NCBI RefSeq assembly: GCF_900403705.1 | Contig: NZ_OUNR01000001.1 | Span: forward strand, 868,001-932,000 | Direction of reading: 5' to 3' | Length of the DNA stretch: 64,000 nucleotides | DNA from: Nitrospira lenta | Lineage (GTDB): Bacteria; Nitrospirota; Nitrospiria; Nitrospirales; Nitrospiraceae | Notes under the pieces: generated by a model | Told to the model about the DNA's origin: nothing | Database searches by the model: none | What the model saw: the letters and a program-made list of their open reading frames with translations, nothing else | Shown here: positions 1 to 64,000 of the stretch, one piece after another | Numbering within the stretch: the first letter of the stretch is position 1 | Layout of the letters: each line of letters starts with the position of its first letter | Made by a program: the position numbers and the translations under genes

Positions 1-797
1 TCCAGAGCCAGCGTGAGACACTTGGCCGACCCGCCGGACTTCATGAATTCGTCCAACGGCAGAGCGTGCGTTCGATATCCGCGGGATTGAAGCTGCTGTT
101 CCGTCTCGGGACATCCGGCGGGCAACACCACATATTTTCCCACACACACCGCATTGCACGCGAACCGGAGGGCTTCGCTTTCGGGAACGACGAGGCGAAA
201 CCCATCGGGCACCCGCTCCGTGATGACCTCCTGTCCATCCGTATCGAACGCCGCGGGAAAGTAGAGCAGCTCGCCGCCGGACAGGGGACAGAAGCACGTA
301 TCGAGATGGTAGAAACGTCCGTCGACAAGTTCGAGGGGAATGATCTCCTGCGTGAAGACCTCGCTAAGCAGGGGGAACACCCGTATATCCGATCGCTGGC
401 GATAGCCTCCGAACCAGCAATCTGAAAACCCCAGCAGGTCCCCGGCGCCTTCGAAAAAGAACTCGGGCTCCAAGGTCACCACGTCATAGCCGGCGCTGCG
501 AAACCAATCCTCGAAATAGGCTTCCTCCCGTTGACGCTCGGGATAGCGAAACCGGCTAACGACCGCTCGCCGGCCGACGACCACACCGGCATTGGCAGTA
601 AACACCAAATCCGGCAACCCCGGCACCGGGCGCATCCGCTCCAGTACCACTCCGGCTTTCCGCTCAAGCACATGCATGAGCCCGTGCCACTGCCTAACGG
701 CACTGACACGATCGACCGTGTTGGAACGCCGCATCCAGGGATTGATCTCATACTCGATGTCGAAATAGTCCGGAGGACAGACCAACAGCCGGCTCAC
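1..797 (-). CDS. amidinotransferase-fold arginine hydrolase (DDAH/AgrE N-domain type), 3' end outside window
   Basis: Reads open from a GTG at 797 to the window edge, about 265 residues. Features of the guanidino-group hydrolase (pentein) fold are visible: an N-terminal CPPDYFDIEYEINPWM stretch, TANAG near residue 70, FFEGAGD near 115, a candidate catalytic His at 164 in YHLDTC, and a candidate nucleophile Cys at 260 in SGGSAKCLTL. Family knowledge: such enzymes hydrolyse arginine or methylated arginines, and the closest architecture is the N-terminal domain of cyanobacterial AgrE/ArgZ. The GTG overlaps the TGA of the upstream LOR/SDH gene (GTGA), so the two are very probably translationally coupled. 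The last residues lie beyond position 1. The exact substrate (arginine or dimethylarginine) cannot be settled from sequence. Confidence 0.85.
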   Translation of the reverse strand, partial: MSRLLVCPPDYFDIEYEINPWMRRSNTVDRVSAVRQWHGLMHVLERKAGVVLERMRPVPGLPDLVFTANAGVVVGRRAVVSRFRYPERQREEAYFEDWFRSAGYDVVTLEPEFFFEGAGDLLGFSDCWFGGYRQRSDIRVFPLLSEVFTQEIIPLELVDGRFYHLDTCFCPLSGGELLYFPAAFDTDGQEVITERVPDGFRLVVPESEALRFACNAVCVGKYVVLPAGCPETEQQLQSRGYRTHALPLDEFMKSGGSAKCLTLAL

Positions 798-2038
798 AGA
801 GACCTCCCGAGTTGCCTGGCCAGTTCGTTGAGAAAGGAGGCCGCATCCATCACCAGACCGACGGCTTGGAAACTGCCTCGATCGGCAAGCTTCGTGGGAA
901 CCGACGCATTGATATCGACACAGACGGTCGGCACGGACGCGGGAAGCAGATTCCCGGTGGCCACCGCATGCAGCGTGGAGGCGACCAATAGTGCCAACCC
1001 GACTCCCGGAATGGCTTCCCGCATGGCCGCTTGCGCGCGCATGGAATCTGTGATGACACCGGGCAATGGGCCATCGTCTCTGATCGTGCCGGCCATCACG
1101 ACATGAACCCCGGTCTTGATACAGGCCGCCATGATGCCGCGCTTGATCGTTCCTGATTCGACGGCATCCCGAATGCTGCCGATGGCTCGAATCCGGTTGA
1201 TGGTCCGCAGGTGATGCGCATGCCCATGCGGAACCGCGTGACCGGCATTCATCGCATAGCCTAACGAGGTTCCGTACATATCGGCCTCCATATCATGAGC
1301 GGCCAGGGCATTGCCGCAGAACAGGACATGGATGAACCCTTCCTCGATCAACCAGGTCAACGCATCCCGCCCACCGGCATGGATGATGGCCGGTCCTCCG
1401 GCTAGCAGTACCTTGGCTTGCCCGCTTCCCGCCCGCCGCTCCTCACGAAGCATGCGCATTCGCCGGGCCACGTCGGCAATGACGTGGCTATGCGGACGCT
1501 CAGCGGACACCTTTGATTCCATGAAGGCAAACACGTCACGTTCGCGAGGGCGCTGCAACGGCATCACGCGCACACCCGCCTGGCCGGTCACGATCAGATC
1601 TCCCTTGCGGACATCGGCCATCGGAACTGTTCGAGCGGTCATGTGCTGTAGATCCACAGTAATGCCCAGGTCCATCTCGACCCGTTGGACATCCACCCAG
1701 GTCTCGTTCAGGCGAACTTCGGTCGGCAGATGGGTAGTGGAATAGAACTCGTCAGGGAATATGCCGTCGGCGGGTGCCGGCTGCACGGCACAATCGGAAT
1801 CCCGCTCGACCACAGCGCCGTGCGGCTGAATCGCACGCAGAATATGGTTCAACGTCGCGGGCGTCGGAGCCCGTACGACAATCCTCGCCTGCGACTGGTC
1901 CTCCCGGGTGCGGCCGATCTCGACCTGATCGAGATCGAACGAGCCTCCCATCATCAGAATCAGATCCAGGACCTTCGCCAGGATCAGAGAGTCGATAATG
2001 TGGCCACGCAGAACGATCGTTTCTTGAGCCGTCGTCAT
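794..2038 (-). CDS. LOR/SDH-family protein, ornithine cyclodeaminase-like (TIGR00300 type)
   Basis: 414 residues, a full-length member of the LOR/SDH bifunctional-enzyme conserved-domain family. The N-terminal about 110 residues form the LOR/SDH domain (GHIIDSLILAKVLD, then FPDEFYSTTHLPTEVR). The remainder resembles the NAD-binding ornithine cyclodeaminase part of cyanobacterial AgrE/ArgZ and archaeal OCD: LLAGGPAIIHAGG, the FCGNALAAHDMEADMYGTSLG region and VVMAGTIRDDGPLPGV. Proposed role, from the family: NAD-dependent conversion of ornithine to proline and ammonia. It is the first gene of a two-gene unit, and its stop overlaps the GTG of the arginine hydrolase by four bases. Arginine to ornithine to proline is the likely flow. 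Confident in family, less so in reaction. Confidence 0.85.
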   Translation of the reverse strand: MTTAQETIVLRGHIIDSLILAKVLDLILMMGGSFDLDQVEIGRTREDQSQARIVVRAPTPATLNHILRAIQPHGAVVERDSDCAVQPAPADGIFPDEFYSTTHLPTEVRLNETWVDVQRVEMDLGITVDLQHMTARTVPMADVRKGDLIVTGQAGVRVMPLQRPRERDVFAFMESKVSAERPHSHVIADVARRMRMLREERRAGSGQAKVLLAGGPAIIHAGGRDALTWLIEEGFIHVLFCGNALAAHDMEADMYGTSLGYAMNAGHAVPHGHAHHLRTINRIRAIGSIRDAVESGTIKRGIMAACIKTGVHVVMAGTIRDDGPLPGVITDSMRAQAAMREAIPGVGLALLVASTLHAVATGNLLPASVPTVCVDINASVPTKLADRGSFQAVGLVMDAASFLNELARQLGRSL

Positions 2039-2134
2039 CCCACGCTCCCCGCTGCCCTGTCATAATTCTACCACTCCCCGGATCTGAATCGGCAGAAGTG
2101 ATGGGAAGGAGCGAGTACGACGTGCGCGAGTCGT

Positions 2135-3178
2135 TCAAAATCCTGCGGACGGTTTCATGACCTCTCGCAAGACACTCGTCGCGTAGGCTCCGGGAGGCAG
2201 TGCGAATGTGAGCGTGAGGGTCGTCCCATCAAGCGACCAGTCCAATTCAGCCAGCGGAACCCGCAAGGCTCGCCGTTCACCGCGAAAACCGCAATCTTTG
2301 GCTGCCGCAACCAAGGCCTCCTGCGTCGCGCCTGCCTCGATCACGACCGCTTGTTCGATCAAGCCGGGCTCCCCTTCTGCCCAGGACACGCGTGAGCCGA
2401 ATAAGATGCCTGTCGGGCTGATCTCGAAACAATCGGCGCGGATCTGTTCTTTCTCCGCATCCTCGACCAAAAAACAGGCGCCGTTCTGTGACTTCATCGC
2501 CCAGTCGCCGACGAAGAGCCGATCCAGCCGATCGATGCGCCGGGCCAGGATGTGATTGAACAAATAGGACTGATAGCTGTTCAAATACCACATCCGTTTG
2601 GTCCGGCTCATCCGGTCACGTCGACGGGCATCGTGCAGCAGGACGGCGCCGACTTCATGGTTGTCGCCGCTTTTCCCCTGCCGTTGAGGACCGAAGTAAT
2701 TCGGCACGCCGCGGCGGCTGAGTTCCGCGAGGACCGCCGGCACCGATTCCACCGCATGCGAGGCCACGTCACGAATCACCAGGCGAAACCGGTTGCCCGC
2801 ATGATGGCCGGTCCGCAGACGATTGCGGTGCCGCCCCAGCACCTCCACCTTCAGCAACTGTTCATCGATCGCCAGCCGGGAAATCCGGTCTTGATCGACA
2901 CCTTGAACCGAGACCATTTGAGTCGTCACGGCGCGCGCGTCTTTCAATCCGGCAACGCCGATCGCCTGCGCTTTCACTCCCAAGACCGACGAAAAGTTCT
3001 TCACCAGATCCGGCGTCGATAGTCCGCGCTTGGTCACGCTCAGGTATAAATGTTCGCCCTCCCCGCACGGGAGATACAACGGACGCTCCTCGACCTGAAA
3101 ATCTTCGTGAGTCGCACGCATCACCCCGCCGATACCGGGGATTGAAGCGGTCAGAAACGGTTCGGCTTGTGTAGTCAC
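2135..3178 (-). CDS. truD: tRNA pseudouridine(13) synthase TruD
   Basis: 347 residues. Isomerises uridine 13 of tRNA to pseudouridine. The TruD signature GLKDARAVTTQ contains the catalytic aspartate at residue 80. Other family blocks are HAGNRFRLVIRD and VPNYFGPQRQGKSGDNHEVG. Length matches the family. It stands alone on the minus strand, and its start is divergent from the secreted EF-hand protein gene. Ends about 95 bases upstream of the LOR/SDH gene; the two may share a transcript, but nothing in the sequence proves it. Confidence 0.95.
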   Translation of the reverse strand: MTTQAEPFLTASIPGIGGVMRATHEDFQVEERPLYLPCGEGEHLYLSVTKRGLSTPDLVKNFSSVLGVKAQAIGVAGLKDARAVTTQMVSVQGVDQDRISRLAIDEQLLKVEVLGRHRNRLRTGHHAGNRFRLVIRDVASHAVESVPAVLAELSRRGVPNYFGPQRQGKSGDNHEVGAVLLHDARRRDRMSRTKRMWYLNSYQSYLFNHILARRIDRLDRLFVGDWAMKSQNGACFLVEDAEKEQIRADCFEISPTGILFGSRVSWAEGEPGLIEQAVVIEAGATQEALVAAAKDCGFRGERRALRVPLAELDWSLDGTTLTLTFALPPGAYATSVLREVMKPSAGF

Positions 3179-3313
3179 TCTTCACCATCCGATAATTGCG
3201 TGATGGATAAATCTCGACACTTGCTTCGGGGAAAACCAAGACCCATGGTATATTGCCGTATGTGGAAATGCAGCCATCGATCCCTGTCCGATCATACCGG
3301 AAACGTGCCGGCG

Positions 3314-3937
3314 ATGCCGCTGCTTATCGCTATCGCCTGTGCCTGTTTGGCAAATCTATATCCGCTTTCCGTCTCAGCCGATCCTGACCGGCCGGGGAAA
3401 CACACCGACGTGTTCCGTCTGTTCACGCAACATATTCAACGGCAAATCGAGTTGGATAAAACGGCCTTCGCGCAAGCCAGCGGCTGCACGAACTGGTTCT
3501 ATCATCAAGACAAACAACCTGCTGCGCCACCGATCGCCCAGCCCATCCGCTTGGATCTGGTCCTCCAGTCTCCCAATAAGGAAGAATGCCTGCGGGCATA
3601 TCCGCGCGGGCTGGACTCGGTCCGTCAGGATTTTCAACGCACCCAAGCCTCGTTGTCGGTAAGCCTGACTTTTTACGAGTACGCCTTGGTGGGCGACCGC
3701 GATGACGATGGCCGCTACAGCCGGGCCGAGCTACAAGATATTTTCCCGGCCTTGGCCCTCACGTTTGATCCCAGTCGTTCTCCCGTCGCCCAGGCCGCCT
3801 CACTCGCCGGACGCTTCGACGACTGGTACCGCCTGCGAAATCTTGAACACCTGATGACCGGCATGGCCCAACTCTACGACAAAGGCTATCGGGTCTCACC
3901 GGCCGACCGAGCCGAGCTTGACCGAGTCACCAGATGA
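3314..3937 (+). CDS. secreted protein with one EF-hand
   Basis: Function unknown. From the ATG at 3314 the product begins with a signal peptide (MPLLIAIACACLANLYPLSVSA) and gives a mature protein of about 185 residues. One clear EF-hand calcium loop lies near residues 128-139 (DRDDDGRYSRAE), with acidic residues at loop positions 1, 3, 5 and 12. The frame is open further upstream (ATG at 3245, and back to 3167, which would overlap truD), but the signal peptide favours 3314. The TGA stop overlaps the ATG of the following metallophosphoesterase (ATGA), so they form an operon. A role in the envelope with calcium-dependent folding is inference. Confidence 0.75.
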   Translation: MPLLIAIACACLANLYPLSVSADPDRPGKHTDVFRLFTQHIQRQIELDKTAFAQASGCTNWFYHQDKQPAAPPIAQPIRLDLVLQSPNKEECLRAYPRGLDSVRQDFQRTQASLSVSLTFYEYALVGDRDDDGRYSRAELQDIFPALALTFDPSRSPVAQAASLAGRFDDWYRLRNLEHLMTGMAQLYDKGYRVSPADRAELDRVTR

Positions 3938-4794
3938 GGATGGTGCATTCGTGGCCTGACCGCGTCCGGGCGTTTGTCGGCGCCGGCCTGAGCGAACCCT
4001 TCTATCGCCTCTTCAGCCTATTTCCCCAGTGCGAAATCGGCTTGTCGCACCATGCCGTCACCCGCCTGACCTTTCCCCATCGGGTACTGGCCGGTCACCG
4101 GGCCGTCCATTTGAGCGATCTGCATCTCGACCGTTACCAATCCCGCCATGATCTGGTCGCCGGCGAGGTCAAAGGACTGGAGCCGGACTGGATTTTCATT
4201 ACCGGCGATCTGTTGAATGTCCCGAAGGGCTTGCCGCACCTGTTTCGATTTCTCGCGCAACTGCGCGCCATCGCCCCGGTCTATATCACGCTGGGCAATC
4301 ACGACCACTACAGCGGAGTCCCCGTCGAACAGTTCCGCGACTGGGCGGATCGGCATCAGATCACGCTGCTCATCAATGAGTCGGCGACGATTCACGCGAA
4401 CGGCGGGGAACTGGCCCTTGTCGGAGTGGATGATCCGTCGCTGCACCGGGCCGATCTCCGATGCTTGCCCGCGCAGGCGCAACATCGGTTTACACTGCTG
4501 CTCGCGCATGCCCCGAACATTCTCGATCAAATGGAGCCGCAGCATCACGCCAACCTGATTCTGTGCGGGCACAGCCACGGAGGCCAGTGGAGGATTCCCG
4601 GCATTCCGACTATCTGGCTGCCGCCCGGCTGCAACGGCCGCATCGCCGGTCACCACGAGCTGCACGGCCATCGGCTGTATGTCAATCGCGGGCTCGGCTG
4701 GTCGTTTCTCCCGCTGCGGTGGAACTGCCGGCCGGAGATCGCCGTGATCGAATGGACCGTCGAATCAGCCGCCCCCGCGATCATGGCTGCGTGA
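3934..4794 (+). CDS. calcineurin-like metallophosphoesterase
   Basis: 286 residues. The five blocks of the binuclear metallophosphoesterase fold are present in order: HLSDLHLD, ITGDLLN, LGNHDHYSG, LLLAHAPN and LCGHSHGGQ. The closest pattern is the YkuE-like group, whose members often act on phospholipid or nucleotide-sugar diphosphates at the membrane. No signal peptide or obvious transmembrane segment is seen, although the N-terminus could be membrane-associated. Translationally coupled to the preceding EF-hand gene. Its 3' end overlaps the convergent HEAT-repeat gene by 14 bases. Substrate cannot be named. Confidence 0.9.
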   Translation: MRMVHSWPDRVRAFVGAGLSEPFYRLFSLFPQCEIGLSHHAVTRLTFPHRVLAGHRAVHLSDLHLDRYQSRHDLVAGEVKGLEPDWIFITGDLLNVPKGLPHLFRFLAQLRAIAPVYITLGNHDHYSGVPVEQFRDWADRHQITLLINESATIHANGGELALVGVDDPSLHRADLRCLPAQAQHRFTLLLAHAPNILDQMEPQHHANLILCGHSHGGQWRIPGIPTIWLPPGCNGRIAGHHELHGHRLYVNRGLGWSFLPLRWNCRPEIAVIEWTVESAAPAIMAA

Positions 4795-5419
4795 GTCGTT
4801 CCAGCGCTTCCTTGGCGCGACTGCGCGTGGTCTGATCCCAATCTTCCTTCATCACTTCTTCAAGCTTGTCCCGGGCCTCGGGGGCGCGCAAACGGCCCAA
4901 TCCCAAGGCTGCACAGGACCGGACATAGGCATGATCGTCTTCGAGCGCGACGAGTAACAGCGGGACGACCGAGCGGTCCTGCAGCACGCCCAAATGGCTG
5001 GCCGCCATCCCGCGAATGCGATGTTGCTTCTCTCCGACCGCACGGCGCAACGTGCTCACCCAAAGCTCTTTGAGCGCGGGCGCCGCCGCTTCAAGCCCGG
5101 TTGCCCGATACCCGTTCACTTCCGCCAGCGCGAATGACAGTTCGAGCTTTTTGTCTCGCACGGTTTCCCGTTGAAACGCCGCGAGCAAGCGATCCCGTCT
5201 TCGCCTTTGTTGGACACGCCGGCGGATTTTCTTGATGACCACCAGCACCAGCACAGCGATACCGAGCACCGCAGCGGCCAGCGGAATGGCCTGATCGACC
5301 ACGTAGTCCTGCACGTCCAGCGAGAGACGTTTCCACACCCACACTGAGGTAATGACGATCCCCAGAAGGATGACGATGGCGCTCAGATTGGCCTGGCCCT
5401 GGTCGGCGCGTCGCAACAT
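4781..5419 (-). CDS. membrane-anchored HEAT-repeat protein
   Basis: 212 residues. Two transmembrane helices are near residues 13-30 and 45-63 (AIPLAAAVLGIAVLVLVVI), followed by a strongly basic KKIRRRVQQRRRRDR stretch, which predicts a cytosolic C-terminal domain. The C-terminal half has two or three HEAT/armadillo-type repeats (AASHLGVLQDRSVVPLLLVALED, then a similar repeat after SCAALGLGRL). Such repeats bind proteins; no enzyme motif is visible. Convergent with the metallophosphoesterase, overlapping by 14 bases. Specific role unknown. Confidence 0.75.
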   Translation of the reverse strand: MLRRADQGQANLSAIVILLGIVITSVWVWKRLSLDVQDYVVDQAIPLAAAVLGIAVLVLVVIKKIRRRVQQRRRRDRLLAAFQRETVRDKKLELSFALAEVNGYRATGLEAAAPALKELWVSTLRRAVGEKQHRIRGMAASHLGVLQDRSVVPLLLVALEDDHAYVRSCAALGLGRLRAPEARDKLEEVMKEDWDQTTRSRAKEALERLTQP

Positions 5420-5542
5420 GGGAGCGGATCATACGGGCGCATCCCTCGCGCCGTCAATGAAGGATCCCCCTGCCAAGCCCCACCCAATGATGGCGCACCG
5501 TGCTCCCTTGACCCCTTGCCCGCGGCAGAATATGCTCCGTTC

Positions 5543-5998
5543 ATGGAACTTCCCGACCTGAAAGACGACCCCTATCTCAAGTTGGTCAGACCCCTGGTGG
5601 AGGCCCACCAGGCATTCTGGCTTGTCGATAACCGTCATATCCGTTCATTGAAGCTGACGCCATCCCAATTCGACGTCATTGCGACGCTGGGAGATACGGA
5701 TGGCATGACCTGCTCTGAATTATCCGCCAGAACCCTGGTCACCAAAGGGACCCTCACGGGCGTCCTCGACCGGCTGGTGGCCAAGGGATTGATTCGCCGC
5801 GAAACCGTCGACAGCGATCGCCGGCGAATCAGCGTCCGATTGACCGAGAAGGGCGACACGGTCTTCCGCAAAACGTACGGGGCGCATATCGCGTTTCTGA
5901 AACCGTTTTTCGAACAGGCATTGAGTCAGAAAGAGGTCGAGGCCGCACGGGTGCTGCTGCTCCGCCTTCGCGACAGCTTCAAGCGAGGCACGTCCTAG
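5543..5998 (+). CDS. MarR-family transcriptional regulator
   Basis: About 151 residues from the ATG at 5543; an in-frame ATG at 5516 is the alternative. Winged helix-turn-helix of the MarR family: LTPSQFDVIATLGD, then CSELSARTLVTKGTLTGVLDRLVAKGLI as the recognition region, then the wing with DSDRRRISVRLTEKG. MarR proteins are dimeric repressors that respond to small ligands. The next gene, an MBL-fold hydrolase, starts two bases after the stop, so the pair is one operon and the regulator may control it. Ligand unknown. Confidence 0.9.
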   Translation: MELPDLKDDPYLKLVRPLVEAHQAFWLVDNRHIRSLKLTPSQFDVIATLGDTDGMTCSELSARTLVTKGTLTGVLDRLVAKGLIRRETVDSDRRRISVRLTEKGDTVFRKTYGAHIAFLKPFFEQALSQKEVEAARVLLLRLRDSFKRGTS

Positions 5999-6000
5999 GC

Positions 6001-6756
6001 ATGCGGTTGACCATTCTCGGCTCGGGCACAAATCTTCACCCGACCAGAGCCGCCGCCGGCTATCTGGTCCGCACCGACCAGACCATCCTGTTGGACTTCG
6101 GCCCCAGGACATTGTCCAATCTGCTGAAAACGGGCGTCGATCGCCATCGCATCACCCACATCCTGTTCTCGCATTTTCACGCCGACCACTTTTCAGACTT
6201 CATCACCTTCTACTTTGACGCGGTCATCTACACCAAGCATGGCGGCGGATGGCGCCCCGATCTCACCCTAATCGGCCCGCGCGGGGCAAAAGCCCTGTTC
6301 CGCAGTATCATGGCCACCTTCCCCAGCTTTTCCGACCCGCCGTTCCGGGTGCATCTGAAAGAAGTGACGGATCGAGCCTTGCGGGTCGGTGAGACCCTCA
6401 TTACTCCCCGCCGAGTTGTTCATGTTCCCGATCTCAATAGTGTGGGGTATCGCATCGAGTACAAGGGAAAGACGCTGGTCTACTCAGGCGATGCGCAATA
6501 CTGTGACAGCCTGGTGCGCCTCTGCAGAGACGCCGACGTGGCCGTGCTGGACTGCTCGTTCCCGGCCACGAAGCCGGGGCCAGTGCATATGCACGCGGGG
6601 GAATGCGGCCAGGTGGCGGAGGAGGCCGGCGTGGATCGCCTGGTGCTATCGCATTTCTATCCACCCGCAGATCGGGCCGACGTGAAAGCGCAGGCAGCGG
6701 AGAATTTTCGCGGGACGGTGATAAAGGGGAAGGATCTGCTCACAATTCGCATGTGA
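6001..6756 (+). CDS. MBL-fold metallo-hydrolase (RNase Z-like)
   Basis: 251 residues. Metallo-beta-lactamase fold of the RNase Z/AtsA-like branch: SHFHADHFSDF supplies the HxHxDH zinc motif, further metal ligands are in VVHVPD, YSGDAQYCDS and LSHFYPP. The N-terminus (LTILGSGTNLHPTRAAAGYLV) matches small RNase Z-like hydrolases. It lacks the clear flexible arm of true tRNase Z, so tRNA 3' processing is not claimed. Directly downstream of the MarR regulator. Confidence 0.85.
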   Translation: MRLTILGSGTNLHPTRAAAGYLVRTDQTILLDFGPRTLSNLLKTGVDRHRITHILFSHFHADHFSDFITFYFDAVIYTKHGGGWRPDLTLIGPRGAKALFRSIMATFPSFSDPPFRVHLKEVTDRALRVGETLITPRRVVHVPDLNSVGYRIEYKGKTLVYSGDAQYCDSLVRLCRDADVAVLDCSFPATKPGPVHMHAGECGQVAEEAGVDRLVLSHFYPPADRADVKAQAAENFRGTVIKGKDLLTIRM

Positions 6757-6778
6757 GGCGAGAGTGAAACCAGCCGGA

Positions 6779-7642
6779 CTACAAGCCCTCTTCGCGGGGC
6801 TCCCCGCCGAGGATGTCGATGAGCGTCGTGAACCGCGCCGTCTTCACCGGCTCATCCATTTTGGAATAAATCGCCAGGAGATTCTTCACCATGCGGGAGA
6901 GGATGCCGCGAACCGGGCTATGCTGTAGATACTTGTCATCGAATCCATACCCGGCTTCCGTTAAGAATCGGGCGCAATTCTTTTCCGTCAACAGCGCGCC
7001 GCCGTTGAAGCAATCGATGAAAATCTTGTAGCGATCCGACTCGTACTTCACGAGGAAATGGCCCGGCATCCCGATGCCATGCAGCGGCAAACCCAGCCGC
7101 TGCCCGATGAGGAGATACACCACCGACAAGCTGATCGGGATCCCCACCCGCCGGTCGATCACGCGGTTTAGATAGCTGTTCTCGACTTCGTAATAGTTTT
7201 TGGTATTGCCCTTGAAGCCCTGCTCGGTAAACACATAGCGGTTCAGCGCATTGACCGTTTCTTCACCGGACGCGCGCGGACCGATCCGTTCCCGGACTTC
7301 CTGCGCCATCCTATCGAGAAGCCGGCCATATTCCGCCGTGTCGAGGAGAGGATAGGTATAACGGGCAATGAGAAACGCTCCCTGTTCCAGATTCATGGTC
7401 TGGTCAGGGCCTGCGGCCATGACCCGCATTTCGTCCTCGAGCTTGCCCCAACGAATCTCTTCCAGAATCGTCGCGATGCGATCCGCCATCTCCGGTTGCT
7501 CAATCTCGGCTTCCTGGAGCAACGGCACGGCCGAAGGACCAATGTCGATCAGCTTGTCGCTGATGGTCTCGACAATGCGCGCATCCTCATCCGACAACAA
7601 CCGGATGAGCGCGCGTATTTGACTCTCTGGAATCACCATCAT
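6779..7642 (-). CDS. SirB1-family protein (transglutaminase-like, tetratricopeptide-type)
   Basis: About 287 residues from the ATG at 7642, chosen because AAGGA lies just upstream; the frame is open to 7699. The SirB1/transglutaminase-like core is recognisable: NYYEVENSYLNRVIDRRVGIPISLSVVYLLIGQRLGLPLHGIGMPGHFLVKY, which contains the conserved RRVGIPISLS and GMPGHFLV blocks of this family. Proteins of this type are widespread and their biochemical role is not settled. Its 5' end is followed by a copy of the palindromic repeat at 7669. Confidence 0.8.
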   Translation of the reverse strand: MMVIPESQIRALIRLLSDEDARIVETISDKLIDIGPSAVPLLQEAEIEQPEMADRIATILEEIRWGKLEDEMRVMAAGPDQTMNLEQGAFLIARYTYPLLDTAEYGRLLDRMAQEVRERIGPRASGEETVNALNRYVFTEQGFKGNTKNYYEVENSYLNRVIDRRVGIPISLSVVYLLIGQRLGLPLHGIGMPGHFLVKYESDRYKIFIDCFNGGALLTEKNCARFLTEAGYGFDDKYLQHSPVRGILSRMVKNLLAIYSKMDEPVKTARFTTLIDILGGEPREEGL

Positions 7643-7668
7643 TGCAGATCCTTCTCTATCCTCAATCG

Positions 7669-7844
7669 GCAGGATGCTCAAAAAGCCCCCTATTCTCACC
7701 CGCCCAACCCCGGCGTGCCAAGACGCGCCGTTCCGCGGGCAAAGCCGCAGCGAGTGAAGGCCAGGAGGCGTACCCTCTGAGGTACGTCGAGGGCCCGAAC
7801 AATGCGAGAACGCCGCGGGACAACACGTTCACTGTCCTGCCTGC
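7669..7844. repeat. interspersed palindromic repeat, diverged copy A
   Basis: About 176 bases. Starts with GCAGGATGCTCAAAAAGC and ends with CCTGC fused to the TAG (minus strand) of the ABC permease gene. The middle block, GCCGCAGCGAGTGAAGG followed by GAGGCGTAC, GGTACGTCGAGG and GCGAGAACGCCGC, matches the copies at 17544 and 21089. This copy is longer and its right arm has decayed. The central GCGTAC/GTACGT arms can pair. Confidence 0.7.
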
Positions 7845-8623
7845 TAGCCCATCGCCCGGCGGAACGCCTTGGCTCCACCGTACAAACACAATGCATCAAA
7901 AACAAGCATCACGACGACCGCCATCCCCACATGCGGTAGGGCATCGCTCCAATTGGTCAGAATCAGCGGCCGCACGGCGTCGATCGCCCAGGTCATGGGA
8001 TTGAATTGCGCCAGGACACTCATCCAAGTCGGCATGGCCGTCAACGGCACCAGCGCCGAGCTAAGGAAAATCATCGGCAGCGACAGAAAGCCGAGGACCG
8101 AGAAAAAGTCGCCGTGGCTCTTCACCGAAAACGCCATCGCCATCGAGATGGCCGTCAACCCCACACCGAACAACATGCCGATCACGAGAATCATCGCCAC
8201 ACCGGCCAACCCTGTCGCCGGATGCACGCCGAAGAGAAACGCGATGCCCAGGATCACCAACACTTGCAGCGACGTGATCGTCATCACAAAGATAAACCGG
8301 CTGAGAATCACTGAACTCCGATGAATCGGCGCGGACATCAACCGTTCAAGAAATCCGTTCTCCTTATCAAAGAGCAAATCCACGCCGCCGGCCAGTCCGT
8401 TATTCAGCACCGTCATCACGACGACACCGGCCGCCAGGAAGCTGATGTAATTGGGTGCCTGTGTGACCTGCACATCCGCCGCCCGCTGAAACAGATTGCC
8501 GAAAAAGATCAGCCAGAACAGCATCGGCTGGACCAGCGTAAAGAGCATGCTGAATTTTTCCCGACTCAGTCGGCGGACCCACCGCATTGTCAGGGCCCCG
8601 ATTTCTTGCCAATAGTGCGCCAT
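7844..8623 (-). CDS. ABC-2 type transporter permease
   Basis: About 259 residues from the ATG at 8623, which has a good ribosome site (TAGGAGATAC); an upstream in-frame start at 8659 would overlap the ATPase gene. Six membrane segments are visible, typical of ABC-2/DrrB permeases, with the family signature region FLSLPMIFLSSALVPLTAMP and FDKENGFLERLMSAPI. Acts with the ATP-binding protein encoded just upstream to export an unidentified substrate. The stop codon TAG abuts repeat copy A. Confidence 0.9.
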   Translation of the reverse strand: MAHYWQEIGALTMRWVRRLSREKFSMLFTLVQPMLFWLIFFGNLFQRAADVQVTQAPNYISFLAAGVVVMTVLNNGLAGGVDLLFDKENGFLERLMSAPIHRSSVILSRFIFVMTITSLQVLVILGIAFLFGVHPATGLAGVAMILVIGMLFGVGLTAISMAMAFSVKSHGDFFSVLGFLSLPMIFLSSALVPLTAMPTWMSVLAQFNPMTWAIDAVRPLILTNWSDALPHVGMAVVVMLVFDALCLYGGAKAFRRAMG

Positions 8624-8630
8624 GTATCTC

Positions 8631-9602
8631 CTAATTACTTTCTTCCGCCGGAGCCGCATCTTTTAACGAACGGCCCGTATGGGCGATAAAGACATCGTCC
8701 AACCGGGGACGGTGATAGTCAATAAAATCGAGGCGACAGTCCAGCTTGTTCGCCGCCTCTAAAATGGCCGGAAGCGCTTTTTCAGCGGACTCCACGCGAA
8801 TATCGAGGCCGGTAGCCGTCGCATTTACGGTGCGAATGGCCGGCTGCCCATTGAGCGCGGAAGCCAAGGCGCCAAGCCGCGCGGTTTCCTTGATCGTGAG
8901 TGACACGATGTCGCCGCCGAGCGCCACTTTCAGTTCGGCCGGAGAGCCGATCGTTTTCACCTTGCCGCAATCGATGATCGCGAGGCGATCGCACAATTGA
9001 TCGGCTTCGTCGAGATAGTTGGTCGTCATGACCACCGTCATGCCCCGCGCTTTGAGCATCCGGATATAGTCCCAGATCCGCAGCCGGCTCTGCACGTCCA
9101 ACCCCAAGGTCGGCTCATCCAAAAAGAGAATCTTCGGGTTCGGCAGCAGACCGCAGGCAATATCGAGCTTCCGCTTCATGCCGCCCGAATAAGTCTTCGC
9201 CGGGCGATCCGCATGCTCTTCAAGTTCGACCAGCTTAAGCAGCTCGGCAATCCGCTTTGTGGCTTCTTCCTTCGTCAGATGGTAGAGCGCCCCCAGCAAT
9301 TCGAGATGCTCGCGCCCGGTGAGGAATCGGTCGATGGCCCGCTCCTGCGGCACATAGCCGAACAGCGTCCGCACCAGATCCGCCTCGCGCACCGTATCGT
9401 GCCCGAGCACCGTGGCGGTGCCGGATGTCGGATGCAGCAGCGTGATGAGCGTGCGCAGCGTCGTGCTTTTCCCGGCGCCGTTCGGCCCCAGCAAGCCGAA
9501 GATTTCGCCGGCATACACCTGAAAAGAAAGATCGTCGACCGCTTTATGGCCGTCGTAGCTCTTACAGAGCCGATTCACATCAATCGCAATTGTCCGGTCC
9601 AT
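8631..9602 (-). CDS. ABC transporter ATP-binding protein (DrrA type)
   Basis: About 323 residues. Walker A GPNGAGKST, signature TYSGGMKRKLDIA, Walker B ILFLDEPTLGLD and the H-loop-like TTNYLDEAD are all present. The C-terminal about 100 residues form the extension seen in DrrA-type exporters. The chosen ATG overlaps the TAA of the LON-domain gene (TAATG), so the three genes LON-domain protein, ATPase and permease are one coupled operon. The substrate of the exporter is not evident. Confidence 0.92.
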   Translation of the reverse strand: MDRTIAIDVNRLCKSYDGHKAVDDLSFQVYAGEIFGLLGPNGAGKSTTLRTLITLLHPTSGTATVLGHDTVREADLVRTLFGYVPQERAIDRFLTGREHLELLGALYHLTKEEATKRIAELLKLVELEEHADRPAKTYSGGMKRKLDIACGLLPNPKILFLDEPTLGLDVQSRLRIWDYIRMLKARGMTVVMTTNYLDEADQLCDRLAIIDCGKVKTIGSPAELKVALGGDIVSLTIKETARLGALASALNGQPAIRTVNATATGLDIRVESAEKALPAILEAANKLDCRLDFIDYHRPRLDDVFIAHTGRSLKDAAPAEESN

Positions 9603-10291
9603 TACCCCCAACCCTTCGCGCCTTGTTGATCATGCACCATGAACTGGATCAGGTCGCTCAGACGACGCGCCCGCTGGTGGAGACCTTCGGCTTCTATAAG
9701 AAATTGTTTTTCCAATGGTGTGCAGTCCAAATACGTCGAGAGCGTATTGACGAGGACTTCGTCTTTCACCTCGTCGCGGAACAATCCTTCCCACGTCGCC
9801 GCATCTTCCCGCGCACGCAGGTATTTCTCCAACACCTTCATCAGGGCCTGGCGCACTTCCGGGGCCAGCGACGGCTCGACAGCCGCCTTCTTCAAGGCCA
9901 CCCGGGCCTCCCGATAGGGCTTCTCAAAAAACTCTTCTTGAATTTCGTACCGCTCCAACCCCTGGAGCAGGATATTCGACCGACCGTCCGGCAATGGCTC
10001 CACGCTGAGAAGACGCCCCACACAGCCGATCGGATAAATCGCCGGATGGCCGTAGTAATCCGTCTCCCACCCTTCCTTCAGCAGGGCCATCGCGACACAC
10101 TGTCCGCCCGCCGCGGCGTCTGCCACCATCTGGCGATAGCGCGGCTCAAAAATATGGAGCGGCAGATACGTCTTCGGGAAAAAGACCACGTTGGGCAACG
10201 CAAACACCGGAACACGTTCCGGAATGATGAACGGGACGGCGTTGTCGTAGGGGTCTCTCGTGGGTTGGTCGCGCTCGCGATCAATCTGCAT
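9602..10291 (-). CDS. LON peptidase N-terminal (substrate-binding) domain protein
   Basis: 229 residues. Consists only of the substrate-binding N domain of Lon: VPVFALPNVVFFPKTYLPLHIFEPRYRQMV near residues 30-55, GCVGRLLSVEPLPDGRSNILLQG near 90-112, and a helical C-terminus. The ATPase and protease parts of Lon are absent. Stand-alone LON domains occur in many bacteria and have no firmly known job. First gene of the operon with the ABC exporter. Confidence 0.88.
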   Translation of the reverse strand: MQIDRERDQPTRDPYDNAVPFIIPERVPVFALPNVVFFPKTYLPLHIFEPRYRQMVADAAAGGQCVAMALLKEGWETDYYGHPAIYPIGCVGRLLSVEPLPDGRSNILLQGLERYEIQEEFFEKPYREARVALKKAAVEPSLAPEVRQALMKVLEKYLRAREDAATWEGLFRDEVKDEVLVNTLSTYLDCTPLEKQFLIEAEGLHQRARRLSDLIQFMVHDQQGAKGWG

Positions 10292-10453
10292 GACTCACGA
10301 TAGCCGAGAGTTGTGAAAATTGTCAACGCCGGGACCGGCGCTCATCTGCATGCGAGACAGCGCGAAAGGCCTCACCAATACTGGTGATTTGTGCGCGATC
10401 TTTCTCGCATGCTATAAGCCGCACGAGGACCGACATTGCCCTGATCGTGAGCC

Positions 10454-11614
10454 ATGATATCCCTTACCATTCATCTCGCAAGACGGCTGAAGCGAATCGC
10501 ACTCACCGGACTCTGCTTGCTCCCCGTGCTCACAGGTGGAGCGTTGGGAGCACCGGCCGATCCGCCAACTACTTCGTTTCGCCTGGCGCAAGAGGGCTAT
10601 CTGTACGAGTTTCCACGCGACCACGGCTCGCATGACGCCTTCCGCACCGAATGGTGGTACTACACCGGCCACCTAGAAACCGCCGAGGGCCGGCGATTCG
10701 GATTTGAACTCACGTTCTTTCGCCGCGCGATTGCGCCCGATCAAGTCGAAACGCGCCCCTCCCGTTGGTCAGTCGATCAGCTCTATCTGGCTCATCTCGC
10801 CGTCACGGACATCACGGGCAAGCGCTTCCACTTTCACGATCGCATCAGCCGCGCCGGTTTAGGCAAGGCGGGAGCCGACCCCACTCATCTGCACGTCTGG
10901 CTCGATCAATGGCGCGCAGAATCGTCCGATGGGGCTGGCGATCAGCAGAAGCTCGAGGCCAAGGCCGATGGCGTCGCGCTTTCTCTGACGCTCGATCCCG
11001 CCAAACCGCCGGTCGTGCATGGAGAGCGAGGGATCAGCAAAAAAGGAGCGGCAGCGGGACAAGCGTCACACTACTATTCATTCACCAACCTCGCGACAGC
11101 GGGCAATTTGACAATCGGCACCGAAACCTACCGCGTCACCGGCACCAGTTGGATGGATCATGAATTTGGCTCAGCGGACTTAAGCGCAGACCTCGCCGGG
11201 TGGGATTGGTTCAGCATTCAACTCGCCGACAAGCGTGAACTCATGGTCTATCGCCTCCGTCATACCGATGGATCATCAGACCCCGCCTCCAGCGGAACGC
11301 TCGTCTTAGCAGACGGTCGCACACAGCACCTGTCGGCCACCGACATCCAATTGACCCCGCTCGATACCTGGACCAGTCCAACGAGCAAAGCCACCTATCC
11401 CGGCCGCTGGCAGCTTTCTATTCCCTCACTCGGACTTGTGCTGAATCTGACCCCGCTCCTGGCCGATCAGGAATTGCGCACGACACGCAGCACACAGGTG
11501 ACCTACTGGGAAGGGGCGGTCGATGTGACGGGAACGGAGCAGGGAAAGCCCCTCAACGGCCGGGGCTATATCGAAATGACAGGCTACGCGGAGCGGATCA
11601 AACAGAAGCTGTAA
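10454..11614 (+). CDS. secreted lipocalin-like/carotenoid 1,2-hydratase family protein (AttH-like)
   Basis: 386 residues with a signal peptide (RIALTGLCLLPVLTGGALG). The mature protein has the hallmarks of the AttH/CrtC-type double lipocalin family: FPRDHGSHDAFRTEWWYYTGHLE, then HYYSFTNLATAGNL, TGTSWMDHEFGS and WDWFSIQL. The WWYYTG and DHE.G motifs define the family. Members include carotenoid 1,2-hydratases and predicted secreted hydrolases; AttH homologues often sit beside ABC exporters, but here no such genes are adjacent on this strand. Periplasmic location inferred. Exact reaction unknown. Confidence 0.85.
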   Translation: MISLTIHLARRLKRIALTGLCLLPVLTGGALGAPADPPTTSFRLAQEGYLYEFPRDHGSHDAFRTEWWYYTGHLETAEGRRFGFELTFFRRAIAPDQVETRPSRWSVDQLYLAHLAVTDITGKRFHFHDRISRAGLGKAGADPTHLHVWLDQWRAESSDGAGDQQKLEAKADGVALSLTLDPAKPPVVHGERGISKKGAAAGQASHYYSFTNLATAGNLTIGTETYRVTGTSWMDHEFGSADLSADLAGWDWFSIQLADKRELMVYRLRHTDGSSDPASSGTLVLADGRTQHLSATDIQLTPLDTWTSPTSKATYPGRWQLSIPSLGLVLNLTPLLADQELRTTRSTQVTYWEGAVDVTGTEQGKPLNGRGYIEMTGYAERIKQKL

Positions 11615-11627
11615 GCAGCAGGTCGGG

Positions 11628-11829
11628 TCAGTCCTCGGTCATCCGATCCACCACACGATCCCATTCTTTGATCGCCGGCTTCACATGGTGTTCAAGATGG
11701 GTCAGTGCGGCATACAGCCGCCCCTCATATTCTTCTCGCTTGGCGCTTGTCGTGGGAAGGGGCTTGAGAAGCGCCGTCAGTCCTTGGATCTCCTCGATCG
11801 CCTCAAGCAGTTCCTCAATGAAGTTACAC
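11628..11829 (-). pseudogene. 3' remnant of a truncated hypothetical gene
   Basis: An open frame on the minus strand that ends with TGA at 11628 encodes about 65 residues (CNFIEELLEAIEEIQ ... EHHVKPAIKEWDRVVDRMTED). The charged, helical sequence looks like the C-terminal part of a small protein. No start codon is found at the expected place. Further upstream the frame runs into the 3' end of the hydrolase gene, where GC content drops. I read this as a gene cut when the accessory island arrived, although an unusual start cannot be excluded. Confidence 0.5.
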
Positions 11830-12642
11830 TCATTTGACCTGAGTACTACTTGATTGCTTTAACAGAGCCTCGCGTATAGCGGAGATAACCGCCTCAGGCT
11901 TTTCTAATGGAATGCCATGTCCGCTATCTACCCATATTTGTTTAGAGCCGGGGTAAAACCGGGCGACGTCCTTACGTTTTGCGTTTGCATCATCCGCCAA
12001 CGGTGATCTTTCTTTCATCGGCTCAGATGCGCTTAGAACGAACACCGGTTTGTTTAGCAAGGTTGGAAAACGGAGAAGCTGCTCGCCAGTTTGAGGAAGC
12101 AGGTCGAGTTCTTCCTTAGCCGTACCTGTCACTAAAACGCCAAGTAAACCTTGAACCAAGAATGACTGCCTATCCAAGGAACCTTCGCCCTCAAGTTGCT
12201 TGGGGTGAGTAGAGTCGACGAGAATAAGCGCGCTCACTTCATCTGGGTAGCGTCGGGCAAAAAGCTGCATGTACAAACCGCCCAGTGAGTGCCCCACCAG
12301 AATGTAGGGCGGGTTCACACCTTTGCTTCGAAGTAGCATTCGCAGTTCATCCACTATGTGCAACCCGTCACGGGGCGTTGATACGGGATCGCTGCTCCCA
12401 TAACCAGAACGGTTGTAGGCGAATGTCGTGGTGTCTTTTGAGATTTCCGGTATTACTTTTTTCCACCACTCCATTCTTCCACCCAGTCCGTTTTCAAAAA
12501 CAACGGGGACGGTGCCATGCTGAGTCAGTGCGAACTCGGTATGGCGATCATTGATTTTCTCTGTAGTTGAATTGGGCAGTGATGCGCAACTAGTGAGCAA
12601 CGCCACCAATAGAACGGCAATGCCTTGTATGACCGTTTTCAT
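11830..12642 (-). CDS. alpha/beta hydrolase lipoprotein
   Basis: About 270 residues from the ATG at 12642. Lipoprotein signal: a hydrophobic stretch ending LLVALLTSCAS, so Cys would be lipidated. The alpha/beta hydrolase fold is clear: ENGLGG (oxyanion region), GHSLGGLYMQLFARRYP with the nucleophile Ser, LVDSTHP, and the final WVDSGHGIPLEKPE with the catalytic His. Substrate unknown. GC content is clearly lower than in flanking genes, and this is the first gene inside the accessory island. No partner gene is implied. Confidence 0.85.
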   Translation of the reverse strand: MKTVIQGIAVLLVALLTSCASLPNSTTEKINDRHTEFALTQHGTVPVVFENGLGGRMEWWKKVIPEISKDTTTFAYNRSGYGSSDPVSTPRDGLHIVDELRMLLRSKGVNPPYILVGHSLGGLYMQLFARRYPDEVSALILVDSTHPKQLEGEGSLDRQSFLVQGLLGVLVTGTAKEELDLLPQTGEQLLRFPTLLNKPVFVLSASEPMKERSPLADDANAKRKDVARFYPGSKQIWVDSGHGIPLEKPEAVISAIREALLKQSSSTQVK

Positions 12643-12678
12643 GATTCGGCCTCGCCATCTCATGTTAACAAGAGCAAC

Positions 12679-12694
12679 GGGGGCTGCCCCTTAA
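12679..12694. repeat. short palindrome, GGGG-CTG-CCCCTTAA type
   Basis: Lies between the hydrolase and the antitoxin gene. The same TTAAGGGG-spacer-CCCC design recurs at 14183-14198 and 15706-15725, always in gaps between the island's genes. In the third case it forms the loop end of an attC-like hairpin. Confidence 0.5.
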
Positions 12695-12706
12695 ATTATC
12701 CTACTT

Positions 12707-12991
12707 CTACACCGCAAGCTTGGCGACACGAAGTTCTTTGCGGCGCTGCTCGGCATGCCACAGGTCATACTGGGTTTGCTGATTGAGCCAGCTCGCAGAC
12801 GATGTGCCGAACGCCATCGACAGGCGAACCGCCATCTCGGGACTAATCCCCGCTCGACCATTTAGAATGGCAGAAAGGGGTTTTCTGCTGATACCCAACG
12901 CCTGGGCAGCCTGCGTGACACTCAAACTGAGCGGCTCTAAACACAAGTGCTTAATGATGGTCCCTGGGTGAGGGGGATTGTGCATTCGCAT
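12707..12991 (-). CDS. higA: HigA-family antitoxin (XRE-type)
   Basis: 94 residues. Opens with the HigA hallmark [18 protein letters not shown], followed by a helix-turn-helix ([35 protein letters not shown]). Family role: binds and neutralises the HigB mRNA interferase and represses its own operon. AAGG lies about seven bases before the chosen ATG. Located 12 bases downstream of the toxin gene, in the order toxin then antitoxin that is usual for higBA. Confidence 0.9.
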
Positions 12992-13003
12992 AGAGTAACC
13001 TTG

Positions 13004-13282
13004 TCAGTGATAATCCTCGTAATCGACTGCCTCTGCGTCCTTACCGACAAACCGAAACGTGAGCCGCCAGTCTCCACTGACTGACACAGCCCAGGTACCT
13101 TTTCTGTCACCCTTGAGCGGATGAAGGTCTAACCCTGGCAGCACCATATCCCGTGGCGAAGTGGCCGCGTTCAATTGGGCTAGGATAAGGCACACCCGCT
13201 CCGCATGTTGGGCCTGGATACCCGACTTACTCCCGGTCTCGAAGAACCGGCCCAAGCCTTTATGCTTAAAGCTTCGGATCAC
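13004..13282 (-). CDS. higB: HigB-family toxin (RelE-like mRNA interferase)
   Basis: 92 residues from a GTG at 13282. The normal HigB start (IRSFKHKGLGRFFETG) begins right after this codon, and longer upstream readings have no family support. Other family blocks: ILAQLNAATSPRDMVLPGLDLHPLKGDRKGTWAVSVSGDWRLTFRF, ending in DYEDYH. Family role: ribosome-dependent or free mRNA cleavage under stress, neutralised by HigA. Toxin comes first, antitoxin second. All recognisable HigB core positions are kept, so it looks intact. Confidence 0.88.
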   Translation of the reverse strand: MIRSFKHKGLGRFFETGSKSGIQAQHAERVCLILAQLNAATSPRDMVLPGLDLHPLKGDRKGTWAVSVSGDWRLTFRFVGKDAEAVDYEDYH

Positions 13283-13666
13283 GCGACGTACTGCAACCCA
13301 TTGCGTTACGATACTCAAGTTGCTGGAAGAGCGCGTTGACACGAAACGGCAATGGTCATGTCCTTATCACAACCACATCTTCCCCTTGCAGGATAGGGGG
13401 GGCATTACTGTTGACTAGATCTGATTGATCGCCCGAGGCGACACCACTGGCAAACTCAGCCGGCGCTTTCAAAGACCAGCTGGAGCACCTTCTTAGCCAA
13501 TGTGCTTATGTTCGGTGTGAGCACCGGGCCAATGCCAACCATAAAACTCAAAAGTCCCAGAATAGGGACATTCTGATTTTCGGAGAGATCCTGATCAACT
13601 CACACTACTAGAAAACCACAATATCCCCGTTTCCTCCGCTGACTCTTTGCTTGAACCGATTATCCA
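13283..13666. other. gene-poor stretch inside the island
   Basis: Upstream of higB and downstream of the frameshifted gene. Holds the probable promoter of the higBA pair and the short open remnant at 13456-13599. No clear attC-like core sites or other genes were found here. Confidence 0.4.
13456..13599 (-). pseudogene. possible gene remnant, 47 codons, hydrophobic
   Basis: Open frame ending with TGA at 13456, reading SENQNVPILGLLSFMVGIG, then a short polar tail ending VLQLVFESAG. It has one likely membrane helix and no good start codon at its upstream end, which is bounded by a TGA at 13600. Could be the tail of a broken membrane-protein gene, or chance. Not assigned to a family. Confidence 0.25.
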
Positions 13667-14089
13667 TTATGCATCAGCATATGCCTTGAGCAGTTCATCA
13701 TGCTTATTGCGGGATGAGATATGAACCAACACTGTGCGCCCGAGTTTAACGGTGGGATGAAATGCAATGTTCTTGGAAAACCAAAACACTTCTTCCATCG
13801 GCTCGCTTTCATGCCAAGTCGTCATAACAAACTCACTGGCTGGGATTTCAGCAGGCTCGAACTGTTCTATATTTGCGAGATCTACTGAATCATTCCAGGA
13901 GCTGCAATTCTCCCCCCCAAGCCATCATATAGAGACAACCGGATGGACCAACCAATCACTTATTGAGGATTGCCATTCTGGCGATACGGCACTTTCAATG
14001 ATGACCACTGCCCGAAAGGGTTCGGACATCCCGATTGTCGGCGGGGTGGTTCCCGGCTCAATTTGGACGTACTCGATGCTCTCGGTCAT
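13667..14089 (-). pseudogene. frameshifted hypothetical gene (DUF7684-like by recall)
   Basis: Starts with ATG at 14089 (MTESIEYVQIEPGTTPP) and ends with TAA at 13667 (LLKAYADA), but TGA at 13925-13927 interrupts it. Around the stop, a second frame reads SGCLYMMAWGG and then returns to the first frame as ENCSSWNDSVDLANIEQFEP at a run of seven G. A one-base loss near the WLVH codons and one extra G in the run would explain both shifts. The repaired protein would have about 140 residues. The family assignment is memory-based and uncertain; the double frameshift is directly visible. Confidence 0.6.
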
Positions 14090-14182
14090 GATGCATAACC
14101 GATAAATCTGTTAAACAAAAAATGCAGGGGCAGTCCTTTCAGTTTACTCAAAACTAATTCACCCACGCCATATCCGACAAAA

Positions 14183-14198
14183 TTAAGGGGTCTGCCCC
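14183..14198. repeat. short palindrome, TTAAGGGG-TCTG-CCCC type
   Basis: Second of three related GGGG/CCCC palindromes in the island; see 12679 and 15706. It coincides with the stop codon of the doubtful small frame at 14183-14353. Confidence 0.5.
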
Positions 14199-14353
14199 GT
14201 GAATTCAGCTCCGTGTGGGATGTCGCTCAGCACAAGCTGCCGACGCTGAAAACAACTGTGACCCGCATACTGAACCAGGCACACTGACACGGCCAACAAG
14301 CCCCACGAGGCAACCCCGAGATCTGCCTCGTACATCTCGCTGAACCAGCCCAT
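14183..14353 (-). CDS. doubtful small membrane protein
   Basis: 56 codons from ATG at 14353 to TAA, reading MGWFSEMYEADLGVASWGLL and a following hydrophobic segment (AVSVCLVQYAG). One possible transmembrane helix. No strong ribosome site and no recognised family. It lies directly after the SIMPL-like gene on the same strand, so it may be a chance frame in the spacer. Confidence 0.25.
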   Translation of the reverse strand: MGWFSEMYEADLGVASWGLLAVSVCLVQYAGHSCFQRRQLVLSDIPHGAEFTGQTP

Positions 14354-14368
14354 GGCTCGATGTCGGTC

Positions 14369-15061
14369 CTATTGAACCATGGTCATTGCTAGCTCATAGT
14401 TCAGAAACAGATCCACGCGCAACTCGTCAGCTTGTCGCACGAAGACAGGGCTTTCAAGCCCTGAGATCGTGACCTTCGCCGTGGGCCCGAGAGCAGATTT
14501 CGTCTTAACCATCTCAACGGCAATATTCTTAAGAAGCGCATCTCGGTACTGTTCTGGATTGTCTACCGCCAACTGCATGTGGCCGAAGTCGATTTTCGCG
14601 TCGTCAGGCAGGCGCACGCCTTTGATAAATTCATTGATGGCTGTCGCGCACCGAAAAACATCCTTGTCACAACTACCAAGAGGCGACAGGATATGAAGAT
14701 GGGCCTGCGACATCCCGCCATAACCACCGGATGAAAAGCTTTGGAGTTTTTTCGCAGGATGCGCAGAAAGCGCCACTGGGCCAACATGCACGTGAATCCC
14801 CTTGCTCGCGGCAGCCATCCTGACTATCGCCGCTTTGGCTTGAGCAATGATGTTGAATTGTTTCGCGGTGTCTTTGTGATCACCTTGAATCGTCAGTGGC
14901 ATGGACACATAGTCGGCTTCCATGCGAATAGCCGCAGACACCGACGGACGATCGGAGTAGGCAAATACAACGAGGGAGCTTGAGCTGAAACTGTCATCAG
15001 CATGCACACTCGCTACAACGAGTACGCTCGCCAGAGCGCCTGCGATGAGTCCCCAAAACAT
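14369..15061 (-). CDS. secreted SIMPL/DUF541-like protein
   Basis: 230 residues from ATG at 15061, chosen because AAAGGGGG lies just before it. Signal peptide MFWGLIAGALASVLVVASVHA. The mature part (ADYVSMPLTIQGDHKDTAKQ, later ISGLESPVFVRQADELRVDL) resembles the SIMPL (DUF541) fold, in which a first segment about residues 50-80 states the conserved signature of repeated strands and an Ala-rich helix. Periplasmic or surface location likely. No function known for this member. Lower GC than the chromosome around it. Confidence 0.55.
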   Translation of the reverse strand: MFWGLIAGALASVLVVASVHADDSFSSSSLVVFAYSDRPSVSAAIRMEADYVSMPLTIQGDHKDTAKQFNIIAQAKAAIVRMAAASKGIHVHVGPVALSAHPAKKLQSFSSGGYGGMSQAHLHILSPLGSCDKDVFRCATAINEFIKGVRLPDDAKIDFGHMQLAVDNPEQYRDALLKNIAVEMVKTKSALGPTAKVTISGLESPVFVRQADELRVDLFLNYELAMTMVQ

Positions 15062-15126
15062 ACAGCCCCCTTTCATTAATATTTGCTACGCGGCCTGGAG
15101 CACGAATTCGACCTTAACCCAACGGC

Positions 15127-15211
15127 GCTAACCGGCCACCACCGCGCAACGCGTGAGAGAAATCCAACAACGCAGCTGTTGGACGGTTCGTGTTCAGTAC
15201 CTAGTTAGGGC
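15127..15211 (-). repeat. attC-like recombination site
   Basis: 85 bases on the minus strand from GCCCTAAC, which contains the TAA stop of the gene above, to GGTTAGC. Between them lies an internal inverted repeat TCCAAC/GTTGGA. Integron attC sites have RYYYAAC at one end and GTTRRRY at the other, with an imperfect hairpin. The left core departs from consensus at one position and the right core at one or two. Confidence 0.4.
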
Positions 15212-15624
15212 ACACTCTTGATGAACTCGAAGACTTCGCAGTGATTCCATGCCAACGCACTCCTACCTTCATCAGGAAACACAAAGGCGTCATCACTCGA
15301 AGGATAGCAAAAGTCGTCCCAGTACGCGACGAAGGTCTGCCAGGGCAAAGAGATTGCGGTTTCGCGACTCCATACGACGAGTACGCGAGCGCTCGCGGGG
15401 ATGGGCAATGCCCCCAGCCAAGCCCGCGTGGCTTCTGGATCTTCAAGAGCTTGATGTGAAATGGCAGCAACAGTGCCTCGAGGAAACAACTGTTCGCCGC
15501 GACGATAGAGAGGCTCGGCGTCATGAGTTCGCAGTGGCGCCAGCGATGCGAGAACTTCTGGGGGGAGAGCGGCGTGGGATGCCTGAGTCCATCGCCACGC
15601 TAGCGGAAACTCTTCGATACCCAC
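15205..15624 (-). CDS. hypothetical cassette-type protein
   Basis: 139 residues from a GTG at 15624, preceded by GGGAG at a normal distance. Soluble, rich in Trp and Pro; a notable C-terminal stretch is LPWQTFVAYWDDFCYPSSDD followed by VFPDEGRSALAWNH. No catalytic motif, no signal peptide, no known family recalled. The stop codon TAA lies inside an attC-like core (CCCTAAC) and the start lies 18 bases after another core-like motif, as in integron cassettes. Confidence 0.6.
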   Translation of the reverse strand: MGIEEFPLAWRWTQASHAALPPEVLASLAPLRTHDAEPLYRRGEQLFPRGTVAAISHQALEDPEATRAWLGALPIPASARVLVVWSRETAISLPWQTFVAYWDDFCYPSSDDAFVFPDEGRSALAWNHCEVFEFIKSVP

Positions 15625-15642
15625 GCGATACTCCCCGATTCG

Positions 15643-15770
15643 GTCTAATAATGTTTAGGCAAATCCGCATTGGAAACGGATCTACCCACTTCAGTCCGAG
15701 CTTACAAAGGGGTCTACCCCCTTAAACTCTCTCAACGGGGAAGTGGTTCGCTACAGCGCGCCGGTTAGGT
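15643..15770 (-). repeat. attC-like recombination site
   Basis: 128 bases on the minus strand. Begins with ACCTAAC (15770-15764), an exact RYYYAAC core overlapping the TAA stop of the WapI-like gene, and ends with ATTAGAC at 15649-15643, one base from GTTRRRY. Internal arms CCACTTC and GAAGTGG pair perfectly, and the loop holds AAGGGG/CCCCTT. Size and layout fit an integron attC. Confidence 0.5.
15706..15725. repeat. short palindrome, AAAGGGG-TCTA-CCCCCTTAA type
   Basis: Third member of the GGGG/CCCC palindrome set (12679, 14183). Sits at the tip of the attC-like hairpin at 15643-15770. Confidence 0.5.
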
Positions 15771-16196
15771 CTCCCGCTCTGGAAACTGCAATGCAACCTG
15801 CTCAAGCTCACGAATAGATACTCCCAACTGTGACTGGTCAAACTGCAATTTGAAATGTAAACGATTGCCAATGCCCGGCTGGTCTGAGACCTCCCCGCGA
15901 AGCTCGATGTGCCCCTTGCCATCTCCAACGAGCCGCAAACTTAACTGCTCCTCCATCGTCGTGAAAACTGCCGTGCCGTTCAAAGTCTGGTAAAGCGGTT
16001 GAAGCTGTGCCAAGAACTTGGTTAAGTCGACGGTGATGATGGCAGCTGCCGCTTTGCCGCGAAACCCTCCGGCCTGCACTCGAATCTCGATCCCCAGCCA
16101 GTTGTCATCAAAATATTCGCCGACAGGCGCACGCTCGTAGCCATACACCTCAACCTCGATGCGCTCCTGCTCTGAATGACCGAATGAGAATTTCAT
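15765..16196 (-). CDS. WapI-like immunity-type protein
   Basis: 143 residues, soluble. The pattern VYGYERAPVGEYFDDNWLGI, then GGFRGKAAAAIITVDL, then QLSLRLVGDGKGHIELRGEVSD resembles the WapI immunity family, which protects against WapA-type contact-dependent toxins. This is recall, not a search. No toxin gene is nearby, so an orphan immunity gene or a different role is possible. Flanked by GTTAGGC just before the start and ACCTAAC at the stop, the arrangement of an integron gene cassette. Confidence 0.6.
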   Translation of the reverse strand: MKFSFGHSEQERIEVEVYGYERAPVGEYFDDNWLGIEIRVQAGGFRGKAAAAIITVDLTKFLAQLQPLYQTLNGTAVFTTMEEQLSLRLVGDGKGHIELRGEVSDQPGIGNRLHFKLQFDQSQLGVSIRELEQVALQFPERET

Positions 16197-16209
16197 GTCG
16201 CGTGATGTG

Positions 16210-16216
16210 GCCTAAC
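16210..16216 (-). repeat. GTTRRRY core (GTTAGGC) at island edge
   Basis: Reads GTTAGGC on the minus strand, 13 bases before the ATG of the WapI-like gene. It is an exact match to the attC right-hand core and is preceded by AACATT, as is the degenerate core at 15643-15649. It marks the high-GC boundary of the island. Confidence 0.45.
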
Positions 16217-16355
16217 AATGTTTCGACCGGACTGCATATGAATCGAATCGGCCATTACCTGTCCGCATGACACACCGTCAATGATCGCGAACAATACGCC
16301 ATCATCGACGCTCGTTCAATGCGCTACGTTCTATTCTTCTTTGCTTCCCCTTTCA

Positions 16356-16450
16356 GCGAGGCGGCTGGCGGAGTCTCACCTGCGCGCGTCGAACGAGGCC
16401 CTTCAGAGGGCGCGCGTTCCGCGAGCACAGAGACTTGCCAACCGCCTCGC
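16356..16450. repeat. long imperfect palindrome in the leader of the Asp-box lipoprotein gene
   Basis: Outer arms GCGAGGCGG (16356-16364) and CCGCCTCGC (16442-16450) pair perfectly. Inside them, TGGC/GCCA, AGTCTC/GAGACT and GCGCGC/GCGCGC arms extend the stem to a hairpin of about 95 bases. The last arm ends 28 bases before the likely ATG at 16479. Could be a mobile palindromic element, a transcription attenuator, or a structured leader. Confidence 0.55.
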
Positions 16451-16478
16451 GCCCCTTCTTGACTCCGCAACGAGGCCT

Positions 16479-17528
16479 ATGATTAGGTCCACGACTGTCA
16501 TGCTGCTTCGTACCGTATTCAGATTGGCGTCGCTCGCCCTCCTCATCTTCAGCCTCGGCTGCGAGAAAGAGAGCGAGTCGATTGTCTCCATCGCACTGCA
16601 CCCGACCAATACGCAGATTCTCTACGTCGCCACGAACGATGCGGTCTACAAGTCCCGCGATGCCGGAGCGTCGTGGGAACGCTTTCCGAGTTTCAGCGCA
16701 CGCCGCGTGACCACGCTGGCCATCGACCCGCAGTTCCCGGCCACGATCTACGCCGGCACCATGGCCGACGCCGTCTATAAAAGCCCGGACGGCGGACAAC
16801 ATTGGCTCCCCCACAACGTCGGCCTCAAGGAACACGTCTCGTTTATTAATGAATTCGTTTTTGATTCAACCAATAACGAGCAGATCTACATCGCGACGAC
16901 CGTCGGCGCCTTCTCTACAAAAGACGGGGGACGTGAATGGGAAGAGCGGATGGCGGGGATGAAAGAGGTGCACATCGTTGTGTCGATCGCGATCCACCCG
17001 ACGAATCCGCGCATTCTCTATGCGGGCACTACCGGCGGCGTGTATCGATCGGAGGACGGTGCGGCCTCATGGAAGAAGATCAACACCGGTCTCATCCCCG
17101 AGACGGAACTGATGGGGGCGATGGCGCTGGGCGTGAATGCAATTGCCATTGACCCGGTCACACCGAACATCGTGTATGCCGGAACGACGAAAGGCTTATT
17201 CCGCACCGCCGACAGCGGCAATTCATGGGAGCGAATCGGGGGAGGGCTGAAAGATCCCTTTGTCAGCAGCATGCTGATCGATCCGAGACAACCAGCACAG
17301 CTTTATATCGGTGGGCCGGGCGGGGTCTGGAAGAGTCTGGATAGCGGCAAAACCTGGCAGGCGATGAACGCGGGGCTCACGTCCTTGAACATCCGTTCGC
17401 TGGCCATGAGCCCCAAGAATCCCCAAGACCTCTTCGTCGGCACCAACGGCAGCGGCCTCTACCATTCCACCGACGGCGCCACAAACTGGACGCCCATGCC
17501 GTTGAAAGCCGCTGCCGCTAAGAGTTAG
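16479..17528 (+). CDS. lipoprotein with sortilin/BNR-type Asp-box repeats
   Basis: 349 residues from ATG at 16479, chosen because a lipoprotein signal follows (LASLALLIFSLGC). The frame is open upstream to 16281 but that part is dominated by the palindrome. Five or more repeats of a beta-propeller blade follow, each with an Asp-box such as SRDAGASWERF, SPDGGQHW, TKDGGREW, SEDGAASWKK, TADSGNSWER and SLDSGKTWQ, separated by HPTNPRILYAGTT-like strands. This layout resembles the Ycf48/BNR propellers. Probably outer-membrane or periplasmic. Ligand unknown. Confidence 0.85.
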   Translation: MIRSTTVMLLRTVFRLASLALLIFSLGCEKESESIVSIALHPTNTQILYVATNDAVYKSRDAGASWERFPSFSARRVTTLAIDPQFPATIYAGTMADAVYKSPDGGQHWLPHNVGLKEHVSFINEFVFDSTNNEQIYIATTVGAFSTKDGGREWEERMAGMKEVHIVVSIAIHPTNPRILYAGTTGGVYRSEDGAASWKKINTGLIPETELMGAMALGVNAIAIDPVTPNIVYAGTTKGLFRTADSGNSWERIGGGLKDPFVSSMLIDPRQPAQLYIGGPGGVWKSLDSGKTWQAMNAGLTSLNIRSLAMSPKNPQDLFVGTNGSGLYHSTDGATNWTPMPLKAAAAKS

Positions 17529-17543
17529 CTCTCAGCAACTTGT

Positions 17544-17671
17544 CAGGCGGCTGATCAAAAATCCCGTCCAGCAAGGCCGCAGCGAGCGAGAAGACGAGGC
17601 GTACTTTGTACTGTACGTGGAGCCTTTGAGCGCCGCGAGAACGCTGCTGGCGGAATTTTTCAGCAGCCGTT
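17544..17671. repeat. interspersed palindromic repeat, copy B
   Basis: About 128 bases. Left arm CAGGCGGCTGATCAAAAAT, right arm GGCGGAATTTTTCAGCAGCCG. Middle blocks GCAAGGCCGCAGCGAGCGA, AGGCGTACTTTGTACTGTACG and GCGCCGCGAGAACG match copies A and C. Ends against the stop codon of the lipoprotein gene at 17671. Confidence 0.8.
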
Positions 17672-18153
17672 CAGTAGCCCGTCTTCGCTCCTGCACTGCC
17701 ATGCTGATACCGGCTGCTATAGGAGAGCATCTGATCGGAGAGGCCCTTCCATTCGTCGGCCGTCATCAACTCTTTCATCTTGAACCGCAGGCTCAGAATC
17801 TTCGCCGAGGTCTTCATGCGCTGATTGTTCCCCTCATCGAGGACCTTGGTGAATTCCTCAGGGGAGACCGTATAGCTCGCATTGAGCGTATACAGCTGGC
17901 GATGATAGGCGCGCTCCTGCTCTCGGCCCGCCTTCAATTCCGTGACGATCTCACTAACCAGAGCCTTCACCTGCGTGGCCTTGGCCGGATCCTTTACCGT
18001 CCGATCGATCAACCCCGCCATGTCCTGCTGCCCTTTTTGCCAATAGGCGTCGCTCTTGCCCGACTCCATCATCCCGTGATGATGATGGGAGGAACAGCCG
18101 CCTAACGCCAACAGCCCGACGACCGACAACACCATCCAACGCATCTTCGTCAT
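17671..18153 (-). CDS. small lipoprotein, CpxP/Spy-like
   Basis: 160 residues from ATG at 18153. Lipobox LLALGGCSS with a His-rich patch SSHHHHGMM just after the Cys. The remainder is helical and rich in Lys and Glu, ending KTSAKILSLRFKMKELMTADEWKGLSDQML, similar to the LTxxQ-containing periplasmic metal-sensor/chaperone family of CpxP and Spy but without clear LTxxQ repeats. Metal binding by the His patch is inference. Convergent with nothing; the gene above on the plus strand is divergent. Confidence 0.7.
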   Translation of the reverse strand: MTKMRWMVLSVVGLLALGGCSSHHHHGMMESGKSDAYWQKGQQDMAGLIDRTVKDPAKATQVKALVSEIVTELKAGREQERAYHRQLYTLNASYTVSPEEFTKVLDEGNNQRMKTSAKILSLRFKMKELMTADEWKGLSDQMLSYSSRYQHGSAGAKTGY

Positions 18154-18241
18154 ACTACCCTCCTGTGACAACCTACCGGTGAACATTTCCGACAGCCCTT
18201 GTGACTACGAATCATCTTACCGTATCATCCAGGCTACGACC

Positions 18242-18586
18242 ATGCCTGAACCAGTTGTTCCATCACTCGATCCCTTGCAGAGCCTGCGCGAGGAGTTCCG
18301 GTCTCATCTGGAAACCTTCTATGCGCAGCTCAAGCTCGCGCCGCCCTATGAAAGCGTGGAGAAAGCGATCCGGACCCTGACGACCGCCGTCCATGCGCTC
18401 CCGAAACCGGATCAGGCGCGGCTCTCGGCGGATCCGGTCCAGCGCTGGGCGCAGTTCCGCCAAGCGTTCGACCAGTCCGGCCTCAGCAAGAAACACCGCG
18501 GCATCATCGCCGGTCTCGCACGCAATCGTTCGGCCCTAAACCTGCCTCCCGAATACGACCACTTTTTAGGATTGTTCAACGCGTAG
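18242..18586 (+). CDS. hypothetical soluble protein
   Basis: 114 residues from the ATG at 18242 (MPEPVVPSLDPLQSLREEF). Helical, Leu/Arg-rich, with no signal peptide, membrane helix or catalytic motif. The segment LSKKHRGIIAGLARNRSALN looks conserved in appearance but no family is recalled. The frame is open to 18179 without a better start. Its 3' end overlaps the convergent gene by 11 bases. Confidence 0.65.
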   Translation: MPEPVVPSLDPLQSLREEFRSHLETFYAQLKLAPPYESVEKAIRTLTTAVHALPKPDQARLSADPVQRWAQFRQAFDQSGLSKKHRGIIAGLARNRSALNLPPEYDHFLGLFNA

Positions 18587-19196
18587 CTGACGCCCGGCCG
18601 GCCACCACGTCTTCGAACTCCTGCTGCAACCGCGCGAGCCGGTTGTTCTCCAAGCGATAGGCCATCACCACCGTCACCAGGCCGGAAAAAATAAAGAACA
18701 ATCCGAGGGTGAGAATCCCGCTAGCCATCAGCACTCCGCTAGAGCTGGACAAGCCCCCTTCCACCGCATAGCTGATGATCGTGGCCAGCGTCCCGACCGT
18801 GACGATGAGGAACCAGGCGCCGGTAAGGATCGCCGAGGCCCAGGGCGTGCGCTTCGTCGACGCCAATATCACCGCCTCGCCGTCGACCTGGAGATCAATC
18901 GTGGCCTTCATCGGCCAGATCCAGAGAAATGCCCAGAGGGTCGGATAGCGGGGACGAAGGAGGAGGCGATTGCTCTCGATGAACAACCGGACCACCCCAT
19001 GCCGCATCGGCAGGAGCCCCAGCTTATCGAAGCAGGTGTGGATCTGTGCGAGACTCGTCGCCTCCAACCGCGCGGCTCCACGCCCGACCTTGCAGCCGTA
19101 GCGGCTCGCCTCGACAGAGAGGGTGCGGAAATACCAGCGATCGCCCACGAGCAATCCGAGAAACAACGCACCGGCAAATAATCCTGCAAGCATCAT
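18576..19196 (-). CDS. hypothetical membrane protein
   Basis: 206 residues. Helices at about residues 1-18, 117-140 (ILTGAWFLIVTVGTLATIISYAV) and 150-175 (MASGILTLGLFFIFSGLVTVVM). The loop between the first two holds RYGCKVGRGAARLEATSLAQIHTCFDKLGL. No enzyme motif. Starts with two Met codons; either could be used. Convergent with 18242-18586. Function unknown. Confidence 0.7.
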   Translation of the reverse strand: MMLAGLFAGALFLGLLVGDRWYFRTLSVEASRYGCKVGRGAARLEATSLAQIHTCFDKLGLLPMRHGVVRLFIESNRLLLRPRYPTLWAFLWIWPMKATIDLQVDGEAVILASTKRTPWASAILTGAWFLIVTVGTLATIISYAVEGGLSSSSGVLMASGILTLGLFFIFSGLVTVVMAYRLENNRLARLQQEFEDVVAGRASATR

Positions 19197-19466
19197 GGCG
19201 CGTACCTATCCCACAGGCGCGCGGCATGAATCAAGACAGCACGGCCGGGCCGTCTTCCGCTCCTGCGTGCCGAAGCAGATATCCTCAGAAGAATCAGTTG
19301 ACTCACCTCCACGACTTGGCTACAGTAGCGCCGTTTGCAATCCAGGCGGGCCTCTCGCGTCTCACACGGGTTCCCCGCCTTTTGTTTTTTCCCAGATGGT
19401 TGGGTTCCACGCCAGGCTGCTCCTTAGGCGCGGCCACCCCCAATTCATGCGGGTTTCGGAGGACTC

Positions 19467-20198
19467 ATGGATTTGAAGAAAGTTGAGCGGGTCTATACGT
19501 CGTACGCCGGCGTCTACGATCAGATTTTCGGCAAGGTGTTCCACGAAGGACGCGAATCCGCGATCCGCAATTTGAACGTGCAACCGAACGAGCAGATCCT
19601 CGAAGTCGGCGTCGGTACCGGCCTCGCCCTTCCGATGTACCCGCGGCATTGCAAGATTACCGGAATCGATCTCTCCGAAGGCATGCTGGGCAAGGCAAAA
19701 GAGCGCGCGGAGATGCATCGGCTGACGCATGTGCAGCTCCACCGCATGGATGCCGGCGCCATGGAATTTGCCGACAGCAGTTTCGATACAGTCGTTGCGG
19801 CCTACGTCGTCACCGCCGTGCCGGACCACCGCAAAGTCGTCAATGAAATGATCCGCGTCTGCCGCCCCGGCGGCCGCATCATCATGCTCAACCACTTCAG
19901 CAACGGCAACAAGATCATCGCCGCGATGGAGAAAGTCATCTCTCCGCTCACGAAGCACCTGGGATGGCGCACCGACCTGTCGCTGCACACCGTCCTGGAA
20001 GGCACATCGCTGCAGGTCGCGCGCAAGCAGAACGTGAACCCGCTGCGCTTCTGGGCATTAGTGGAATGTGTGAACGGAAAGAACGGGCAGGTCGTGAAGA
20101 ACGGAAACGGCACCGCGGTCTATTCGAACGGCAATGGCCACGCGACCGAGCACCACACCAACACCAACGGCCACTTCGCGAACGGGCACTCGCACTAG
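19467..20198 (+). CDS. class I SAM methyltransferase (phosphatidylethanolamine N-methyltransferase-like)
   Basis: 243 residues. SAM-binding motif I ILEVGVGTGLALP, then GIDLSEGML, MDAGAMEFADSSFDTVVAAYVV and RPGGRIIMLNHF. The pattern, including the N-terminal YTSYAGVYDQIFGKVFHEGR, matches the PmtA-like phospholipid methyltransferase group. The last about 45 residues are low complexity, rich in Asn, Gly and His (VKNGNGTAVYSNGNGHATEHHTNTNGH), unlike the family; perhaps a flexible or metal-binding tail. About 270 bases upstream hold no gene. Confidence 0.85.
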   Translation: MDLKKVERVYTSYAGVYDQIFGKVFHEGRESAIRNLNVQPNEQILEVGVGTGLALPMYPRHCKITGIDLSEGMLGKAKERAEMHRLTHVQLHRMDAGAMEFADSSFDTVVAAYVVTAVPDHRKVVNEMIRVCRPGGRIIMLNHFSNGNKIIAAMEKVISPLTKHLGWRTDLSLHTVLEGTSLQVARKQNVNPLRFWALVECVNGKNGQVVKNGNGTAVYSNGNGHATEHHTNTNGHFANGHSH

Positions 20199-20227
20199 CC
20201 CAACTCAGGCCCGCCGCTTCACCGCGC

Positions 20228-21043
20228 TTATGCCCTGGCGTCGCCTCGGGAGCGCCAGGATTCCCACTCCCGACCAGGAATAATCGTGGTCCCCACCAGA
20301 CAGCTTCCCGCATACCGCTGTGCAATGCGATCAGCCAAGATGGTCAGTACGCGGCTCACCTGCCGATCCGGCGTACCGAGCGCGCGAAGAACGACACCGA
20401 ACCCCTCGCCGTCCTGCGCTCCGTAGACCAACACGCGCACCGCATTCCCGCGCGGGCTCTGACCATCGCCGGCCGGCGTCAGATCCCCCTCCCATCGCGA
20501 CGACATGCCGTTCGCACGCCGCTTCTTCGAGATGGCCCAGGAGCACGGCACCCCTGCGTCTTCGAGTTCCATTAAAAACCATGCGATGGTGGGAGCTTCC
20601 CCGGAGTGCCCTTGGAACGTCCAGCGTGCCAATTCCGGGAGCACCTGCTCCGTCAAAATCGGCGTGGCAATCTCTTCCAAATGCGCGTCCTCGCACACCG
20701 CGTAGAGCTCGCCCTGCGGATCAAACCAGAATCGCAGCCGGCCGTCGTTGCACTCCGCTTGAATCACACTGAGCGCCGACGAGTCACTCCCCTCCTGCTC
20801 AAAGATCGAAAAATCCGTCACCCCATTCATCACCAGCTTCGCCACCCGCACCATCCCGCGCAGCTGATAGCGGATCGTCATCGATACCGTAGTATCGGCC
20901 AGCACATCGCGTCCGGACTCTTCGTCGAACAGCCGGCGCTTCGACATCTGCAAGTCCGTCACATAGCCGGAACGAAAGCCACCCGTGTGAGCCATCAGCC
21001 AGCGCAGATCTTCAACTGTCTTAATTGCGTGTTGCATAAGCAT
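20228..21043 (-). CDS. hypothetical protein
   Basis: 271 residues from the ATG at 21043. Mixed alpha/beta protein with no signal peptide or membrane helix. Readable blocks: VSMTIRYQLRGMVRVAKLVM, FWFDPQGELYAVCEDAHLEE and RYAGSCLVGTTIIPGREW. Not assigned to a family. The gene lies alone on its strand, 30 bases after the convergent methyltransferase gene, and repeat copy C follows its 5' side at 21089. Confidence 0.7.
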   Translation of the reverse strand: MLMQHAIKTVEDLRWLMAHTGGFRSGYVTDLQMSKRRLFDEESGRDVLADTTVSMTIRYQLRGMVRVAKLVMNGVTDFSIFEQEGSDSSALSVIQAECNDGRLRFWFDPQGELYAVCEDAHLEEIATPILTEQVLPELARWTFQGHSGEAPTIAWFLMELEDAGVPCSWAISKKRRANGMSSRWEGDLTPAGDGQSPRGNAVRVLVYGAQDGEGFGVVLRALGTPDRQVSRVLTILADRIAQRYAGSCLVGTTIIPGREWESWRSRGDARA

Positions 21044-21088
21044 GGATTGTAACGCAGCCCCATAGGCAACGGCTAGAGACAACGGCCT

Positions 21089-21215
21089 GCAGGCTGCTCA
21101 AAAAGACCGTCCAGCAAGGCCGCAGCAAGCGAAGAGGCGACATCGTACTTTGTGCCGTACGGTGAGCCTCTAAGCGCCGCGAGAACGCCACTGGCGGGTT
21201 TTTTCAGCAGCCTGC
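21089..21215. repeat. interspersed palindromic repeat, copy C (best preserved)
   Basis: 127 bases. Left arm GCAGGCTGCTCAAAAAGACC and right arm GGTTTTTTCAGCAGCCTGC pair nearly fully. Middle contains GCAAGGCCGCAGCAAGCGAA, a GTACTTTGTGCCGTAC stem and GCGCCGCGAGAACGCC. Right end CCTGC runs straight into the minus-strand TAG of the next gene. The T-run and paired arms could act as a terminator for the minus-strand gene. Confidence 0.85.
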
Positions 21216-22060
21216 TAGGGATGCCGCCACCAGGACACCACCGGAGGGATGCGCCGCCGACGCAACGTCACGCGCAATTCACAGGAACGTTCGCACTTCA
21301 AGCCTGCCGTCTGACAAAGACCGGCGGCCACGTCGGCTTCTTCCTGCCCCTGATTGACCATCACGAACAACCCGGACGGATTCAAATTCATGGCGATGCG
21401 CGCGAACAAGGCCTGTGGCGCGAGAAACGTCAACGGCATGCGCCACGCCAATACCGGTGTTGGGGTTACGAAGGGATACCAGGCCACGATCGTATCGGCT
21501 GGCTGCGCATACTGCGCATAGTCGGCAATGACAAAATCCGTCTGCGGCAGCTTGTGCACGTAGCCCTGCGCATAATCGTGACGGCTGTAGCCATTATAAT
21601 AAATGCGATGGCCTTCCACTTCGACGCCCGTCAGGGCCGACGGCAGGAAAAAGGCATGGAGCGCCCGGGCATACCAAAAATTGGACGCGCCGACATCGTG
21701 CACCACGCCGCCGACCGGCCGAGGCTGTCCCCAGGCCGTCCAGGCCTGATCGAGAATGTCGAGATAGTCGTAGTTCTTTAGCGTCGTGAGCGCGGCGCAG
21801 TGCTGTTCAAACCGAACATCGAACTGGCGCCGTAACCGGGCAATTCTCGCCTGCTGGCTCCCGCTGAGATGCGTCAGTTGCTCCACCGGCCGTTCGCGAT
21901 ACAGACCGCGTGACCATTCCAACCCTTCGCCGAGCCAGTACCAGAAGGCGTGATACCCTGAACGAATCCGCTGCGGCAGCGAATAGCGTGGCGCGGAGGT
22001 AACGACAGCCGGCAGCGTTCGCTCAGCCTCCTGCACCGGATAGTCGACTTCGGCAATCAT
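21215..22060 (-). CDS. SAM methyltransferase-like protein, degenerate motif
   Basis: 281 residues. Middle part GGVVHDVGASNFWYARALHAFFLPSALTGVEVEGHRIYYNG reads like Rossmann motif I and II of a methyltransferase, with VHDVGASNFW in place of the usual VLDVGCGxG. Other parts: ADYAQYAQPADTIVAWYPFVTPT and NPSGLFVMVNQGQEE (motif near the fourth strand). No confirmed catalytic site. Cytosolic. Its stop codon abuts repeat copy C. A non-standard methyltransferase or a related binding fold are both possible. Confidence 0.6.
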   Translation of the reverse strand: MIAEVDYPVQEAERTLPAVVTSAPRYSLPQRIRSGYHAFWYWLGEGLEWSRGLYRERPVEQLTHLSGSQQARIARLRRQFDVRFEQHCAALTTLKNYDYLDILDQAWTAWGQPRPVGGVVHDVGASNFWYARALHAFFLPSALTGVEVEGHRIYYNGYSRHDYAQGYVHKLPQTDFVIADYAQYAQPADTIVAWYPFVTPTPVLAWRMPLTFLAPQALFARIAMNLNPSGLFVMVNQGQEEADVAAGLCQTAGLKCERSCELRVTLRRRRIPPVVSWWRHP

Positions 22061-22362
22061 GTATTACTTTTCGGCCATTTAGCGGAAAAGCTGAAGAGGG
22101 GGAAGAGAGAATTAGCCTACAGATCGATGTTCGCGCACACAGTGGACGGTTTATCTTCCGAACTTCCGACCGACCGAATTATGCGCCTCAATCGATATCT
22201 TGGATCTCGGGAGAGTGCGCCGAAGGATGTGGACGATACATCGATTTGTTGATGTACCCATGCCGCCTCACTCTGTAGCCGCGCGAGGCGGGACGAGAAA
22301 ATGGATGGAGGAAGAAAAACCTCTTCCTCCTCGTTCCGATGAGTACTCCCTCCGGATCACTC
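22061..22362. other. intergenic region before the small membrane protein's 3' end
   Basis: Contains the terminator hairpin at 22307-22330 and the likely promoter of the methyltransferase-like gene on the minus strand. No other gene was found. Confidence 0.5.
22307..22330 (-). terminator. terminator hairpin for the small membrane protein gene
   Basis: GGAGGAAG and CTTCCTCC pair across an eight-base loop; on the minus strand the stem lies about 35 bases past the stop at 22363 and is followed by a short T-rich stretch. Confidence 0.65.
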
Positions 22363-22530
22363 CTAGCGATACGACAGTGCCAGCAGCCCGCTCCCCACAA
22401 CAGCAAGGCCGGCGGCAACCATCGGCAACGATTCCCCGAACAGGCTAAGGAGTGTGAATTGCAACCCAACCATCGGCAGGACAAATGATCCAAGGCCAAA
22501 GACCAGACACCACGTACCCCATTGCCTCAT
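22363..22530 (-). CDS. small two-helix membrane protein
   Basis: 55 residues, from ATG at 22530 to TAG. The ATG is preceded by a strong ribosome site (AAGGAGGAAACA). Sequence RQWGTWCLVFGLGSF, then LPMVGLQFTLLSLFGE, then MVAAGLAVVGSGLLALSYR: two membrane helices with a short loop. A terminator-like hairpin follows. Small proteins with WGTW..FG.GSF.LP patterns are seen in many Gram-negative bacteria, but no role is known. Confidence 0.75.
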   Translation of the reverse strand: MRQWGTWCLVFGLGSFVLPMVGLQFTLLSLFGESLPMVAAGLAVVGSGLLALSYR

Positions 22531-22612
22531 TGTTTCCTCCTTGTTGAAAAGAACGCGCCCGTACCATCGAACCTGCGTCTATCGCTCTGAGGATCGGTCT
22601 TCCGCCATGGCT

Positions 22613-23314
22613 CTACAAAGCCGTTGTCCGGTATGATTCAAACGTCATCACTCCAAGAAACCCTACCAACAGTAAATAATATGCGGCGTAGCTCCATCGT
22701 GTGGCTGGAGATACATCATAGTAGGACCCGGAGAACGACTCTCCCTTACGCATGGTTGAAAGCAGATGGGGGACTGCCATGACCGCGATGAGCAACAACA
22801 TGGGACTATGGCTCCACGCAAAGAGCGCGACGATGAGCGGCGCTCCAACCCACCAGGTCTTGGGGGAAATGATCGAGGTGATCCGCCCGCCATCCAAGGG
22901 AGAGAGCGGAATCAGGTTAAAGAGGTTGATCATAAATCCAGCGTAAGCGAGGGCACGCAGCAATGGACTGTGCGTGGAATTGGCCGCATAGTAGCAACCC
23001 ATCGCCGCAACTGTGCCCACAACGGGACCCGCCATCGCCACATACGCTTCTGTTTCGACATCCATCGGTTGCGCTTTCAACTGAATCCACGCGCCGACAA
23101 ACGGAATGAATGTCGGTGCGCCAACCTCTAGCCCTCGCTGCTTCGCAGCGGCAAAATGCCCCATCTCATGACAGAATATGAGCCCCACCAATCCGACGGC
23201 ATATGGCCACCCGTACACAAAACTATAGGTAACGACCGAAAGAACCATCGTGCCGGAAGTTAGCAAGACCTTGCCAAACTTCACACCGGACAAAAGCGCG
23301 ATGAGAGTTTTCAT
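22613..23314 (-). CDS. site-2 protease family membrane metallopeptidase (M50)
   Basis: 233 residues, polytopic. HEMGH in FCHEMGHFAAAK is the zinc site and catalytic Glu; the second motif NLIPLSPLDGGRI supplies the third ligand. This is the S2P/M50 family, which cleaves proteins inside the membrane. About six helices. It follows the DUF2167 gene after 20 bases on the same strand, so they are probably one operon. No PDZ domain is present. The substrate cannot be named. Confidence 0.88.
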   Translation of the reverse strand: MKTLIALLSGVKFGKVLLTSGTMVLSVVTYSFVYGWPYAVGLVGLIFCHEMGHFAAAKQRGLEVGAPTFIPFVGAWIQLKAQPMDVETEAYVAMAGPVVGTVAAMGCYYAANSTHSPLLRALAYAGFMINLFNLIPLSPLDGGRITSIISPKTWWVGAPLIVALFAWSHSPMLLLIAVMAVPHLLSTMRKGESFSGSYYDVSPATRWSYAAYYLLLVGFLGVMTFESYRTTAL

Positions 23315-23334
23315 GATATAGACGCTTCCGCTGG

Positions 23335-24213
23335 CTACACAGAGGAAGAGGTCGATGACCGGCCTTTGACGAGCTTCCAGACCCAGGCCCCAATCCCTGC
23401 CGCACCAATCAGAATGACTTTCTTAAATGCGACGACCATGACAAGCAATTTTGCCAATAGGCCTGACTTGAACGCGGCCCCGGCCACCAATGCCGCAAGT
23501 CCCACCGCAGCAACTTTGTCGGTGGTGCCGTTAAAGTCAGCGTACTTCTTACCGTCGACAAAGTTGAGATTGGTCAGGAGTGTAGCGGCATGCGGTTTTA
23601 AGGCGGGGAGTTGATCCAGACCTGACACGAGATTCATGCTCATATACCCATGACGGCCAAGCGCCAAGGTATTGTAGTTGACGCTTGCGCCATGACCGCC
23701 ATCGGCGGAAATCGCCCATACGACTTTATTGGTAGCTTGATCGTAATGCGGCTTTTCTTCCCATCCGCGGACGACGAGCGGATGAATGCCCATTTCTTGC
23801 CGCTTCGCGTTTGATTCCTCTGTCCCTTCTTTGATCGAAGCGAGCATTTCGTCGGCATCCCAATTGGTCGCATCATCATCACGGACAAAACCAGCCTCCA
23901 CGAACCGAATGACCATGAACCAGTCCTCATCCTCGGATCCTCCCGCGACCAATCCAAGCTCCTCCCCGGAAGGAAAATTCCCCATAGCCTTCAGAAGGCG
24001 CTGCGTTTCATGCGGATCTAGAAACACATACCCTTGAGGAATGTTGAGTACCGCTTGATCGCCCAACCTCGCTTCCAGGGGACCTTTTTGCCAGGCATAT
24101 GTTGGCGTTGCCGGGGCGGCCTCTTCAGCAATGGACAAATCGCCACCGCTCCATGCCAGGGCGATGACGATGAAACAGGCCAACCATCGCATTCGCATCA
24201 CATCGATCTTCAT
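23335..24213 (-). CDS. DUF2167 membrane protein
   Basis: 292 residues from the ATG at 24213. A signal-type segment (WLACFIVIALAWSGGDLSIA) leads into a DUF2167 domain (GPLEARLGDQAVLNIPQGYVFLD; TQRLLKAMGNFPSGEELGLVAG; DADEMLASIKEGTEESNAKRQEMGIHPL), and two C-terminal helices follow (VGLAALVAGAAFKSGLLAKLLVMVVAFKKVILIGAAGIGAWVW). DUF2167 proteins are often membrane-anchored and of unknown function. Upstream of the M50 protease with no intervening gene. Confidence 0.85.
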   Translation of the reverse strand: MKIDVMRMRWLACFIVIALAWSGGDLSIAEEAAPATPTYAWQKGPLEARLGDQAVLNIPQGYVFLDPHETQRLLKAMGNFPSGEELGLVAGGSEDEDWFMVIRFVEAGFVRDDDATNWDADEMLASIKEGTEESNAKRQEMGIHPLVVRGWEEKPHYDQATNKVVWAISADGGHGASVNYNTLALGRHGYMSMNLVSGLDQLPALKPHAATLLTNLNFVDGKKYADFNGTTDKVAAVGLAALVAGAAFKSGLLAKLLVMVVAFKKVILIGAAGIGAWVWKLVKGRSSTSSSV

Positions 24214-24376
24214 CTGACGCTCCCCTCTTTTACTTGACCGACTACGGTAGTACATCTAATCATTTATTTATTATCACACCTAATAAAATAAATATTCCGC
24301 CAGCCTCCAGTGCCCGTGTCGATACAGAACCTACCGACTTGACCGCGCTTTTAGGTTTATGAGATTTACTGTCTGC

Positions 24377-25060
24377 ATGCGTGCCATCTGCCTCCAACAT
24401 GTTCCCTTCGAAGGCCCCGGAGCCTTTGCTACTGCGCTGACTGATCGCGGCGTGAGACTCGATCGATATCTCGTGCCGCAAGACGGGCTGCCGAAGGATG
24501 CCGGCGATCTGCTCATAGTGATGGGCGGGCCGATGTCGGTGAATGATTCGAATCAGTGGATCGCCGAGGAAACGGCCTTCATTCGATCAGTCCTACTTTC
24601 CAGAACTCCTGTCATTGGCGTCTGTCTCGGCAGTCAGTTCATGGCGAAGGCATTGGGCGCGACCGTACGGCCTGGCAAGGCACTGGAAATCGGCATGACG
24701 CCGGTAAGACTCGCGCCCGAAGCCAAGCAGGATCCGGTGTTCGCCACGCTGCCCGATTCGTTCGATGTCTTCGAGTGGCATGGGGAGATCTTCGACTTAC
24801 CCCAGGGCTGCGTCCCGCTGGCCGGTTCCACGATTGCGCCGCTGCAAGCCTTTCGCTATGGCACCCAGGCCTACGGGCTGCTGTTTCACTTGGAGATGGA
24901 GCAGGCCGGGATTGATGCGCTCTGCCGGGAATGCGCTTCGGACCTGACGAAGGCGCAGCTCACTGCCCCGGATGTGACAGCGGCGGCGATCTCGCACCTC
25001 CCCACTCTGCACCGGTTTGCCAACCGGCTGATCGGGCATCTTCTTGCTTCTGGGCGTTGA
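24377..25060 (+). CDS. class I glutamine amidotransferase-like protein
   Basis: 227 residues from the ATG at 24377 (MRAICLQHVPFEGPG); an alternative is 24359. Catalytic Cys in GVCLGSQFMA near residue 85 and His in LLFHLEMEQ near 175 are present; the Glu follows two residues later. Similar to GMP-synthase-like stand-alone amidotransferases that often act in detoxification or gamma-glutamyl chemistry. Lies upstream of dapL with about 110 bases between, so independent transcription is likely. Acceptor unknown. Confidence 0.85.
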   Translation: MRAICLQHVPFEGPGAFATALTDRGVRLDRYLVPQDGLPKDAGDLLIVMGGPMSVNDSNQWIAEETAFIRSVLLSRTPVIGVCLGSQFMAKALGATVRPGKALEIGMTPVRLAPEAKQDPVFATLPDSFDVFEWHGEIFDLPQGCVPLAGSTIAPLQAFRYGTQAYGLLFHLEMEQAGIDALCRECASDLTKAQLTAPDVTAAAISHLPTLHRFANRLIGHLLASGR

Positions 25061-25170
25061 TTGACGGCACTGCTCTGAAGTACTCTAACCGACCGTATTG
25101 GTACAGCCATCAGATGTAGGCTGAACGCTGATAGCTGAAGGCGATCCCCACAAAAGGAGTTGGAGTCACC

Positions 25171-26346
25171 ATGGCTGGTTTTCCCATCGAATTCGCTACT
25201 CGCATTAAAACCTTACCCCCCTATCTCTTCGCTGCCATCGATAAGATGAAGCAGGCGGCGATTGCCAAGGGCGTAGATATCATCAACCTCGGCATCGGCG
25301 ATCCGGATTTGCCCACGCCCGCACCGATCATCGAGAGTCTGGCGCAAGCGGCCAAGAACCCGAAGCACCACCAATATCCCTCCTATGAAGGCATGCTGTC
25401 GTTTCGTACGGCGGTGGCCGATTGGTACAAGCGCCGGTTCAACGTGACGCTGAACCCAGCCGACGAAGTGCTGACGCTGATCGGGTCGAAGGAAGGCATC
25501 GGCCACATCCATCTGGCATTTGTCGATCCGGGCGATATCGTGCTGGTCCCCAGCCCCGGCTACCCGGTCTACCCGGTCGGCACGAGCTTCTGCGGCGGGG
25601 TCTCGCACATCATGCCGCTGACCAAGGCCAACGGGTTCCTGCCGGACTTGAATGCGATCCCCAAAGATGTGGCGAAAAAAGCCAAGCTGATGTGGCTGAA
25701 CTCGCCGAATAATCCGACATCCGTCATCATGACAAAGGACTACTTCAAGCGGGTGGTCGAGTTCGCGCAGGAGAATCAGGTCATCGTCTGCCACGATGCG
25801 GCCTACTCGGAAATTTTCTACGACGGCAAGCGCCCGGCCAGCTTTATGGAAGTGGACGGGGCGAAAGATGTCGGCGTGGAATTCCACTCACTCTCCAAGA
25901 CCTACAACATGACCGGCTGGCGCCTCGGGTTCGCCGTCGGCAACAAGGACGTGTTGGCCGGACTGGGCAAGGTAAAGAGCCAGTTGGACTCGGGCGTGTT
26001 TGAGGCGGTGCAGGCGGCCGGCATCACGGCACTGGGGCTGGACGATTCGGTGACGGACGGACTGCGCAAGATTTATCAAGAACGGCGCGACACATTGGTG
26101 CCGGGCCTGAAGAAGCTCGGGCTCGAGGTGGATTCGCCGCCGGCCGCCTTCTATATTTGGGTGACGGTGCCGAAGGGCTATTCCTCCGCCTCATTCACCG
26201 CGCATTTGCTGGAAAAGGCCGGCATCGTGACGACGCCGGGTAACGGATTCGGCGCGCCGGGCGAAGGCTATATCCGCATGACCGTATGTACGACCAAGGA
26301 ACGACTGGCAGAAGCGGTGGAGCGGATCAAGAAGGCGGGATTCTGA
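25171..26346 (+). CDS. dapL: LL-diaminopimelate aminotransferase
   Basis: 391 residues, usual length. Converts tetrahydrodipicolinate plus glutamate to LL-diaminopimelate in one step, bypassing the succinylase route. PLP site SLSKTYNMTGWRLGF holds the Schiff-base Lys; NSPNNPTSV, NLGIGDPDLPTP and YPSYEGMLSFR are typical. Good ribosome site AAAAGGAG. It partners dapA, dapB and lysA at 38770-41788. Its last 26 codons are repeated in decayed form at 26459. Confidence 0.95.
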   Translation: MAGFPIEFATRIKTLPPYLFAAIDKMKQAAIAKGVDIINLGIGDPDLPTPAPIIESLAQAAKNPKHHQYPSYEGMLSFRTAVADWYKRRFNVTLNPADEVLTLIGSKEGIGHIHLAFVDPGDIVLVPSPGYPVYPVGTSFCGGVSHIMPLTKANGFLPDLNAIPKDVAKKAKLMWLNSPNNPTSVIMTKDYFKRVVEFAQENQVIVCHDAAYSEIFYDGKRPASFMEVDGAKDVGVEFHSLSKTYNMTGWRLGFAVGNKDVLAGLGKVKSQLDSGVFEAVQAAGITALGLDDSVTDGLRKIYQERRDTLVPGLKKLGLEVDSPPAAFYIWVTVPKGYSSASFTAHLLEKAGIVTTPGNGFGAPGEGYIRMTVCTTKERLAEAVERIKKAGF

Positions 26347-26424
26347 GCAAGACGTCATTCGCCACTCGTCACCCGTACAGGCTTCCTCACGAAGGACAAG
26401 TGGTAGTTGACGGACGTGTGGGCA

Positions 26425-26539
26425 ACCGTCTACATCGGCTTCGGAGCAATCGGACAAAGGCTACAGCCGCATGACAGTGTGTACAACGAAAGATCGGCTG
26501 GCGGAAGCTGTTGAACAGATCAAGAAGGCGGGATTCTAA
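26425..26539 (+). pseudogene. scar of a tandem duplication: folK start fragment, then dapL end fragment
   Basis: At 26425 the bases TCTACATCGGCTTCGG repeat the folK start (TVYIGFG). At 26459-26539 the frame GYSRMTVCTTKDRLAEAV and EQIKKAGF, ending in TAA, repeats the last 26 codons of dapL with about four substitutions. The order (dapL end, folK start, dapL end, folK start) is what a tandem duplication followed by decay would leave. Neither fragment is a working gene. Confidence 0.8.
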
Positions 26540-26553
26540 CGCGCTGTGATTTA

Positions 26554-26611
26554 GGTGGTGAGTGACGAAGATGTGCGCCGGGCAGGCCTTGTTTCCCCGT
26601 CACTCACCACC
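26554..26611 (+). promoter_or_regulatory. large inverted repeat upstream of folK
   Basis: GGTGGTGAGTGACG (26554-26567) and CGTCACTCACCACC (26598-26611) are exact reverse complements with a 30-base loop. It lies between the dapL fragment and the folK start, 14 bases before the ATG, so it may hide or expose the ribosome site, or act as a dapL terminator. Confidence 0.5.
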
Positions 26612-26625
26612 AGTTACTGGTCACC

Positions 26626-27180
26626 ATGAGAGAGACGGTCTACATCGGCTTCGGGTCAAATGTCGGCGATCGCCTGGATTTTTGCGATCGGGCGGTGACG
26701 CTATTGAGTCTGCTTCCACACTCACAGGTCACCGGCATTTCACTGCTTTACGAAACCGAGCCTGTAAATGACCATGCGCAGCCTGGGGACGGTTGGTTTC
26801 TGAATGGCGTCGTGCAACTCGAGACTGACATCACGCCCCGCAGTTTGCTGACGATCTTGCGGGAAATCGAGCGCTCGTTGGGGCGCGATGAGGAGAATCG
26901 TTCAGGCCCCAGAACCATCGACCTGGATATTTTGTTTTATGGCAGTCGTCTCATCAATGAAGCGGATCTCGTGGTGCCGCATCCTCGGCTGCAGGACCGG
27001 CGGTTTGTCCTGATGCCCTTGAACGAACTCGATCCGCTCCTGGTCCATCCCTCGCTTCAACGCACAGCCACGCAGTTGCTCGCGGACGTCAAGGACCAGT
27101 CTGAAGTCCGCCTGCTCTTCCCCCAGCCGTCGACGCGCTACGGCTCCCGTCCGTCCTGTAGCCCTCGTCAGGATTCATGA
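26626..27180 (+). CDS. folK: 2-amino-4-hydroxy-6-hydroxymethyldihydropteridine pyrophosphokinase
   Basis: 184 residues. Transfers pyrophosphate from ATP to 6-hydroxymethyl-dihydropterin in folate synthesis. Visible signatures: VYIGFGSNVGDR at the start, GWFLNGVVQLETD, and the HPPK signature GPRTIDLDILFYG with HPRLQDRRFVLMPL. Its stop overlaps the panC start (ATGA), so the two share a message. The C-terminal about 35 residues are longer than the shortest family members. Confidence 0.93.
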   Translation: MRETVYIGFGSNVGDRLDFCDRAVTLLSLLPHSQVTGISLLYETEPVNDHAQPGDGWFLNGVVQLETDITPRSLLTILREIERSLGRDEENRSGPRTIDLDILFYGSRLINEADLVVPHPRLQDRRFVLMPLNELDPLLVHPSLQRTATQLLADVKDQSEVRLLFPQPSTRYGSRPSCSPRQDS

Positions 27181-28043
27181 GAATCATCCGGCCCCCCAAA
27201 ACCATGGCCGCCTGGAGTCAACGGCTCCACCGAGAAGGGGTCACGATCGGATTCGTCCCGACGATGGGTGCGCTGCATGACGGCCACCGCGCGCTGATAC
27301 GCGCTGCCCGGCTGCAATGCGATGCGCTCGTCGTCAGTATTTTCGTGAACCCGACCCAATTCGCCCCGACGGAAGATCTCGCCAAATACCCGCGGCCGAT
27401 CGCTAAAGACCGGGCGCTCTGCCGAGCTGAGGGAGTCGATGTCTGTTTTGAACCGGGCGTCACGGCGATGTATCCGGAGGGTTTTGACACGGTCGTCACG
27501 GTTCCCGGAATCGCCAGGCGCTGGGAAGGCGAGAGCCGCCCGCATCACTTTGCCGGCGTGGCCACGGTAGTCACAAAACTCTTCGGGATGGTGCGGCCGG
27601 ATATCGCCGTGTTCGGACAGAAAGATTTTCAGCAGGCCGCCCTTGTTCAGCGCGTGATCGACGACCTGAGCCTGGGAGTCAAGCTGATCGTATACCCGAC
27701 CGTACGCGAGCAGGATGGACTGGCGATGAGCTCACGGAATGTGTATTTGTCCGCGACTGAGCGCGCACTGGCCCCCATACTCAATAAGAGTTTGCAGGCC
27801 GGGGCGGCGGCGATCAAAGATGGGGCGACCGCAGGTCGGAAGATTCACGCGGTGATGACACAGGTGCTGCGCCGGGAACCAGCCGCAGCCGTCGACTACC
27901 TTGCGGTGTGCGATCCGGACACCCTCACCCCGCTCGAATCCGTGCGCGATCGAGCGATCCTGCTGGGAGCCATCCGCATCGGACACGTGCGGCTCATCGA
28001 CAATGTAGTGGTCAGAAGGCCGGCGAAACGAGAACGGCGCTAG
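27177..28043 (+). CDS. panC: pantothenate synthetase
   Basis: 288 residues. Condenses pantoate and beta-alanine with ATP to give pantothenate, the precursor of CoA. Family blocks: FVPTMGALHDGHRALI with the HIGH-type motif, VVSIFVNPTQFAPTEDL, FGQKDFQQAALVQR and DGLAMSSRNVYLS. All expected positions are intact. Overlaps folK by four bases. No panB or panD is seen in the window. Confidence 0.95.
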   Translation: MRIIRPPKTMAAWSQRLHREGVTIGFVPTMGALHDGHRALIRAARLQCDALVVSIFVNPTQFAPTEDLAKYPRPIAKDRALCRAEGVDVCFEPGVTAMYPEGFDTVVTVPGIARRWEGESRPHHFAGVATVVTKLFGMVRPDIAVFGQKDFQQAALVQRVIDDLSLGVKLIVYPTVREQDGLAMSSRNVYLSATERALAPILNKSLQAGAAAIKDGATAGRKIHAVMTQVLRREPAAAVDYLAVCDPDTLTPLESVRDRAILLGAIRIGHVRLIDNVVVRRPAKRERR

Positions 28044-28065
28044 AGCCACGCGGGAACGATCTATG

Positions 28066-28575
28066 TCAGGAATAGGTATTCGAGTGCCCGCTCTGGCCGA
28101 CGAGCAGTCCAAGCACGACTTGGCTCAAACGGCGCTGCTCATCCGGACGAAACTCCAGAAACTGTATCCCGACTGATTCCGGTCTGACGGAACAGACCAT
28201 CGCGGTTTCGATTCTGATTTCCTCCCCCGCGATACTCGACTTCAACACTAGCTCGACAAATGCCCCCTTGGCCAATCCGCCCGCCAGGATCGCGCAGCCC
28301 CCCATTGAAATATCGGTAATGCGATTGGTGAAGGGCAACAGCTTGCTGTCGATCACTTGGGCGTCCATCGCCGTTGCGAGACGTTTGAACTGGCGGCGAT
28401 CGAATGCCTGCGTGCTTTGGCGCGCGCTCAGGTAGAAGGCGCGGAAGCGATTGGTGCAGAGCTGGCAGCGAAATGGAAACATGCGGATATGGTTGAGTGC
28501 TTTCTCAACCATTCCTTCGTTGGAAGTCACTCGAACGAACGACGTTCCGCAACTTGGACAGTGCAGCGATTTCAT
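28066..28575 (-). CDS. PilZ-domain protein with zinc-ribbon-like start
   Basis: 169 residues. N-terminus HCPSCGTSFV and CQLCTNRFRAF give two CxxC pairs about 30 residues apart, probably a zinc ribbon. The rest is a PilZ domain: RRQFKRLATAMDAQV (the RxxxR-type c-di-GMP motif) and ITDISMGGCAILA. Family knowledge: PilZ proteins bind cyclic di-GMP and alter motility, exopolysaccharide or secretion. Its start overlaps the stop of the MazG-like gene by four bases, so they are coupled. Confidence 0.82.
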   Translation of the reverse strand: MKSLHCPSCGTSFVRVTSNEGMVEKALNHIRMFPFRCQLCTNRFRAFYLSARQSTQAFDRRQFKRLATAMDAQVIDSKLLPFTNRITDISMGGCAILAGGLAKGAFVELVLKSSIAGEEIRIETAMVCSVRPESVGIQFLEFRPDEQRRLSQVVLGLLVGQSGHSNTYS

Positions 28576-29003
28576 ACGCCTCGCAGCATCTCCTCACCAC
28601 TCCCGACCGGCCTCTGCGATTCTTCGGACGCGCTCATTTGTATCGCCAATAACGGTGCGATGTCGGCCGGTGAATAGGTTGGGGGCTTGACCCACTTGCC
28701 ATCCTCGCGCTTATATCCGCCGACTTTACTGAGATTCGACCGGTGGACCTCTCGAAACACCGGCCCCATATCAATACCATACGAGACGGCTGTGCCATAC
28801 ACGACATAGAGCAGATCCGCCATCTCCTTGGCCACGGCGGCCAAGTTGCCCTCCGCCATGGACTCCTTGAGTTCGTCGAACTCTTCCTGAATCAGACGGA
28901 TACGAAGCCGCTTCGTCTCCTCACTGGCGGCTGTGGGAGTGTCCTGCACAAGGCTGTCGAATTTCTTATGGAATTCTTCGACCATCGACTGCTCGTCCGT
29001 CAT
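28572..29003 (-). CDS. MazG-like NTP pyrophosphohydrolase
   Basis: 143 residues. The core EEFDELKESMAEGNLAAVAKEMADLLYVVYG carries the paired acidic ExxE and ExxD metal-binding residues of all-alpha NTP pyrophosphohydrolases, similar to HisE/MazG. Predicted to remove pyrophosphate from nucleoside triphosphates or a related substrate, such as a house-cleaning role. The C-terminus (GPVFREVHRSNLSKVGGYKRED) is typical of this group. Coupled to the PilZ gene downstream. Confidence 0.85.
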   Translation of the reverse strand: MTDEQSMVEEFHKKFDSLVQDTPTAASEETKRLRIRLIQEEFDELKESMAEGNLAAVAKEMADLLYVVYGTAVSYGIDMGPVFREVHRSNLSKVGGYKREDGKWVKPPTYSPADIAPLLAIQMSASEESQRPVGSGEEMLRGV

Positions 29004-29012
29004 GCGTACTCC

Positions 29013-30401
29013 TTACTCACCGTCAAACGGCAATGTCCGGCGCGGCACCAGCTCAGCCGGCTCCAACTGCGGGATCTCTTTTTCCGACGCCACCCCAAGC
29101 TCTTTAAACCGGCGCGCTGCCGGAAGGATTCTCGTTTCCAGCGAACCCACCGCCCGATTATAAGCCGACACACTCTTGCCTAAGGCTTGTCCGACATCGT
29201 TCACATGCTCAGCTAACACCGCCATGCGCTCGTAGAGATCTTTCCCCAGCCGTCCGGCTTCTTCCGCATGGGCATTCATCTGCTCCTGCCGCCAGCCATA
29301 CCCCACGGCCCGCAAGAGCGCGATCAACGTGGTAGGCGTAGCCAGCACGACTCCGCGCGTAAACCCTTCTTCGATCAAGCGCGGATCATGATCCAGCGCT
29401 GCGCCGAGAAATTGTTCACCGGGGAGGAAGAGCACCACAAACTCAGGCGCCCGTTCAAATTGCGTCCAGTAGGCCTTGAGCGATAACTCGTCCATCCGGC
29501 TACGGACCTGCGCGGCATGCCGCCGCAAGGCGTCGATCCGACGCTGATCGTCCGGAGCTTCGTGGGCATCCAGATAGGCCGCCAGAACCGTCTTCGCATC
29601 GACGATGATCTGTCGGCCTCCCGGCAGCCGTACCACCATGTCAGGACGGAACCGCCGATCCTCGCCGGTGACGCTTTCCTGCTCGAAGAAGTCGCAATGA
29701 TCGACCATCCCGGCCAACTCGGCCACCCGCTTCAGCGTGATTTCACCCCACTGACCACGGACCGTCGGCGCACGGAGAGCCTTGACCAGGTTGCCGGTCT
29801 CCTGCTGGAGGCGTTGATGGGACTCCGCCAGCGATTTCAGGTGCTGATCCAGCCCGCCATACGCCGATTGGCGCGATTGTTCGAGCAACCGCATCTGTTC
29901 ATCGTAGCGCTGCAGCGAATCATGGAGCGGCTTCACCAGCCCGTCGATTGCCTGTTGCCGCTGTGACAGTTCGCCCTCGGCTTTGGCCTGAAGGGTTTCG
30001 AACGACACGCGTGCCAGATTCAAGAAGGCCTGATTGTTTTTCGTGAGCGCGTCGTTCGACAGCGCCTGGAACGATTCGAGCAACTGCTGGCGGGATTGAT
30101 CGACTAATTGCTTTTGTTCGGCGACATGCTTCAGCGCTTCTTCCGTGCGCACTTCGGCTGAGGCCCGCGCTTGCTGGACCGTCGCCAGGTCAGCCCGAAG
30201 CTGCCCCCCTTCCAGGCGATCCTGCTCCAACTGACGGCGCAACTCCGCCTCCAGCGACTCCGCTCGTTCGGCCCGGGCACTGAGTTCGACTGTGTGCTGT
30301 TGCCATTGTCGGGAGAGTCGGCCAACGCCAAGAAACCAACCGACGAGCGCGCCAGGGACAAGACCGATGACAATTCCCAGCAATATGCCGGTCACATCCA
30401 T
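29013..30401 (-). CDS. rmuC: DNA recombination protein RmuC
   Basis: 462 residues. An N-terminal membrane anchor (GILLGIVIGLVPGALVGWFLG) is followed by a long coiled coil (residues about 30-190) rich in Glu, Gln and Arg, then the RmuC nuclease-like domain (VRGQWGEITLKRVAELAGMVDHCDF; RFRPDMVVRLPGGRQIIVDAKT; FAPEFVVLFLPGEQFL-like). RmuC limits rearrangement at repeats. Located nine bases before the MazG-like gene on the same strand. Confidence 0.92.
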   Translation of the reverse strand: MDVTGILLGIVIGLVPGALVGWFLGVGRLSRQWQQHTVELSARAERAESLEAELRRQLEQDRLEGGQLRADLATVQQARASAEVRTEEALKHVAEQKQLVDQSRQQLLESFQALSNDALTKNNQAFLNLARVSFETLQAKAEGELSQRQQAIDGLVKPLHDSLQRYDEQMRLLEQSRQSAYGGLDQHLKSLAESHQRLQQETGNLVKALRAPTVRGQWGEITLKRVAELAGMVDHCDFFEQESVTGEDRRFRPDMVVRLPGGRQIIVDAKTVLAAYLDAHEAPDDQRRIDALRRHAAQVRSRMDELSLKAYWTQFERAPEFVVLFLPGEQFLGAALDHDPRLIEEGFTRGVVLATPTTLIALLRAVGYGWRQEQMNAHAEEAGRLGKDLYERMAVLAEHVNDVGQALGKSVSAYNRAVGSLETRILPAARRFKELGVASEKEIPQLEPAELVPRRTLPFDGE

Positions 30402-30610
30402 TGCGCTACCCTCTCCGTCATCTGACGCGCCGCATCCTCACGGGCAAAAAATCTATTCGATAGTAAAGTACGGCCTGGAGAATTTTTGGAGCGTACGAGA
30501 TACGCTATCAAAGGTCAAGCACCGAAAAGTCCCAATGTCATTCGGCCCTACCGCCATTCACCTAGGGACGCTATTAAGCAAATCAACGCCGAGTTGGATT
30601 GGCCACGTCG

Positions 30611-33241
30611 TTACTCACGGTGCCGATCACGGACGGATTCCCGACGCCGCACAACCCCGGCTGCCGCATCTAGTTCAATCACCTCGCCATCGCGCACAAC
30701 CGTCGTGATCCCCGGAATATTGGCCACTGCCGGCAAGCCATATTCACGGGCGATAATCGCGCCATGCGACAAGGTCCCGCCCATCTCGACGACGAGCCCT
30801 GCCGCAATCCCGAATAACGGCGCCATCCCGGGGTCGATCACAGGAGCGACGAGGATGTCGCCGGGAGTCACCTTCTTCCAATCCTCCACGGTTCGGATCA
30901 CTCGCGCCGGTCCCATCGCAAAACCGGCACTGATCGGCACACCCCGCCACTCTGCCGCATCCGGCGAGTGCTCCGCCGTGAGCTCTTCCGCTCCATCGAT
31001 CAACTGATCGGAGGCCGCCATCTGAACATCGCGGGCACGCGCTTGCTTGCGCGACTGCACCAGGGCACGCCAATCACGCGCTTCCAGGCTGAGCAACGGC
31101 TGTTGCTCCTCAACGCGGATAAAGAAGACATCCTCCGCCTGATCCAACCGGTCTTGTTCCGTCAGCAAGACGCCTGCCCGCATCAATAGCCGGCGCGTCG
31201 CACCCGCGTAATACATCAGATGATGTCGATTGGCTTCCCGTAGCGCATAGAACCGACACAGCCTCCGGTACCACCAGGAGAACACCATCCAACGGAGCCG
31301 GCCACAACGAGCACGGATATCTGCACAGCCCTGCTCACGCACCCTCCGCTGCCGTGCCGCAATGTCTGTCGGCGATTGAGCCGTTGGCGCGATGATTTGA
31401 TGACGCAGTACATCCAGCACGACTTCCGGCTGATCCGCAAATCGCGGGGACATGATATCGGACTCTCCCAGCCCCCGATGACCATAGTCGGCAAGATACT
31501 GCTCAAAGAGCCCCCAGAATTGCGTCCCACGGAGCGCCTGACCCGCCGCTCGCCCATCCCAGTCCGCGCGCTCAAACAGCCGCCGGACTGGTTCCTCACG
31601 ACGCGCGACCTCGACCAGTTCAGCCAGCCTGATAATCTGCTGTGCGCTGATGACCTGTGCCTGCCCTTGGAGTGCCGCGTTGAGCAACCCACGCCAATCC
31701 GTTCCCAGCCAGCGCGGCAACAAAAACCCCAGCGCCTGTAAACATTGCGTCACCCCGCCGGCAATGCCGAACGTCATTTCTCGTCGAATAAATTCCTCGT
31801 TCAAGGCCTGGATCCGCTCGCGAACCTGGACCAGCGTCAGTGCCTGCACCGCCTCGTGATGATGCTCCAGCCCCATCCGCTTCATGTCGGCAAACCAAGG
31901 CTCCGACTGGCGAGCCGCCTGGCGGATCCACCAAGCAGCCAAGAATCCCGCCCGCAGCAAGGCTACGGGACTAAGCTGTTTGACGGGGAGCGGCCTGGAG
32001 ACGGTATGCCCGCCCATATGTTCCGCCAGCGTCGACGTGTCGCCGCGTAGCTGTTCGATCAGCGCATGCATCAGACTCACATTGAGATAAGGACGGCCTC
32101 GATACACTCGAACCGAGGACATGCCGGGAGGGATTTGGCACCCCAACCGCCGGTACGGCCCCATCAGAAACAGATCCATAAACTGTTCGAGGAACGAGAT
32201 CCCGAGCGGGCTGGGCACATCCGGCATCGTCTCTTTGAAATTAGTACGGGACCATTCGCAGACAGCCCGTACCGACGGAGCCTCTGTCGACACAACCGTG
32301 ACCGGCCGGGCTTGCAAGAACCAGAGTCCCTGCCGGTCCATGACCCATTCAATGTCGACGGGCTGATCCAGCGCCGTCTCCACCCGCTTCCCCAGTTGAA
32401 CCAGCGTCTCCAACTCTTCGTCCGTGAGCGACGGCCGCTCACGCTCGGATGACACGAGTTCCTGATCACATACGCCGGCGGCCCCCAGCCGCAAGGCACG
32501 TTCCTTCTTCGCAATGACTCGTTCCTGCACGCGAGCGCGTGAGGTCGAAGTATCCCATTGCAACGTGAACTGATCCGAAGTCATCGTACCATCGACAAGC
32601 CCCGCCGCAAGACCCGGCACCGCATTGACCACAGCCTGATCCTGACGCCCCGTGACGGGATGAATCGTATAGAGCACGCCAGCGGCATGGGCATCGAGTA
32701 CCGGCTGAATGACCACTGCCATCGCCGGCGGACGGTCGCTCCACCCGATCCGCTCGTAATAGGTTGCCACTGACTCGTCCCACAGCGACGCCCAGACGGC
32801 TTGCACACTGGATCCCAACTGTTCTCCGGCAACACCCAACTCTGTGTGATACAGCCCCGCGAAGCTGGCGTGAGTCTCGTCTTCATTCGTGGCAGAGGAT
32901 CGAACGGCCCAACGCTGATCGACCGGATGCCGCATAGCTCGGAGATGCCGCTCCAGCTCTGTCAGGCACTCGCCGGTGAGACGGCCCTCCTGAATCCGCC
33001 TTCGGCAGTCTTCTAGGAGTGCCACGCGGGCCGCTCCTGTGGCGCTCTGCACCTGCCTCCAGATCGCTGCAGCATCCATCTGTTGATCGCGCAGGAACTT
33101 CCGGTAGGCTTCGACGGTGAGACAGAACCCATGGGGAACGGGAAATCCTTCGATAAGTAGGCGCGCCAAGCCCGCCGCTTTCCCTCCGGCCAAGAATCGA
33201 TTGGTACAGTCTTTGAGAGGTAGAACCAGCGGCGAAGGCAT
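30611..33241 (-). CDS. PEP/pyruvate-binding phosphotransferase, rifampicin phosphotransferase-like
   Basis: 876 residues. ATP-binding domain at residues about 1-310 (FLAGGKAAGLARLLIEGFPVP; RSSATNEDETHASFAG; VDIEWVMDRQGLWFLQARPV), a long middle helical domain to about 780, then the mobile phospho-His domain near the C-terminus (GGTLSHGAIIAREYGLPAVANIPG). This order and length fit rifampicin phosphotransferase better than PEP synthase, whose C-terminal TIM-barrel domain is missing. Stands alone in its operon, 15 bases downstream of the glycerate kinase gene. A drug or another small alcohol may be the substrate. Confidence 0.8.
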   Translation of the reverse strand: MPSPLVLPLKDCTNRFLAGGKAAGLARLLIEGFPVPHGFCLTVEAYRKFLRDQQMDAAAIWRQVQSATGAARVALLEDCRRRIQEGRLTGECLTELERHLRAMRHPVDQRWAVRSSATNEDETHASFAGLYHTELGVAGEQLGSSVQAVWASLWDESVATYYERIGWSDRPPAMAVVIQPVLDAHAAGVLYTIHPVTGRQDQAVVNAVPGLAAGLVDGTMTSDQFTLQWDTSTSRARVQERVIAKKERALRLGAAGVCDQELVSSERERPSLTDEELETLVQLGKRVETALDQPVDIEWVMDRQGLWFLQARPVTVVSTEAPSVRAVCEWSRTNFKETMPDVPSPLGISFLEQFMDLFLMGPYRRLGCQIPPGMSSVRVYRGRPYLNVSLMHALIEQLRGDTSTLAEHMGGHTVSRPLPVKQLSPVALLRAGFLAAWWIRQAARQSEPWFADMKRMGLEHHHEAVQALTLVQVRERIQALNEEFIRREMTFGIAGGVTQCLQALGFLLPRWLGTDWRGLLNAALQGQAQVISAQQIIRLAELVEVARREEPVRRLFERADWDGRAAGQALRGTQFWGLFEQYLADYGHRGLGESDIMSPRFADQPEVVLDVLRHQIIAPTAQSPTDIAARQRRVREQGCADIRARCGRLRWMVFSWWYRRLCRFYALREANRHHLMYYAGATRRLLMRAGVLLTEQDRLDQAEDVFFIRVEEQQPLLSLEARDWRALVQSRKQARARDVQMAASDQLIDGAEELTAEHSPDAAEWRGVPISAGFAMGPARVIRTVEDWKKVTPGDILVAPVIDPGMAPLFGIAAGLVVEMGGTLSHGAIIAREYGLPAVANIPGITTVVRDGEVIELDAAAGVVRRRESVRDRHRE

Positions 33242-33255
33242 GGACCGGATACTAA

Positions 33256-34593
33256 CTAGAGTGCGAGGAGAAGGTAAAGGTCGTTCACGTTGGTCCCGGT
33301 GGGCCCTGTCACAATGTGACTCTTGAGTGCGCGCAGCGCAGGATAAGCATTGTGTTGCGTGAGTGCGCGACGAAGATTCAGGCCGTTGCGCTTTGCCTGA
33401 TCAAGGGTGGATCCAGACACCACCGCGCCAGCCACATCCGTCGGACCGTCAGTCCCATCGGTTCCGATCGCAGCAACCCAGGTCTTGTGAAGACCCGAGA
33501 TTTCACCAGCTGCCGCCACGGCAAATTCCTGTGCGCGGCCACCTGTGCCACGCCCTGTAACCGTAACCGTCGTTTCCCCGCCAGCCACCAGGCAGTAGGG
33601 TCTCCGGACAATTCCATTTCCCTCGGACAAGCGCGCTGCAAGTGATGCGAAGGTCTTTCCGGCTTGAGCGGCTTCGCCGACAAGGGGGGTCGAAAATAGA
33701 ACGGTTCGCAGGCCCGCGCGTTGAGCCGCTTGCGCGGCGGCAACGAGCGTCATCTCGTTATTCCCGATGATCTCATGCTGCACCCTTCGGAATCGGGCCG
33801 CCCCCGGCTTCGGCGTCTCGCTAACATCGCCGCGGTCCCCGCGCTCAAGATGTCGGCGGATTGACGCCGGCGCCTTCATCCAGATTCGTCGCCGCTTCAT
33901 AATCGCGATCGCCTCACGATAGGTCGAAGGATCGGGAGTCGTCGGACCGGAACCGATAGCCGTCAGTTCATCGCCGATCACATCGGAGAGAATCAACGTG
34001 ACAATCCGTGCACGGGTGGCTTCGGCGAGGCGGCCGCCCTTGATCGTCGAGAGATGCTTTCTGACCGCGTTGACCTCTTGAATCGCCGCGCCGCTTCTCA
34101 GGAGTAGTTGCGTAAGTTTCTGTTTGTCGGCAAGACTGACCCCGTCGACCGGAGCGGGAATCAAACTGGATGCCCCGCCTGAGAGCAGCACGATGAGCAG
34201 GTCGCGAGGGCCTAACTCGGCCGCTCGAGCGCACAGTTGCTTGGCGGCTTCCAGCCCGGCCCGATCAGGGATCGGATGACCGGCTTCGATCACGGTCACG
34301 CGTTTGGTGGGAAGGCGATGGCCGGTTTTGACGACAATAAGCCCGCCGTCCAGATAGGGGCCCAATACCCGTTCAAGAGCTTGAGCCATTCGCACTGAGG
34401 CTTTTCCTGCCCCGACCACGACCACTCGATCGAAGAATCGCAGATCGTAACGGCGGTGGCCCACCTGTAAGCGATGACCGGCTCGATGAACGCACTTGAG
34501 GAGAGCGGAAGCGGGGTCCGCCGCCCGCAACCCCGCCCCGATCACACGCCTGAGAATGGATCGGGCGGAAGATGCCGGCAGCGCAAGAGGCAT
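33256..34593 (-). CDS. glycerate 2-kinase (DUF4147/MOFRL family)
   Basis: 445 residues from the ATG at 34593; the longer frame to 34638 would overlap the transglycosylase gene. DUF4147 N-terminal domain (VVVVGAGKASVRMAQALE; GGLIVVKTGHRLPTKRV; LLSGGASSLIPAPVDGVSL) and MOFRL C-terminal domain (GGETTVTVTGRGTGGRAQEF; AIGTDGTDGPTDVAGAVV). Phosphorylates glycerate at C2, feeding the lower glycolytic path. Sits between a lytic transglycosylase gene and the rifampicin-phosphotransferase-like gene, all on the minus strand. Confidence 0.9.
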   Translation of the reverse strand: MPLALPASSARSILRRVIGAGLRAADPASALLKCVHRAGHRLQVGHRRYDLRFFDRVVVVGAGKASVRMAQALERVLGPYLDGGLIVVKTGHRLPTKRVTVIEAGHPIPDRAGLEAAKQLCARAAELGPRDLLIVLLSGGASSLIPAPVDGVSLADKQKLTQLLLRSGAAIQEVNAVRKHLSTIKGGRLAEATRARIVTLILSDVIGDELTAIGSGPTTPDPSTYREAIAIMKRRRIWMKAPASIRRHLERGDRGDVSETPKPGAARFRRVQHEIIGNNEMTLVAAAQAAQRAGLRTVLFSTPLVGEAAQAGKTFASLAARLSEGNGIVRRPYCLVAGGETTVTVTGRGTGGRAQEFAVAAAGEISGLHKTWVAAIGTDGTDGPTDVAGAVVSGSTLDQAKRNGLNLRRALTQHNAYPALRALKSHIVTGPTGTNVNDLYLLLAL

Positions 34594-34598
34594 GGGGC

Positions 34599-35654
34599 CT
34601 AGGGAGTCTTCGCCTGTTTGAAACAGCGGCTCGGGCAAGTTTGACGCGGCACTCTGATCTGATAGGTGCCCTGCGGAAGGACGTCTTTCTTGAACTCCGG
34701 GTTGAGCATCTTCAGCTCTAGGAAATAAGTCCCGTATTCTTCGGCAATCGCGGTCAAGGCCCGTTGCGAATCTTTCACGGTCACCGTGACGGTCTCAGTC
34801 TCCAACGGCACATAGAGGTCTTTCTTGCTCAATCCCAAATATTTTTCAGGCTGTGAATAGATCTCTTTCGCTGCGATGATCCGAGGCACGTAGCGCATGG
34901 TTTCACGCGGACCATGCATCTTCCAATAGTCGGTGATCTTTTGCTCCTTGAGAAGTTTGCGCACTCGTTCTTCACCGGCATTGTAGGAGGCCATCGCTAA
35001 AAACCAATCGTTCTGCTGAAAATCTTTCAGATACTTCAGGTACTTAACCGCGGCCTCGGTCGACATTTCGAGGTTGCGGCGCTCATCGAGCACGGAGTCG
35101 CTCTTGAGGCGATACCGTTTCCCGGTCGACGGGATGAATTGCCAGGGACCGGAGGCCTTAGCCTTGGAATAGGCGGCAGCAATGCACTTGCTCTCGACTA
35201 AGAGCATGTACTTCAAATCGTCCGGGAGCCCGGCATCGGCCAGCTGTTTTTCGGCCGGTGGGAAGCACCGTCCGGTACGCTTCGCCAGGATGATGCTTTC
35301 GCCCTGGTCTTCCAGAAATTGGTAGAACTCGTATTCGATGCGCTCTCGAACCTGCCAGTTGTCCAGCGGAACCGGAACCCCGCCGAACGTAATCTTGTCA
35401 GGCAATTTGAACGAACTCAGAAAGTACCGTTCTCCGTCTCGCTTGATCTCCGGGAGAATCACCAATCGATCTTCCGGATCGGGCTGATTGTCCAGCGGTT
35501 CAGGGAGAAGGAGGTCGCGAAATCCCGTTTCTGATTTTGCCGCATCCTTGCCTTCGGGATGTCCCTGGACCGGTTCCGCCCAGGCTTGGCTTGCCCCCCA
35601 GCTAAGAAGACCCGCAAGGACCCAATATCCGATTCGCGCACCAGACTCTGCCAT
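34599..35654 (-). CDS. membrane-associated lytic murein transglycosylase (MltD-like)
   Basis: 351 residues with a signal peptide (IGYWVLAGLLSWGASQAWA). SLT domain near residues 145-280: LLVESKCIAAAYSKAKASGPWQFIPSTGKRY carries the catalytic Glu in VES, and MASYNAGEERVRKLL and YVPRIIAAKEIY are typical. The C-terminal section (VTVTVKDSQRALTAIAEEYG, then LNPEFKKDVLPQGTYQIRVP) looks like a LysM-type or similar binding region. Cuts peptidoglycan glycosidic bonds in the periplasm. Stops five bases before the glycerate kinase ATG. Confidence 0.88.
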   Translation of the reverse strand: MAESGARIGYWVLAGLLSWGASQAWAEPVQGHPEGKDAAKSETGFRDLLLPEPLDNQPDPEDRLVILPEIKRDGERYFLSSFKLPDKITFGGVPVPLDNWQVRERIEYEFYQFLEDQGESIILAKRTGRCFPPAEKQLADAGLPDDLKYMLLVESKCIAAAYSKAKASGPWQFIPSTGKRYRLKSDSVLDERRNLEMSTEAAVKYLKYLKDFQQNDWFLAMASYNAGEERVRKLLKEQKITDYWKMHGPRETMRYVPRIIAAKEIYSQPEKYLGLSKKDLYVPLETETVTVTVKDSQRALTAIAEEYGTYFLELKMLNPEFKKDVLPQGTYQIRVPRQTCPSRCFKQAKTP

Positions 35655-35770
35655 CCGAGGTACTCCTCTGTTATTCTTGAACTAATAAATGTAGGTCGTG
35701 GCCATGCTAACAGCAAGCCCAAACCCCAGCAAGCACGAATGACTTCTCATTCATGGTACAGTGATCGGCC

Positions 35771-36469
35771 ATGCGCTCACTGACTGTACTGAATCACGCG
35801 ATCACCGATTGCACGGCCTGTCCCCGCCTGGTGACCTACCGGGAGACTGTGGCACGAACCAAACGCCGGCAGTATCTGGCATGGACGTACTGGGGAAAAC
35901 CGATTCCAGGATTCGGCGACCCGGACGCGGAACTTTATGTGCTCGGGCTCGCACCGGCGGCTCACGGCGGCAATCGAACCGGTCGGATCTTTACGGGCGA
36001 TCGCAGCGGGGACTGGCTCTATGAAGCCTTGCATCACTTCGGATTTGCCAACCAAGCCTCATCGACGCACCAAGGCGATGGCTTGGCTCTCACGAACTGC
36101 TATATCGGCGCAACCGTCCGCTGTGCGCCTCCTGGCAATAAGCCGTTACCCGATGAGTTTGCACAGTGCGGCCGATTCTTGCGTGATGAGATGCGCCTTC
36201 TCACACGAAAGCGCATCGTCATCACGCTCGGAAAGATTGCTTTTGATCACTACCTGAAAACGCACAGAGCTGATGGACACACTATCCCGTCACCAACGCC
36301 TAAGTTTGGACACGGCGTCGCCTACCGTCTTCCGTGGGGAGACCTCCTGCTCGCTTCCTATCATCCCAGCCAGCAGAATACGTTTACCGGAAAGCTGACG
36401 CGACCCATGTTCCATTCGGTCTTTGCGCAGGCACGCCGCGAAATCGACAAGCTCCATCCCGCCAAGTGA
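35771..36469 (+). CDS. uracil-DNA glycosylase, family 5 (UdgB)
   Basis: 232 residues. Motif GLAPAAHGGNRTGRIFTGD is the family-5 (UdgB) signature, in which Ala replaces the polar water-activating residue of other uracil-DNA glycosylases. Four Cys likely bind a 4Fe-4S cluster: two in DCTACP at the start and others near VRCAPP and AQCGRF. The other active-site motif is in SYHPSQQNTFTGKL. Removes uracil and other deaminated bases from DNA. Divergent from the lytic transglycosylase. Confidence 0.9.
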   Translation: MRSLTVLNHAITDCTACPRLVTYRETVARTKRRQYLAWTYWGKPIPGFGDPDAELYVLGLAPAAHGGNRTGRIFTGDRSGDWLYEALHHFGFANQASSTHQGDGLALTNCYIGATVRCAPPGNKPLPDEFAQCGRFLRDEMRLLTRKRIVITLGKIAFDHYLKTHRADGHTIPSPTPKFGHGVAYRLPWGDLLLASYHPSQQNTFTGKLTRPMFHSVFAQARREIDKLHPAK

Positions 36470-36478
36470 CCAGCGCAC

Positions 36479-37126
36479 TTATTTCTTCGTCTGGGCATCC
36501 CAATCGGCCAGGAACTTCTTGAGGCCGATGTCCGTCAGCGGATGCTTGACCATTTGCTGGAAAATCGAAAACGGCATCGTGCAGATATGGCCACCGGCCA
36601 GCGCTGCTTCCACGACATGCTGCGGATGGCGAACGCTTGCCACTAAGACGAACGTCTTATAGTCGTAATTCTTATAGATGGTCAGGATCTGGCGGATCAG
36701 CTCCATGCCGTTGGAGCTGATATCGTCGAGACGCCCGATGAAGGGCGAGACACACCAGGCTCCGGCTTTCGCCGCAAGCAGCGCCTGGGTGGGCGAGAAG
36801 CACAGAGTGACGTTCACTCTGATGCCTTCAGCGGCCATCCGCTTGGTGGCCTTCAATCCTTCGGCAATGAGCGGGACCTTGACCACGATATTCTTGTGAA
36901 TCTTCGCCAGTTCTTTTCCTTCCTTGACCATGGCATCCGCTTCGACGCTGACGACTTCCGCGCTGATGGGCCCGTCGACGATGTTACAGATTTCAACCAG
37001 CATTTCCTTGAAGCTGCGGCCTTCCTTCGCCACGAGGGACGGATTGGTCGTGACCCCGTCGAGCAACCCAAGACTGGCCGCTTCTTGAATTTCTTTTACA
37101 TTCGCCGTATCGAGATAAAATTTCAT
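36479..37126 (-). CDS. fructose-6-phosphate aldolase/transaldolase
   Basis: 215 residues, the short transaldolase/FSA subfamily. Start [16 protein letters not shown], then [14 protein letters not shown], and the Schiff-base Lys near [13 protein letters not shown]. Also [19 protein letters not shown] and [11 protein letters not shown]. In organisms using a reductive cycle or pentose-phosphate route this supplies C3 and C6 sugar exchange. Single gene, not obviously in an operon. Confidence 0.93.
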
Positions 37127-37310
37127 GGGAGCATCCTTTCATTGTCGAGATGACGTTTACGCATACTCTGTGTCGGCCATTTTAGGGGGAACTCAAGTAC
37201 GACGCAACGCGATACCGCGGTTTGACAGCTCTCCTGACGGGGGTTAGAATTTGCGCCTCAACCAAGCCGCACATCGTCCGTTGTGTGTCGCATCTGAGGA
37301 GGAATCGCTC

Positions 37311-37622
37311 ATGCGTCTCTCTGCTGTGTTTTTGATCGGCTGCTTGGCTCTGACTGCCTGTAGCTCCAGCAATCCCTATCTTGAAGCCTCGCTCAAACCG
37401 GCCGAACTTCAAGGAAAAGACAAAACCTGGTTTGAGAAAAACTGGGGCACGCCTGACGGGAAAGCGCCTCGCTTCTTCGGCGGCGAAACCTGGACGTACT
37501 ACCGCATTGCCGGCGGAAAGTCCGGCATGCCGCTATTTAATTTTTCACCGAACCAGTGTCAGATTCTGCTGAAGTTCGACAAAGAAGAAAAGTTGTCAGA
37601 CTACAGTTACTCCGGCTGCTAA
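37311..37622 (+). CDS. small lipoprotein
   Basis: 103 residues from ATG at 37311, with GAGGAGG just upstream. Lipobox LIGCLALTACSSS, so Cys 18 or near is the lipidated residue. The remainder (ELQGKDKTWFEKNWGTPDGKA and FFGGETWTYYRIAGG) resembles the SmpA/OmlA-like fold used by assembly-machinery lipoproteins, but this is a loose likeness. Function unknown. Its stop overlaps the next minus-strand gene by four bases. Confidence 0.75.
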   Translation: MRLSAVFLIGCLALTACSSSNPYLEASLKPAELQGKDKTWFEKNWGTPDGKAPRFFGGETWTYYRIAGGKSGMPLFNFSPNQCQILLKFDKEEKLSDYSYSGC

Positions 37623-37870
37623 CTCGATCGCGACTCCTGAAATTTCACCGCGCATTCCTGGCTGCAAAAGCAATTGGAGATCCCTCCGATCTCCCGAACA
37701 ATTGCAGTTTTTCTCGGGACAAATACCCCGCAGACCGGATCTTGGACCATCTGATCGCCATCCAATGGCGGCGGGGTCGATCTACCGGCCTGCTGGAAAT
37801 TCCGATACATGCTCCTCAAGAGCACGAATAACAGGACTAGCAATCCAATGATCAGAAATAATCTATACAT
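37619..37870 (-). CDS. PP0621-like small membrane protein
   Basis: 83 residues. An N-terminal helix (FLIIGLLVLLFVLLRSMY) is followed by VQDPVCGVFVPRKTAIV and SNCFCSQECAVKFQES. The pattern DPVCG.FVP ... C.CS.EC matches the PP0621 family, related to metal-binding YHS/TRASH treble-clef motifs. Possible metal binding at the inner membrane; unknown role. Confidence 0.75.
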   Translation of the reverse strand: MYRLFLIIGLLVLLFVLLRSMYRNFQQAGRSTPPPLDGDQMVQDPVCGVFVPRKTAIVREIGGISNCFCSQECAVKFQESRSS

Positions 37871-38072
37871 AGTGTGTTCCAGTCAAGCTGACCACAATCC
37901 TATGGAACCGTCCTGGCACTGTCAAGGCTGAGCCTACTGCGCGGCCTGTTGCAACGCGTACAAGAATGGCCAAATGGCCTAGGGTACAACTAGGTAAAAA
38001 GGACTCTTGCCCCCTTCCATCCAGTACTTCAGAAGGATATGCATCCATTTCTGTAAGTGTTACAGTCCGCCC

Positions 38073-38225
38073 ATGAAGACATGCGATAAATGCAGCGGTT
38101 CAATGTTGCCAGAGCGGGCGGTGGATTTGGACGCAGGACTTGCGATCACAGTGTTTGCGTGCTTAAACTGTGGTCGGAGAAAAGCAGCGGACCAAGAACC
38201 ACGGCCCATCACGGCAAGACATTGA
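38073..38225 (+). CDS. very small zinc-ribbon-like protein
   Basis: 50 residues from ATG at 38073. CxxC pairs KTCDKCSG and ACLNCGRR form a likely zinc ribbon. First of three small genes in close order (38073-38590). No family named. The frame is open upstream, but the CxxC pair starts right at this Met. Confidence 0.6.
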   Translation: MKTCDKCSGSMLPERAVDLDAGLAITVFACLNCGRRKAADQEPRPITARH

Positions 38226-38231
38226 CCGTCT

Positions 38232-38435
38232 ATGGCAGAACCAAAACCACTTACGTACGATGAGCAAAAAGCTGCTGAGGCAGCTTTTGTTGGCGCTCCT
38301 TCGAATCCGAAATGGACGGAGGCCGCCCAACTGCTCTACGCCAGGCTTTCGGCGACGGTCCAGACTCGCTCGAAAGAGACGATCGGTACGTCAACCGGAT
38401 CCGCGATTCATGACGGGAATACCACCCGTCGATGA
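38232..38435 (+). CDS. hypothetical small protein
   Basis: 67 residues (MAEPKPLTYDEQKAAEAAF, then PSNPKWTEAAQLLYARLS). Helical and soluble. Its TGA stop overlaps the ATG of the next gene (ATGA), which supports both as real genes. Similar proteins seem to recur in related genomes, but no role is known. Confidence 0.6.
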   Translation: MAEPKPLTYDEQKAAEAAFVGAPSNPKWTEAAQLLYARLSATVQTRSKETIGTSTGSAIHDGNTTRR

Positions 38436-38590
38436 AACCCGCGGTGACGAAGTTGTCTACCGTTCCCCGGACGGCCGTGCTGTGCTGTCCATCCTGCTAT
38501 CGTATGATCAGCTACACACGCGACCAACTGGTCGTGTCCTGTGAGACCTGCGGCCACAGTTTCCCGCAATCTGCCCCCTCGTCGAATTAG
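38432..38590 (+). CDS. very small zinc-ribbon-like protein, translationally coupled
   Basis: 52 residues from ATG at 38432 to TAG at 38588. CPSC in LCCPSCYRMIS and CETCGHSF give a zinc-ribbon pattern. The ATG overlaps the stop of the preceding gene by four bases, a strong sign of coupling. Too short for many gene finders. Confidence 0.65.
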   Translation: MKPAVTKLSTVPRTAVLCCPSCYRMISYTRDQLVVSCETCGHSFPQSAPSSN

Positions 38591-38769
38591 CTCGAAACTT
38601 CCCACACGTACAGAGTCGGCTGTATAGCCGCATCCCTCCGCTGCCTGGAGAAACATTGCCTAGATGTTCATCCAGATCAAGCTGCACAGAGACCGTACGG
38701 AAATGCGCTGAAGTTGGTAGGGTGATACGAGGGGGAGGAAACCTGCCTCAATACTGACTCAGAACCGGA

Positions 38770-39573
38770 TCACTTCAGACCTAACACGTCCATCATGTCA
38801 TAGAGGCCCGGTGGCTGGCGCACGACCCATCGAGCCGCGCGCAACGCGCCACGAGCAAAGGTATCGCGACTGCTGGCACGATGCGTCACTTCGATGCGCT
38901 CGCCCATCCCGCCGAAGAGGATAGTGTGATCTCCCACAATATCGCCGGCCCGGATAGTCTGAATGCCGATTTCCTGTTTCTTCCGTTCCCCGATCAGGCC
39001 TTTTCTGGAATAGACGCCGACCTGATCTAGATCACGGTTGACGGCATGCGCCAGCACTTCCGCAATTTTCAATGCGGTACCGCTCGGTGCGTCTTTCTTG
39101 AGACGGTGATGCGCCTCAATCACTTCGATGTCGTAGTCGTCACCCAATGTTTTGGCCATCTCCCCGATGACTTTATAGATCAAGTTAACGCCCACGCTCA
39201 TATTGGGAGACAACACGCAGGGAACGTGTCTCGCAAGCCCCTTGACCTCTTCAAGTTGAGACGGATTGAGCCCCGTCGTGCCGATGACCATCGCCCGGCG
39301 ATGCTGCGCGACAATACGGAAATGCTCGAGCGTCGCATCAGGAGCGGAAAAATCAATGACGACTTCGCCGCGTTCCATCAACGCAGCCAGATCACTGGTG
39401 ATAGCCACCCCGGCGCGCCCGGTCCCGGAGATCTCGCCGGCGTCATCGCCGATGGCATGATGCCCACTCCCCTCAAGCGCCCCGGCTAATGTCAACGCCG
39501 TCGAATCCCGCACCAGCGCAACCAACCGGCAGCCCATCCGTCCCGCCGCACCAGCCACTACAACTTTAATCAT
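38770..39573 (-). CDS. dapB: 4-hydroxy-tetrahydrodipicolinate reductase
   Basis: 267 residues. Reduces hydroxy-tetrahydrodipicolinate with NAD(P)H in lysine and DAP synthesis. Nucleotide motif VVAGAAGRMGCRLV at the start; IGTTGLNPSQ; catalytic region EVIEAHHRLKKDAPSGTALK with His and Lys. Last gene of the argD to dapB cluster on the minus strand, 29 bases after dapA. Confidence 0.95.
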   Translation of the reverse strand: MIKVVVAGAAGRMGCRLVALVRDSTALTLAGALEGSGHHAIGDDAGEISGTGRAGVAITSDLAALMERGEVVIDFSAPDATLEHFRIVAQHRRAMVIGTTGLNPSQLEEVKGLARHVPCVLSPNMSVGVNLIYKVIGEMAKTLGDDYDIEVIEAHHRLKKDAPSGTALKIAEVLAHAVNRDLDQVGVYSRKGLIGERKKQEIGIQTIRAGDIVGDHTILFGGMGERIEVTHRASSRDTFARGALRAARWVVRQPPGLYDMMDVLGLK

Positions 39574-39602
39574 AACCGCGTCTCATCCTTCTGCCGGTCA
39601 CA

Positions 39603-40475
39603 CTAAATAAATCGGGCCTCTTTCATGACTTGCATCAGCTTATCTCGATTCTCTTTCCCCATCGGGCACAGCGGCAAGCGAAGCTCGGGATCGATCTTCC
39701 CCATCATTCCCAGCGCCTCTTTCACGGGAATCGGATTCGTTTCATAGAACAGCGCGGCAAATAAGGGCGACAGTTGGAAGTGGAGACGTCGAGCCTCCTC
39801 AATGTTTCCGGCCGCAAACGCCTTGACCATGTTCGCCATCTCAGTTGGAGCGATATTGGCCGTCACGGTAATCACACCTTGACCGCCGACCGCCATCATG
39901 GGCAGGGTCATCGCATCGTCGCCGGCAAGCACCGCAAGGCGACCGCCGCACGTTTGCACGATATCCGACGCCTGCTGAATCACTCCGCTGCCTTCCTTTA
40001 CACCCACGATGTTCGGGATCACGGCCAATCTGGCGACCGTCGCCGGGAGCATATTCACGCCGGTTCGCCCGGGAATGTTGTACAGCACCAGCGGCAAATC
40101 GACGGCCTCGGCAATCGCCTTATAGTGGCGATACAACCCTTCCTGCGTCGGCTTGTTGTAATATGGCGTGATGAGCAGGGCGGCATCGGCCCCGGCCTCC
40201 TTCGCATGCTTCGTCAGCGAGATCGCCTCATCGGTACTATTGGAGCCAGTCCCTGCCGTAACAGGGACTCGACGGCGAACCACTTCTACCGTCAGCTCGA
40301 TCACACGGTTGTGCTCCTCGTGTGACAGCGTGGCGGACTCTCCGGTCGTACCGCACGGGACAATACCGTTCGTACCCTTGGCAATCTGCCACTCGATCAG
40401 ATCGCCCAACGCCCGCTCGTCGACTTTGCCCTTTCGAAAGGGTGTCACGATCGCGACATGAGAACCGGTAAACAT
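39603..40475 (-). CDS. dapA: 4-hydroxy-tetrahydrodipicolinate synthase
   Basis: 290 residues. Condenses pyruvate with aspartate semialdehyde. Schiff-base Lys in NIVGVKEGSGV; VPCGTTGESATLSHEEH and LPLVLYNIPGRTGVNM are family blocks with the Tyr and Thr of the catalytic triad. First committed step towards lysine and DAP. Lies between lysA and dapB, same strand. Confidence 0.96.
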   Translation of the reverse strand: MFTGSHVAIVTPFRKGKVDERALGDLIEWQIAKGTNGIVPCGTTGESATLSHEEHNRVIELTVEVVRRRVPVTAGTGSNSTDEAISLTKHAKEAGADAALLITPYYNKPTQEGLYRHYKAIAEAVDLPLVLYNIPGRTGVNMLPATVARLAVIPNIVGVKEGSGVIQQASDIVQTCGGRLAVLAGDDAMTLPMMAVGGQGVITVTANIAPTEMANMVKAFAAGNIEEARRLHFQLSPLFAALFYETNPIPVKEALGMMGKIDPELRLPLCPMGKENRDKLMQVMKEARFI

Positions 40476-40525
40476 AATGGCTCCTTCTCAAGGTACGGGA
40501 ATCGGCAGGCCGCCCGCGCCTCGCC

Positions 40526-41788
40526 CTACTTCAAGAACGCCGGAATCATCTCGCCCTTGACCAGATCCTCGTACGTTTCACGCTCGCGGATGACATGGAT
40601 GTCTTCGCCCTGGACCAGCACTTCCGGGATGCGGGGTCGCGAGTTGTAATTCGACGCCATCACGAACCCGTAGGCTCCCGCGCTCATCACCGCCATCAAT
40701 TCACCCGGCTTCACGGCGGCCAGCAAACGGTCCTTGGCCAGAAAATCTCCCGACTCACAGACCGGACCGACGATATCGACCTGCTGCTTGGCTCGGTGGC
40801 CGGCTTCTTCATTGACCGGCTTGATTTCATGGTAGGCGCCGTAGAGGCTGGGGCGAAGGAGATCATTCATCGCCGCATCGACGATGACAAAGTTCTTGGC
40901 CTCCCCTTCTTTCAAGTACAACGCCTTCGTCACGAGGATGCCGGCATTGCCGACAATGACACGCCCCGGCTCCATCACCAAGGTCAGGCCGAGATGGGCT
41001 ACGATCGGTGAAATCGCGTCCGACAAATCTTGAGGCAGCGGTGGTTTTTCCTCGGAATAGGTAATCCCCAACCCACCGCCGATGTTCAGATACTGGATGT
41101 TGATCCCCTGCGCTTTCAGCGTGCCGATGAGCCCGACAACCTTCTTCAATGAGTCTACGAACGGGGTCACCTCGGTGAGCTGGGAGCCAATATGGGCATG
41201 GACGCCGACCACCTCGATATGGCTCAGCGAGGCGGCCATCTTGTACTCTTCCAGTGCGCGGTCCGCGGCGATGCCAAACTTGCTCTTCTTCATCCCTGTC
41301 GAGATATAGGGATGTGTTTTGGGATCGACGTCCGGATTGATCCGCAACGCAATGCGGGCCTTCTTACCGACGGAGGCCGCGACATCGTTGATCGCGCGAA
41401 TCTCCGCCGAAGACTCGACATTAAACATGAGGATGTCGGCCTTCAACGCGTCGGCAATTTCGCCAGCGTCTTTCCCCACTCCGGCAAAGACGATCTTTGA
41501 CGGCGGCACTCCCGCCTTGAGCGCACGGAACAATTCACCACCCGACACAATATCGACTCCGCTGCCTTCCTTAGCCATCACTCTCAAGACGGCCAGATTC
41601 GAATTGGCCTTCATGGCGAACGCGACGATGTGCGGGATGTTCTTAAACGCCCCGTCATACGCATGGAAGTGCCGGATCAAGGTCGCGTGACTGTAGACAT
41701 AGCACGGCGTCCCGACTTCTTTAGCGATGCGACTCACCGGCACCTGCTCGCAATAAAACTCACCTTGGCGATATTCGAAATTATGCAT
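40526..41788 (-). CDS. lysA: diaminopimelate decarboxylase
   Basis: 420 residues. PLP-dependent decarboxylation of meso-DAP to lysine, the last step. PLP Lys is in VAFAMKANSNLAVL; GSGVDIVSGGELFRALKAG, NPDVDPKTHPYISTGMKKSKFG, HIGSQ and EPGRVIVGNAG follow as expected. Product feeds protein synthesis, while DAP itself goes to peptidoglycan. Upstream is the LptM-like lipoprotein gene. Confidence 0.96.
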   Translation of the reverse strand: MHNFEYRQGEFYCEQVPVSRIAKEVGTPCYVYSHATLIRHFHAYDGAFKNIPHIVAFAMKANSNLAVLRVMAKEGSGVDIVSGGELFRALKAGVPPSKIVFAGVGKDAGEIADALKADILMFNVESSAEIRAINDVAASVGKKARIALRINPDVDPKTHPYISTGMKKSKFGIAADRALEEYKMAASLSHIEVVGVHAHIGSQLTEVTPFVDSLKKVVGLIGTLKAQGINIQYLNIGGGLGITYSEEKPPLPQDLSDAISPIVAHLGLTLVMEPGRVIVGNAGILVTKALYLKEGEAKNFVIVDAAMNDLLRPSLYGAYHEIKPVNEEAGHRAKQQVDIVGPVCESGDFLAKDRLLAAVKPGELMAVMSAGAYGFVMASNYNSRPRIPEVLVQGEDIHVIRERETYEDLVKGEMIPAFLK

Positions 41789-41893
41789 CTAGACAATCCT
41801 CATTCAATAATTTGAGACCCGCCACCGAAAACCGTGACGGAGCAGTCTTCTTGATGCGAGCAGCACGCGGGCTCGGTGAGCCCAACCCCTCGA

Positions 41894-42160
41894 CTATCGT
41901 GTTCCGACCGGTCGTAACGGCGGCAATTCTTCGTCTTGCCCTTTTGGCTCCACCGGCTCTAGCGGAACCGCCGCCCCCGAGGTATTGTCCGCTCGCTGCA
42001 CCGTACCAGACTTCTGCAGCTGTATCTTCTGTCTGGTGATCGTCGGATTGACGCCCACGTTCTCCGGAGCCACGGGCGAGCCCACGACGCCGCAGGCCGT
42101 CACCACGGTCAATACAGTGACGCTCACACCAGCCAAAAAAATGTAGCTCGTTTGCGTCAT
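41894..42160 (-). CDS. LptM/LppL-like small lipoprotein
   Basis: 88 residues. Signal with lipobox VLTVVTACG, then CGVVGSPVAPEN, similar in style to the LptM lipoprotein start (CGxxGPLxxP). The rest is Pro-rich and disordered. In other bacteria such a gene lies next to lysA, and LptM helps the LPS translocon LptDE mature. Here it lies between argH and lysA, which supports the call. Its start overlaps the argH stop. Confidence 0.65.
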   Translation of the reverse strand: MTQTSYIFLAGVSVTVLTVVTACGVVGSPVAPENVGVNPTITRQKIQLQKSGTVQRADNTSGAAVPLEPVEPKGQDEELPPLRPVGTR

Positions 42161-43572
42161 GCCAACAACTTCGTTAGTTCTTTGAGGCGGCGAACCACTT
42201 GCGCCCTGGCAGTCCCGCCGATTTGCGACTTCCGGTCGATCGCGCCCTGCACCGTGAGCCGTTGCAACACGGACTTCTCAAAGCGGGGCGAAAACACGCC
42301 GAGCTCTTTGACCGTGAGGTCGGAAAGTTCGCGCCCGGCATCCAACGCCCAGCGGACGATCTTGCCGGTAATCGCGTGCGCCTCCCGAAAGGGCACGCCC
42401 CTGGTCACTAAATAGTCGGCGAGCTCTGTCGCCAACATCCCGCCGCCCGTCAAGGCGCGAGTCAGCGCCGCCCGATCTACTTTGAGTCGGCGCATCAACT
42501 CCGTCATGACTTCGACACAGTCTTGCGTCGTATCGAGAGCGTCGAACAGGGCCGGCTTATCTTCCTGCAAATCGCGGTTATAGCTGAGCGGCAACGCTTT
42601 CAACGTCGTCATCAATCCGATGAGATGACCATAGACGCGGCCGGTCTTTCCACGCACCAGTTCGGGCACGTCAGGATTCTTTTTCTGAGGCATCATGCTG
42701 CTGCCGGTGCAGAATCCGTCCGGCAGATCGACAAAATGAAACTCTTGCGTGGCCCAGAGAATAAGTTCTTCGCTCATGCGCGACAAATGCATCATGATGA
42801 CCGCCAGCGCCGCCGCCACTTCGATCATGAAATCGCGATCGGATACCGCATCAAGACTGTTCTGCGTGACCGCGGGAAAGTCCAGCAACGTCGCGGTGTA
42901 AAGCCGGTCCACCGGGTAATTCGATCCCGCCAGCGCCCCGGACCCCAACGGCATCACGTTGACACGCGTCCGGGCATCCGCAAGACGCGCCTGATCGCGC
43001 AAAAACATTTCCACGTACGCGAGCAGATGATGCGCCAACAACACCGGTTGGGCGCGCTGCAAATGCGTGTAGCCCGGCATCGGCACATCGAGATGTTTCG
43101 TCGCCTGCGCGACGAGCACGCGCTGGAATTCCGTAAGCCGTTCGATCAGGACCGTGAGCTGCTCACGCACATAGAGCCGCACGTCGAGCGCCACTTGATC
43201 GTTCCGGCTGCGCCCCGTGTGCAATTTTCCGCCGAGCGGACCGATCAACTCGGTCAATCGGCGCTCGATCGCCATGTGAATATCTTCGTCTTCCGGCAGA
43301 AACTTGAAGCGCTCCCGCTCCAGTTCGTGCTGCACCAGCTGCAAGCCTCGTACAATCGCCGCCTGGTCGCGGCGGCTGAGCACACCGGCCTTCGCCAGTG
43401 TCTGGCAATGGGCGATGCTGCCGCGGATATCCTGCGGGTACAGCCGCTTATCCACCGCGATGGAGCGAGAAAAGGCTTCCACTAACCGATCGGTAGGCTC
43501 GCGAAAACGCCCCGCCCAGGCCTTGCTCGGCTGCTTGCCTGCCCCCGCTTTGCCGGATTTCCGACTGGCCAT
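42157..43572 (-). CDS. argH: argininosuccinate lyase
   Basis: 471 residues. Splits argininosuccinate into arginine and fumarate. Signature GSSMMPQKKNPDVPEL carries the catalytic Ser loop; TGRSRNDQVALDVRL and GYTHLQRAQPV are also intact. Its start overlaps the argG stop by one base, so the two share a transcript. Tail reads IGGTARAQVVRRLKELTKLL. Confidence 0.97.
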   Translation of the reverse strand: MASRKSGKAGAGKQPSKAWAGRFREPTDRLVEAFSRSIAVDKRLYPQDIRGSIAHCQTLAKAGVLSRRDQAAIVRGLQLVQHELERERFKFLPEDEDIHMAIERRLTELIGPLGGKLHTGRSRNDQVALDVRLYVREQLTVLIERLTEFQRVLVAQATKHLDVPMPGYTHLQRAQPVLLAHHLLAYVEMFLRDQARLADARTRVNVMPLGSGALAGSNYPVDRLYTATLLDFPAVTQNSLDAVSDRDFMIEVAAALAVIMMHLSRMSEELILWATQEFHFVDLPDGFCTGSSMMPQKKNPDVPELVRGKTGRVYGHLIGLMTTLKALPLSYNRDLQEDKPALFDALDTTQDCVEVMTELMRRLKVDRAALTRALTGGGMLATELADYLVTRGVPFREAHAITGKIVRWALDAGRELSDLTVKELGVFSPRFEKSVLQRLTVQGAIDRKSQIGGTARAQVVRRLKELTKLLA

Positions 43573-44786
43573 TAGGACTTCGCTTTCCGCCTTTGCGCCC
43601 GAATCTTCAATCGCAACGCATTCAACCGGATGAAGCCCTCCGCATCTTTCTGGTTGTACACATCGTCTTCTTCAAACGTCGCAATATCCAACCGGTAGAG
43701 AGAATTCTTCGACTTCCGACCGGCGAGGGTGCAACTGCCCTTATAGAGCTTGACGCGAGCCGTCCCCGAGACATCTTTTTGCGCTTCATCGATGGCCACT
43801 TGCATCATTTCCCGTTCCGGGCTGAACCAGTACCCGTTGTAGATCAGATCGGCATACCGCGGGATCAGACTGTCACGGAAGTGCAGCACTTCGCGATCCA
43901 TCGTCAGCGATTCCAGACCGCGATGCGCGACGTGCAGGATTGTCCCGCCCGGCGTTTCGTACACGCCACGGGACTTCATCCCGACGTACCGATTTTCAAC
44001 CAGATCGACCCGGCCGACCCCGTGCGCCCCACCCAGCTTATTGAGATGCGCCAGTAGCTTGGCCGGACTCATCTTCTTGCCGTCGACGGCAACCGGGTTC
44101 CCCCGCTCATACTCGATTTCAACTTCCAGCGGTTTGTTAGGCGCCTTCTCGGGAGACACCGTCATCTGGAATATTTCTTCCGGCGGAGACTTCCAGGGAT
44201 CTTCAAGAATGCCGCCCTCGTAGCTCACGTGAAAGAGATTCAGATCCATGCTGTAGGGCTTGGCTTTCGTCGCCGTCACGGGAATGCCGTGCCGGTCCGC
44301 GTACTCGATACATTCGCGACGCGATCGCAGCGTCCACTCGCGCCAGGGTGCGATGATCTTCAGACCGGGAGCCAGCGCCATATAGGTGAGCTCGAACCGC
44401 ACCTGATCGTTGCCTTTTCCGGTGGCGCCATGAGACACGGCCTCGGCACCTTCCTGAAGCGCAATTTCGGCCTGTCGGCGGGCGATGAGGGGCCGCGCAA
44501 TCGACGTCCCCAGCAAGTAGCAGCCTTCATACATCGCGTTGCCGCGCAACATCGGAAACACGTAGTCCTTGACGAAGGTCTCGCGCAGATCCTCGACATA
44601 GACTTTCTTCACGCCGAGCTTTTTGGCCTTCGCCTTAATCGCCTGCAAATCTTCGCCCTGGCCGAGGTCTGCGCAAAACGCAATCACTTCTGCCTGATAG
44701 GTTTCCTGCAACCACTTCAAGATAACCGAGGTATCCAGTCCGCCGGAATAGGCGAGAACAATTTTCTTGATCGATGTCTGTTTCAT
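43572..44786 (-). CDS. argG: argininosuccinate synthase
   Basis: 404 residues. Joins citrulline and aspartate using ATP. ATP-binding motif [15 protein letters not shown] at the start; [13 protein letters not shown] near residue 120 and [15 protein letters not shown] further in. Length is typical. Ten bases follow the argF stop, so both are in the argD-F-G-H operon. Confidence 0.97.
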
Positions 44787-44795
44787 AATGCGCGC

Positions 44796-45773
44796 TTAGG
44801 CCCTGCCTTTCTTCTGAGTCAGCAACTGAACCAAAATGGCTTTCTGCATGTGCAGCCGGTTTTCCGCCTGATCGATAATGACGGACTGCGGTCCGTCGAG
44901 CACCTCGGCGGTAATTTCCTCTCCGCGATGCGCCGGCAGGCAATGCATGACGATGGCATCGGGCTTCGCCTTCTGCAGCAACCGCCCGTTCAACTGATAG
45001 GGCGCCAGCGTCCGCAGGCGCCGCGCCTGTTCCCGTTCCCGCCCCATACTGATCCACACATCGGTATACAGGACATCGGCATCTTTCACGGCAATCTGCG
45101 GATCGACTCCGACCTCGATGTCCGATCCGTTGCGGGCCGCTTCCACGCGAGCTCGGTCCACCACATGCTGATCCGGCTGATACCCGACCGGGCACCCCAA
45201 GGCGATGTGCATCCCCACCTTGGCGGCCGCTTCTATCAGCGAATTCGCGACATTGTTCCCGTCGCCGATATAGGCGAGCTTTACGCCTTTGAAGCGCCCC
45301 TTCTTTTCCTTGATGGTCATCAGATCGGACAGCGCCTGACAGGGATGGCTCAGATCGGTCAGTCCGTTAATCACCGGCATGGTGGCTTCCTCCGCCCACT
45401 CCTGCACGATGCCGTGATCGTAGGTGCGGATCACGATTCCATCGAGATAACGAGACAGCACGCGCGCGGTGTCCGCCACACTCTCGCCCCGCGAGAGCTG
45501 AATATCCGCCATGGGCAAGACCATCGCATGGCCGCCCAACTGATTCATACCGGCTTCAAACGACACTCTGGTCCTTGTCGACGGCTTCTGGAAGAGCAGC
45601 CCGAGTGTCTTGCCCTCCAGCAGAGAATGCGAAATCCCCCGCCGCAGCTTCATTTTCAGCGCTGTCGCCAGCCGCAGCAAGGCGTCGATTTGGGGACGCG
45701 GCATCGTCGCCACATCCAGTAAATCTTTCGCAAAGGCGGCGGTCCGTTTCTTCGATGTCCGTGAAGTCGCCAT
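44796..45773 (-). CDS. argF: ornithine carbamoyltransferase
   Basis: 325 residues. Makes citrulline from ornithine and carbamoyl phosphate. Carbamoyl-phosphate motif FQKPSTRTRVSFE; ornithine-binding motifs MHCLPAHRGEEI and DVWISMG. HPCQALSDLMT contains the His of the site. Stands one base after the argD stop, so coupled to it. Confidence 0.97.
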   Translation of the reverse strand: MATSRTSKKRTAAFAKDLLDVATMPRPQIDALLRLATALKMKLRRGISHSLLEGKTLGLLFQKPSTRTRVSFEAGMNQLGGHAMVLPMADIQLSRGESVADTARVLSRYLDGIVIRTYDHGIVQEWAEEATMPVINGLTDLSHPCQALSDLMTIKEKKGRFKGVKLAYIGDGNNVANSLIEAAAKVGMHIALGCPVGYQPDQHVVDRARVEAARNGSDIEVGVDPQIAVKDADVLYTDVWISMGREREQARRLRTLAPYQLNGRLLQKAKPDAIVMHCLPAHRGEEITAEVLDGPQSVIIDQAENRLHMQKAILVQLLTQKKGRA

Positions 45774-45774
45774 G

Positions 45775-46992
45775 TCAGTGCTGCTGATCCTTTTCCGCCA
45801 TCGTCCGCTGATTGAAGATCGACGACAAGACGTCCAAAACGCGATCGACTTCCGCCTGAGTAATGATCAGCGGCGGAACAAAGCGTAACACCCGTTCACT
45901 GGTGGCATTCACCAGGACGCCGCGAGTCAGACAGTCCGCGACAACCGCCTTCGCATCGATCTCCACTTCCAATCCCTGCAATAAGCCCAGTCCGCGAACA
46001 TCCCGCACCGCGCGATGGCGGTCTTTGAAATCGGCCAACCCCTTGGAGAGATAATCCCCCATGCGCCGGGCCTGCTCGAGCATGCGGCCTTCGATCAACA
46101 GCCGACAGACCGCGAGCCCTGCAGCGCAGGCCAGCGGATTGCCGCCGAATGTCGAGGCGTGCGTCCCGGCAGTGAACACCGCCGCGACCGCGTCCTTTGC
46201 CAGACAGGCCCCGATCGGCATCCCGCCGCCGAGTCCCTTGGCAAGCGTCATGATGTCGGGCTCCACGCCCAGCTGTTCATAGGCAAACAACGTCCCGGTT
46301 CGCCCCATTCCTGTCTGAACTTCGTCGAAAATCAGGAGAATATCTTTCTGCGTGCAGAGCTCCCGCAGATTTTTCAGATAAGCGTGATCGGCGACATGCA
46401 CGCCTCCCTCACCCTGGATCGGCTCCAGCATGATCGCGGTGGTCTTGTCCGTGACAAGCGCTTCAATTGCTGCAAAATCGTTGAAGGGCGCATAGGCAAA
46501 CCCCGGCACGAGCGGCTCAAAGCCTTTCTGCACCTTTTCCTGGCCGGTCGCCGTCAGCGTCGCCATCGTGCGGCCGTGGAAAGAGTTCTTCATCGTGATG
46601 ATCTCAAACCGGTCCGCGCCGTGTTTCTCATGCCCGTAGCGCCGTGCCAGCTTGATCGCTGCTTCATTCGCCTCCGCGCCGCTGTTGCAGAAAAAGATCC
46701 GGTCGGCGAACGAATGATCCACCAGCATTTGCGCGAGTCTGACTTGCGGCTCGGTGTAGTAGAGATTCGATACATGAATCAGCTGCGCCGCCTGGCGCTG
46801 GATCGCTTGCACCAAATCCGGATGGCCATGGCCCAAAATATTGACCGCGATGCCACCGACAAAGTCGATGTACTCCCGGCCTTCCATATCGTAGACCTTG
46901 GCCCCACGCCCCCGCACGATTGAAATCGGCTGGCGCGCATAGGTTTGCATCAAATACTTGGCGGCTAAATCTTTGAGTTCCTCTGTCGGCAT
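45775..46992 (-). CDS. argD: acetylornithine aminotransferase
   Basis: 405 residues. PLP enzyme converting acetylglutamate semialdehyde to acetylornithine; related enzymes also act on succinyl-DAP. Motifs: FCNSGAEANEAAIKLAR, ILLIFDEVQTGMGRTG and the PLP Lys in TLAKGLGGGMPIG. First gene of the arginine cluster. About 220 bases upstream on the other side hold no gene and probably carry the promoter. Confidence 0.95.
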   Translation of the reverse strand: MPTEELKDLAAKYLMQTYARQPISIVRGRGAKVYDMEGREYIDFVGGIAVNILGHGHPDLVQAIQRQAAQLIHVSNLYYTEPQVRLAQMLVDHSFADRIFFCNSGAEANEAAIKLARRYGHEKHGADRFEIITMKNSFHGRTMATLTATGQEKVQKGFEPLVPGFAYAPFNDFAAIEALVTDKTTAIMLEPIQGEGGVHVADHAYLKNLRELCTQKDILLIFDEVQTGMGRTGTLFAYEQLGVEPDIMTLAKGLGGGMPIGACLAKDAVAAVFTAGTHASTFGGNPLACAAGLAVCRLLIEGRMLEQARRMGDYLSKGLADFKDRHRAVRDVRGLGLLQGLEVEIDAKAVVADCLTRGVLVNATSERVLRFVPPLIITQAEVDRVLDVLSSIFNQRTMAEKDQQH

Positions 46993-47213
46993 AGCAGACG
47001 TATCCCCTCAAGAAAGAAGGGGAAAGTTAGCATAGGGTTGAGTCGAAATCAATAACGCGAAGACCGGCAAGGAGGATTGCCGTCCGGCTTCCACGGCGAT
47101 CTGACCGTGCGACACCAGAGCATGCTCCCTCGCCCTATGTCAGGCAGTGAGTCATCCGGCTCCTCACAATAAGACCTCGGTCAGGCTATCTGAGTGTGTT
47201 AAGCTGCATGTCC

Positions 47214-47885
47214 ATGAAATCCTGTCAGCACTGTCAGCACCAGAATTCTGAAGACGCCAACTTCTGCGCGCAATGCGGCCGCGCGCTCTCCGTGACGCCC
47301 TCTGCCGACTCGGCGGGGAGCACCACCGCTGATGCGCCACCCGAAGCGACCCCCTACACACCCTGGGCATCCGACCAGAATCTCTGGCGGCAGTTCGTCG
47401 GCCCGAAGGCCGACTATTACCTTGAACAGTTCAAAAAGTTCTCCTCCGACGGGCAACCTAAATTCGCTCTCAGCTGGAACTGGTCCGCGTTCCTCTATGT
47501 CTCATTTCTCTGGTTTCTCTACAGAAAGATGTATTTACACGCCGCGGTGTACGCCATCGGCCCCATGGCCTCGACCTATATCACCGGGGACATGACCGTC
47601 GGCCTCGTGTGGAGCGTCATGGCCGGCGCCACGGCCAATTACCTGTACTACTGGCACTGCAAAGAAGAGATCGCAGAGATTAAGAAAGCAGGAAAGCTCA
47701 ATCCTTCAGCGCAGGAGGCCGCACTGAAGGAAGCCGGCGGAGTCCAACCCTATGTCATCTACGTGGGAATCGTGCTCTATGTGATTGCGCTGGCTGGCCT
47801 GGCCAAGATGATCGATGAAGGACAGTTGGACGGAGACAAAATTCCAACGCGTCCGGCGAAGCCTGTTTCGACGGTCTCGACGTAG
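47214..47885 (+). CDS. zinc-ribbon membrane protein (DUF2628-like)
   Basis: 223 residues from ATG at 47214. N-terminal zinc ribbon CQHCQHQNSEDANFCAQCG with two CxxC pairs, then a Thr/Pro-rich linker, then a cytosolic part and three to four helices (FLYVSFLWFLYRKMYLHAAVYAIGP; VGLVWSVMAGATANYLYYWHC; YVIYVGIVLYVIALAG). Sequence FALSWNWSAFLYVSFLWFLYR is DUF2628-like. Function unknown. Confidence 0.75.
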   Translation: MKSCQHCQHQNSEDANFCAQCGRALSVTPSADSAGSTTADAPPEATPYTPWASDQNLWRQFVGPKADYYLEQFKKFSSDGQPKFALSWNWSAFLYVSFLWFLYRKMYLHAAVYAIGPMASTYITGDMTVGLVWSVMAGATANYLYYWHCKEEIAEIKKAGKLNPSAQEAALKEAGGVQPYVIYVGIVLYVIALAGLAKMIDEGQLDGDKIPTRPAKPVSTVST

Positions 47886-47915
47886 CGCTACCGGGCGGCG
47901 GATTGAAACGTTCCG

Positions 47916-48743
47916 TCAGCTTCTTCCCTGCTGCCACCCCATCCAAGCGCGGAACCATTGAAAGTCCTGTTCGTACGCAGCCCCACCCGCGTCGGTCGCT
48001 TCCTGTCGCTGTTCGAGTTGCGTGTAGGTGCGCGGCCAGTTTTTCTGCCACCAGGATTTGAGTTCGTCCGGCGGATAGGGCTGACCATTGGGATTCAGAA
48101 TACCGGCGGCCGCGCAGAGCGGGGCGACCAGCGGCCAGTAGCGGTCCTTTCCCAGTCCGAGGCTGCGGAAATGTTCACGCAACAGAAAGACAACCCACAG
48201 TTCGGCGCTATGCTTCTTGTTGTGCTTGAACGGCTGAGTCTGGCGGAGCGGCACAGGATCGAAGGCTTTGACGATCGACGTGTAGTCCGGGCCACCGTAC
48301 GTCCCTGCGGCTTCGGCAATCCCTTCGACGATGTTCGCCAGCTCGAGTTCCGTAACCGGCGACGCGCTCAGCCCTTTTCCCTGAGAGGATTCGGATAAAG
48401 GACCAGGAGCGGTGAGCAATTCGATCAGCGGCTTCAGCTCTCGCAAGCGAACGGCGGCCGCCTTCAGAATGTGTTCCGATTCAAGCCAGTAGTCCGGATC
48501 GCTCTTGGTCAGCCGTTCACGGCCCGGTGGGGGCAGCACGGTCGGCACCCAATAGCGCATGAGCACGAACAAAACATAATCGGCCTGCGCGCCGACCTGG
48601 GCAATGCGATCGAAATGATTTCCGGTCTGAACGGCGGCGAAGAACGCCTGCGCCCGGTCCAGGACTGCAAGCCGCTCGCCCATCCCACACCACCAGGCTT
48701 CAAGCGCGGACCAATTCATATCAGCTGCCGGCGGGACCGTCAT
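47916..48743 (-). CDS. hypothetical soluble protein
   Basis: 275 residues from the ATG at 48743; a longer frame reaches 48869 but its extra part is unlike protein. Rich in Trp and Leu with a long helical region (ALEAWWCGMGERLAVLD; SEHILKAAAVRLRELKPLIELL) and a C-terminal WWQKNWPRTYTQLEQ. No recognised domain or motif. Single gene on its strand. Confidence 0.65.
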   Translation of the reverse strand: MTVPPAADMNWSALEAWWCGMGERLAVLDRAQAFFAAVQTGNHFDRIAQVGAQADYVLFVLMRYWVPTVLPPPGRERLTKSDPDYWLESEHILKAAAVRLRELKPLIELLTAPGPLSESSQGKGLSASPVTELELANIVEGIAEAAGTYGGPDYTSIVKAFDPVPLRQTQPFKHNKKHSAELWVVFLLREHFRSLGLGKDRYWPLVAPLCAAAGILNPNGQPYPPDELKSWWQKNWPRTYTQLEQRQEATDAGGAAYEQDFQWFRAWMGWQQGRS

Positions 48744-48880
48744 GGATCGTCTGTTCCTGAGTGGAGCGAATAGAGCGGCATGGTACTGCTGGTTCCGGAT
48801 GAAAGCAACGGCTTGACTTGACCGGCCGATCCAGTATTCTTGCTGACAGACACTTGGCTTCCTGAGCAAAGGAGATGACT

Positions 48881-49486
48881 ATGGCTCGCTTGGTCTTGCT
48901 GCGTCACGGTGAATCGCAATGGAATCTGGAAAATCGGTTCACCGGTTGGGTCGATGTCCCGCTGTCCCCGCGCGGCATCCAGGAAGCCAAGAATGCCGGC
49001 GATAAACTGCGCGGCTTTACCTTCAACCGAGCATTTAGCTCGGTGCTGGCCCGGGCCAATGAAACTTTGCGCCTGGCGCTTGAGGGAAGCGGACAAACAA
49101 ATATTCCGATCGAGAAGGACAAGGCGCTGAATGAGCGGATGTATGGGGAGTTGCAGGGGCTGAACAAAGCCGAAACGGCCAAGAAGTTCGGTGACGACCA
49201 GGTCAAGATCTGGCGCCGGAGCTTTGATGTGCGCCCGCCCGGGGGAGAAAGCTTGAAGGATACGGCGGAGCGGGTGCTCCCCTACTATGAGAGCAAGATC
49301 AAGCCATACGTACTGAAGGGCGAAACGATTCTGATCGCCGCCCACGGCAACAGTCTACGCGCACTGGTCATGGAATTGGAGCAACTCTCGAAGGAGCAGG
49401 TGTTGGAGCTCAACATCCCCACCGGCGCTCCGCTCCTCTATGAACTCGACAAGAACGGGAAGGTGTTGTCTCACCGATACTTGTAA
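48881..49486 (+). CDS. gpmA: 2,3-bisphosphoglycerate-dependent phosphoglycerate mutase
   Basis: 201 residues from ATG at 48881 with AAAGGAG just before it. Interconverts 2- and 3-phosphoglycerate. LVLLRHGESQWN carries the phospho-His; ERMYGELQGLNKAE and AAHGNSLRALV are the other active-site blocks. The family's usual length is about 230-250, so this is a short form. Confidence 0.93.
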   Translation: MARLVLLRHGESQWNLENRFTGWVDVPLSPRGIQEAKNAGDKLRGFTFNRAFSSVLARANETLRLALEGSGQTNIPIEKDKALNERMYGELQGLNKAETAKKFGDDQVKIWRRSFDVRPPGGESLKDTAERVLPYYESKIKPYVLKGETILIAAHGNSLRALVMELEQLSKEQVLELNIPTGAPLLYELDKNGKVLSHRYL

Positions 49487-49510
49487 GGGGAACGCGCATG
49501 AAACCGGAAA

Positions 49511-49987
49511 TTATCTGACGTCGTCAAGGAGTTTCGCGTACTGATCGACCGGTGCGTAATCGATTAAGAGCATCAGTAATTTGGGCCGATCGTCGGACGA
49601 CACCACGCCCAGGTCTTCCAACAACGTGGCGGCTTCCGCGCTGAGCCCCATCGGGTTCAATCGGTCGTCCATCAGTCGCGCATAGTACACCCGCCGCTCA
49701 TCTAGCTCGTGCCGATACCCCTCCCACTGCTCCAAGCCGAATGTATCCGACGACCATTGTGCGGTGACCGATTCGAGCAAGAGCCCGCCGATCAACACCC
49801 GGTACTTTTGGAGAATGTGGGCATCGACCGCCGCAAGAATCCAATAGAGGTTCAGCGACAGGATCTCCCTCGCGATATGGCGCGCCTGAGGTTCGGTGAC
49901 TTCAATCCCATACTCTTGGATCTGATCGATTGAGACGGGTTTCGGAAGGGCGGCGAATAGGCCGGCAGCAGCATCTTTCGGTGTCAT
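49511..49987 (-). CDS. hypothetical protein
   Basis: 158 residues. Helical, Leu- and Asp-rich, no signal peptide or motif. Blocks: PVSIDQIQEYGIEVTEPQARH, LNLYWILAAVDAHILQKYRVLIGG. Might be structural. Convergent with gpmA, 24 bases apart. Confidence 0.6.
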   Translation of the reverse strand: MTPKDAAAGLFAALPKPVSIDQIQEYGIEVTEPQARHIAREILSLNLYWILAAVDAHILQKYRVLIGGLLLESVTAQWSSDTFGLEQWEGYRHELDERRVYYARLMDDRLNPMGLSAEAATLLEDLGVVSSDDRPKLLMLLIDYAPVDQYAKLLDDVR

Positions 49988-50097
49988 GGTAACGAATCTC
50001 CCTCGGCAGATCGATGAGAAAAAGGTGAGGGTACTGCACCTGTGCCTCGACTCTCAAGCGCCTTGTTCGAGTCAAAACGCTATGCTAGATTCCCGCC

Positions 50098-50673
50098 ATG
50101 CGATCACACTCTGCCTTCACACCGAACACCAGTCCGCTCCGCTTCATCGGGATATTCGCACTGGCCATTCTGATGTGGAGTAGTATCTCTCCCAGCCACG
50201 TCCGTGCAGATGAGAACCGGTGGGGATTTGGGTCAGATCTTGGGTTAACGACCGGCACGGTGGACGGAACCGTCTTCGCCCTGGGATTCAATGTCGACTA
50301 CTACGCCGATCGAAACTTTTCCTTCGGACCGATGATGCAGATCAGTCCCACCGGCAACCTCTTTCAGATTGCGTTTGCCGGAGTCGGGAAATACCACCTC
50401 CGGCTGAATAACGGCATCAACCTCGTCCCCTTCACTGGAATCGGTCTCATCCACGCCGATCTGGACCGCGGCACCGGGCCCTCCCAAATCAATCGAAACG
50501 ACACCAGTTGGTACATTCCCATCGGCCTCTCGCTCGAGTATCAAGTCATTCACAACATCGCGCTGTCATCAACGTTGATGGTGAATCTCCACGATATCAA
50601 TCTTCAGCCCTCTCTGCCGGAGAAAGATCGAACCAGCATCAGTCTGATGTTTGGCTTCCGCTGGGGACCGTAG
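50098..50673 (+). CDS. outer-membrane beta-barrel-like protein
   Basis: 191 residues with a signal peptide (FIGIFALAILMWSSISPSHVRA). The mature part consists of short alternating strands (WGFGSDLGLTTGTVDGTVFALG; FSFGPMMQISPTGNLFQIAFAG; ISLMFGFRWGP) and ends with a typical aromatic C-terminal barrel tail (WGP). Likely an eight-stranded outer-membrane or periplasmic barrel. Ligand unknown. Confidence 0.75.
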   Translation: MRSHSAFTPNTSPLRFIGIFALAILMWSSISPSHVRADENRWGFGSDLGLTTGTVDGTVFALGFNVDYYADRNFSFGPMMQISPTGNLFQIAFAGVGKYHLRLNNGINLVPFTGIGLIHADLDRGTGPSQINRNDTSWYIPIGLSLEYQVIHNIALSSTLMVNLHDINLQPSLPEKDRTSISLMFGFRWGP

Positions 50674-50776
50674 ACACGCCGACTCCTCATAGGAAGCAAG
50701 AATCTCTGCATAGCGATTCACCAGGCCGAACGCCGGATGGTTCTATCCAAGATCCAATGACAATGCTTGCGAGAGA

Positions 50777-51799
50777 CTAGGCGGCTTTGGCTGGCTGCCA
50801 GCGCAAGCCGACATTGAGCAGTTCCTGGAGCAGGTCTTTATAACTATAGTCGGCTTTCTCGGCGGAGTCGGCAAAGTCTTCTTCATGCGCGATCTGCGGG
50901 TTGGGATTCGCCTCCAGCACGTAGACTTTCCCCTCCGCATCCATGCGCACATCGATTCGCGCATATCCACTGAGACCCAGCGCTCGATAAACCCGTTTGG
51001 CCAGATGTTGGATCTCCTCGGCCTTGCCGGGCGGAAGATTCTTGGCTTCCTCTGATGTGATGCCGTACTTATCCTGGTACTTCCGGCTCCACTTAACCCG
51101 CTGGGTGGCAATGCGCTTGGCGTCTTCGGGAAGTTTGTCCATGATCAGTTCCCATACCGGCAACACCCGAATGTGACCATTGCCCATCACCCCGACATAA
51201 AATTCTCGTCCCTCGATGTACTGTTCGACCAGAGCCCCGGTTCCGATGCTCTGATGAATAAAGGTGACGCGTTCTTTGAGCTTCTCATCGTCTTCAACGA
51301 TAGAGGCTTGCGAGATCCCCAACGAAGCCTCTTCACTAATGGATTTGATGATGAGAGGAAACGGTAACCCTTTGGGTCGCTTGACGTTCCGTCCTTGCGG
51401 CACGACGATGAAATCGGGATAGGCAATCCGGTGGTATGAAAGAACCTTTTTCGTCAGCGCTTTGTCGCGCGCCAGCATGAGCCCTCGAGGGTTGCAGCCG
51501 GTATAGGGCACGTGCAGCAATTCAAGATACGACACCACATTCTGGTCATACACCGAGACTCCGTCGAATTCTTCCAGTAGATTAAAGGCAATGTGCGGAC
51601 GCCATTCTTCGATCGCCGTCCGGATCACTCCTAAATCGCTTTTCACTCCGAGTGGGTGCACCTCGTGGCCCAATTTCCTCAGGGTCGACACCACATCATA
51701 TTCGGTCTTCCATCCGACCTTGCTCAGGTCATGGCCGTTCAGTTCATCCGGCGGCACCAGGTCTTCATGCATCAGCACAAGAATACGCAGTCGCCTCAT
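50777..51799 (-). CDS. D-alanine-D-alanine ligase-like ATP-grasp protein
   Basis: 340 residues. ATP-grasp fold: GCNPRGLMLARDKALTKKVL, then KGLPFPLIIKSISEEASLGIS, then VEQYIEGREFYVGVMG, and a late YARIDVRMDAEGKVYVLEANPNP metal/ATP motif. Close to Ddl but with enough difference that the amino-acid or peptide substrate is open. The last codons overlap the zinc peptidase gene upstream of it (ATGA), so the two act in one operon. Confidence 0.85.
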   Translation of the reverse strand: MRRLRILVLMHEDLVPPDELNGHDLSKVGWKTEYDVVSTLRKLGHEVHPLGVKSDLGVIRTAIEEWRPHIAFNLLEEFDGVSVYDQNVVSYLELLHVPYTGCNPRGLMLARDKALTKKVLSYHRIAYPDFIVVPQGRNVKRPKGLPFPLIIKSISEEASLGISQASIVEDDEKLKERVTFIHQSIGTGALVEQYIEGREFYVGVMGNGHIRVLPVWELIMDKLPEDAKRIATQRVKWSRKYQDKYGITSEEAKNLPPGKAEEIQHLAKRVYRALGLSGYARIDVRMDAEGKVYVLEANPNPQIAHEEDFADSAEKADYSYKDLLQELLNVGLRWQPAKAA

Positions 51800-52857
51800 A
51801 GGGCCACCCGATGTCGGCCGCTACGCAGATAATTCATCGTGTGGACCGTCAACAGAATGGTGAAGTCCAGCTTGGCCTGTTCTTCTGCCACCGACAGGCG
51901 AAGATCCAACTGGCGACACCGTTGGATCATGTCCTCCAACACCTGGTCGATCGTGTACTGGTACTCACCGGTCCAACTCGCGACCTTACGACGCACTTCC
52001 CGCCGAAACTTGTTGAGAAAGGTCGCAGCGCTGGGCTTACCCGGCTGCGCCGTCCCGTCTGAAAACAGCCGCTTAAGGTCGGGGTCGTAGAGGAGGGAAT
52101 GTTCCACGCCATAGTGCGCGCGCTTGTGCTCATAATGTTCACGAAGCGTTTTCTTGAGGCTGGGGAGCGGATCGATTTCGTCGGTGATCACGACGGCCGG
52201 GTCAACCTCGGCAAGCTCTTGCATCACCGCATCGACATACTTCAGCTTCTTCAGCACCGGCCACCCGCGATACCGGTCATGCCACGTGGAATCCGGCGTC
52301 AGCCACACCGCAAACGTCTCTGCGAAGTCTTCATCCGGATGACTTTGGGCGTACCACACATCGAGATGCCGGACGAAACTCCGGCTGTACGGCCTGGGAC
52401 TGTAGTACTTGGGATAGGCCTGGGAGGATTTGCCGAAAATCGCCTGGCGTGTTCGCCGCCGGCGAATCCGATAGGCATTTTCAATCGCGTGGCCGGCTTC
52501 ATGTCGCAGAATCCGCAAACACCAATCAGGAGTCCCGCCTTCAACTTCAAGCATCTGCGCCAACTCAAGTTTAGCCAGGCGCGGATGCGCCAGATAGAAC
52601 GGAATGGCAATGCCCGGCACGCCATCCGGCGTGAACCATTCATTCGACAGCCAATAGTGTGGACGGAATCGCAAGTGCCGAGATTCCAGCTCACCGTCCA
52701 ACTCAGCAATCGGCCCCTCTAGAAAACTGCCCTTGATCTCCAGATTGAGCCGGCCCATCGGCAGATCCAACAACTGGTCGTCGGACCACCCGACCCATTC
52801 CGGATCAATCACGTCATGTGCAGGATGTTTGGTTATCTCAAGAGCTGATCGATGCAT
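51796..52857 (-). CDS. putative zinc-binding metallopeptidase
   Basis: 353 residues from ATG at 52857; a GTG at 52881 is the alternative. ILRHEAGHAIENAYRI gives an HEAGH zinc site (His-Glu-x-x-His). Further on, HPDEDFAETFAVWLTPDS may give the third ligand in a gluzincin-style fold. No signal peptide. Overlaps the ATP-grasp gene downstream by four bases. Possibly trims a product made by the ligase. Confidence 0.75.
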   Translation of the reverse strand: MHRSALEITKHPAHDVIDPEWVGWSDDQLLDLPMGRLNLEIKGSFLEGPIAELDGELESRHLRFRPHYWLSNEWFTPDGVPGIAIPFYLAHPRLAKLELAQMLEVEGGTPDWCLRILRHEAGHAIENAYRIRRRRTRQAIFGKSSQAYPKYYSPRPYSRSFVRHLDVWYAQSHPDEDFAETFAVWLTPDSTWHDRYRGWPVLKKLKYVDAVMQELAEVDPAVVITDEIDPLPSLKKTLREHYEHKRAHYGVEHSLLYDPDLKRLFSDGTAQPGKPSAATFLNKFRREVRRKVASWTGEYQYTIDQVLEDMIQRCRQLDLRLSVAEEQAKLDFTILLTVHTMNYLRSGRHRVAL

Positions 52858-53035
52858 CGTGCAATCGTCTCGTACGTTCACGACAAAATGATTGTGCTAC
52901 TTGATAAACTATAGCATTCAAAGTGAAATTCGTCGGCCACTGAACATGGCTTCGCCCACTTGTCAGGAAAATGCGGAATATTTTGTCACTGCGCGTACAA
53001 GAATGAACCGCGAGACGAACGTGTGGCGTTGGAAA

Positions 53036-53521
53036 TTACAGAAGATACGACAATCGTGCCGCGAAGTGAGGAATCGCATCGCAAATGTGATCCACAACCG
53101 AGACAACATAGGCCTGCGCCAGCTCGACATCCTGTTCCCATGTGGGAATCGCTTCGTGCAGATCGAGGATCGGCTCGTCGCGAGCACAACACAGTTGATT
53201 GAAGAGAGGGATCGATCGTCCAAACAATCGCTGCACCGCTTCTTGATGATCACGCCCCATCGCCACGACACAGTCCGCCTCGTCAAGTAACGCTTGTGTC
53301 AACTTGCGCTGTAGGTGCCCAGCAGGATCAGCGCCACGCTCCACAAGTCTGGCGCGCACGATGGGATGAATCGATTGTGGCTTGGCTTCAATTCCGGCGG
53401 ATCCGACACGATACAGGCCTGACGGCTCACGATACTGCTTGAGTGCATACTCTGCGGCCAGGCTCCGAAAGATGTTACCGGTGCAGACAAAGAGAATCGA
53501 TCGTACTGACGGTTGCGCCAT
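53036..53521 (-). CDS. low-molecular-weight protein phosphatase-like protein
   Basis: 161 residues from the ATG at 53521. The P-loop [12 protein letters not shown] matches the CxxNxxRS signature with the nucleophile Cys near residue 13. The usual DP motif near the C-terminus is not clear ([14 protein letters not shown]), which may reflect a different substrate or fold branch. Divergent from the TtcA gene, 57 bases apart. Could act on protein phosphotyrosine or phosphoarginine. Confidence 0.8.
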
Positions 53522-53578
53522 CGTTGTTCTACCCTGGTTCCATCGACAGCCGGACAAGTGAGCAGGTACAATCGCCCC

Positions 53579-54451
53579 ATGCGCTCATCACCGATTCCTA
53601 CGACGCCCTTCACAAAGTTAGACGAAGAGACTGAAAAACTCCAGACCCGGCTCTGTCGCCTGGTCGGCCAAGCCATCGCCGACTATCGGCTGATTGAAGA
53701 CGGAGACAAGATCATGGTCTGTCTGTCCGGCGGAAAGGATAGTTACGGCTTACTCGACATCCTGCTGCTCTTGCAACAGCGCGCGCCCGTTCGCTTTGAT
53801 CTCGTAGCGGTCAACCTGGACCAGAAACAGCCCGGCTTTCCCGCGCACATCCTGCCAGAGTACCTGGCCAACCGGGGTATTCCGTTTCACATTGAAACGC
53901 GCGACACCTACTCCATCGTGAAGCGCCTGATCCCTGAAGGCCAGACGACGTGCTCCCTCTGTTCGCGGCTCAGACGCGGGCACCTCTATCGCATTGCTTC
54001 TGAGTTGGGCGCCACCAAGATCGCACTGGGCCACCACCGCGATGATATTAATGAAACTCTGTTTCTGAATCTCCTGTACACCGGCAAGCTCAAAGCCATG
54101 CCTCCCAAACTCCGTTCAAAAGACGGCCGGCATCTTGTGATTCGCCCGCTGGCCTTTGTGAAAGAGATCGACCTGGCCCGATATGCGGAACTCCGTGGAT
54201 TCCCGATCATCCCCTGTGATCTGTGCGGCTCTCAAGACGACCTGAAGCGAAAGGAAGTGAAGACGCTTCTCCGCCAGTGGGAAGAACGTTCGCCCGGTTC
54301 CTCTGACAGCATCGCGGCGGCGATCGCCAATGTGGCCCCGGCGCTTCTCATGGACCAACGCCTATTCGATTTCCAAACGCTTCGCACAGCGCAGGACAGT
54401 ACCGGCGAAGGTGACGCCTGGTTGGATGCTGAGGCACACCTACCACAGTAG
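53579..54451 (+). CDS. tRNA 2-thiocytidine biosynthesis protein TtcA-like
   Basis: 290 residues from ATG at 53579. PP-loop [12 protein letters not shown] binds [17 protein letters not shown] and [13 protein letters not shown] give the CxxC pairs that hold the 4Fe-4S cluster; [21 protein letters not shown] is also conserved. Adds sulfur to cytidine 32 of tRNA. Length fits TtcA. Alone on its strand. Confidence 0.88.
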
Positions 54452-54507
54452 CTCCCCAAGCAGCTACACTTACCAGATAACCGAATCACTTCAGACATTG
54501 CCGAAAC

Positions 54508-54942
54508 ATGAGCGTCTCGTCTGATTCTAACGGCGGTCAAAGCTCCGATCCGCCACTCTGGTCGATGGGACTGGCCGTCCTCGTCATCCTTGCTGCCCCG
54601 TTGATTTTGTACTCGCTGGCGCCGTCAGGTCCGCTGCGCATAGGGGACACCGTTTTCTCTCAAGGGCAGCAACAAGTCCGCGTCGATGCTTCCGGAACAG
54701 CTATAGGGCATCAGATACGGGAAACCTGCCTGCTCGACCCCAATACCCCTCTCATCATTCTTCAATTGCAGGATGGGCAGGAGGAAGATGAATTGCTCAC
54801 CACGGTACAAGGCAATCCTGTTTCAGAATGGCCGTTCTGTCCACCCCACACCCAAGTACATATAAGCACGCGTCAAATATTCCAGAAACCCGATCCGTGG
54901 GATGTGCCGAAACGAGGGCTGTCGTGGATTGTCGGAGGATGA
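54508..54942 (+). CDS. hypothetical membrane-anchored protein
   Basis: 144 residues. An N-terminal helix (MGLAVLVILAAPLILYSLA) would anchor the rest outside. Blocks: LRIGDTVFSQGQQQVRVDASG and ETCLLDPNTPLIILQLQDGQEED. No motif. Not recognised. Followed by the convergent msrA gene after 14 bases. Confidence 0.65.
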   Translation: MSVSSDSNGGQSSDPPLWSMGLAVLVILAAPLILYSLAPSGPLRIGDTVFSQGQQQVRVDASGTAIGHQIRETCLLDPNTPLIILQLQDGQEEDELLTTVQGNPVSEWPFCPPHTQVHISTRQIFQKPDPWDVPKRGLSWIVGG

Positions 54943-54956
54943 CGGGACGGTTCCCG

Positions 54957-55499
54957 TCAGTGCTTCAACTTTGACACAAACTGTTTTCGAAACTTAGCGA
55001 CTTTGGGGCTGACCACAAACTGACAGTAGCCTTGAAGCGGATTTCTGGCAAAGTATTCTTGGTGGTATCGTTCAGCCTCATACCACGTTGTGGCAGCAAC
55101 AATCTCCGTAACGACCGGGTTAGGATATAACCCTTGGGCTGTGACCGCGGCTTTAACCGCCTCGGACACCTGCCGCTGCTCAGGGGAATGGTAGAAAATC
55201 GCGGAACGATACTGCGTGCCTTCGTCGTTGCCCTGACGATTCAGGGTCGTGGGATCGTGGATCGAAAAGAAGATTTCGACCAACTCCCGACAAGAGATGA
55301 GCGTCGGATCATAGGTGACACGTACCGCTTCGGCATGACCCGTCCTCCCGCCGCACACCGCTTCGTAGGAAGGATTCTCAAGGGCGCCTCCGATATAGCC
55401 GGATTCAACCGAATGCACGCCCTTGAGTTGATCATAGACCGCCTCCAGACACCAGAAGCATCCGCCCGCCAGCGTGATGACTTCGGTTCCGGTGCTCAT
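54957..55499 (-). CDS. msrA: peptide-methionine (S)-S-oxide reductase
   Basis: 180 residues. Catalytic Cys in GGCFWCLEAVY near the start, with YIGGALENPSYEAVCGG, HDPTTLNRQGNDEGTQYRSAIF and RYHQEYFARNP as the usual family blocks. Repairs oxidised methionine. Convergent with the membrane protein gene. Confidence 0.95.
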   Translation of the reverse strand: MSTGTEVITLAGGCFWCLEAVYDQLKGVHSVESGYIGGALENPSYEAVCGGRTGHAEAVRVTYDPTLISCRELVEIFFSIHDPTTLNRQGNDEGTQYRSAIFYHSPEQRQVSEAVKAAVTAQGLYPNPVVTEIVAATTWYEAERYHQEYFARNPLQGYCQFVVSPKVAKFRKQFVSKLKH

Positions 55500-55582
55500 C
55501 GGGTAGCCGTCCTTCCATCGCGCTCCAGTTGTCTATTTCCGAATCGTGCACATACCTTCATTGGGTCGGGCCCTCCGGCATC

Positions 55583-55744
55583 TTAGTCGTCTTCTTCTTC
55601 TTCAATATCCTCAATGCCCTCATAGCTCATCTCTGGAAATGCGGCAGTCGCCTTTTCACAGGCAGTCTCTATCATTTCCTCAGCATCTTCAGCTGAATCA
55701 GCACTGACCAAGAACTTGACTGTAATTGCATACCGTTGCTCCAC
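55583..55744 (-). CDS. small acidic protein
   Basis: 53 residues from a GTG at 55744, which has AAAGGAG before it. Begins EQRYAITVKFLVSADSAEDA and ends in an acidic tail (EEEEDD). The N-terminal half looks like a strand-turn-helix of unknown type. The GTG is chosen because the reading upstream of it runs into the ribosome site. No family named. Confidence 0.6.
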   Translation of the reverse strand: MEQRYAITVKFLVSADSAEDAEEMIETACEKATAAFPEMSYEGIEDIEEEEDD

Positions 55745-56033
55745 TCCACACTCCTTTCGGTTCTCCTGCAAAAATGAAAAGGCTGAGAACGAGGGCCACG
55801 AAGAGACTCTCCGTTTCATCCTGTCTATTGTCGGTACTTTGTTACAGCGAGAGGGAGCATGTCAATCGGTAGTCCTCCTCATACTAAGCTTCCAACTGGC
55901 TCCCTAAGCCAAATGAAGCCCCCTCACTGACGTTGGTCCGGCCAAAAACCATCTAGCGTGGGGGGATCGTTGGGGAAGGAAGGGAGGTCCGGCACGTAGT
56001 ATTTCGAAACGGCTCGGCGTAGGTGGTGAGCGG

Positions 56034-56435
56034 TCAGCCCTGCTGTTCTTGCTCAATCTTGCTGATAATCGCAGTGATCTTAGCCTGCTCTCCTGACCTG
56101 ATCCGTGTGAACGCTAATCCGAAGGTCTTTCCCTCAACCCAGCGAACGATTGCTTCATCGATCATGATCGGCCAATCAAGGTCTGGAATATGAAGACGAC
56201 ACTCAAACTTATTCCCTTGACCGACAACTGTTTCACTTTCGATTTTGCATCCTCCGACAGACAGATCGATCGTTCGCCCGTTCCCTTCATGTGGACCACC
56301 CGAGAAGGTGCTTCGAAACTGTGTGGTGAAGCGCGGCTGAACCCGACGCTCATCGGGACTCGAGGGGCCAGGCTCATCCAACTTTGTCTCGGATTTGAAC
56401 AGCGAGGCCATTTTTTTCATCGCTGAAATTGGCAT
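56034..56435 (-). CDS. PilZ-domain protein
   Basis: 133 residues. PilZ motif ERRVQPRFTTQFRSTF (RxxxR) at residues about 29-44 and TIDLSVGGCKIESETVV (DxSxxG-type). Likely binds cyclic di-GMP. N-terminus is short, with MKKMASLFKSETK. The gene stands alone; a second PilZ gene is at 28066. Confidence 0.8.
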   Translation of the reverse strand: MPISAMKKMASLFKSETKLDEPGPSSPDERRVQPRFTTQFRSTFSGGPHEGNGRTIDLSVGGCKIESETVVGQGNKFECRLHIPDLDWPIMIDEAIVRWVEGKTFGLAFTRIRSGEQAKITAIISKIEQEQQG

Positions 56436-56479
56436 GCCTGCAAGCTACGTGGGTGCGGTTTTACGAACATGTCTCTCTG

Positions 56480-56520
56480 GCGAGGCGTCCTTCAACATGA
56501 TGTTCAGAAGGACGCCTCGC
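56480..56520 (-). terminator. strong hairpin past the pal gene
   Basis: GCGAGGCGTCCTT (56480-56492) pairs exactly with AAGGACGCCTCGC (56508-56520), loop 15 bases. It lies 22 bases past the pal stop on the minus strand. No T-run follows, so termination strength is uncertain; it may act on both strands or protect the 3' end. Confidence 0.55.
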
Positions 56521-56541
56521 GATGATGCCGACGCAAACCTT

Positions 56542-57222
56542 CTACTGCTTCACCTGAAGCAACATGTGTCCCCGCCGATTTTGTTGATAGCATGACTCGG
56601 CATGATCAAAACAAAACGGCTGCTCTTTGCCGAATGACACGATTGCGACTTGCTTGGGATTGATCCCCGCTTCATGAAGGTACGTCTTGGCGGCCTTCGC
56701 TCGCTTGTCCCCGAGGACCATATTGTAGTCGGTCGTCCCCCGTTCGTCACAATGCCCTTCAATCTTCAGAACGGCACCAGGATGATCCTTCAGCCAGCTC
56801 GCATCACGATTCAACGCTTCCATGCTGGCATCAGAGACAGTCCACTGATCGTAACCGAAGAACACGTCCTGAAGTCCGGCTTCAATTGCCGCCTTCTCTT
56901 CCCTCGACAACTCCGCGCGCCGCCTTACGGTGACATCGGAAGCATTCAGTGAGGCTCGATAGCCACTTTGCGCCAATCGCTCTTCATCGGGATTCTGTGA
57001 AAATCCTCTGAGTTCTCCTGAGGCGCCCCCACGTGCCATTCCTGGAAAGTTGGGATTGACACCTTCCCCATTCCAATTCTTCGTCTTGTCTGATTTATCT
57101 GATTGCGCCGACGTCGCCACATCGCCATCGGACTGGAGCCATTTCATCCCGCAACCTTGACTCATAATCATGACTAGACCCAACAGCGCCACACTGGTCA
57201 AAGAAACCTTTCTTCCCGTCAT
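56542..57222 (-). CDS. pal: peptidoglycan-associated lipoprotein (Pal)
   Basis: 226 residues from ATG at 57222 with GAGGAG upstream. Lipobox GLVMIMSQGCGMK. The OmpA-like domain covers about residues 120-226: VFFGYDQWTVSDASMEALN, GHCDERGTTDYNMVLGDKRA and VSFGKEQPFCFDHAESCYQQNRR. Tethers the outer membrane to peptidoglycan as part of Tol-Pal. No tol genes are nearby in the window. Confidence 0.88.
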   Translation of the reverse strand: MTGRKVSLTSVALLGLVMIMSQGCGMKWLQSDGDVATSAQSDKSDKTKNWNGEGVNPNFPGMARGGASGELRGFSQNPDEERLAQSGYRASLNASDVTVRRRAELSREEKAAIEAGLQDVFFGYDQWTVSDASMEALNRDASWLKDHPGAVLKIEGHCDERGTTDYNMVLGDKRAKAAKTYLHEAGINPKQVAIVSFGKEQPFCFDHAESCYQQNRRGHMLLQVKQ

Positions 57223-57628
57223 ACAATTCTCCTCAGTTAAAAATTCCACCTGAATATGATCGTCACAGCCTCTATTCAAATGCGTATGAATCTCACATTC
57301 TGTCGAGGCTCGGCTTCCCTGCGTAAAGACAACCAGTGCAAATCGTTAGATCAACTATAGCACCAGGTTCAAAATTGTCTTCCCCGAGCGGGCCTCTCTA
57401 GGCCGTCCCCTCACAAAAGTTCAATCGCGGGCAACAGGGGCTCAAACCTTTGATTCAAATTGCTCTGGAAAGATTTACCGGTGGCGGGCGCAACACATTA
57501 AATTATATGAGCAAATACTGACACTTGAGGATTGCGCCGAACAGAAGTGATGGGAACAAAGAACGAGGGGGAGAACTGAGCGAACTAGATGCCGAGCGAC
57601 GATCATCCACTATTCTGGCTGGGGAAGA
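57223..57628. other. intergenic region upstream of pal
   Basis: About 405 bases with no supported gene on either strand. Probably holds the pal promoter. No tRNA, repeat or known riboswitch was recognised. Confidence 0.45.
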
Positions 57629-57772
57629 CTAGCGCGAATCCCTCCGATCAGACCACCGGGCCGGTCGCATAATCGTTCCCAATCCGGCAACGGCACAGAT
57701 TAGCATCAGCATCGCAAGACCCACAGCAAGAAGAAAACCTGCCTTTACATCATGCAATACAGGAATCATCAT
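57629..57772 (-). CDS. small single-helix membrane protein
   Basis: 47 residues from ATG at 57772 to TAG at 57629, with AAGGAGGGA just upstream. MMIPVLHDVKAGFLLAVGLA, then MLMLICAVAGLGTIM, then a basic tail (RPARWSDRRDSR): one membrane helix. No known family. Confidence 0.65.
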   Translation of the reverse strand: MMIPVLHDVKAGFLLAVGLAMLMLICAVAGLGTIMRPARWSDRRDSR

Positions 57773-57787
57773 TCCCTCCTTATCTAT

Positions 57788-57955
57788 TTACCCACATTGC
57801 CATCCGCACTTGCAACACCAGGCACCCATGGGCTCTTCTTTTGGGAGGATCCGACCACAGCACGGGCAGGAACGAGTCCATCGCCACCGTGCTGATAATG
57901 AAATCCTACCAGACCGGTTTCTTCCATGTCTCTCTTTTCGGCAATAACCACTCAT
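57788..57955 (-). CDS. possible small zinc-ribbon protein
   Basis: 55 residues from the ATG at 57955 (an in-frame ATG at 57970 is the alternative). CPCCGRILPKEEP and CCKCGWQCG give CxxC pairs, and a basic stretch precedes them. It lies 15 bases before the start of the small membrane protein on the same strand. The Cys pattern and spacing suggest a real gene, but length and composition leave doubt. Confidence 0.45.
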   Translation of the reverse strand: MSGYCRKERHGRNRSGRISLSARWRWTRSCPCCGRILPKEEPMGAWCCKCGWQCG

Positions 57956-58117
57956 GGAATAACCCCCCACATGAATTATTTTTACTGTAGGGCCTGGACT
58001 ATCTGAATACTATTCCCCGTTGGCGGGAGAACGGAATGGAAGCAAAGGGAGGATTGAAGACGTCTGAGAGGGTTGTGACTCTTACTTCTCAAGCACTTAG
58101 CAGTCAGTCGAAGCAAG

Positions 58118-58194
<77 letters not shown>

Positions 58195-58279
58195 ACAACG
58201 ACAGTTCAATCACTTCTGCGGCAGAAATGTCAAGGATGACCGAAGCACCACTCCATACTTCAGCACGAAAGATAGAGGC

Positions 58280-58795
58280 CTACTTGGTCTCTGGCTGAAT
58301 GGAGGAAAGAATCGTCTCGACGATTTGGTTGATAGCGCATCCGTCGGTAGACACAATGCGGTCGGCGGCCTCTCGATATTGGGGCATTCGCACCGACAGG
58401 ACCTCCTCAATCTCCTCAACGAAGGACTTGGTACCCGTGAGTGAGGGGCGCTGTGTATCACGCCCAATGCGCGAGGCGATCGTCTCGACGGAAGCGGTCA
58501 GCCAAAATAGCATGCCGGTCTTCTTCAAGCACACCACGTTCTCCTGACGAAGGATCGCCCCTCCGCCCGTATCGATGATTAATCTATCTTGTGCGGAAAA
58601 TTCCCGACAGACCGTCGATTCAAGATCGCGAAAATACTCCCAGCCGTGCTGCGCGACTATCTCCGGAACAGATCGCGCCGCTCGCCGAACAATTTCCGCA
58701 TCAGTCGAGACCAGCGGCCATCCGAGTCTCGTGGCCAGCACTTTCCCAACCGTACTCTTCCCCGTCCCACGATAACCGATCAACACGATATTCAT
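58280..58795 (-). CDS. aroK: shikimate kinase
   Basis: 171 residues from ATG at 58795 (MNIVLIGYRGTGKST). P-loop GYRGTGKST; shikimate-binding DAEIVRRA and FRDLESTVCREFS; IDTGGGAILRQENV as the third block. Phosphorylates shikimate at O3. The start overlaps the aroE stop by four bases (ATGA), so they share a message. A longer upstream frame is not used. Confidence 0.95.
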   Translation of the reverse strand: MNIVLIGYRGTGKSTVGKVLATRLGWPLVSTDAEIVRRAARSVPEIVAQHGWEYFRDLESTVCREFSAQDRLIIDTGGGAILRQENVVCLKKTGMLFWLTASVETIASRIGRDTQRPSLTGTKSFVEEIEEVLSVRMPQYREAADRIVSTDGCAINQIVETILSSIQPETK

Positions 58796-59646
58796 CGAAA
58801 GCGAGACTCCAACACAGCTCGCATGATATCCGCCGGAGCAGTGTGATTGGTCCACAGCTCGAATTGCGCGGCGGCTTGATGCAGAAACATTTCTAACCCG
58901 GGAATCGTCACGCATCCTGCCTGCCGGGCATCCTTCAGCAACTGTGTCTCGCGCGGATTATAGACAATATCCATAACGGCCAGGCCTGAGTGTAACAGCG
59001 ACGCCGGCACGCAAGTCCCTTCTGTCTTTGGAGACATGCCGATCGGAGTACAGTGGACCAGGATGTGCGAAGCGGGAAGGGTCTTCTCCAGCATGGCTTC
59101 GTCGAGGTGAGCCTCTTCCACTGAAAGCGCCGTCTTCGATCGAAGATCAGCCGCCAATCGCGACCGCTCGTTCGCGTCCACGCCGAGCAACGTGAATCCC
59201 GCAAGTCCTGATTCTCCGGCAAGGGCAAAGGCAATCGCTCGTGCAGCCCCTCCCGATCCCACCATCACAACACGCTTACCGGCGAGAGACCCCACCCCGC
59301 CACGCAGCGCGCGCAGCGCGCCGGTGGCATCGGTGTTGTACCCAATCAGCGCACCCTGCTTTGCCACGATCGTATTGATGGCCCCGATGTGTCTGGCGGT
59401 CGGGTCAATCTCGTCGAGAAATGGCATCGACGAAACTTTATGAGGGATCGTGACGCTGGCGCCTCGAAATCCACCCAACGCGCGGAGCCCCTTGATCGCC
59501 TCACCGATCGCCTCGACTCGAAACGCGAGGTACACTAGATTCAGCCGGAGTTGCTGGAACGCTGCGTTGTGGATGGCGGGTGACAGCGAATGCTCGACAG
59601 GATTTCCGATAACCCCGCAAAACCCTGTGTGTGCGTCAATCTCCAT
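58792..59646 (-). CDS. aroE: shikimate dehydrogenase (NADP+)
   Basis: 284 residues. Reduces 3-dehydroshikimate. NPVEHSLSPAIHNAAFQ (shikimate site), VTIPHK, GYNTDATGALRALRGG and the nucleotide motif MVGSGGAARAIAFAL are all intact. Upstream of aroK in an operon; about 38 bases separate it from the SDR gene. Confidence 0.95.
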   Translation of the reverse strand: MEIDAHTGFCGVIGNPVEHSLSPAIHNAAFQQLRLNLVYLAFRVEAIGEAIKGLRALGGFRGASVTIPHKVSSMPFLDEIDPTARHIGAINTIVAKQGALIGYNTDATGALRALRGGVGSLAGKRVVMVGSGGAARAIAFALAGESGLAGFTLLGVDANERSRLAADLRSKTALSVEEAHLDEAMLEKTLPASHILVHCTPIGMSPKTEGTCVPASLLHSGLAVMDIVYNPRETQLLKDARQAGCVTIPGLEMFLHQAAAQFELWTNHTAPADIMRAVLESRFR

Positions 59647-59684
59647 AATTCATCTCACCTGTACTCTAGATCCAGTGGGACGAC

Positions 59685-60440
59685 TCACCACACGGTCATT
59701 CCCCCATCAATGCGAAACGTCCCGCCGGTGACCCATGCCGATTCGTCCGACGCGAGGTATAGGACCATACTCGCCACTTCTTCGGGTTTGCCCGGGCGAC
59801 GGATTGGATAGTGCGACAAGATCGATCCCAGCTGATCGGGATTAGCCATCAAGGGAGCGGCCATCGGCGTATCGATCAGGCCTGGATTCACCACATTGCA
59901 GCGAATGCCATCGGTGGCGTAATCGATCGCGATCGATCGAGTGAGCGCGTCGAGCGCCCCTTTGGAAGCCGCATACGCCGACAAGAGAGGAATACCGACC
60001 AGGCTGGCAACCGATGAAAGATTGATGATGGCGCCGCCGCCCTGCTTGAGCATTTCCGGAATGACCGCCCGCGTCATGCGAAATACTCCAGTCACATTCA
60101 CATCCAGCACATTCGCCCAGGCCGCATCCTCCATCTCATGGAGGCGCTTGCCAAAATCTCCAATGCCCGCGTTATTCACCAACACATCGATTTTTCGAAA
60201 CGACGCTAACGCCTGCTGGACCACAGCCTGGACATGCCCCTCATCCGTCACCGACCCGGCGACAGCGAGCACCTTGCCGCCATGCGCTGCAATCTCACGG
60301 ACCACCCGATCGAGTTCGGCCTGGCGTCGACCCGTAATCACGACCGCCGCGCCCTCTTCGGCAAACCGCTTGGCGATAGACTCTCCAATACCGGCATTCC
60401 CGCCCGTAATCAATGCTACTTTTCCGTCCAACCGTTTCAT
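59685..60440 (-). CDS. SDR-family oxidoreductase
   Basis: 251 residues. Classical short-chain dehydrogenase: TGGNAGIGESIAKRF (cofactor), NNAGIG (60-90 region), Ser in INLSSVASL and YAASKGA (Tyr-xxx-Lys). C-terminal WVTGGTFRIDGGMTVW is typical of glucose/3-oxoacyl-type enzymes. Substrate unknown. Its start overlaps the trmI stop by four bases, so they are co-transcribed. Confidence 0.88.
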   Translation of the reverse strand: MKRLDGKVALITGGNAGIGESIAKRFAEEGAAVVITGRRQAELDRVVREIAAHGGKVLAVAGSVTDEGHVQAVVQQALASFRKIDVLVNNAGIGDFGKRLHEMEDAAWANVLDVNVTGVFRMTRAVIPEMLKQGGGAIINLSSVASLVGIPLLSAYAASKGALDALTRSIAIDYATDGIRCNVVNPGLIDTPMAAPLMANPDQLGSILSHYPIRRPGKPEEVASMVLYLASDESAWVTGGTFRIDGGMTVW

Positions 60441-61315
60441 AACGCGGCCCCTTCTGTATCGCTGTCCCCGAGAGACTCTGAGGCAGACGCCTCCGCAAGC
60501 TCTGACTCGCGGACGACCCCCAGCAAACCCGGCTCGACCTTCCTTGCCACCGTAATAAAGCCTGAATGGGCCACCATCCGATGATCGGGGCGAACACTTC
60601 GGCCCAACACCGACCAGGTCCGGATGAGGGACTCGAACGTCTCCACCATACCGAACACCTTCGCCCGCTCAAGCGCTTCAACGGTTTGAACGACTTGCGG
60701 AACCGTCGGCACAAAACTCAGATAGATGCCGCCTGACCGCAAAGCTTTGGCCGCATGCGGCACGACCTGCCAGGGCTCCGGCAAATCGAGCACGACGCGA
60801 TCAAACGGGACGCCATCATCCAGGAGGTCGATCCCCTCATAGGCACTCTTCCTCAAAGACACCAGATTCGGCGTCGGACCCAAGTAACGATTGATATTCG
60901 TCAGCGCTGTTTTTGCAAAGTCTTCCCGCAAGTCGTACGTCACGACGAGGCCCTGCGGCCCCACAAGACGTAAGAGCGCCATCGTCAGGGCACCGGACCC
61001 GGTCCCTGCCTCAAAGACGCGCGCGCCCGGATACACATCCGCCCACATTGGAATAAGTGCCAGATCCTTGGGATATAGCACCTGCGCGCCGCGGGGCATT
61101 TTCAGAACGTAGTCGCCGAACGTCGGCCGCAACGCGAGCATCTTTTTCCCGCCAGATAAAATGACCACCGTCCCGTCGGGACGGCCGATCATCTCGTCAT
61201 GAGGAATTTTTTGCCCGCTAAATTGATACGTCTCCCCGGCCTTGAGCGTCAGCGCGTACTGCCGCCCTTTCTTGTCGACGAGATGGATGCGTTCGCCTGA
61301 TAAAAGTTGTGACAT
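60437..61315 (-). CDS. trmI: tRNA (adenine-58-N1)-methyltransferase
   Basis: 292 residues from the ATG at 61315. Methylates A58 in the T-loop of tRNA. SAM motif RVFEAGTGSGALTMALL; LDLPEPWQVVPHAAKALRSGG; an N-terminal barrel-like domain with HDEMIGRPDGTVV and ALRPTFGDYVLKMPRGAQVLYPKD. Length fits bacterial TrmI. Coupled with the SDR gene. Confidence 0.93.
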   Translation of the reverse strand: MSQLLSGERIHLVDKKGRQYALTLKAGETYQFSGQKIPHDEMIGRPDGTVVILSGGKKMLALRPTFGDYVLKMPRGAQVLYPKDLALIPMWADVYPGARVFEAGTGSGALTMALLRLVGPQGLVVTYDLREDFAKTALTNINRYLGPTPNLVSLRKSAYEGIDLLDDGVPFDRVVLDLPEPWQVVPHAAKALRSGGIYLSFVPTVPQVVQTVEALERAKVFGMVETFESLIRTWSVLGRSVRPDHRMVAHSGFITVARKVEPGLLGVVRESELAEASASESLGDSDTEGAAL

Positions 61316-61742
61316 GGGGCGGCATTCTAGGGGGTTCGTTCTCCCCTTTGCAACCGATGATAGCAACCACTGTCGTCAGCCTCCTCTTCTATATCCATCC
61401 GGTGAAGTGCGCATCCCTCTCAATATCACTTCCCCAAAACCATTCGCCGTTAATCAGTGCGCGGGACCGTCTCCATCAACCACGAACGATGATCGCAAAG
61501 AGAACGGGTGGGGCAGATCGGCTGATTCGCAGTGCAAATCCTACATAGTTGCCGCATTCACATCACACTCCGATTCGAATTCTCTCATTAAGCTCCCCTA
61601 ATCTTTCTGCAATATCTTCAGGATTGCGTACCGGCCTTCTCATCTTCAATCCAGCATCGCTTTTGCTTCGTAGAAGGATAGTGAATGCCAGCGATCGGAA
61701 TGAATCTTCTCGGCCCCAGGCGGCTCTAACAGGAGTGAACAG
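61316..61742. other. intergenic region before the sigma-70 factor gene
   Basis: About 427 bases. No supported gene. Divergent promoters for trmI (minus) and the sigma factor (plus) are expected here. A clear ribosome site (AACAGGAG) precedes the sigma gene start. Confidence 0.5.
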
Positions 61743-63035
61743 ATGCGAAACCAAGAGACAAGAGGTGACGCGATGGAACATGAAGACTTGCGGATAATGG
61801 AACACATGGACGACCAGACCACGACAGCCGACGTCGACACCGACGATTCTGACGCCAGCGATACGATGGAAGTAATCGGGCGGGAAGCGGAAGTGGACGC
61901 GGAGCCGGCGGAGAAAGACATGGAAGCCGCCACGCTCAAAACAAGTCCTGGCGCGAGCCCCTTCCTCCTGGAGTCGCTCTACTTTCGCTCATTCGGGGAG
62001 CGCGCGCTCCTGACGCGAGAAGAAGAAATCGCCTTGGCGAAGCGCTTGGATGAAGGCTCGCACCGTATTCGAGTGGCCTTGAAGGACGCGCTGAAAGTCA
62101 TGGCGCGCGCGAAACGCACTCCCGTTCTGCTGGAATCGACAAAGGCCCTTCAACTCGCACGCGGGCTCAGCGGATTCTCCGCCACCGCACTCGATACCGT
62201 CGAGCGGGCCATGTTGAATATTCTGAAACCTGCGATCCGGGAGATGAAGCCGGCCGCGACCGTCGCGAAACAGCTCAAGGCCTTGCTCGATGAGATTCGA
62301 GCCGCACGGCTCGTCTTGGAGCGAGGGAAAGACGAGATGGTCCGGTGCAATCTCCGCCTGGTGGTGGATGTCGCAAAGCACTACACCCATCGAGGTCTGA
62401 CCTTGTTGGACTTGGTGCAGGAAGGGAACATTGGATTGATGAAGGCCGCCGAGCGGTATCAACATCGGAAAGGCTTTAAGTTCAGCACCTATGCGACCTG
62501 GTGGATCCGTCAAGGGATCACGCGGGCCCTGGCGGATCAGTCTCGGACGATCCGAATCCCCGTGCACCAGACGGAGGCGTCCAGCCGGATTCTCCGGGTC
62601 ACGCGTCGCCTGGGGCAACAGTTCGGCCGTCCGGCTAAACTGGAGGAGATTGCCAACGTACTGCACATGAGGCCTGAGCGGTTGCATGAAACCGTTCAGG
62701 CATTTCAGGAACCGATCGCCCTCGAGCGGCCGGTCGGGGATGGGGATACGGAGTTCGGGGAGATGATTCCCGATCACCAAGTACCGCCACCCGATGCCCA
62801 TGTGCATCGTACCGAGATGACCCAACAGCTGGATCGTATCTTGGGGACCTTGACCCCGAGAGAACAGACGGTGATCCGGCTCAGGTTCGGAATCGGGTAT
62901 GACGAGCCCTGCACCCTTGAGCAAGTCGGCCACAACCTGTCGGTGACCCGTGAACGAATCCGGCAAATCGAGGCCAAGGCGCTGAAGAAGCTCAAGACTC
63001 CGGAAATTAAAGAGCTGTTTGCGGCAATCAAGTAG
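61743..63035 (+). CDS. RNA polymerase sigma-70 family factor, group 2-like
   Basis: 430 residues. Region 1.2 is near PFLLESLYFRSFGERALLTREEE; region 2 is RCNLRLVVDVAKHYTHRGLTLLDLVQEGNIGLMKAAERYQHRKGFKFSTYATWWIRQGIT; region 3 covers IPVHQTEASSRILRVTRRLGQQ; region 4 is TPREQTVIRLRFGIGYDEPCTLEQVGHNLSVTRERIRQIE. A long acidic N-terminus replaces typical region 1.1. Similar to RpoD/RpoS-type group 2 factors. Its own regulon is unknown. A terminator-like hairpin follows the stop. Confidence 0.9.
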   Translation: MRNQETRGDAMEHEDLRIMEHMDDQTTTADVDTDDSDASDTMEVIGREAEVDAEPAEKDMEAATLKTSPGASPFLLESLYFRSFGERALLTREEEIALAKRLDEGSHRIRVALKDALKVMARAKRTPVLLESTKALQLARGLSGFSATALDTVERAMLNILKPAIREMKPAATVAKQLKALLDEIRAARLVLERGKDEMVRCNLRLVVDVAKHYTHRGLTLLDLVQEGNIGLMKAAERYQHRKGFKFSTYATWWIRQGITRALADQSRTIRIPVHQTEASSRILRVTRRLGQQFGRPAKLEEIANVLHMRPERLHETVQAFQEPIALERPVGDGDTEFGEMIPDHQVPPPDAHVHRTEMTQQLDRILGTLTPREQTVIRLRFGIGYDEPCTLEQVGHNLSVTRERIRQIEAKALKKLKTPEIKELFAAIK

Positions 63036-63051
63036 CCCGACTCTCTCCATC

Positions 63052-63087
63052 AACAGGCGCATGTGCTCTCAAGTACGTGCGCCTGTT
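63052..63087 (+). terminator. terminator hairpin of the sigma factor gene
   Basis: AACAGGCGCA (63052-63061) pairs exactly with TGCGCCTGTT (63078-63087), then CCGTCTTTCC follows. Lies 16 bases past the sigma stop. Confidence 0.75.
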
Positions 63088-63166
63088 CCGTCTTTCCCCG
63101 CCCTCTCAGGTGTGAGAGAATGCGATCCACAGAGGATTCGTATCTCCAGCTTGTTGAAGGACACCG

Positions 63167-64000
63167 ATGAAACTGCCCCAGCCAATCCTCCGCTCTCTCT
63201 TGCCACGGACTGCGATGATCCTCGCGATCATGGCTCTTGGAACCTTCGCATGGAACACGCACGCGATCGCTGACGAAAAGCCTCTGTCGGTGCCGGCCGT
63301 CGTAGCCGCGGTACGCCCGTCGGTCGTGACGATTTTGACGCGCGGCATGCCCTCAGCTCCATCCCTCCATGGAACACAATCAGGTTCCGGATCGGGCATT
63401 GTGATCGATCCGACCGGCTACATCCTGACGAACAATCACCTGGTGGAAGGGGTCACAAGTCTCGTCGTGGGATTGCCGACCGGGCGATTGACCCCTGGAC
63501 GCGTAGTTGCCCGTGATTTCTTGCTGGATCTCGCGTTGGTCAAGATCAATGCGACGGATCTCGTCCCTGCCATACTGAACGCATCAGCCACCTTGGAAAT
63601 TGGAGAAACCGTGATCGCGATCGGCAACCCCCTGGCTCTCAAGGGCGGATCGACGGTCACCGTAGGAGTCGTCAGCGCACTGGACCGGTCGGTTCTCACC
63701 CCGAACGGCGAAACATTGTACGATCTGATCCAAACGGATGCGGCTATCAATCCCGGCAATAGCGGTGGCCCGCTTGTGGATTTATCCGGCCAGGTCGTCG
63801 GCATCAATGTCGCGATTGCGCCATCGGCTCAGGCAATCAGTTATGCGATTGCCATTGAAACCGTCTATCCTCACATCCACTCCATGATGCTTCGTGGAAC
63901 TATCACGCGGCCGGATTTCGGGTTTACGCCGGTGACAGTCACTCCCAGTATCGCCGCCAGCTTCGGGTTAGAGGCAGAGCGCGGGATTCTCGCCCTCAAT
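63167..64000 (+). CDS. HtrA/DegP-family serine protease, 3' end outside window
   Basis: About 278 residues seen. N-terminal signal/anchor (TAMILAIMALGTFAWNTHAIA), then a trypsin-like domain with the triad: His in LTNNHLVEG, Asp in LDLALVKI, Ser in NPGNSGGPLVDLSGQVVGIN. A possible PDZ domain begins near residue 255 (FGFTPVTVTPSIAASFGLEA) and is cut by the window end. Degrades or refolds misfolded envelope proteins. AAGGA precedes the ATG. Confidence 0.9.
   Translation, partial: MKLPQPILRSLLPRTAMILAIMALGTFAWNTHAIADEKPLSVPAVVAAVRPSVVTILTRGMPSAPSLHGTQSGSGSGIVIDPTGYILTNNHLVEGVTSLVVGLPTGRLTPGRVVARDFLLDLALVKINATDLVPAILNASATLEIGETVIAIGNPLALKGGSTVTVGVVSALDRSVLTPNGETLYDLIQTDAAINPGNSGGPLVDLSGQVVGINVAIAPSAQAISYAIAIETVYPHIHSMMLRGTITRPDFGFTPVTVTPSIAASFGLEAERGILALN

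Follow-up and report, generated by a model that had tools for sequence, protein, structure and literature searches.

An overlapping cyclodeaminase and pentein gene pair in Nitrospira lenta as a candidate two-gene route for arginine breakdown

The gene pair and its products

The window analysed here is a stretch of 64,000 nucleotides (G000:C1:868001-932000) from the Nitrospira lenta genome (G000), which spans 3.76 Mb and is 99.98% complete. Two overlapping genes occupy its first positions, with the following features:

794..2038, minus strand: predicted ornithine cyclodeaminase of the LOR/SDH type with 414 aa, encoded first in the pair (TIGR00300, Pfam and PDB matches)
1..797, minus strand: arginine-dihydrolase-like pentein, second gene of the pair, its 3' end lying beyond the window (ArgZ match, 13 residues)
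794..797, minus strand: GTGA overlap of 4 nt, where the cyclodeaminase reading frame ends and that of the pentein begins (sequence reading)
about 803..808, minus strand: GGGAGG, putative Shine-Dalgarno-like element 5 nt before the pentein GTG (sequence reading)

An earlier note on this DNA had described overlapping genes for a LOR/SDH-type protein and a pentein hydrolase, encoded separately and in the reverse of the ArgZ/AgrE order. This arrangement is real: both genes lie on the minus strand, the cyclodeaminase is encoded first, and the frames share the four nucleotides GTGA, allowing potential translational coupling of the two products. Flanking DNA read beyond the window edge yielded the complete pentein gene (G000:C1:867997-868797), which encodes 266 aa from a GTG start codon at 797 to a C-terminus reading ...KSGGSAKCLTLALD*.

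The product of the first gene scored 466.6 bits against TIGR00300, the NCBI curated family 'ornithine cyclodeaminase, nickel-pincer nucleotide-dependent', for which the curated equivalog cut-off is 410.8, and the match covered residues 7-410 of 414. Its Pfam domains (Saccharop_dh_N, ArgZ-like_C_1st and ArgZ-like_C_2nd) are those of the C-terminal half of AgrE/ArgZ, and its nearest solved structures are an archaeal protein (3c2q, E 1e-93) and the C-terminal half of AgrE (6lrf, E 1e-89). These matches indicate that the first gene very probably encodes an ornithine cyclodeaminase.

The nearest solved structures to the pentein are the N-terminal half of ArgZ Sll1336 (6juy, E 4e-72) and AgrE, with identities of 44% to ArgZ and 40% to AgrE; across both parts of the enzyme, identity is about 40-44%. 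Matches to solved structures at this level settle the fold. The best-scoring NCBI model was the arginine dihydrolase NF052232, at 288.2 bits against an equivalog-domain cut-off of 450; since the protein lies under the cut-offs of both this model and the dimethylargininase model NF045659, it is named here arginine-dihydrolase-like, and no formal equivalog membership is claimed. All 13 residues compared are identical to those of ArgZ, among them the ones aligned with Cys264, His168 and Asn71 (ArgZ residue numbers being the chain index minus 2) and with its acidic and Arg residues, and the same 13 are invariant across 162 aligned penteins. The pentein positions equivalent to Cys264, His168 and Asn71 presumably hold the corresponding catalytic roles. 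With its 3' end recovered, the pentein keeps the catalytic Cys and the whole ArgZ residue set, bearing out the hydrolase assignment that the earlier note had made from the truncated gene. There is a strong likelihood that the pentein acts as an arginine dihydrolase.

Distribution and predicted arginine breakdown

Among 198 Nitrospirota genomes, the cyclodeaminase was detected in 52, above the cut-off in 51 and as a frame broken in two in the other (G195). The pentein gene directly follows it in all 52, on the same strand and in the same order. This constancy of adjacency, strand and order leads us to reject a chance neighbourhood. At L089:6034-7360 (G195) and G187:C1:2936975-2938181 the cyclodeaminase frame consists of two overlapping pieces next to an intact pentein gene, which may reflect sequencing error or decay.

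A named genome collection was also scanned with a pentein alignment as a Nitrospirota-centred query, and the best 80 loci were kept. These fall in the Nitrospirota, Chloroflexota, Omnitrophota, Planctomycetota, Verrucomicrobiota, NC10, Armatimonadota and a deltaproteobacterium. A cyclodeaminase gene was found upstream on the same strand in 50 of the 80 (49 within about 250 bp and one 2 kb off), always in the order cyclodeaminase to pentein, and 21 of the 30 remaining genomes encode an above-cut-off cyclodeaminase elsewhere. No fusion was present among these 80 loci; as they are the best matches to a Nitrospirota-centred query, this reflects the lower rank of cyanobacterial fusions and not their absence. 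A recurring third partner was sought across phyla and none was identified outside lineage-specific synteny, in output made noisy by antisense shadow ORFs.

The bifunctional AgrE/ArgZ architecture (NF052231), with one polypeptide and the pentein first, differs from that of N. lenta, which has two genes in reverse order. A tree with the archaeal homologue as its root places the cyclodeaminase domain of AgrE outside all the two-gene cyclodeaminases, on a long branch, and hence gives no sign that the N. lenta pair derives from a fusion. Likewise, the wide occurrence of the two-gene form argues that the pair is no broken fusion peculiar to this genome. The earlier description of the locus as the fused enzyme in split form is consequently not supported, given a cyclodeaminase-first form in at least eight phyla and an AgrE domain that branches outside it. 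With this distribution, the AgrE/ArgZ route would no longer be particular to cyanobacteria and would exist as a two-gene module in at least eight phyla, nitrifying Nitrospira included.

In cyanobacteria, the conversion of arginine to proline by AgrE sets free three ammonium and one CO2, and the route continues through PutA to glutamate (PMC8262935). For N. lenta, we infer the reactions and the direction of flux as follows. The pair would be an operon for breaking down arginine, in which the pentein would convert arginine to ornithine, CO2 and two ammonia with no free citrulline, as the N-terminal half of ArgZ/AgrE does, and the separate cyclodeaminase would convert ornithine to proline and a third ammonia, probably with nickel-pincer nucleotide (NPN), for whose synthesis larB and larC are encoded a short way downstream. 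Oxidation of proline to glutamate would then fall to PutA, whose gene lies at another site in the genome. The conversion of arginine to proline and ammonia, already predicted in the earlier note, is well supported as a prediction by the TIGR00300 score above cut-off and the matches to both ArgZ/AgrE halves, and we consider the whole account, comprising pentein, NPN-linked cyclodeaminase and PutA, a likely one.

Several features of the genome bear on the role of the pathway. A proline dehydrogenase is present in G000, in frames of about 1000 aa, the size expected of PutA, and the enzyme was detected in 29 of 30 cyclodeaminase-positive genomes of the class versus two of nine negative ones. Both proB and proC are also present; the pair is hence not needed for proline synthesis, and an essential role in that process was rejected. 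Together, proline dehydrogenase co-occurrence and the presence of proB and proC favour a role in degrading arginine to glutamate over an essential one in making proline, and the pair is probably catabolic in the main. Through it, Nitrospira would return the nitrogen of arginine to glutamate and ammonia. A search of G000 for cyanophycin synthetase returned none above cut-off, only Mur-ligase-like cross-matches, which leaves cyanophycin turnover unsupported as the arginine source.

The same enzymes could instead serve mainly an ornithine-ammonia cycle, as proposed for cyanobacteria (PMC8262935), in which ArgF would reuse most of the ornithine and the cyclodeaminase would act as an overflow valve. 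The genes argD, argF, argG and argH are intact in the window at 42157-46992, as the earlier note had reported, and the unfused state of the pair fits such a cycle in that separate polypeptides would let ornithine escape. However, the strict pairing with the cyclodeaminase and the co-occurrence of proline dehydrogenase fit flow to proline and glutamate, and a futile cycle costs ATP, which together make the cycle unlikely as the main role. The possible balance between synthesis and breakdown that the earlier note had suggested from argDFGH reduces to a shared window: these genes form a separate operon, and a physical link to the pair was rejected on a distance of ~40 kb.

Nickel-pincer nucleotide genes and the cyclodeaminase

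Downstream of the pair and on its strand, larC, larB and gpsA lie at L002:4441-8254 (G000:C1:862441-866254), with larB and larC at 3-6 kb and gpsA between them and the pair. The two lar genes, absent like the nickel-pincer cofactor from the earlier note, are:

G000:C1:864465-865238, outside the window, minus strand: larB, above the NCBI cut-off
G000:C1:862441-863658, outside the window, minus strand: larC, above the NCBI cut-off

The gene order truD, cyclodeaminase, pentein, gpsA, larB, larC is kept in several genera of the Nitrospiraceae, and larC was found at most 10 kb from the pair in 41 of 43 genomes of this family, but never in the nine cyclodeaminase-positive genomes from other families. 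LarE is encoded elsewhere in the N. lenta genome, which thus holds LarB, LarC and LarE, and a search of the same genome for LarA did not find it. Across the Nitrospirota, LarC is present in 150 of 198 genomes, comprising 52 of 52 cyclodeaminase-positive genomes versus 98 of 146 others (Fisher P about 7e-8, a value that overstates the strength of the association because the species are related). The control archaea M. jannaschii and H. volcanii encode TIGR00300 and LarC and no LarA, and the control Synechococcus elongatus encodes LarC with neither the cyclodeaminase nor LarA.

Genomes with larBCE and without larA, many cyanobacteria among them, have been described, and other NPN proteins must exist (2024 paper, PMC11796402); the cyclodeaminase matches this description and bears on the question of non-LarA users in larB/larC/larE genomes. 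No link between nickel-pincer nucleotide and ornithine appeared in the papers searched. With LarE present and LarA absent, the cyclodeaminase is the likeliest NPN client in N. lenta, and we infer from this gene complement that it is quite likely to be NPN-dependent. Three Nitrospiraceae genomes of ~2 Mb (G105, G159 and G163) have no pair and no LarA, yet keep LarC and LarE. Together with the pattern in S. elongatus, they imply that the cyclodeaminase cannot be the sole NPN client and that at least one other exists.

The pair-bearing Verrucomicrobia provide a natural experiment on this dependence. LarC was searched for in 13 pair-bearing Verrucomicrobia-type genomes forming one clade (Verrucomicrobia, Spartobacteria, Chthoniobacterales) and was found in none, while a sister of this clade (L152) encodes LarC and keeps the otherwise invariant residues. 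In all 12 full-length cyclodeaminases aligned from the LarC-negative clade (L116, L118, L124, L126, L129, L136, L139, L142, L145, L147, L153 and L163), W114, G362 and D386 are replaced, and in most of them H220, H248, N363, K383, R387, G388 and others are replaced as well. These residues are invariant or nearly so in 41 LarC-positive cyclodeaminases, L152 included, and the pentein partners of the altered proteins keep every catalytic residue. This suggests that cofactor loss and change in the cyclodeaminase active site went together in this clade. Nearly all the residues are kept in LarC-negative Omnitrophota, Armatimonadota and one Chloroflexi, where the absence of LarC may reflect incompleteness because the genomes are draft MAGs.

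Alternatively, the cyclodeaminase could use bound NAD, or no nickel, with larB and larC nearby as a coincidence of family synteny. Such a coincidence would fit the restriction of larBC proximity to the Nitrospiraceae, the many genomes that carry LarC without the cyclodeaminase and the several pair-bearing MAGs outside the Nitrospirota in which LarC was not detected. It is nevertheless quite unlikely in view of the NPN-dependent family name, the absence of LarA from G000, the co-occurrence of LarC in 52 of 52 genomes and the altered residues of the LarC-negative Verrucomicrobia. Beyond NPN dependence in N. lenta, a wider proposal is put forward tentatively and with somewhat less than even confidence: the two-gene pair may be a common, little-described arginine-to-proline module of non-cyanobacterial phyla, its cyclodeaminase a main NPN client in cofactor-making genomes that lack LarA, and the Verrucomicrobia changes may mark the nickel-cofactor pocket, with a nickel-free or repurposed version in that clade.

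Comparison with known systems

Several families of guanidine-hydrolysing penteins were compared with the N. lenta protein. Its scores fell under the cut-offs of three dimethylargininase models, NF045659 (DdahMtb; 238 bits, cut-off 300), NF045658 (33.9, cut-off 450) and NF045660 (67.6, cut-off 340), and of the arginine deiminase model TIGR01078 (17.3, cut-off 489.1). Annotation relying on such thresholds would probably overlook this gene, whose product scores under those for both arginine dihydrolase and dimethylargininase. It is very unlikely that the pentein hydrolyses dimethylarginine or another guanidine (as a DDAH, arginine deiminase or related enzyme) rather than arginine as a dihydrolase, for although it passes the loose Pfam DDAH_eukar cut-off (34.1 bits versus 23) and comes nearer to NF045659 than to the other two dimethylargininase models, NF052232 scores higher, DDAH structures match far more weakly (E about 1e-8, more than 60 orders of magnitude behind ArgZ/AgrE), Asn occupies in 162 of 162 penteins the position at which the DDAH-like L087 has Asp, and the partner is an ornithine-consuming enzyme. 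L087:6039-6692 is a second pentein of 26-27% identity with Asp replacing the ArgZ-type Asn, seen in several sister-family genomes. ArgZ-like penteins of 37-44% identity, with the same catalytic residues and no cyclodeaminase in the locus, occur at L077-L083 and L076, in genomes where no full-length TIGR00300 match was found.

The pentein resembles Rv2323c of Mycobacterium tuberculosis, likewise a stand-alone pentein in arginine use, and the mycobacterial DDAH model NF045659 is the next-best match to the N. lenta protein. Rv2323c is needed for growth on arginine (PMC4569260), and differs in its annotation as DDAH and in clustering with rocD/rocE, without a cyclodeaminase partner. The cyclodeaminase, in turn, resembles the archaeal stand-alone ornithine cyclodeaminase (TIGR00300; 3c2q), likewise full-length and stand-alone, with 45% identity over 330 aligned residues and similarly LarC-positive, LarA-negative genomes. 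Unlike the archaeal enzyme, that of N. lenta is paired with a pentein hydrolase gene, in a genome that also holds proB and proC.

The closest counterpart of the pair as a whole is the bifunctional arginine dihydrolase-ornithine cyclodeaminase of cyanobacteria, AgrE (Alr4995, Anabaena) and ArgZ (Sll1336, Synechocystis), both parts of which are matched here. The two systems have in common the pentein catalytic set, the expected reactions and a PutA in the genome. N. lenta differs in encoding two polypeptides, with the cyclodeaminase gene first and no fusion linker, and in combining larB/larC neighbours with the absence of cyanophycin synthetase.

Follow-up and report, generated by a model that had tools for sequence, protein, structure and literature searches.

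A covarying 125-nt hairpin repeat that often abuts stop codons in Nitrospira lenta, very probably part of a non-autonomous transposon carried by IS5-group transposases

The window, that is, the whole stretch of 64,000 nucleotides analyzed from Nitrospira lenta, contains three copies of a palindromic repeat, each running right up to the stop codon of a gene on the minus strand (7844, 17671, and 21215; table 1). A preliminary description had recognized ends that pair and a shared middle made of GCAAGGCCGCAGC, GTAC-loop-GTAC, and GCGAGAACGC at these sites. The shared middle was right, and the pairing ends were exact at 21089 and present as a variant at 17544, but the copy at 7669 has the left arm only, its right arm having decayed to CACTGTCCTG. 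This third copy also includes a nested, hairpin-bearing segment of ~50 nt, which is common to at least five other copies of the genome; the segment, TTCTCACCCGCCCAACCCCGGCG...CGCGCCGTTCCGCGG, recurs at L014, L016, L026, G000:C18:125857, and G000:C1:867777. Elsewhere in the window, an 87-nt direct repeat (82% alike, 193 bp apart; 26258-26537) was observed at the end of the gene 25171-26346, and a tRNA-Arg (tcg) gene lies on the minus strand at 58118-58194.

Table 1. Features of the three repeat copies and their adjacent genes; positions are those of the window
Feature	Position	Strand	Evidence
Complete palindromic hairpin element (R1 match 21088-21214)	21089..21214	+	fold z -5.4, blastn, R1
Left outer arm GCAGGCTGCTCAAAAA, with one C of the conserved C.C mismatch	21089..21104	+	
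5' side of conserved internal loop I (GCAAGGCCGCAGC)	21114..21126	+	
Apical GTAC-loop-GTAC stem	21145..21160	+	
3' side of internal loop I (GCGAGAACGC)	21179..21188	+	
Right outer arm, which in reverse complement (CAGGCTGCTGAAAAA) matches the IS5-group terminal inverted repeat	21200..21214	+	
CTAG, right copy of the target duplication; holds the stop codon of the minus-strand gene	21215..21218	.	
Probable left target duplication, CTAG, separated from the hairpin by 13 nt	21073..21076	.	comparison with L322/L323
Gene with stop codon abutting the 21089 element	21215..22060	-	own hexamer gene finder
Second complete copy	17545..17670	+	R1, fold
Gene with stop codon abutting the second copy (TGA here; TAG or TAA in L353, L356, and L357)	17671..18153	-	
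Third copy, with decayed right arm and nested segment	7669..7843	+	
Segment nested in the third copy's left arm and containing a hairpin of its own (CCCGCCCAACCCCGGCG...CGCGCCG); limits approximate	7685..7739	+	
Gene with stop codon (CTAG) abutting the third copy	7844..8623	-	

A covariance model (R1) was built from 25 copies of the N. lenta genome and run on the window with filters off, where it scored 125.8 bits (21088-21214), 118.6 bits (17545-17670), and 58.6 bits (7717-7839). Because the copies at 21089 and 17545 were among those used for training, independent support for the kinship of the three copies came from blastn and from their direct alignment. With the 21089 copy alone as query, blastn matched 32 places in the genome (3,756,190 bases), and 21 other places fell below E 1e-6 (best 6.7e-40). 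The three copies first described are thus real and well beyond chance. The high genome-wide number suggested at that time was also borne out: at E<=0.01, R1 located 55 distinct places in 3.76 Mb, this count being 60 rows minus five opposite-strand echoes of the same palindromes. The copies were distributed unequally between the strands (44 plus, 11 minus), as were the genes in these loci (212 minus, 96 plus); since the bias of the copies was read as following from gene strand and from the stop-facing right ends, no replication signal is claimed from it. When folded as RNA, the 21089 copy reached -73.4 kcal/mol (z -5.4 against shuffles); the 17545 copy folded more weakly (z -1.95), with 4 of 200 shuffles equally good.

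The element is an imperfect hairpin of ~125 nt whose stems covary heavily and whose two internal loops are conserved. The outer stem, CAGGMTGCT opposite AGCAKCCTG in its commonest letters, is followed inward by a C.C mismatch, an A-T-type stem frequently replaced by other pairs, and CCAGC/GCTGG. Internal loop I consists of AAGGCCGCAG opposite CGAGAACG; beyond it come a stem whose sequence varies freely and internal loop II (CGAGG facing TTGAG), which leads to the apical GTAC-loop-GTAC. Both C of the mismatch, which makes the left arm differ from a true inverted repeat, were kept in 25/25 N. lenta copies and were lost in L553, and the A-T pair was kept in 17/25 copies at tract position 4 and in 15/25 at position 5. 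Over the 38 pairs counted in these 25 copies, 94.2% of the cells were paired and 25/38 pairs showed two-sided changes. The covariation was 0.361, compared with 0.145 for shuffled alignments and 0.041-0.088 for slid structures, the slid control leaning toward the structure, which was derived from the same 25 copies. A core-only model (R2) was not used, as plain alignment had misplaced the stems and R2 lost them.

We then addressed the distribution of the element. R1 matches at E<=0.001 were found in 90/198 Nitrospirota genomes, including 46/46 drawn from the family of N. lenta, and the listed genomes without a match start outside this family. Five complete genomes held 65, 22, 113, 58, and 30 copies (150 candidates scored in each). 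An exact pattern was found in at least 120 stretches of genome contigs; among the 80 listed, 79 carried the names of Nitrospira or other Nitrospirota and one that of Nitrospinota. The matches continued in 13 genomes of other families, chosen among those with matches; there, the loops and the apical stem persisted and the outer stem could differ greatly (for example, in L282/L294 and L291). Across 32 phylum-wide matches, the covariation was 0.539 against 0.159 (shuffled) and 0.046-0.105 (slid), in an alignment fitted to R1 that leans toward the model structure. The loop letters were invariant or nearly so over 45 sequences. Since the loops are conserved and the stems covary across the phylum, we concluded that, at least in the lineage of active copies, the pairing has been preserved, whether in folded RNA or in folded DNA. 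The same core, again with a different outer stem, is present on a plasmid of Trichlorobacter lovleyi (Thermodesulfobacteriota), where it lies in the intergenic gap that follows a DUF2149 gene (E 2e-4 in 7.3 billion bases); as the single match in another phylum, it is slim evidence of breadth beyond Nitrospirota. The most unusual property of the repeat is that its core loops were kept phylum-wide, and once in a Thermodesulfobacteriota plasmid, and its outer stem was replaced.

Apart from the T. lovleyi plasmid, searches of phages and plasmids gave no match for the copies tried, or weak chance matches, and three narrow patterns had no match in viral contigs. With a loose pattern in viral contigs (IMG/VR), 3 of the 80 loci listed held R1 matches (L404, L456, and L457); these viral-classed contigs could be host DNA or a phage transfer. 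Rfam had no match to the element in the window or in copies from N. lenta and from distant genomes; three sub-threshold matches lay elsewhere in the loci searched. In the literature searched, main texts mostly from outside subscription journals, no description of the element was found. The repeat presumably resembles repeats of delta-proteobacteria.

The limits of the mobile unit were determined in G055, a 4,317,083-base genome taken as Ca. Nitrospira defluvii (FP929003.1). Near-identical copies in this genome share ~206 bp and diverge at once outside, and the same four bases (CTAG, CTAA, CTAC, or TTAG) were present on both sides in 15/18 copies, the three without matching flanks being L227, L230, and L235. 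The unit starts with CAGGYTGCGGAAAAACTC, followed mostly by one of two left modules and then by the hairpin; in L234, a left module from one group is joined to the other group's hairpin. An IS5-type left inverted repeat lies ~74 bp upstream of the hairpin, and the hairpin is the right end. Longer versions (273, 317, and 348 bp) are extended by additional segments within the hairpin, and nested segments other than that of the window were seen inside copies of this genome (L239-L242). The hairpin also forms tandem arrays there, repeating every ~130 bp (L236 and L237; G055:C1:421837-426088 and 2713576-2717833).

A complete element with the same 18-bp end, 1324 bp in length and with TTAG on both sides, was located at L238:1771-3094. 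Its transposase of 342 aa scored 278.9 bits with NF033581 (IS5_4 family; cut-off 140) and contains the Pfam domains DUF772 and DDE_Tnp_1. Related IS5 genes occurred in 15/60 genomes of the family, and many complete elements had these ends and YTAR duplications. An autonomous IS carrying the hairpin internally was rejected, as the hairpin was inside the IS in 0/21 IS5 loci, and two hairpins lay outside it. The partner transposase that the preliminary description proposed to look for has a candidate in the family, of the IS5 group and with matching ends; but the N. lenta genome gave no match to this IS5 transposase family, so no current mover is at hand there.

The left part of the unit was unequally retained. 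A left-repeat-like stretch (at least 11/15 positions, starting between -95 and -55; 0-2 in control windows) was present upstream in 16/18 copies of G055 and in 7/20 of G195/G077, all of these between -75 and -70, and in 4/55 of N. lenta, and most N. lenta copies had no clean duplication on the left. Two of these four N. lenta copies had the stretch at -73, with a stop codon exactly there. These counts indicated that the left part decays and the hairpin remains. Taken together, the repeat is short and non-coding (125-206 bp, up to 348 bp with nested inserts), reaches 55 copies in N. lenta, shares its 18-bp end with the IS5_4 element of L238, has a target duplication of the IS type in 15/18 copies of G055 that is mostly lost in the old N. 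lenta copies, and occupies sites that are filled in some relatives and empty in others. Thus, we proposed that the repeat is very probably the structured right-hand part of a ~200-bp non-autonomous transposon (MITE) carried by IS5-group DDE transposases, which agrees with its early description as possibly MITE-like. The unit limits, the perfect target duplications, the ends identical to those of complete IS5 elements, and the lineage-specific presence can all be read from the genomes; judged from these, cross-mobilization by IS5 transposases is probably what moves the element.

The position of the copies relative to genes is in line with the YTAR target. According to our own hexamer gene finder, 28/55 N. 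lenta copies face a gene whose stop codon is -1 to 2 nt from the right end, with three more within 6 nt; the left hairpin end was within 3 nt of such a stop codon in 1/55. Since YTAR contains TAG or TAA, an insertion there restores the stop codon. Among the 18 copies of G055, a stop codon was at the left limit of the unit in four and at the right limit in five, and insertion thus seems to be without orientation preference; that right ends predominate at stop codons among old copies may be due to retention, or to left parts having been lost. The gene at the 21089 site has CTAG at its end, and CTAG occurs again 13 nt past the hairpin. In 30 orthologous loci, R1 matched at this site in the N. lenta locus only; L325-L327 keep only the stop-side arm, and L322 and L323 have nothing. 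Similarly, the element at the 17545 site was present in the N. lenta locus only among 30 loci, and L353, L356, and L357, with TAG or TAA stop codons, are without it. Across the 17671 gene from this site, R1 gave a match in L365 and L379, a copy common to two relatives, and there were weak matches in L356 and L357 away from the 17545 site. Another site was filled in L504 and without the element in L518.

To what extent copies are constrained after insertion was addressed with G243 and G226 (35 loci each, of 37 and 43 listed places). At four shared sites, the element identities were 0.897, 0.960, 0.889, and 0.640, compared with 0.55-0.93 in the flanks, so that copies and flanks are conserved to about the same degree; two-sided changes numbered 0, 0, 3, and 7, and broken pairs 6, 1, 3, and 7, with the fourth pair perhaps representing two separate insertions. 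Paired changes were thus not in excess over these four pairs (10 two-sided, 17 broken), which speaks against strong constraint in place after insertion. In L507 and L537 (G226/G243), the element was in opposite orientation in the orthologous region, possibly from two separate insertions.

A host-encoded structured RNA or terminator family, kept for termination or RNA stability and mobile only secondarily or anciently, would be a possible but rather unlikely explanation. It agrees with the location of copies at gene 3' ends, with their under-representation in divergent gaps (7/54 copies, compared with 14/29 window gaps of at least 120 bp; p 0.001), with the strong covariation, and with the hairpin plus T run on both strands in many copies; in addition, one orthologous copy was 90% identical, compared with 88% for the upstream DNA (mostly coding) and 75% for the downstream DNA. 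However, the T run is frequently interrupted, and neither the A/T tracts nor the folding energies differed between copies at stop codons and those elsewhere (p 0.62, 0.43, and 0.24; 47/55 copies, with 8 short or nested ones left out). The presence is lineage-specific, the 206-bp units with duplications are recent, the YTAR target explains the position at stop codons, and the orthologous pairs lack an excess of paired changes. As to the terminator role raised in the preliminary description, the copies do lie at gene 3' ends, but the A/T tract is no better kept at stop codons; a terminator or mRNA-stability role is plausible, with no support from this test. What fits best is a structure preserved in the active lineage, which the host may use at some sites. 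For any host effect, a 3'-end RNA function as bidirectional terminator or in RNA stability would be our likeliest guess, a tentative one that we hold with less than even confidence.

The covariation could also be mutational, with quasi-palindrome correction by template switching keeping the arms complementary without selection. The outer ends of the orthologous pair L535/L561 do change together on both arms, but such correction would erase the loops and the C.C mismatch, which are unpaired and conserved phylum-wide, and in place the broken pairs outnumbered the two-sided changes; we regard this explanation as improbable. Even less probable, to the point of being very unlikely, is a repeat of REP/REPIN type moved by a RAYT tyrosine transposase. 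The repeat is palindromic, intergenic, and of high copy number, and a RepRanger table row for Nitrospira moscoviensis gives 635 (PMC12306157), yet at ~125 nt it is several times longer than REP palindromes of 20-40 nt, it has IS5-like terminal inverted repeats and 4-bp YTAR duplications, and its matching transposase is a DDE enzyme of the IS5 group, and the REP-like alternative in the preliminary description was not supported. Chance similarity of GC-rich hairpins, named there as the refuting case, has a negligible probability: any long hairpin gains some R1 score, as the opposite-strand echoes show, but the single-copy blastn matches and the loop letters are incompatible with it. Integron attC sites were dropped as a candidate, the arms apparently being without attC core motifs.

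For the IS5-carried MITE, we proposed the following mechanism. The unit consists of YTAR, the left inverted repeat CAGGNTGYKGAAAAAC, ~55 nt, the hairpin, whose right arm is the right inverted repeat, and a second YTAR, and it would be mobilized in trans by IS5-group transposases. Insertion at the YTAR of a stop codon duplicates, and so restores, the stop codon, and the gene is left with a long hairpin immediately after it; the left part subsequently decays and the hairpin persists. More speculatively, and in our opinion unlikely, the inner ~85 nt, with nearly invariant CAAGG, CGTA/TACG, and AACG and the rest freely covarying, could be an independent structured module that some factor recognizes as folded RNA or folded DNA, and that spread through Nitrospirota and Thermodesulfobacteriota by repeatedly acquiring new outer stems, that is, new transposon ends, to be delivered to stop codons as a ready-made 3' element. 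If the core is bound by a factor, it would represent a new class of structured element absent from Rfam. The proposed origin explains a very common and apparently unnamed repeat of nitrifying bacteria, with between 22 and 113 copies in each of five complete genomes, and provides a simple way for a mobile hairpin to settle downstream of genes that stay intact. Because one family contains fresh, old, and empty sites, it would constitute a natural experiment on whether mobile hairpins turn into 3'-end elements.

Several known systems resemble the Nitrospira repeat in part. ERIC/IRU of enterobacteria (127 bp) is likewise a single long intergenic hairpin of MITE type and similar length, with reported effects on mRNA stability (PMC2229807); compared by description only, ERIC has TA at its ends, whereas the Nitrospira repeat has a YTAR duplication, IS5 ends, stop-codon landing, and conserved loops whose outer stems have been exchanged. 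The RUP element of Streptococcus pneumoniae (107 bp) is described as non-autonomous and presumed to depend on an IS with matching ends for its movement in trans (PMC2229807), but its partner is of IS630 type with a TA target, unlike the IS5 type and YTAR found here. Correia/NEMIS of Neisseria is also a short MITE whose transcript folds into a hairpin (PMC2229807), and, by description only, differs in ends, target, and sequence. REP elements share the proximity of palindromes to stop codons, and palindromes within 15 nt of a stop codon are reported to stall ribosomes (PMC12306157); because REPs measure 20-40 bp (PMC3733652), the Nitrospira repeat is not one of them. Multicopy palindromic families are described in several Geobacter species (PMC2700814, PMC2996986) and may include the present family, with the related core in T. 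lovleyi as a point of comparison. The IS5 group has the same inverted repeat and YTAR duplication and codes for a transposase, whereas the repeat codes for none and its hairpin was within the IS in none of the 21 IS5 loci. On these sequence features, the Nitrospira repeat qualifies as an IS5-derived MITE that works like RUP or ERIC, and it is distinguished by a conserved loop core with an exchangeable outer stem over the phylum, by the C.C mismatch, and by its landing at stop codons.
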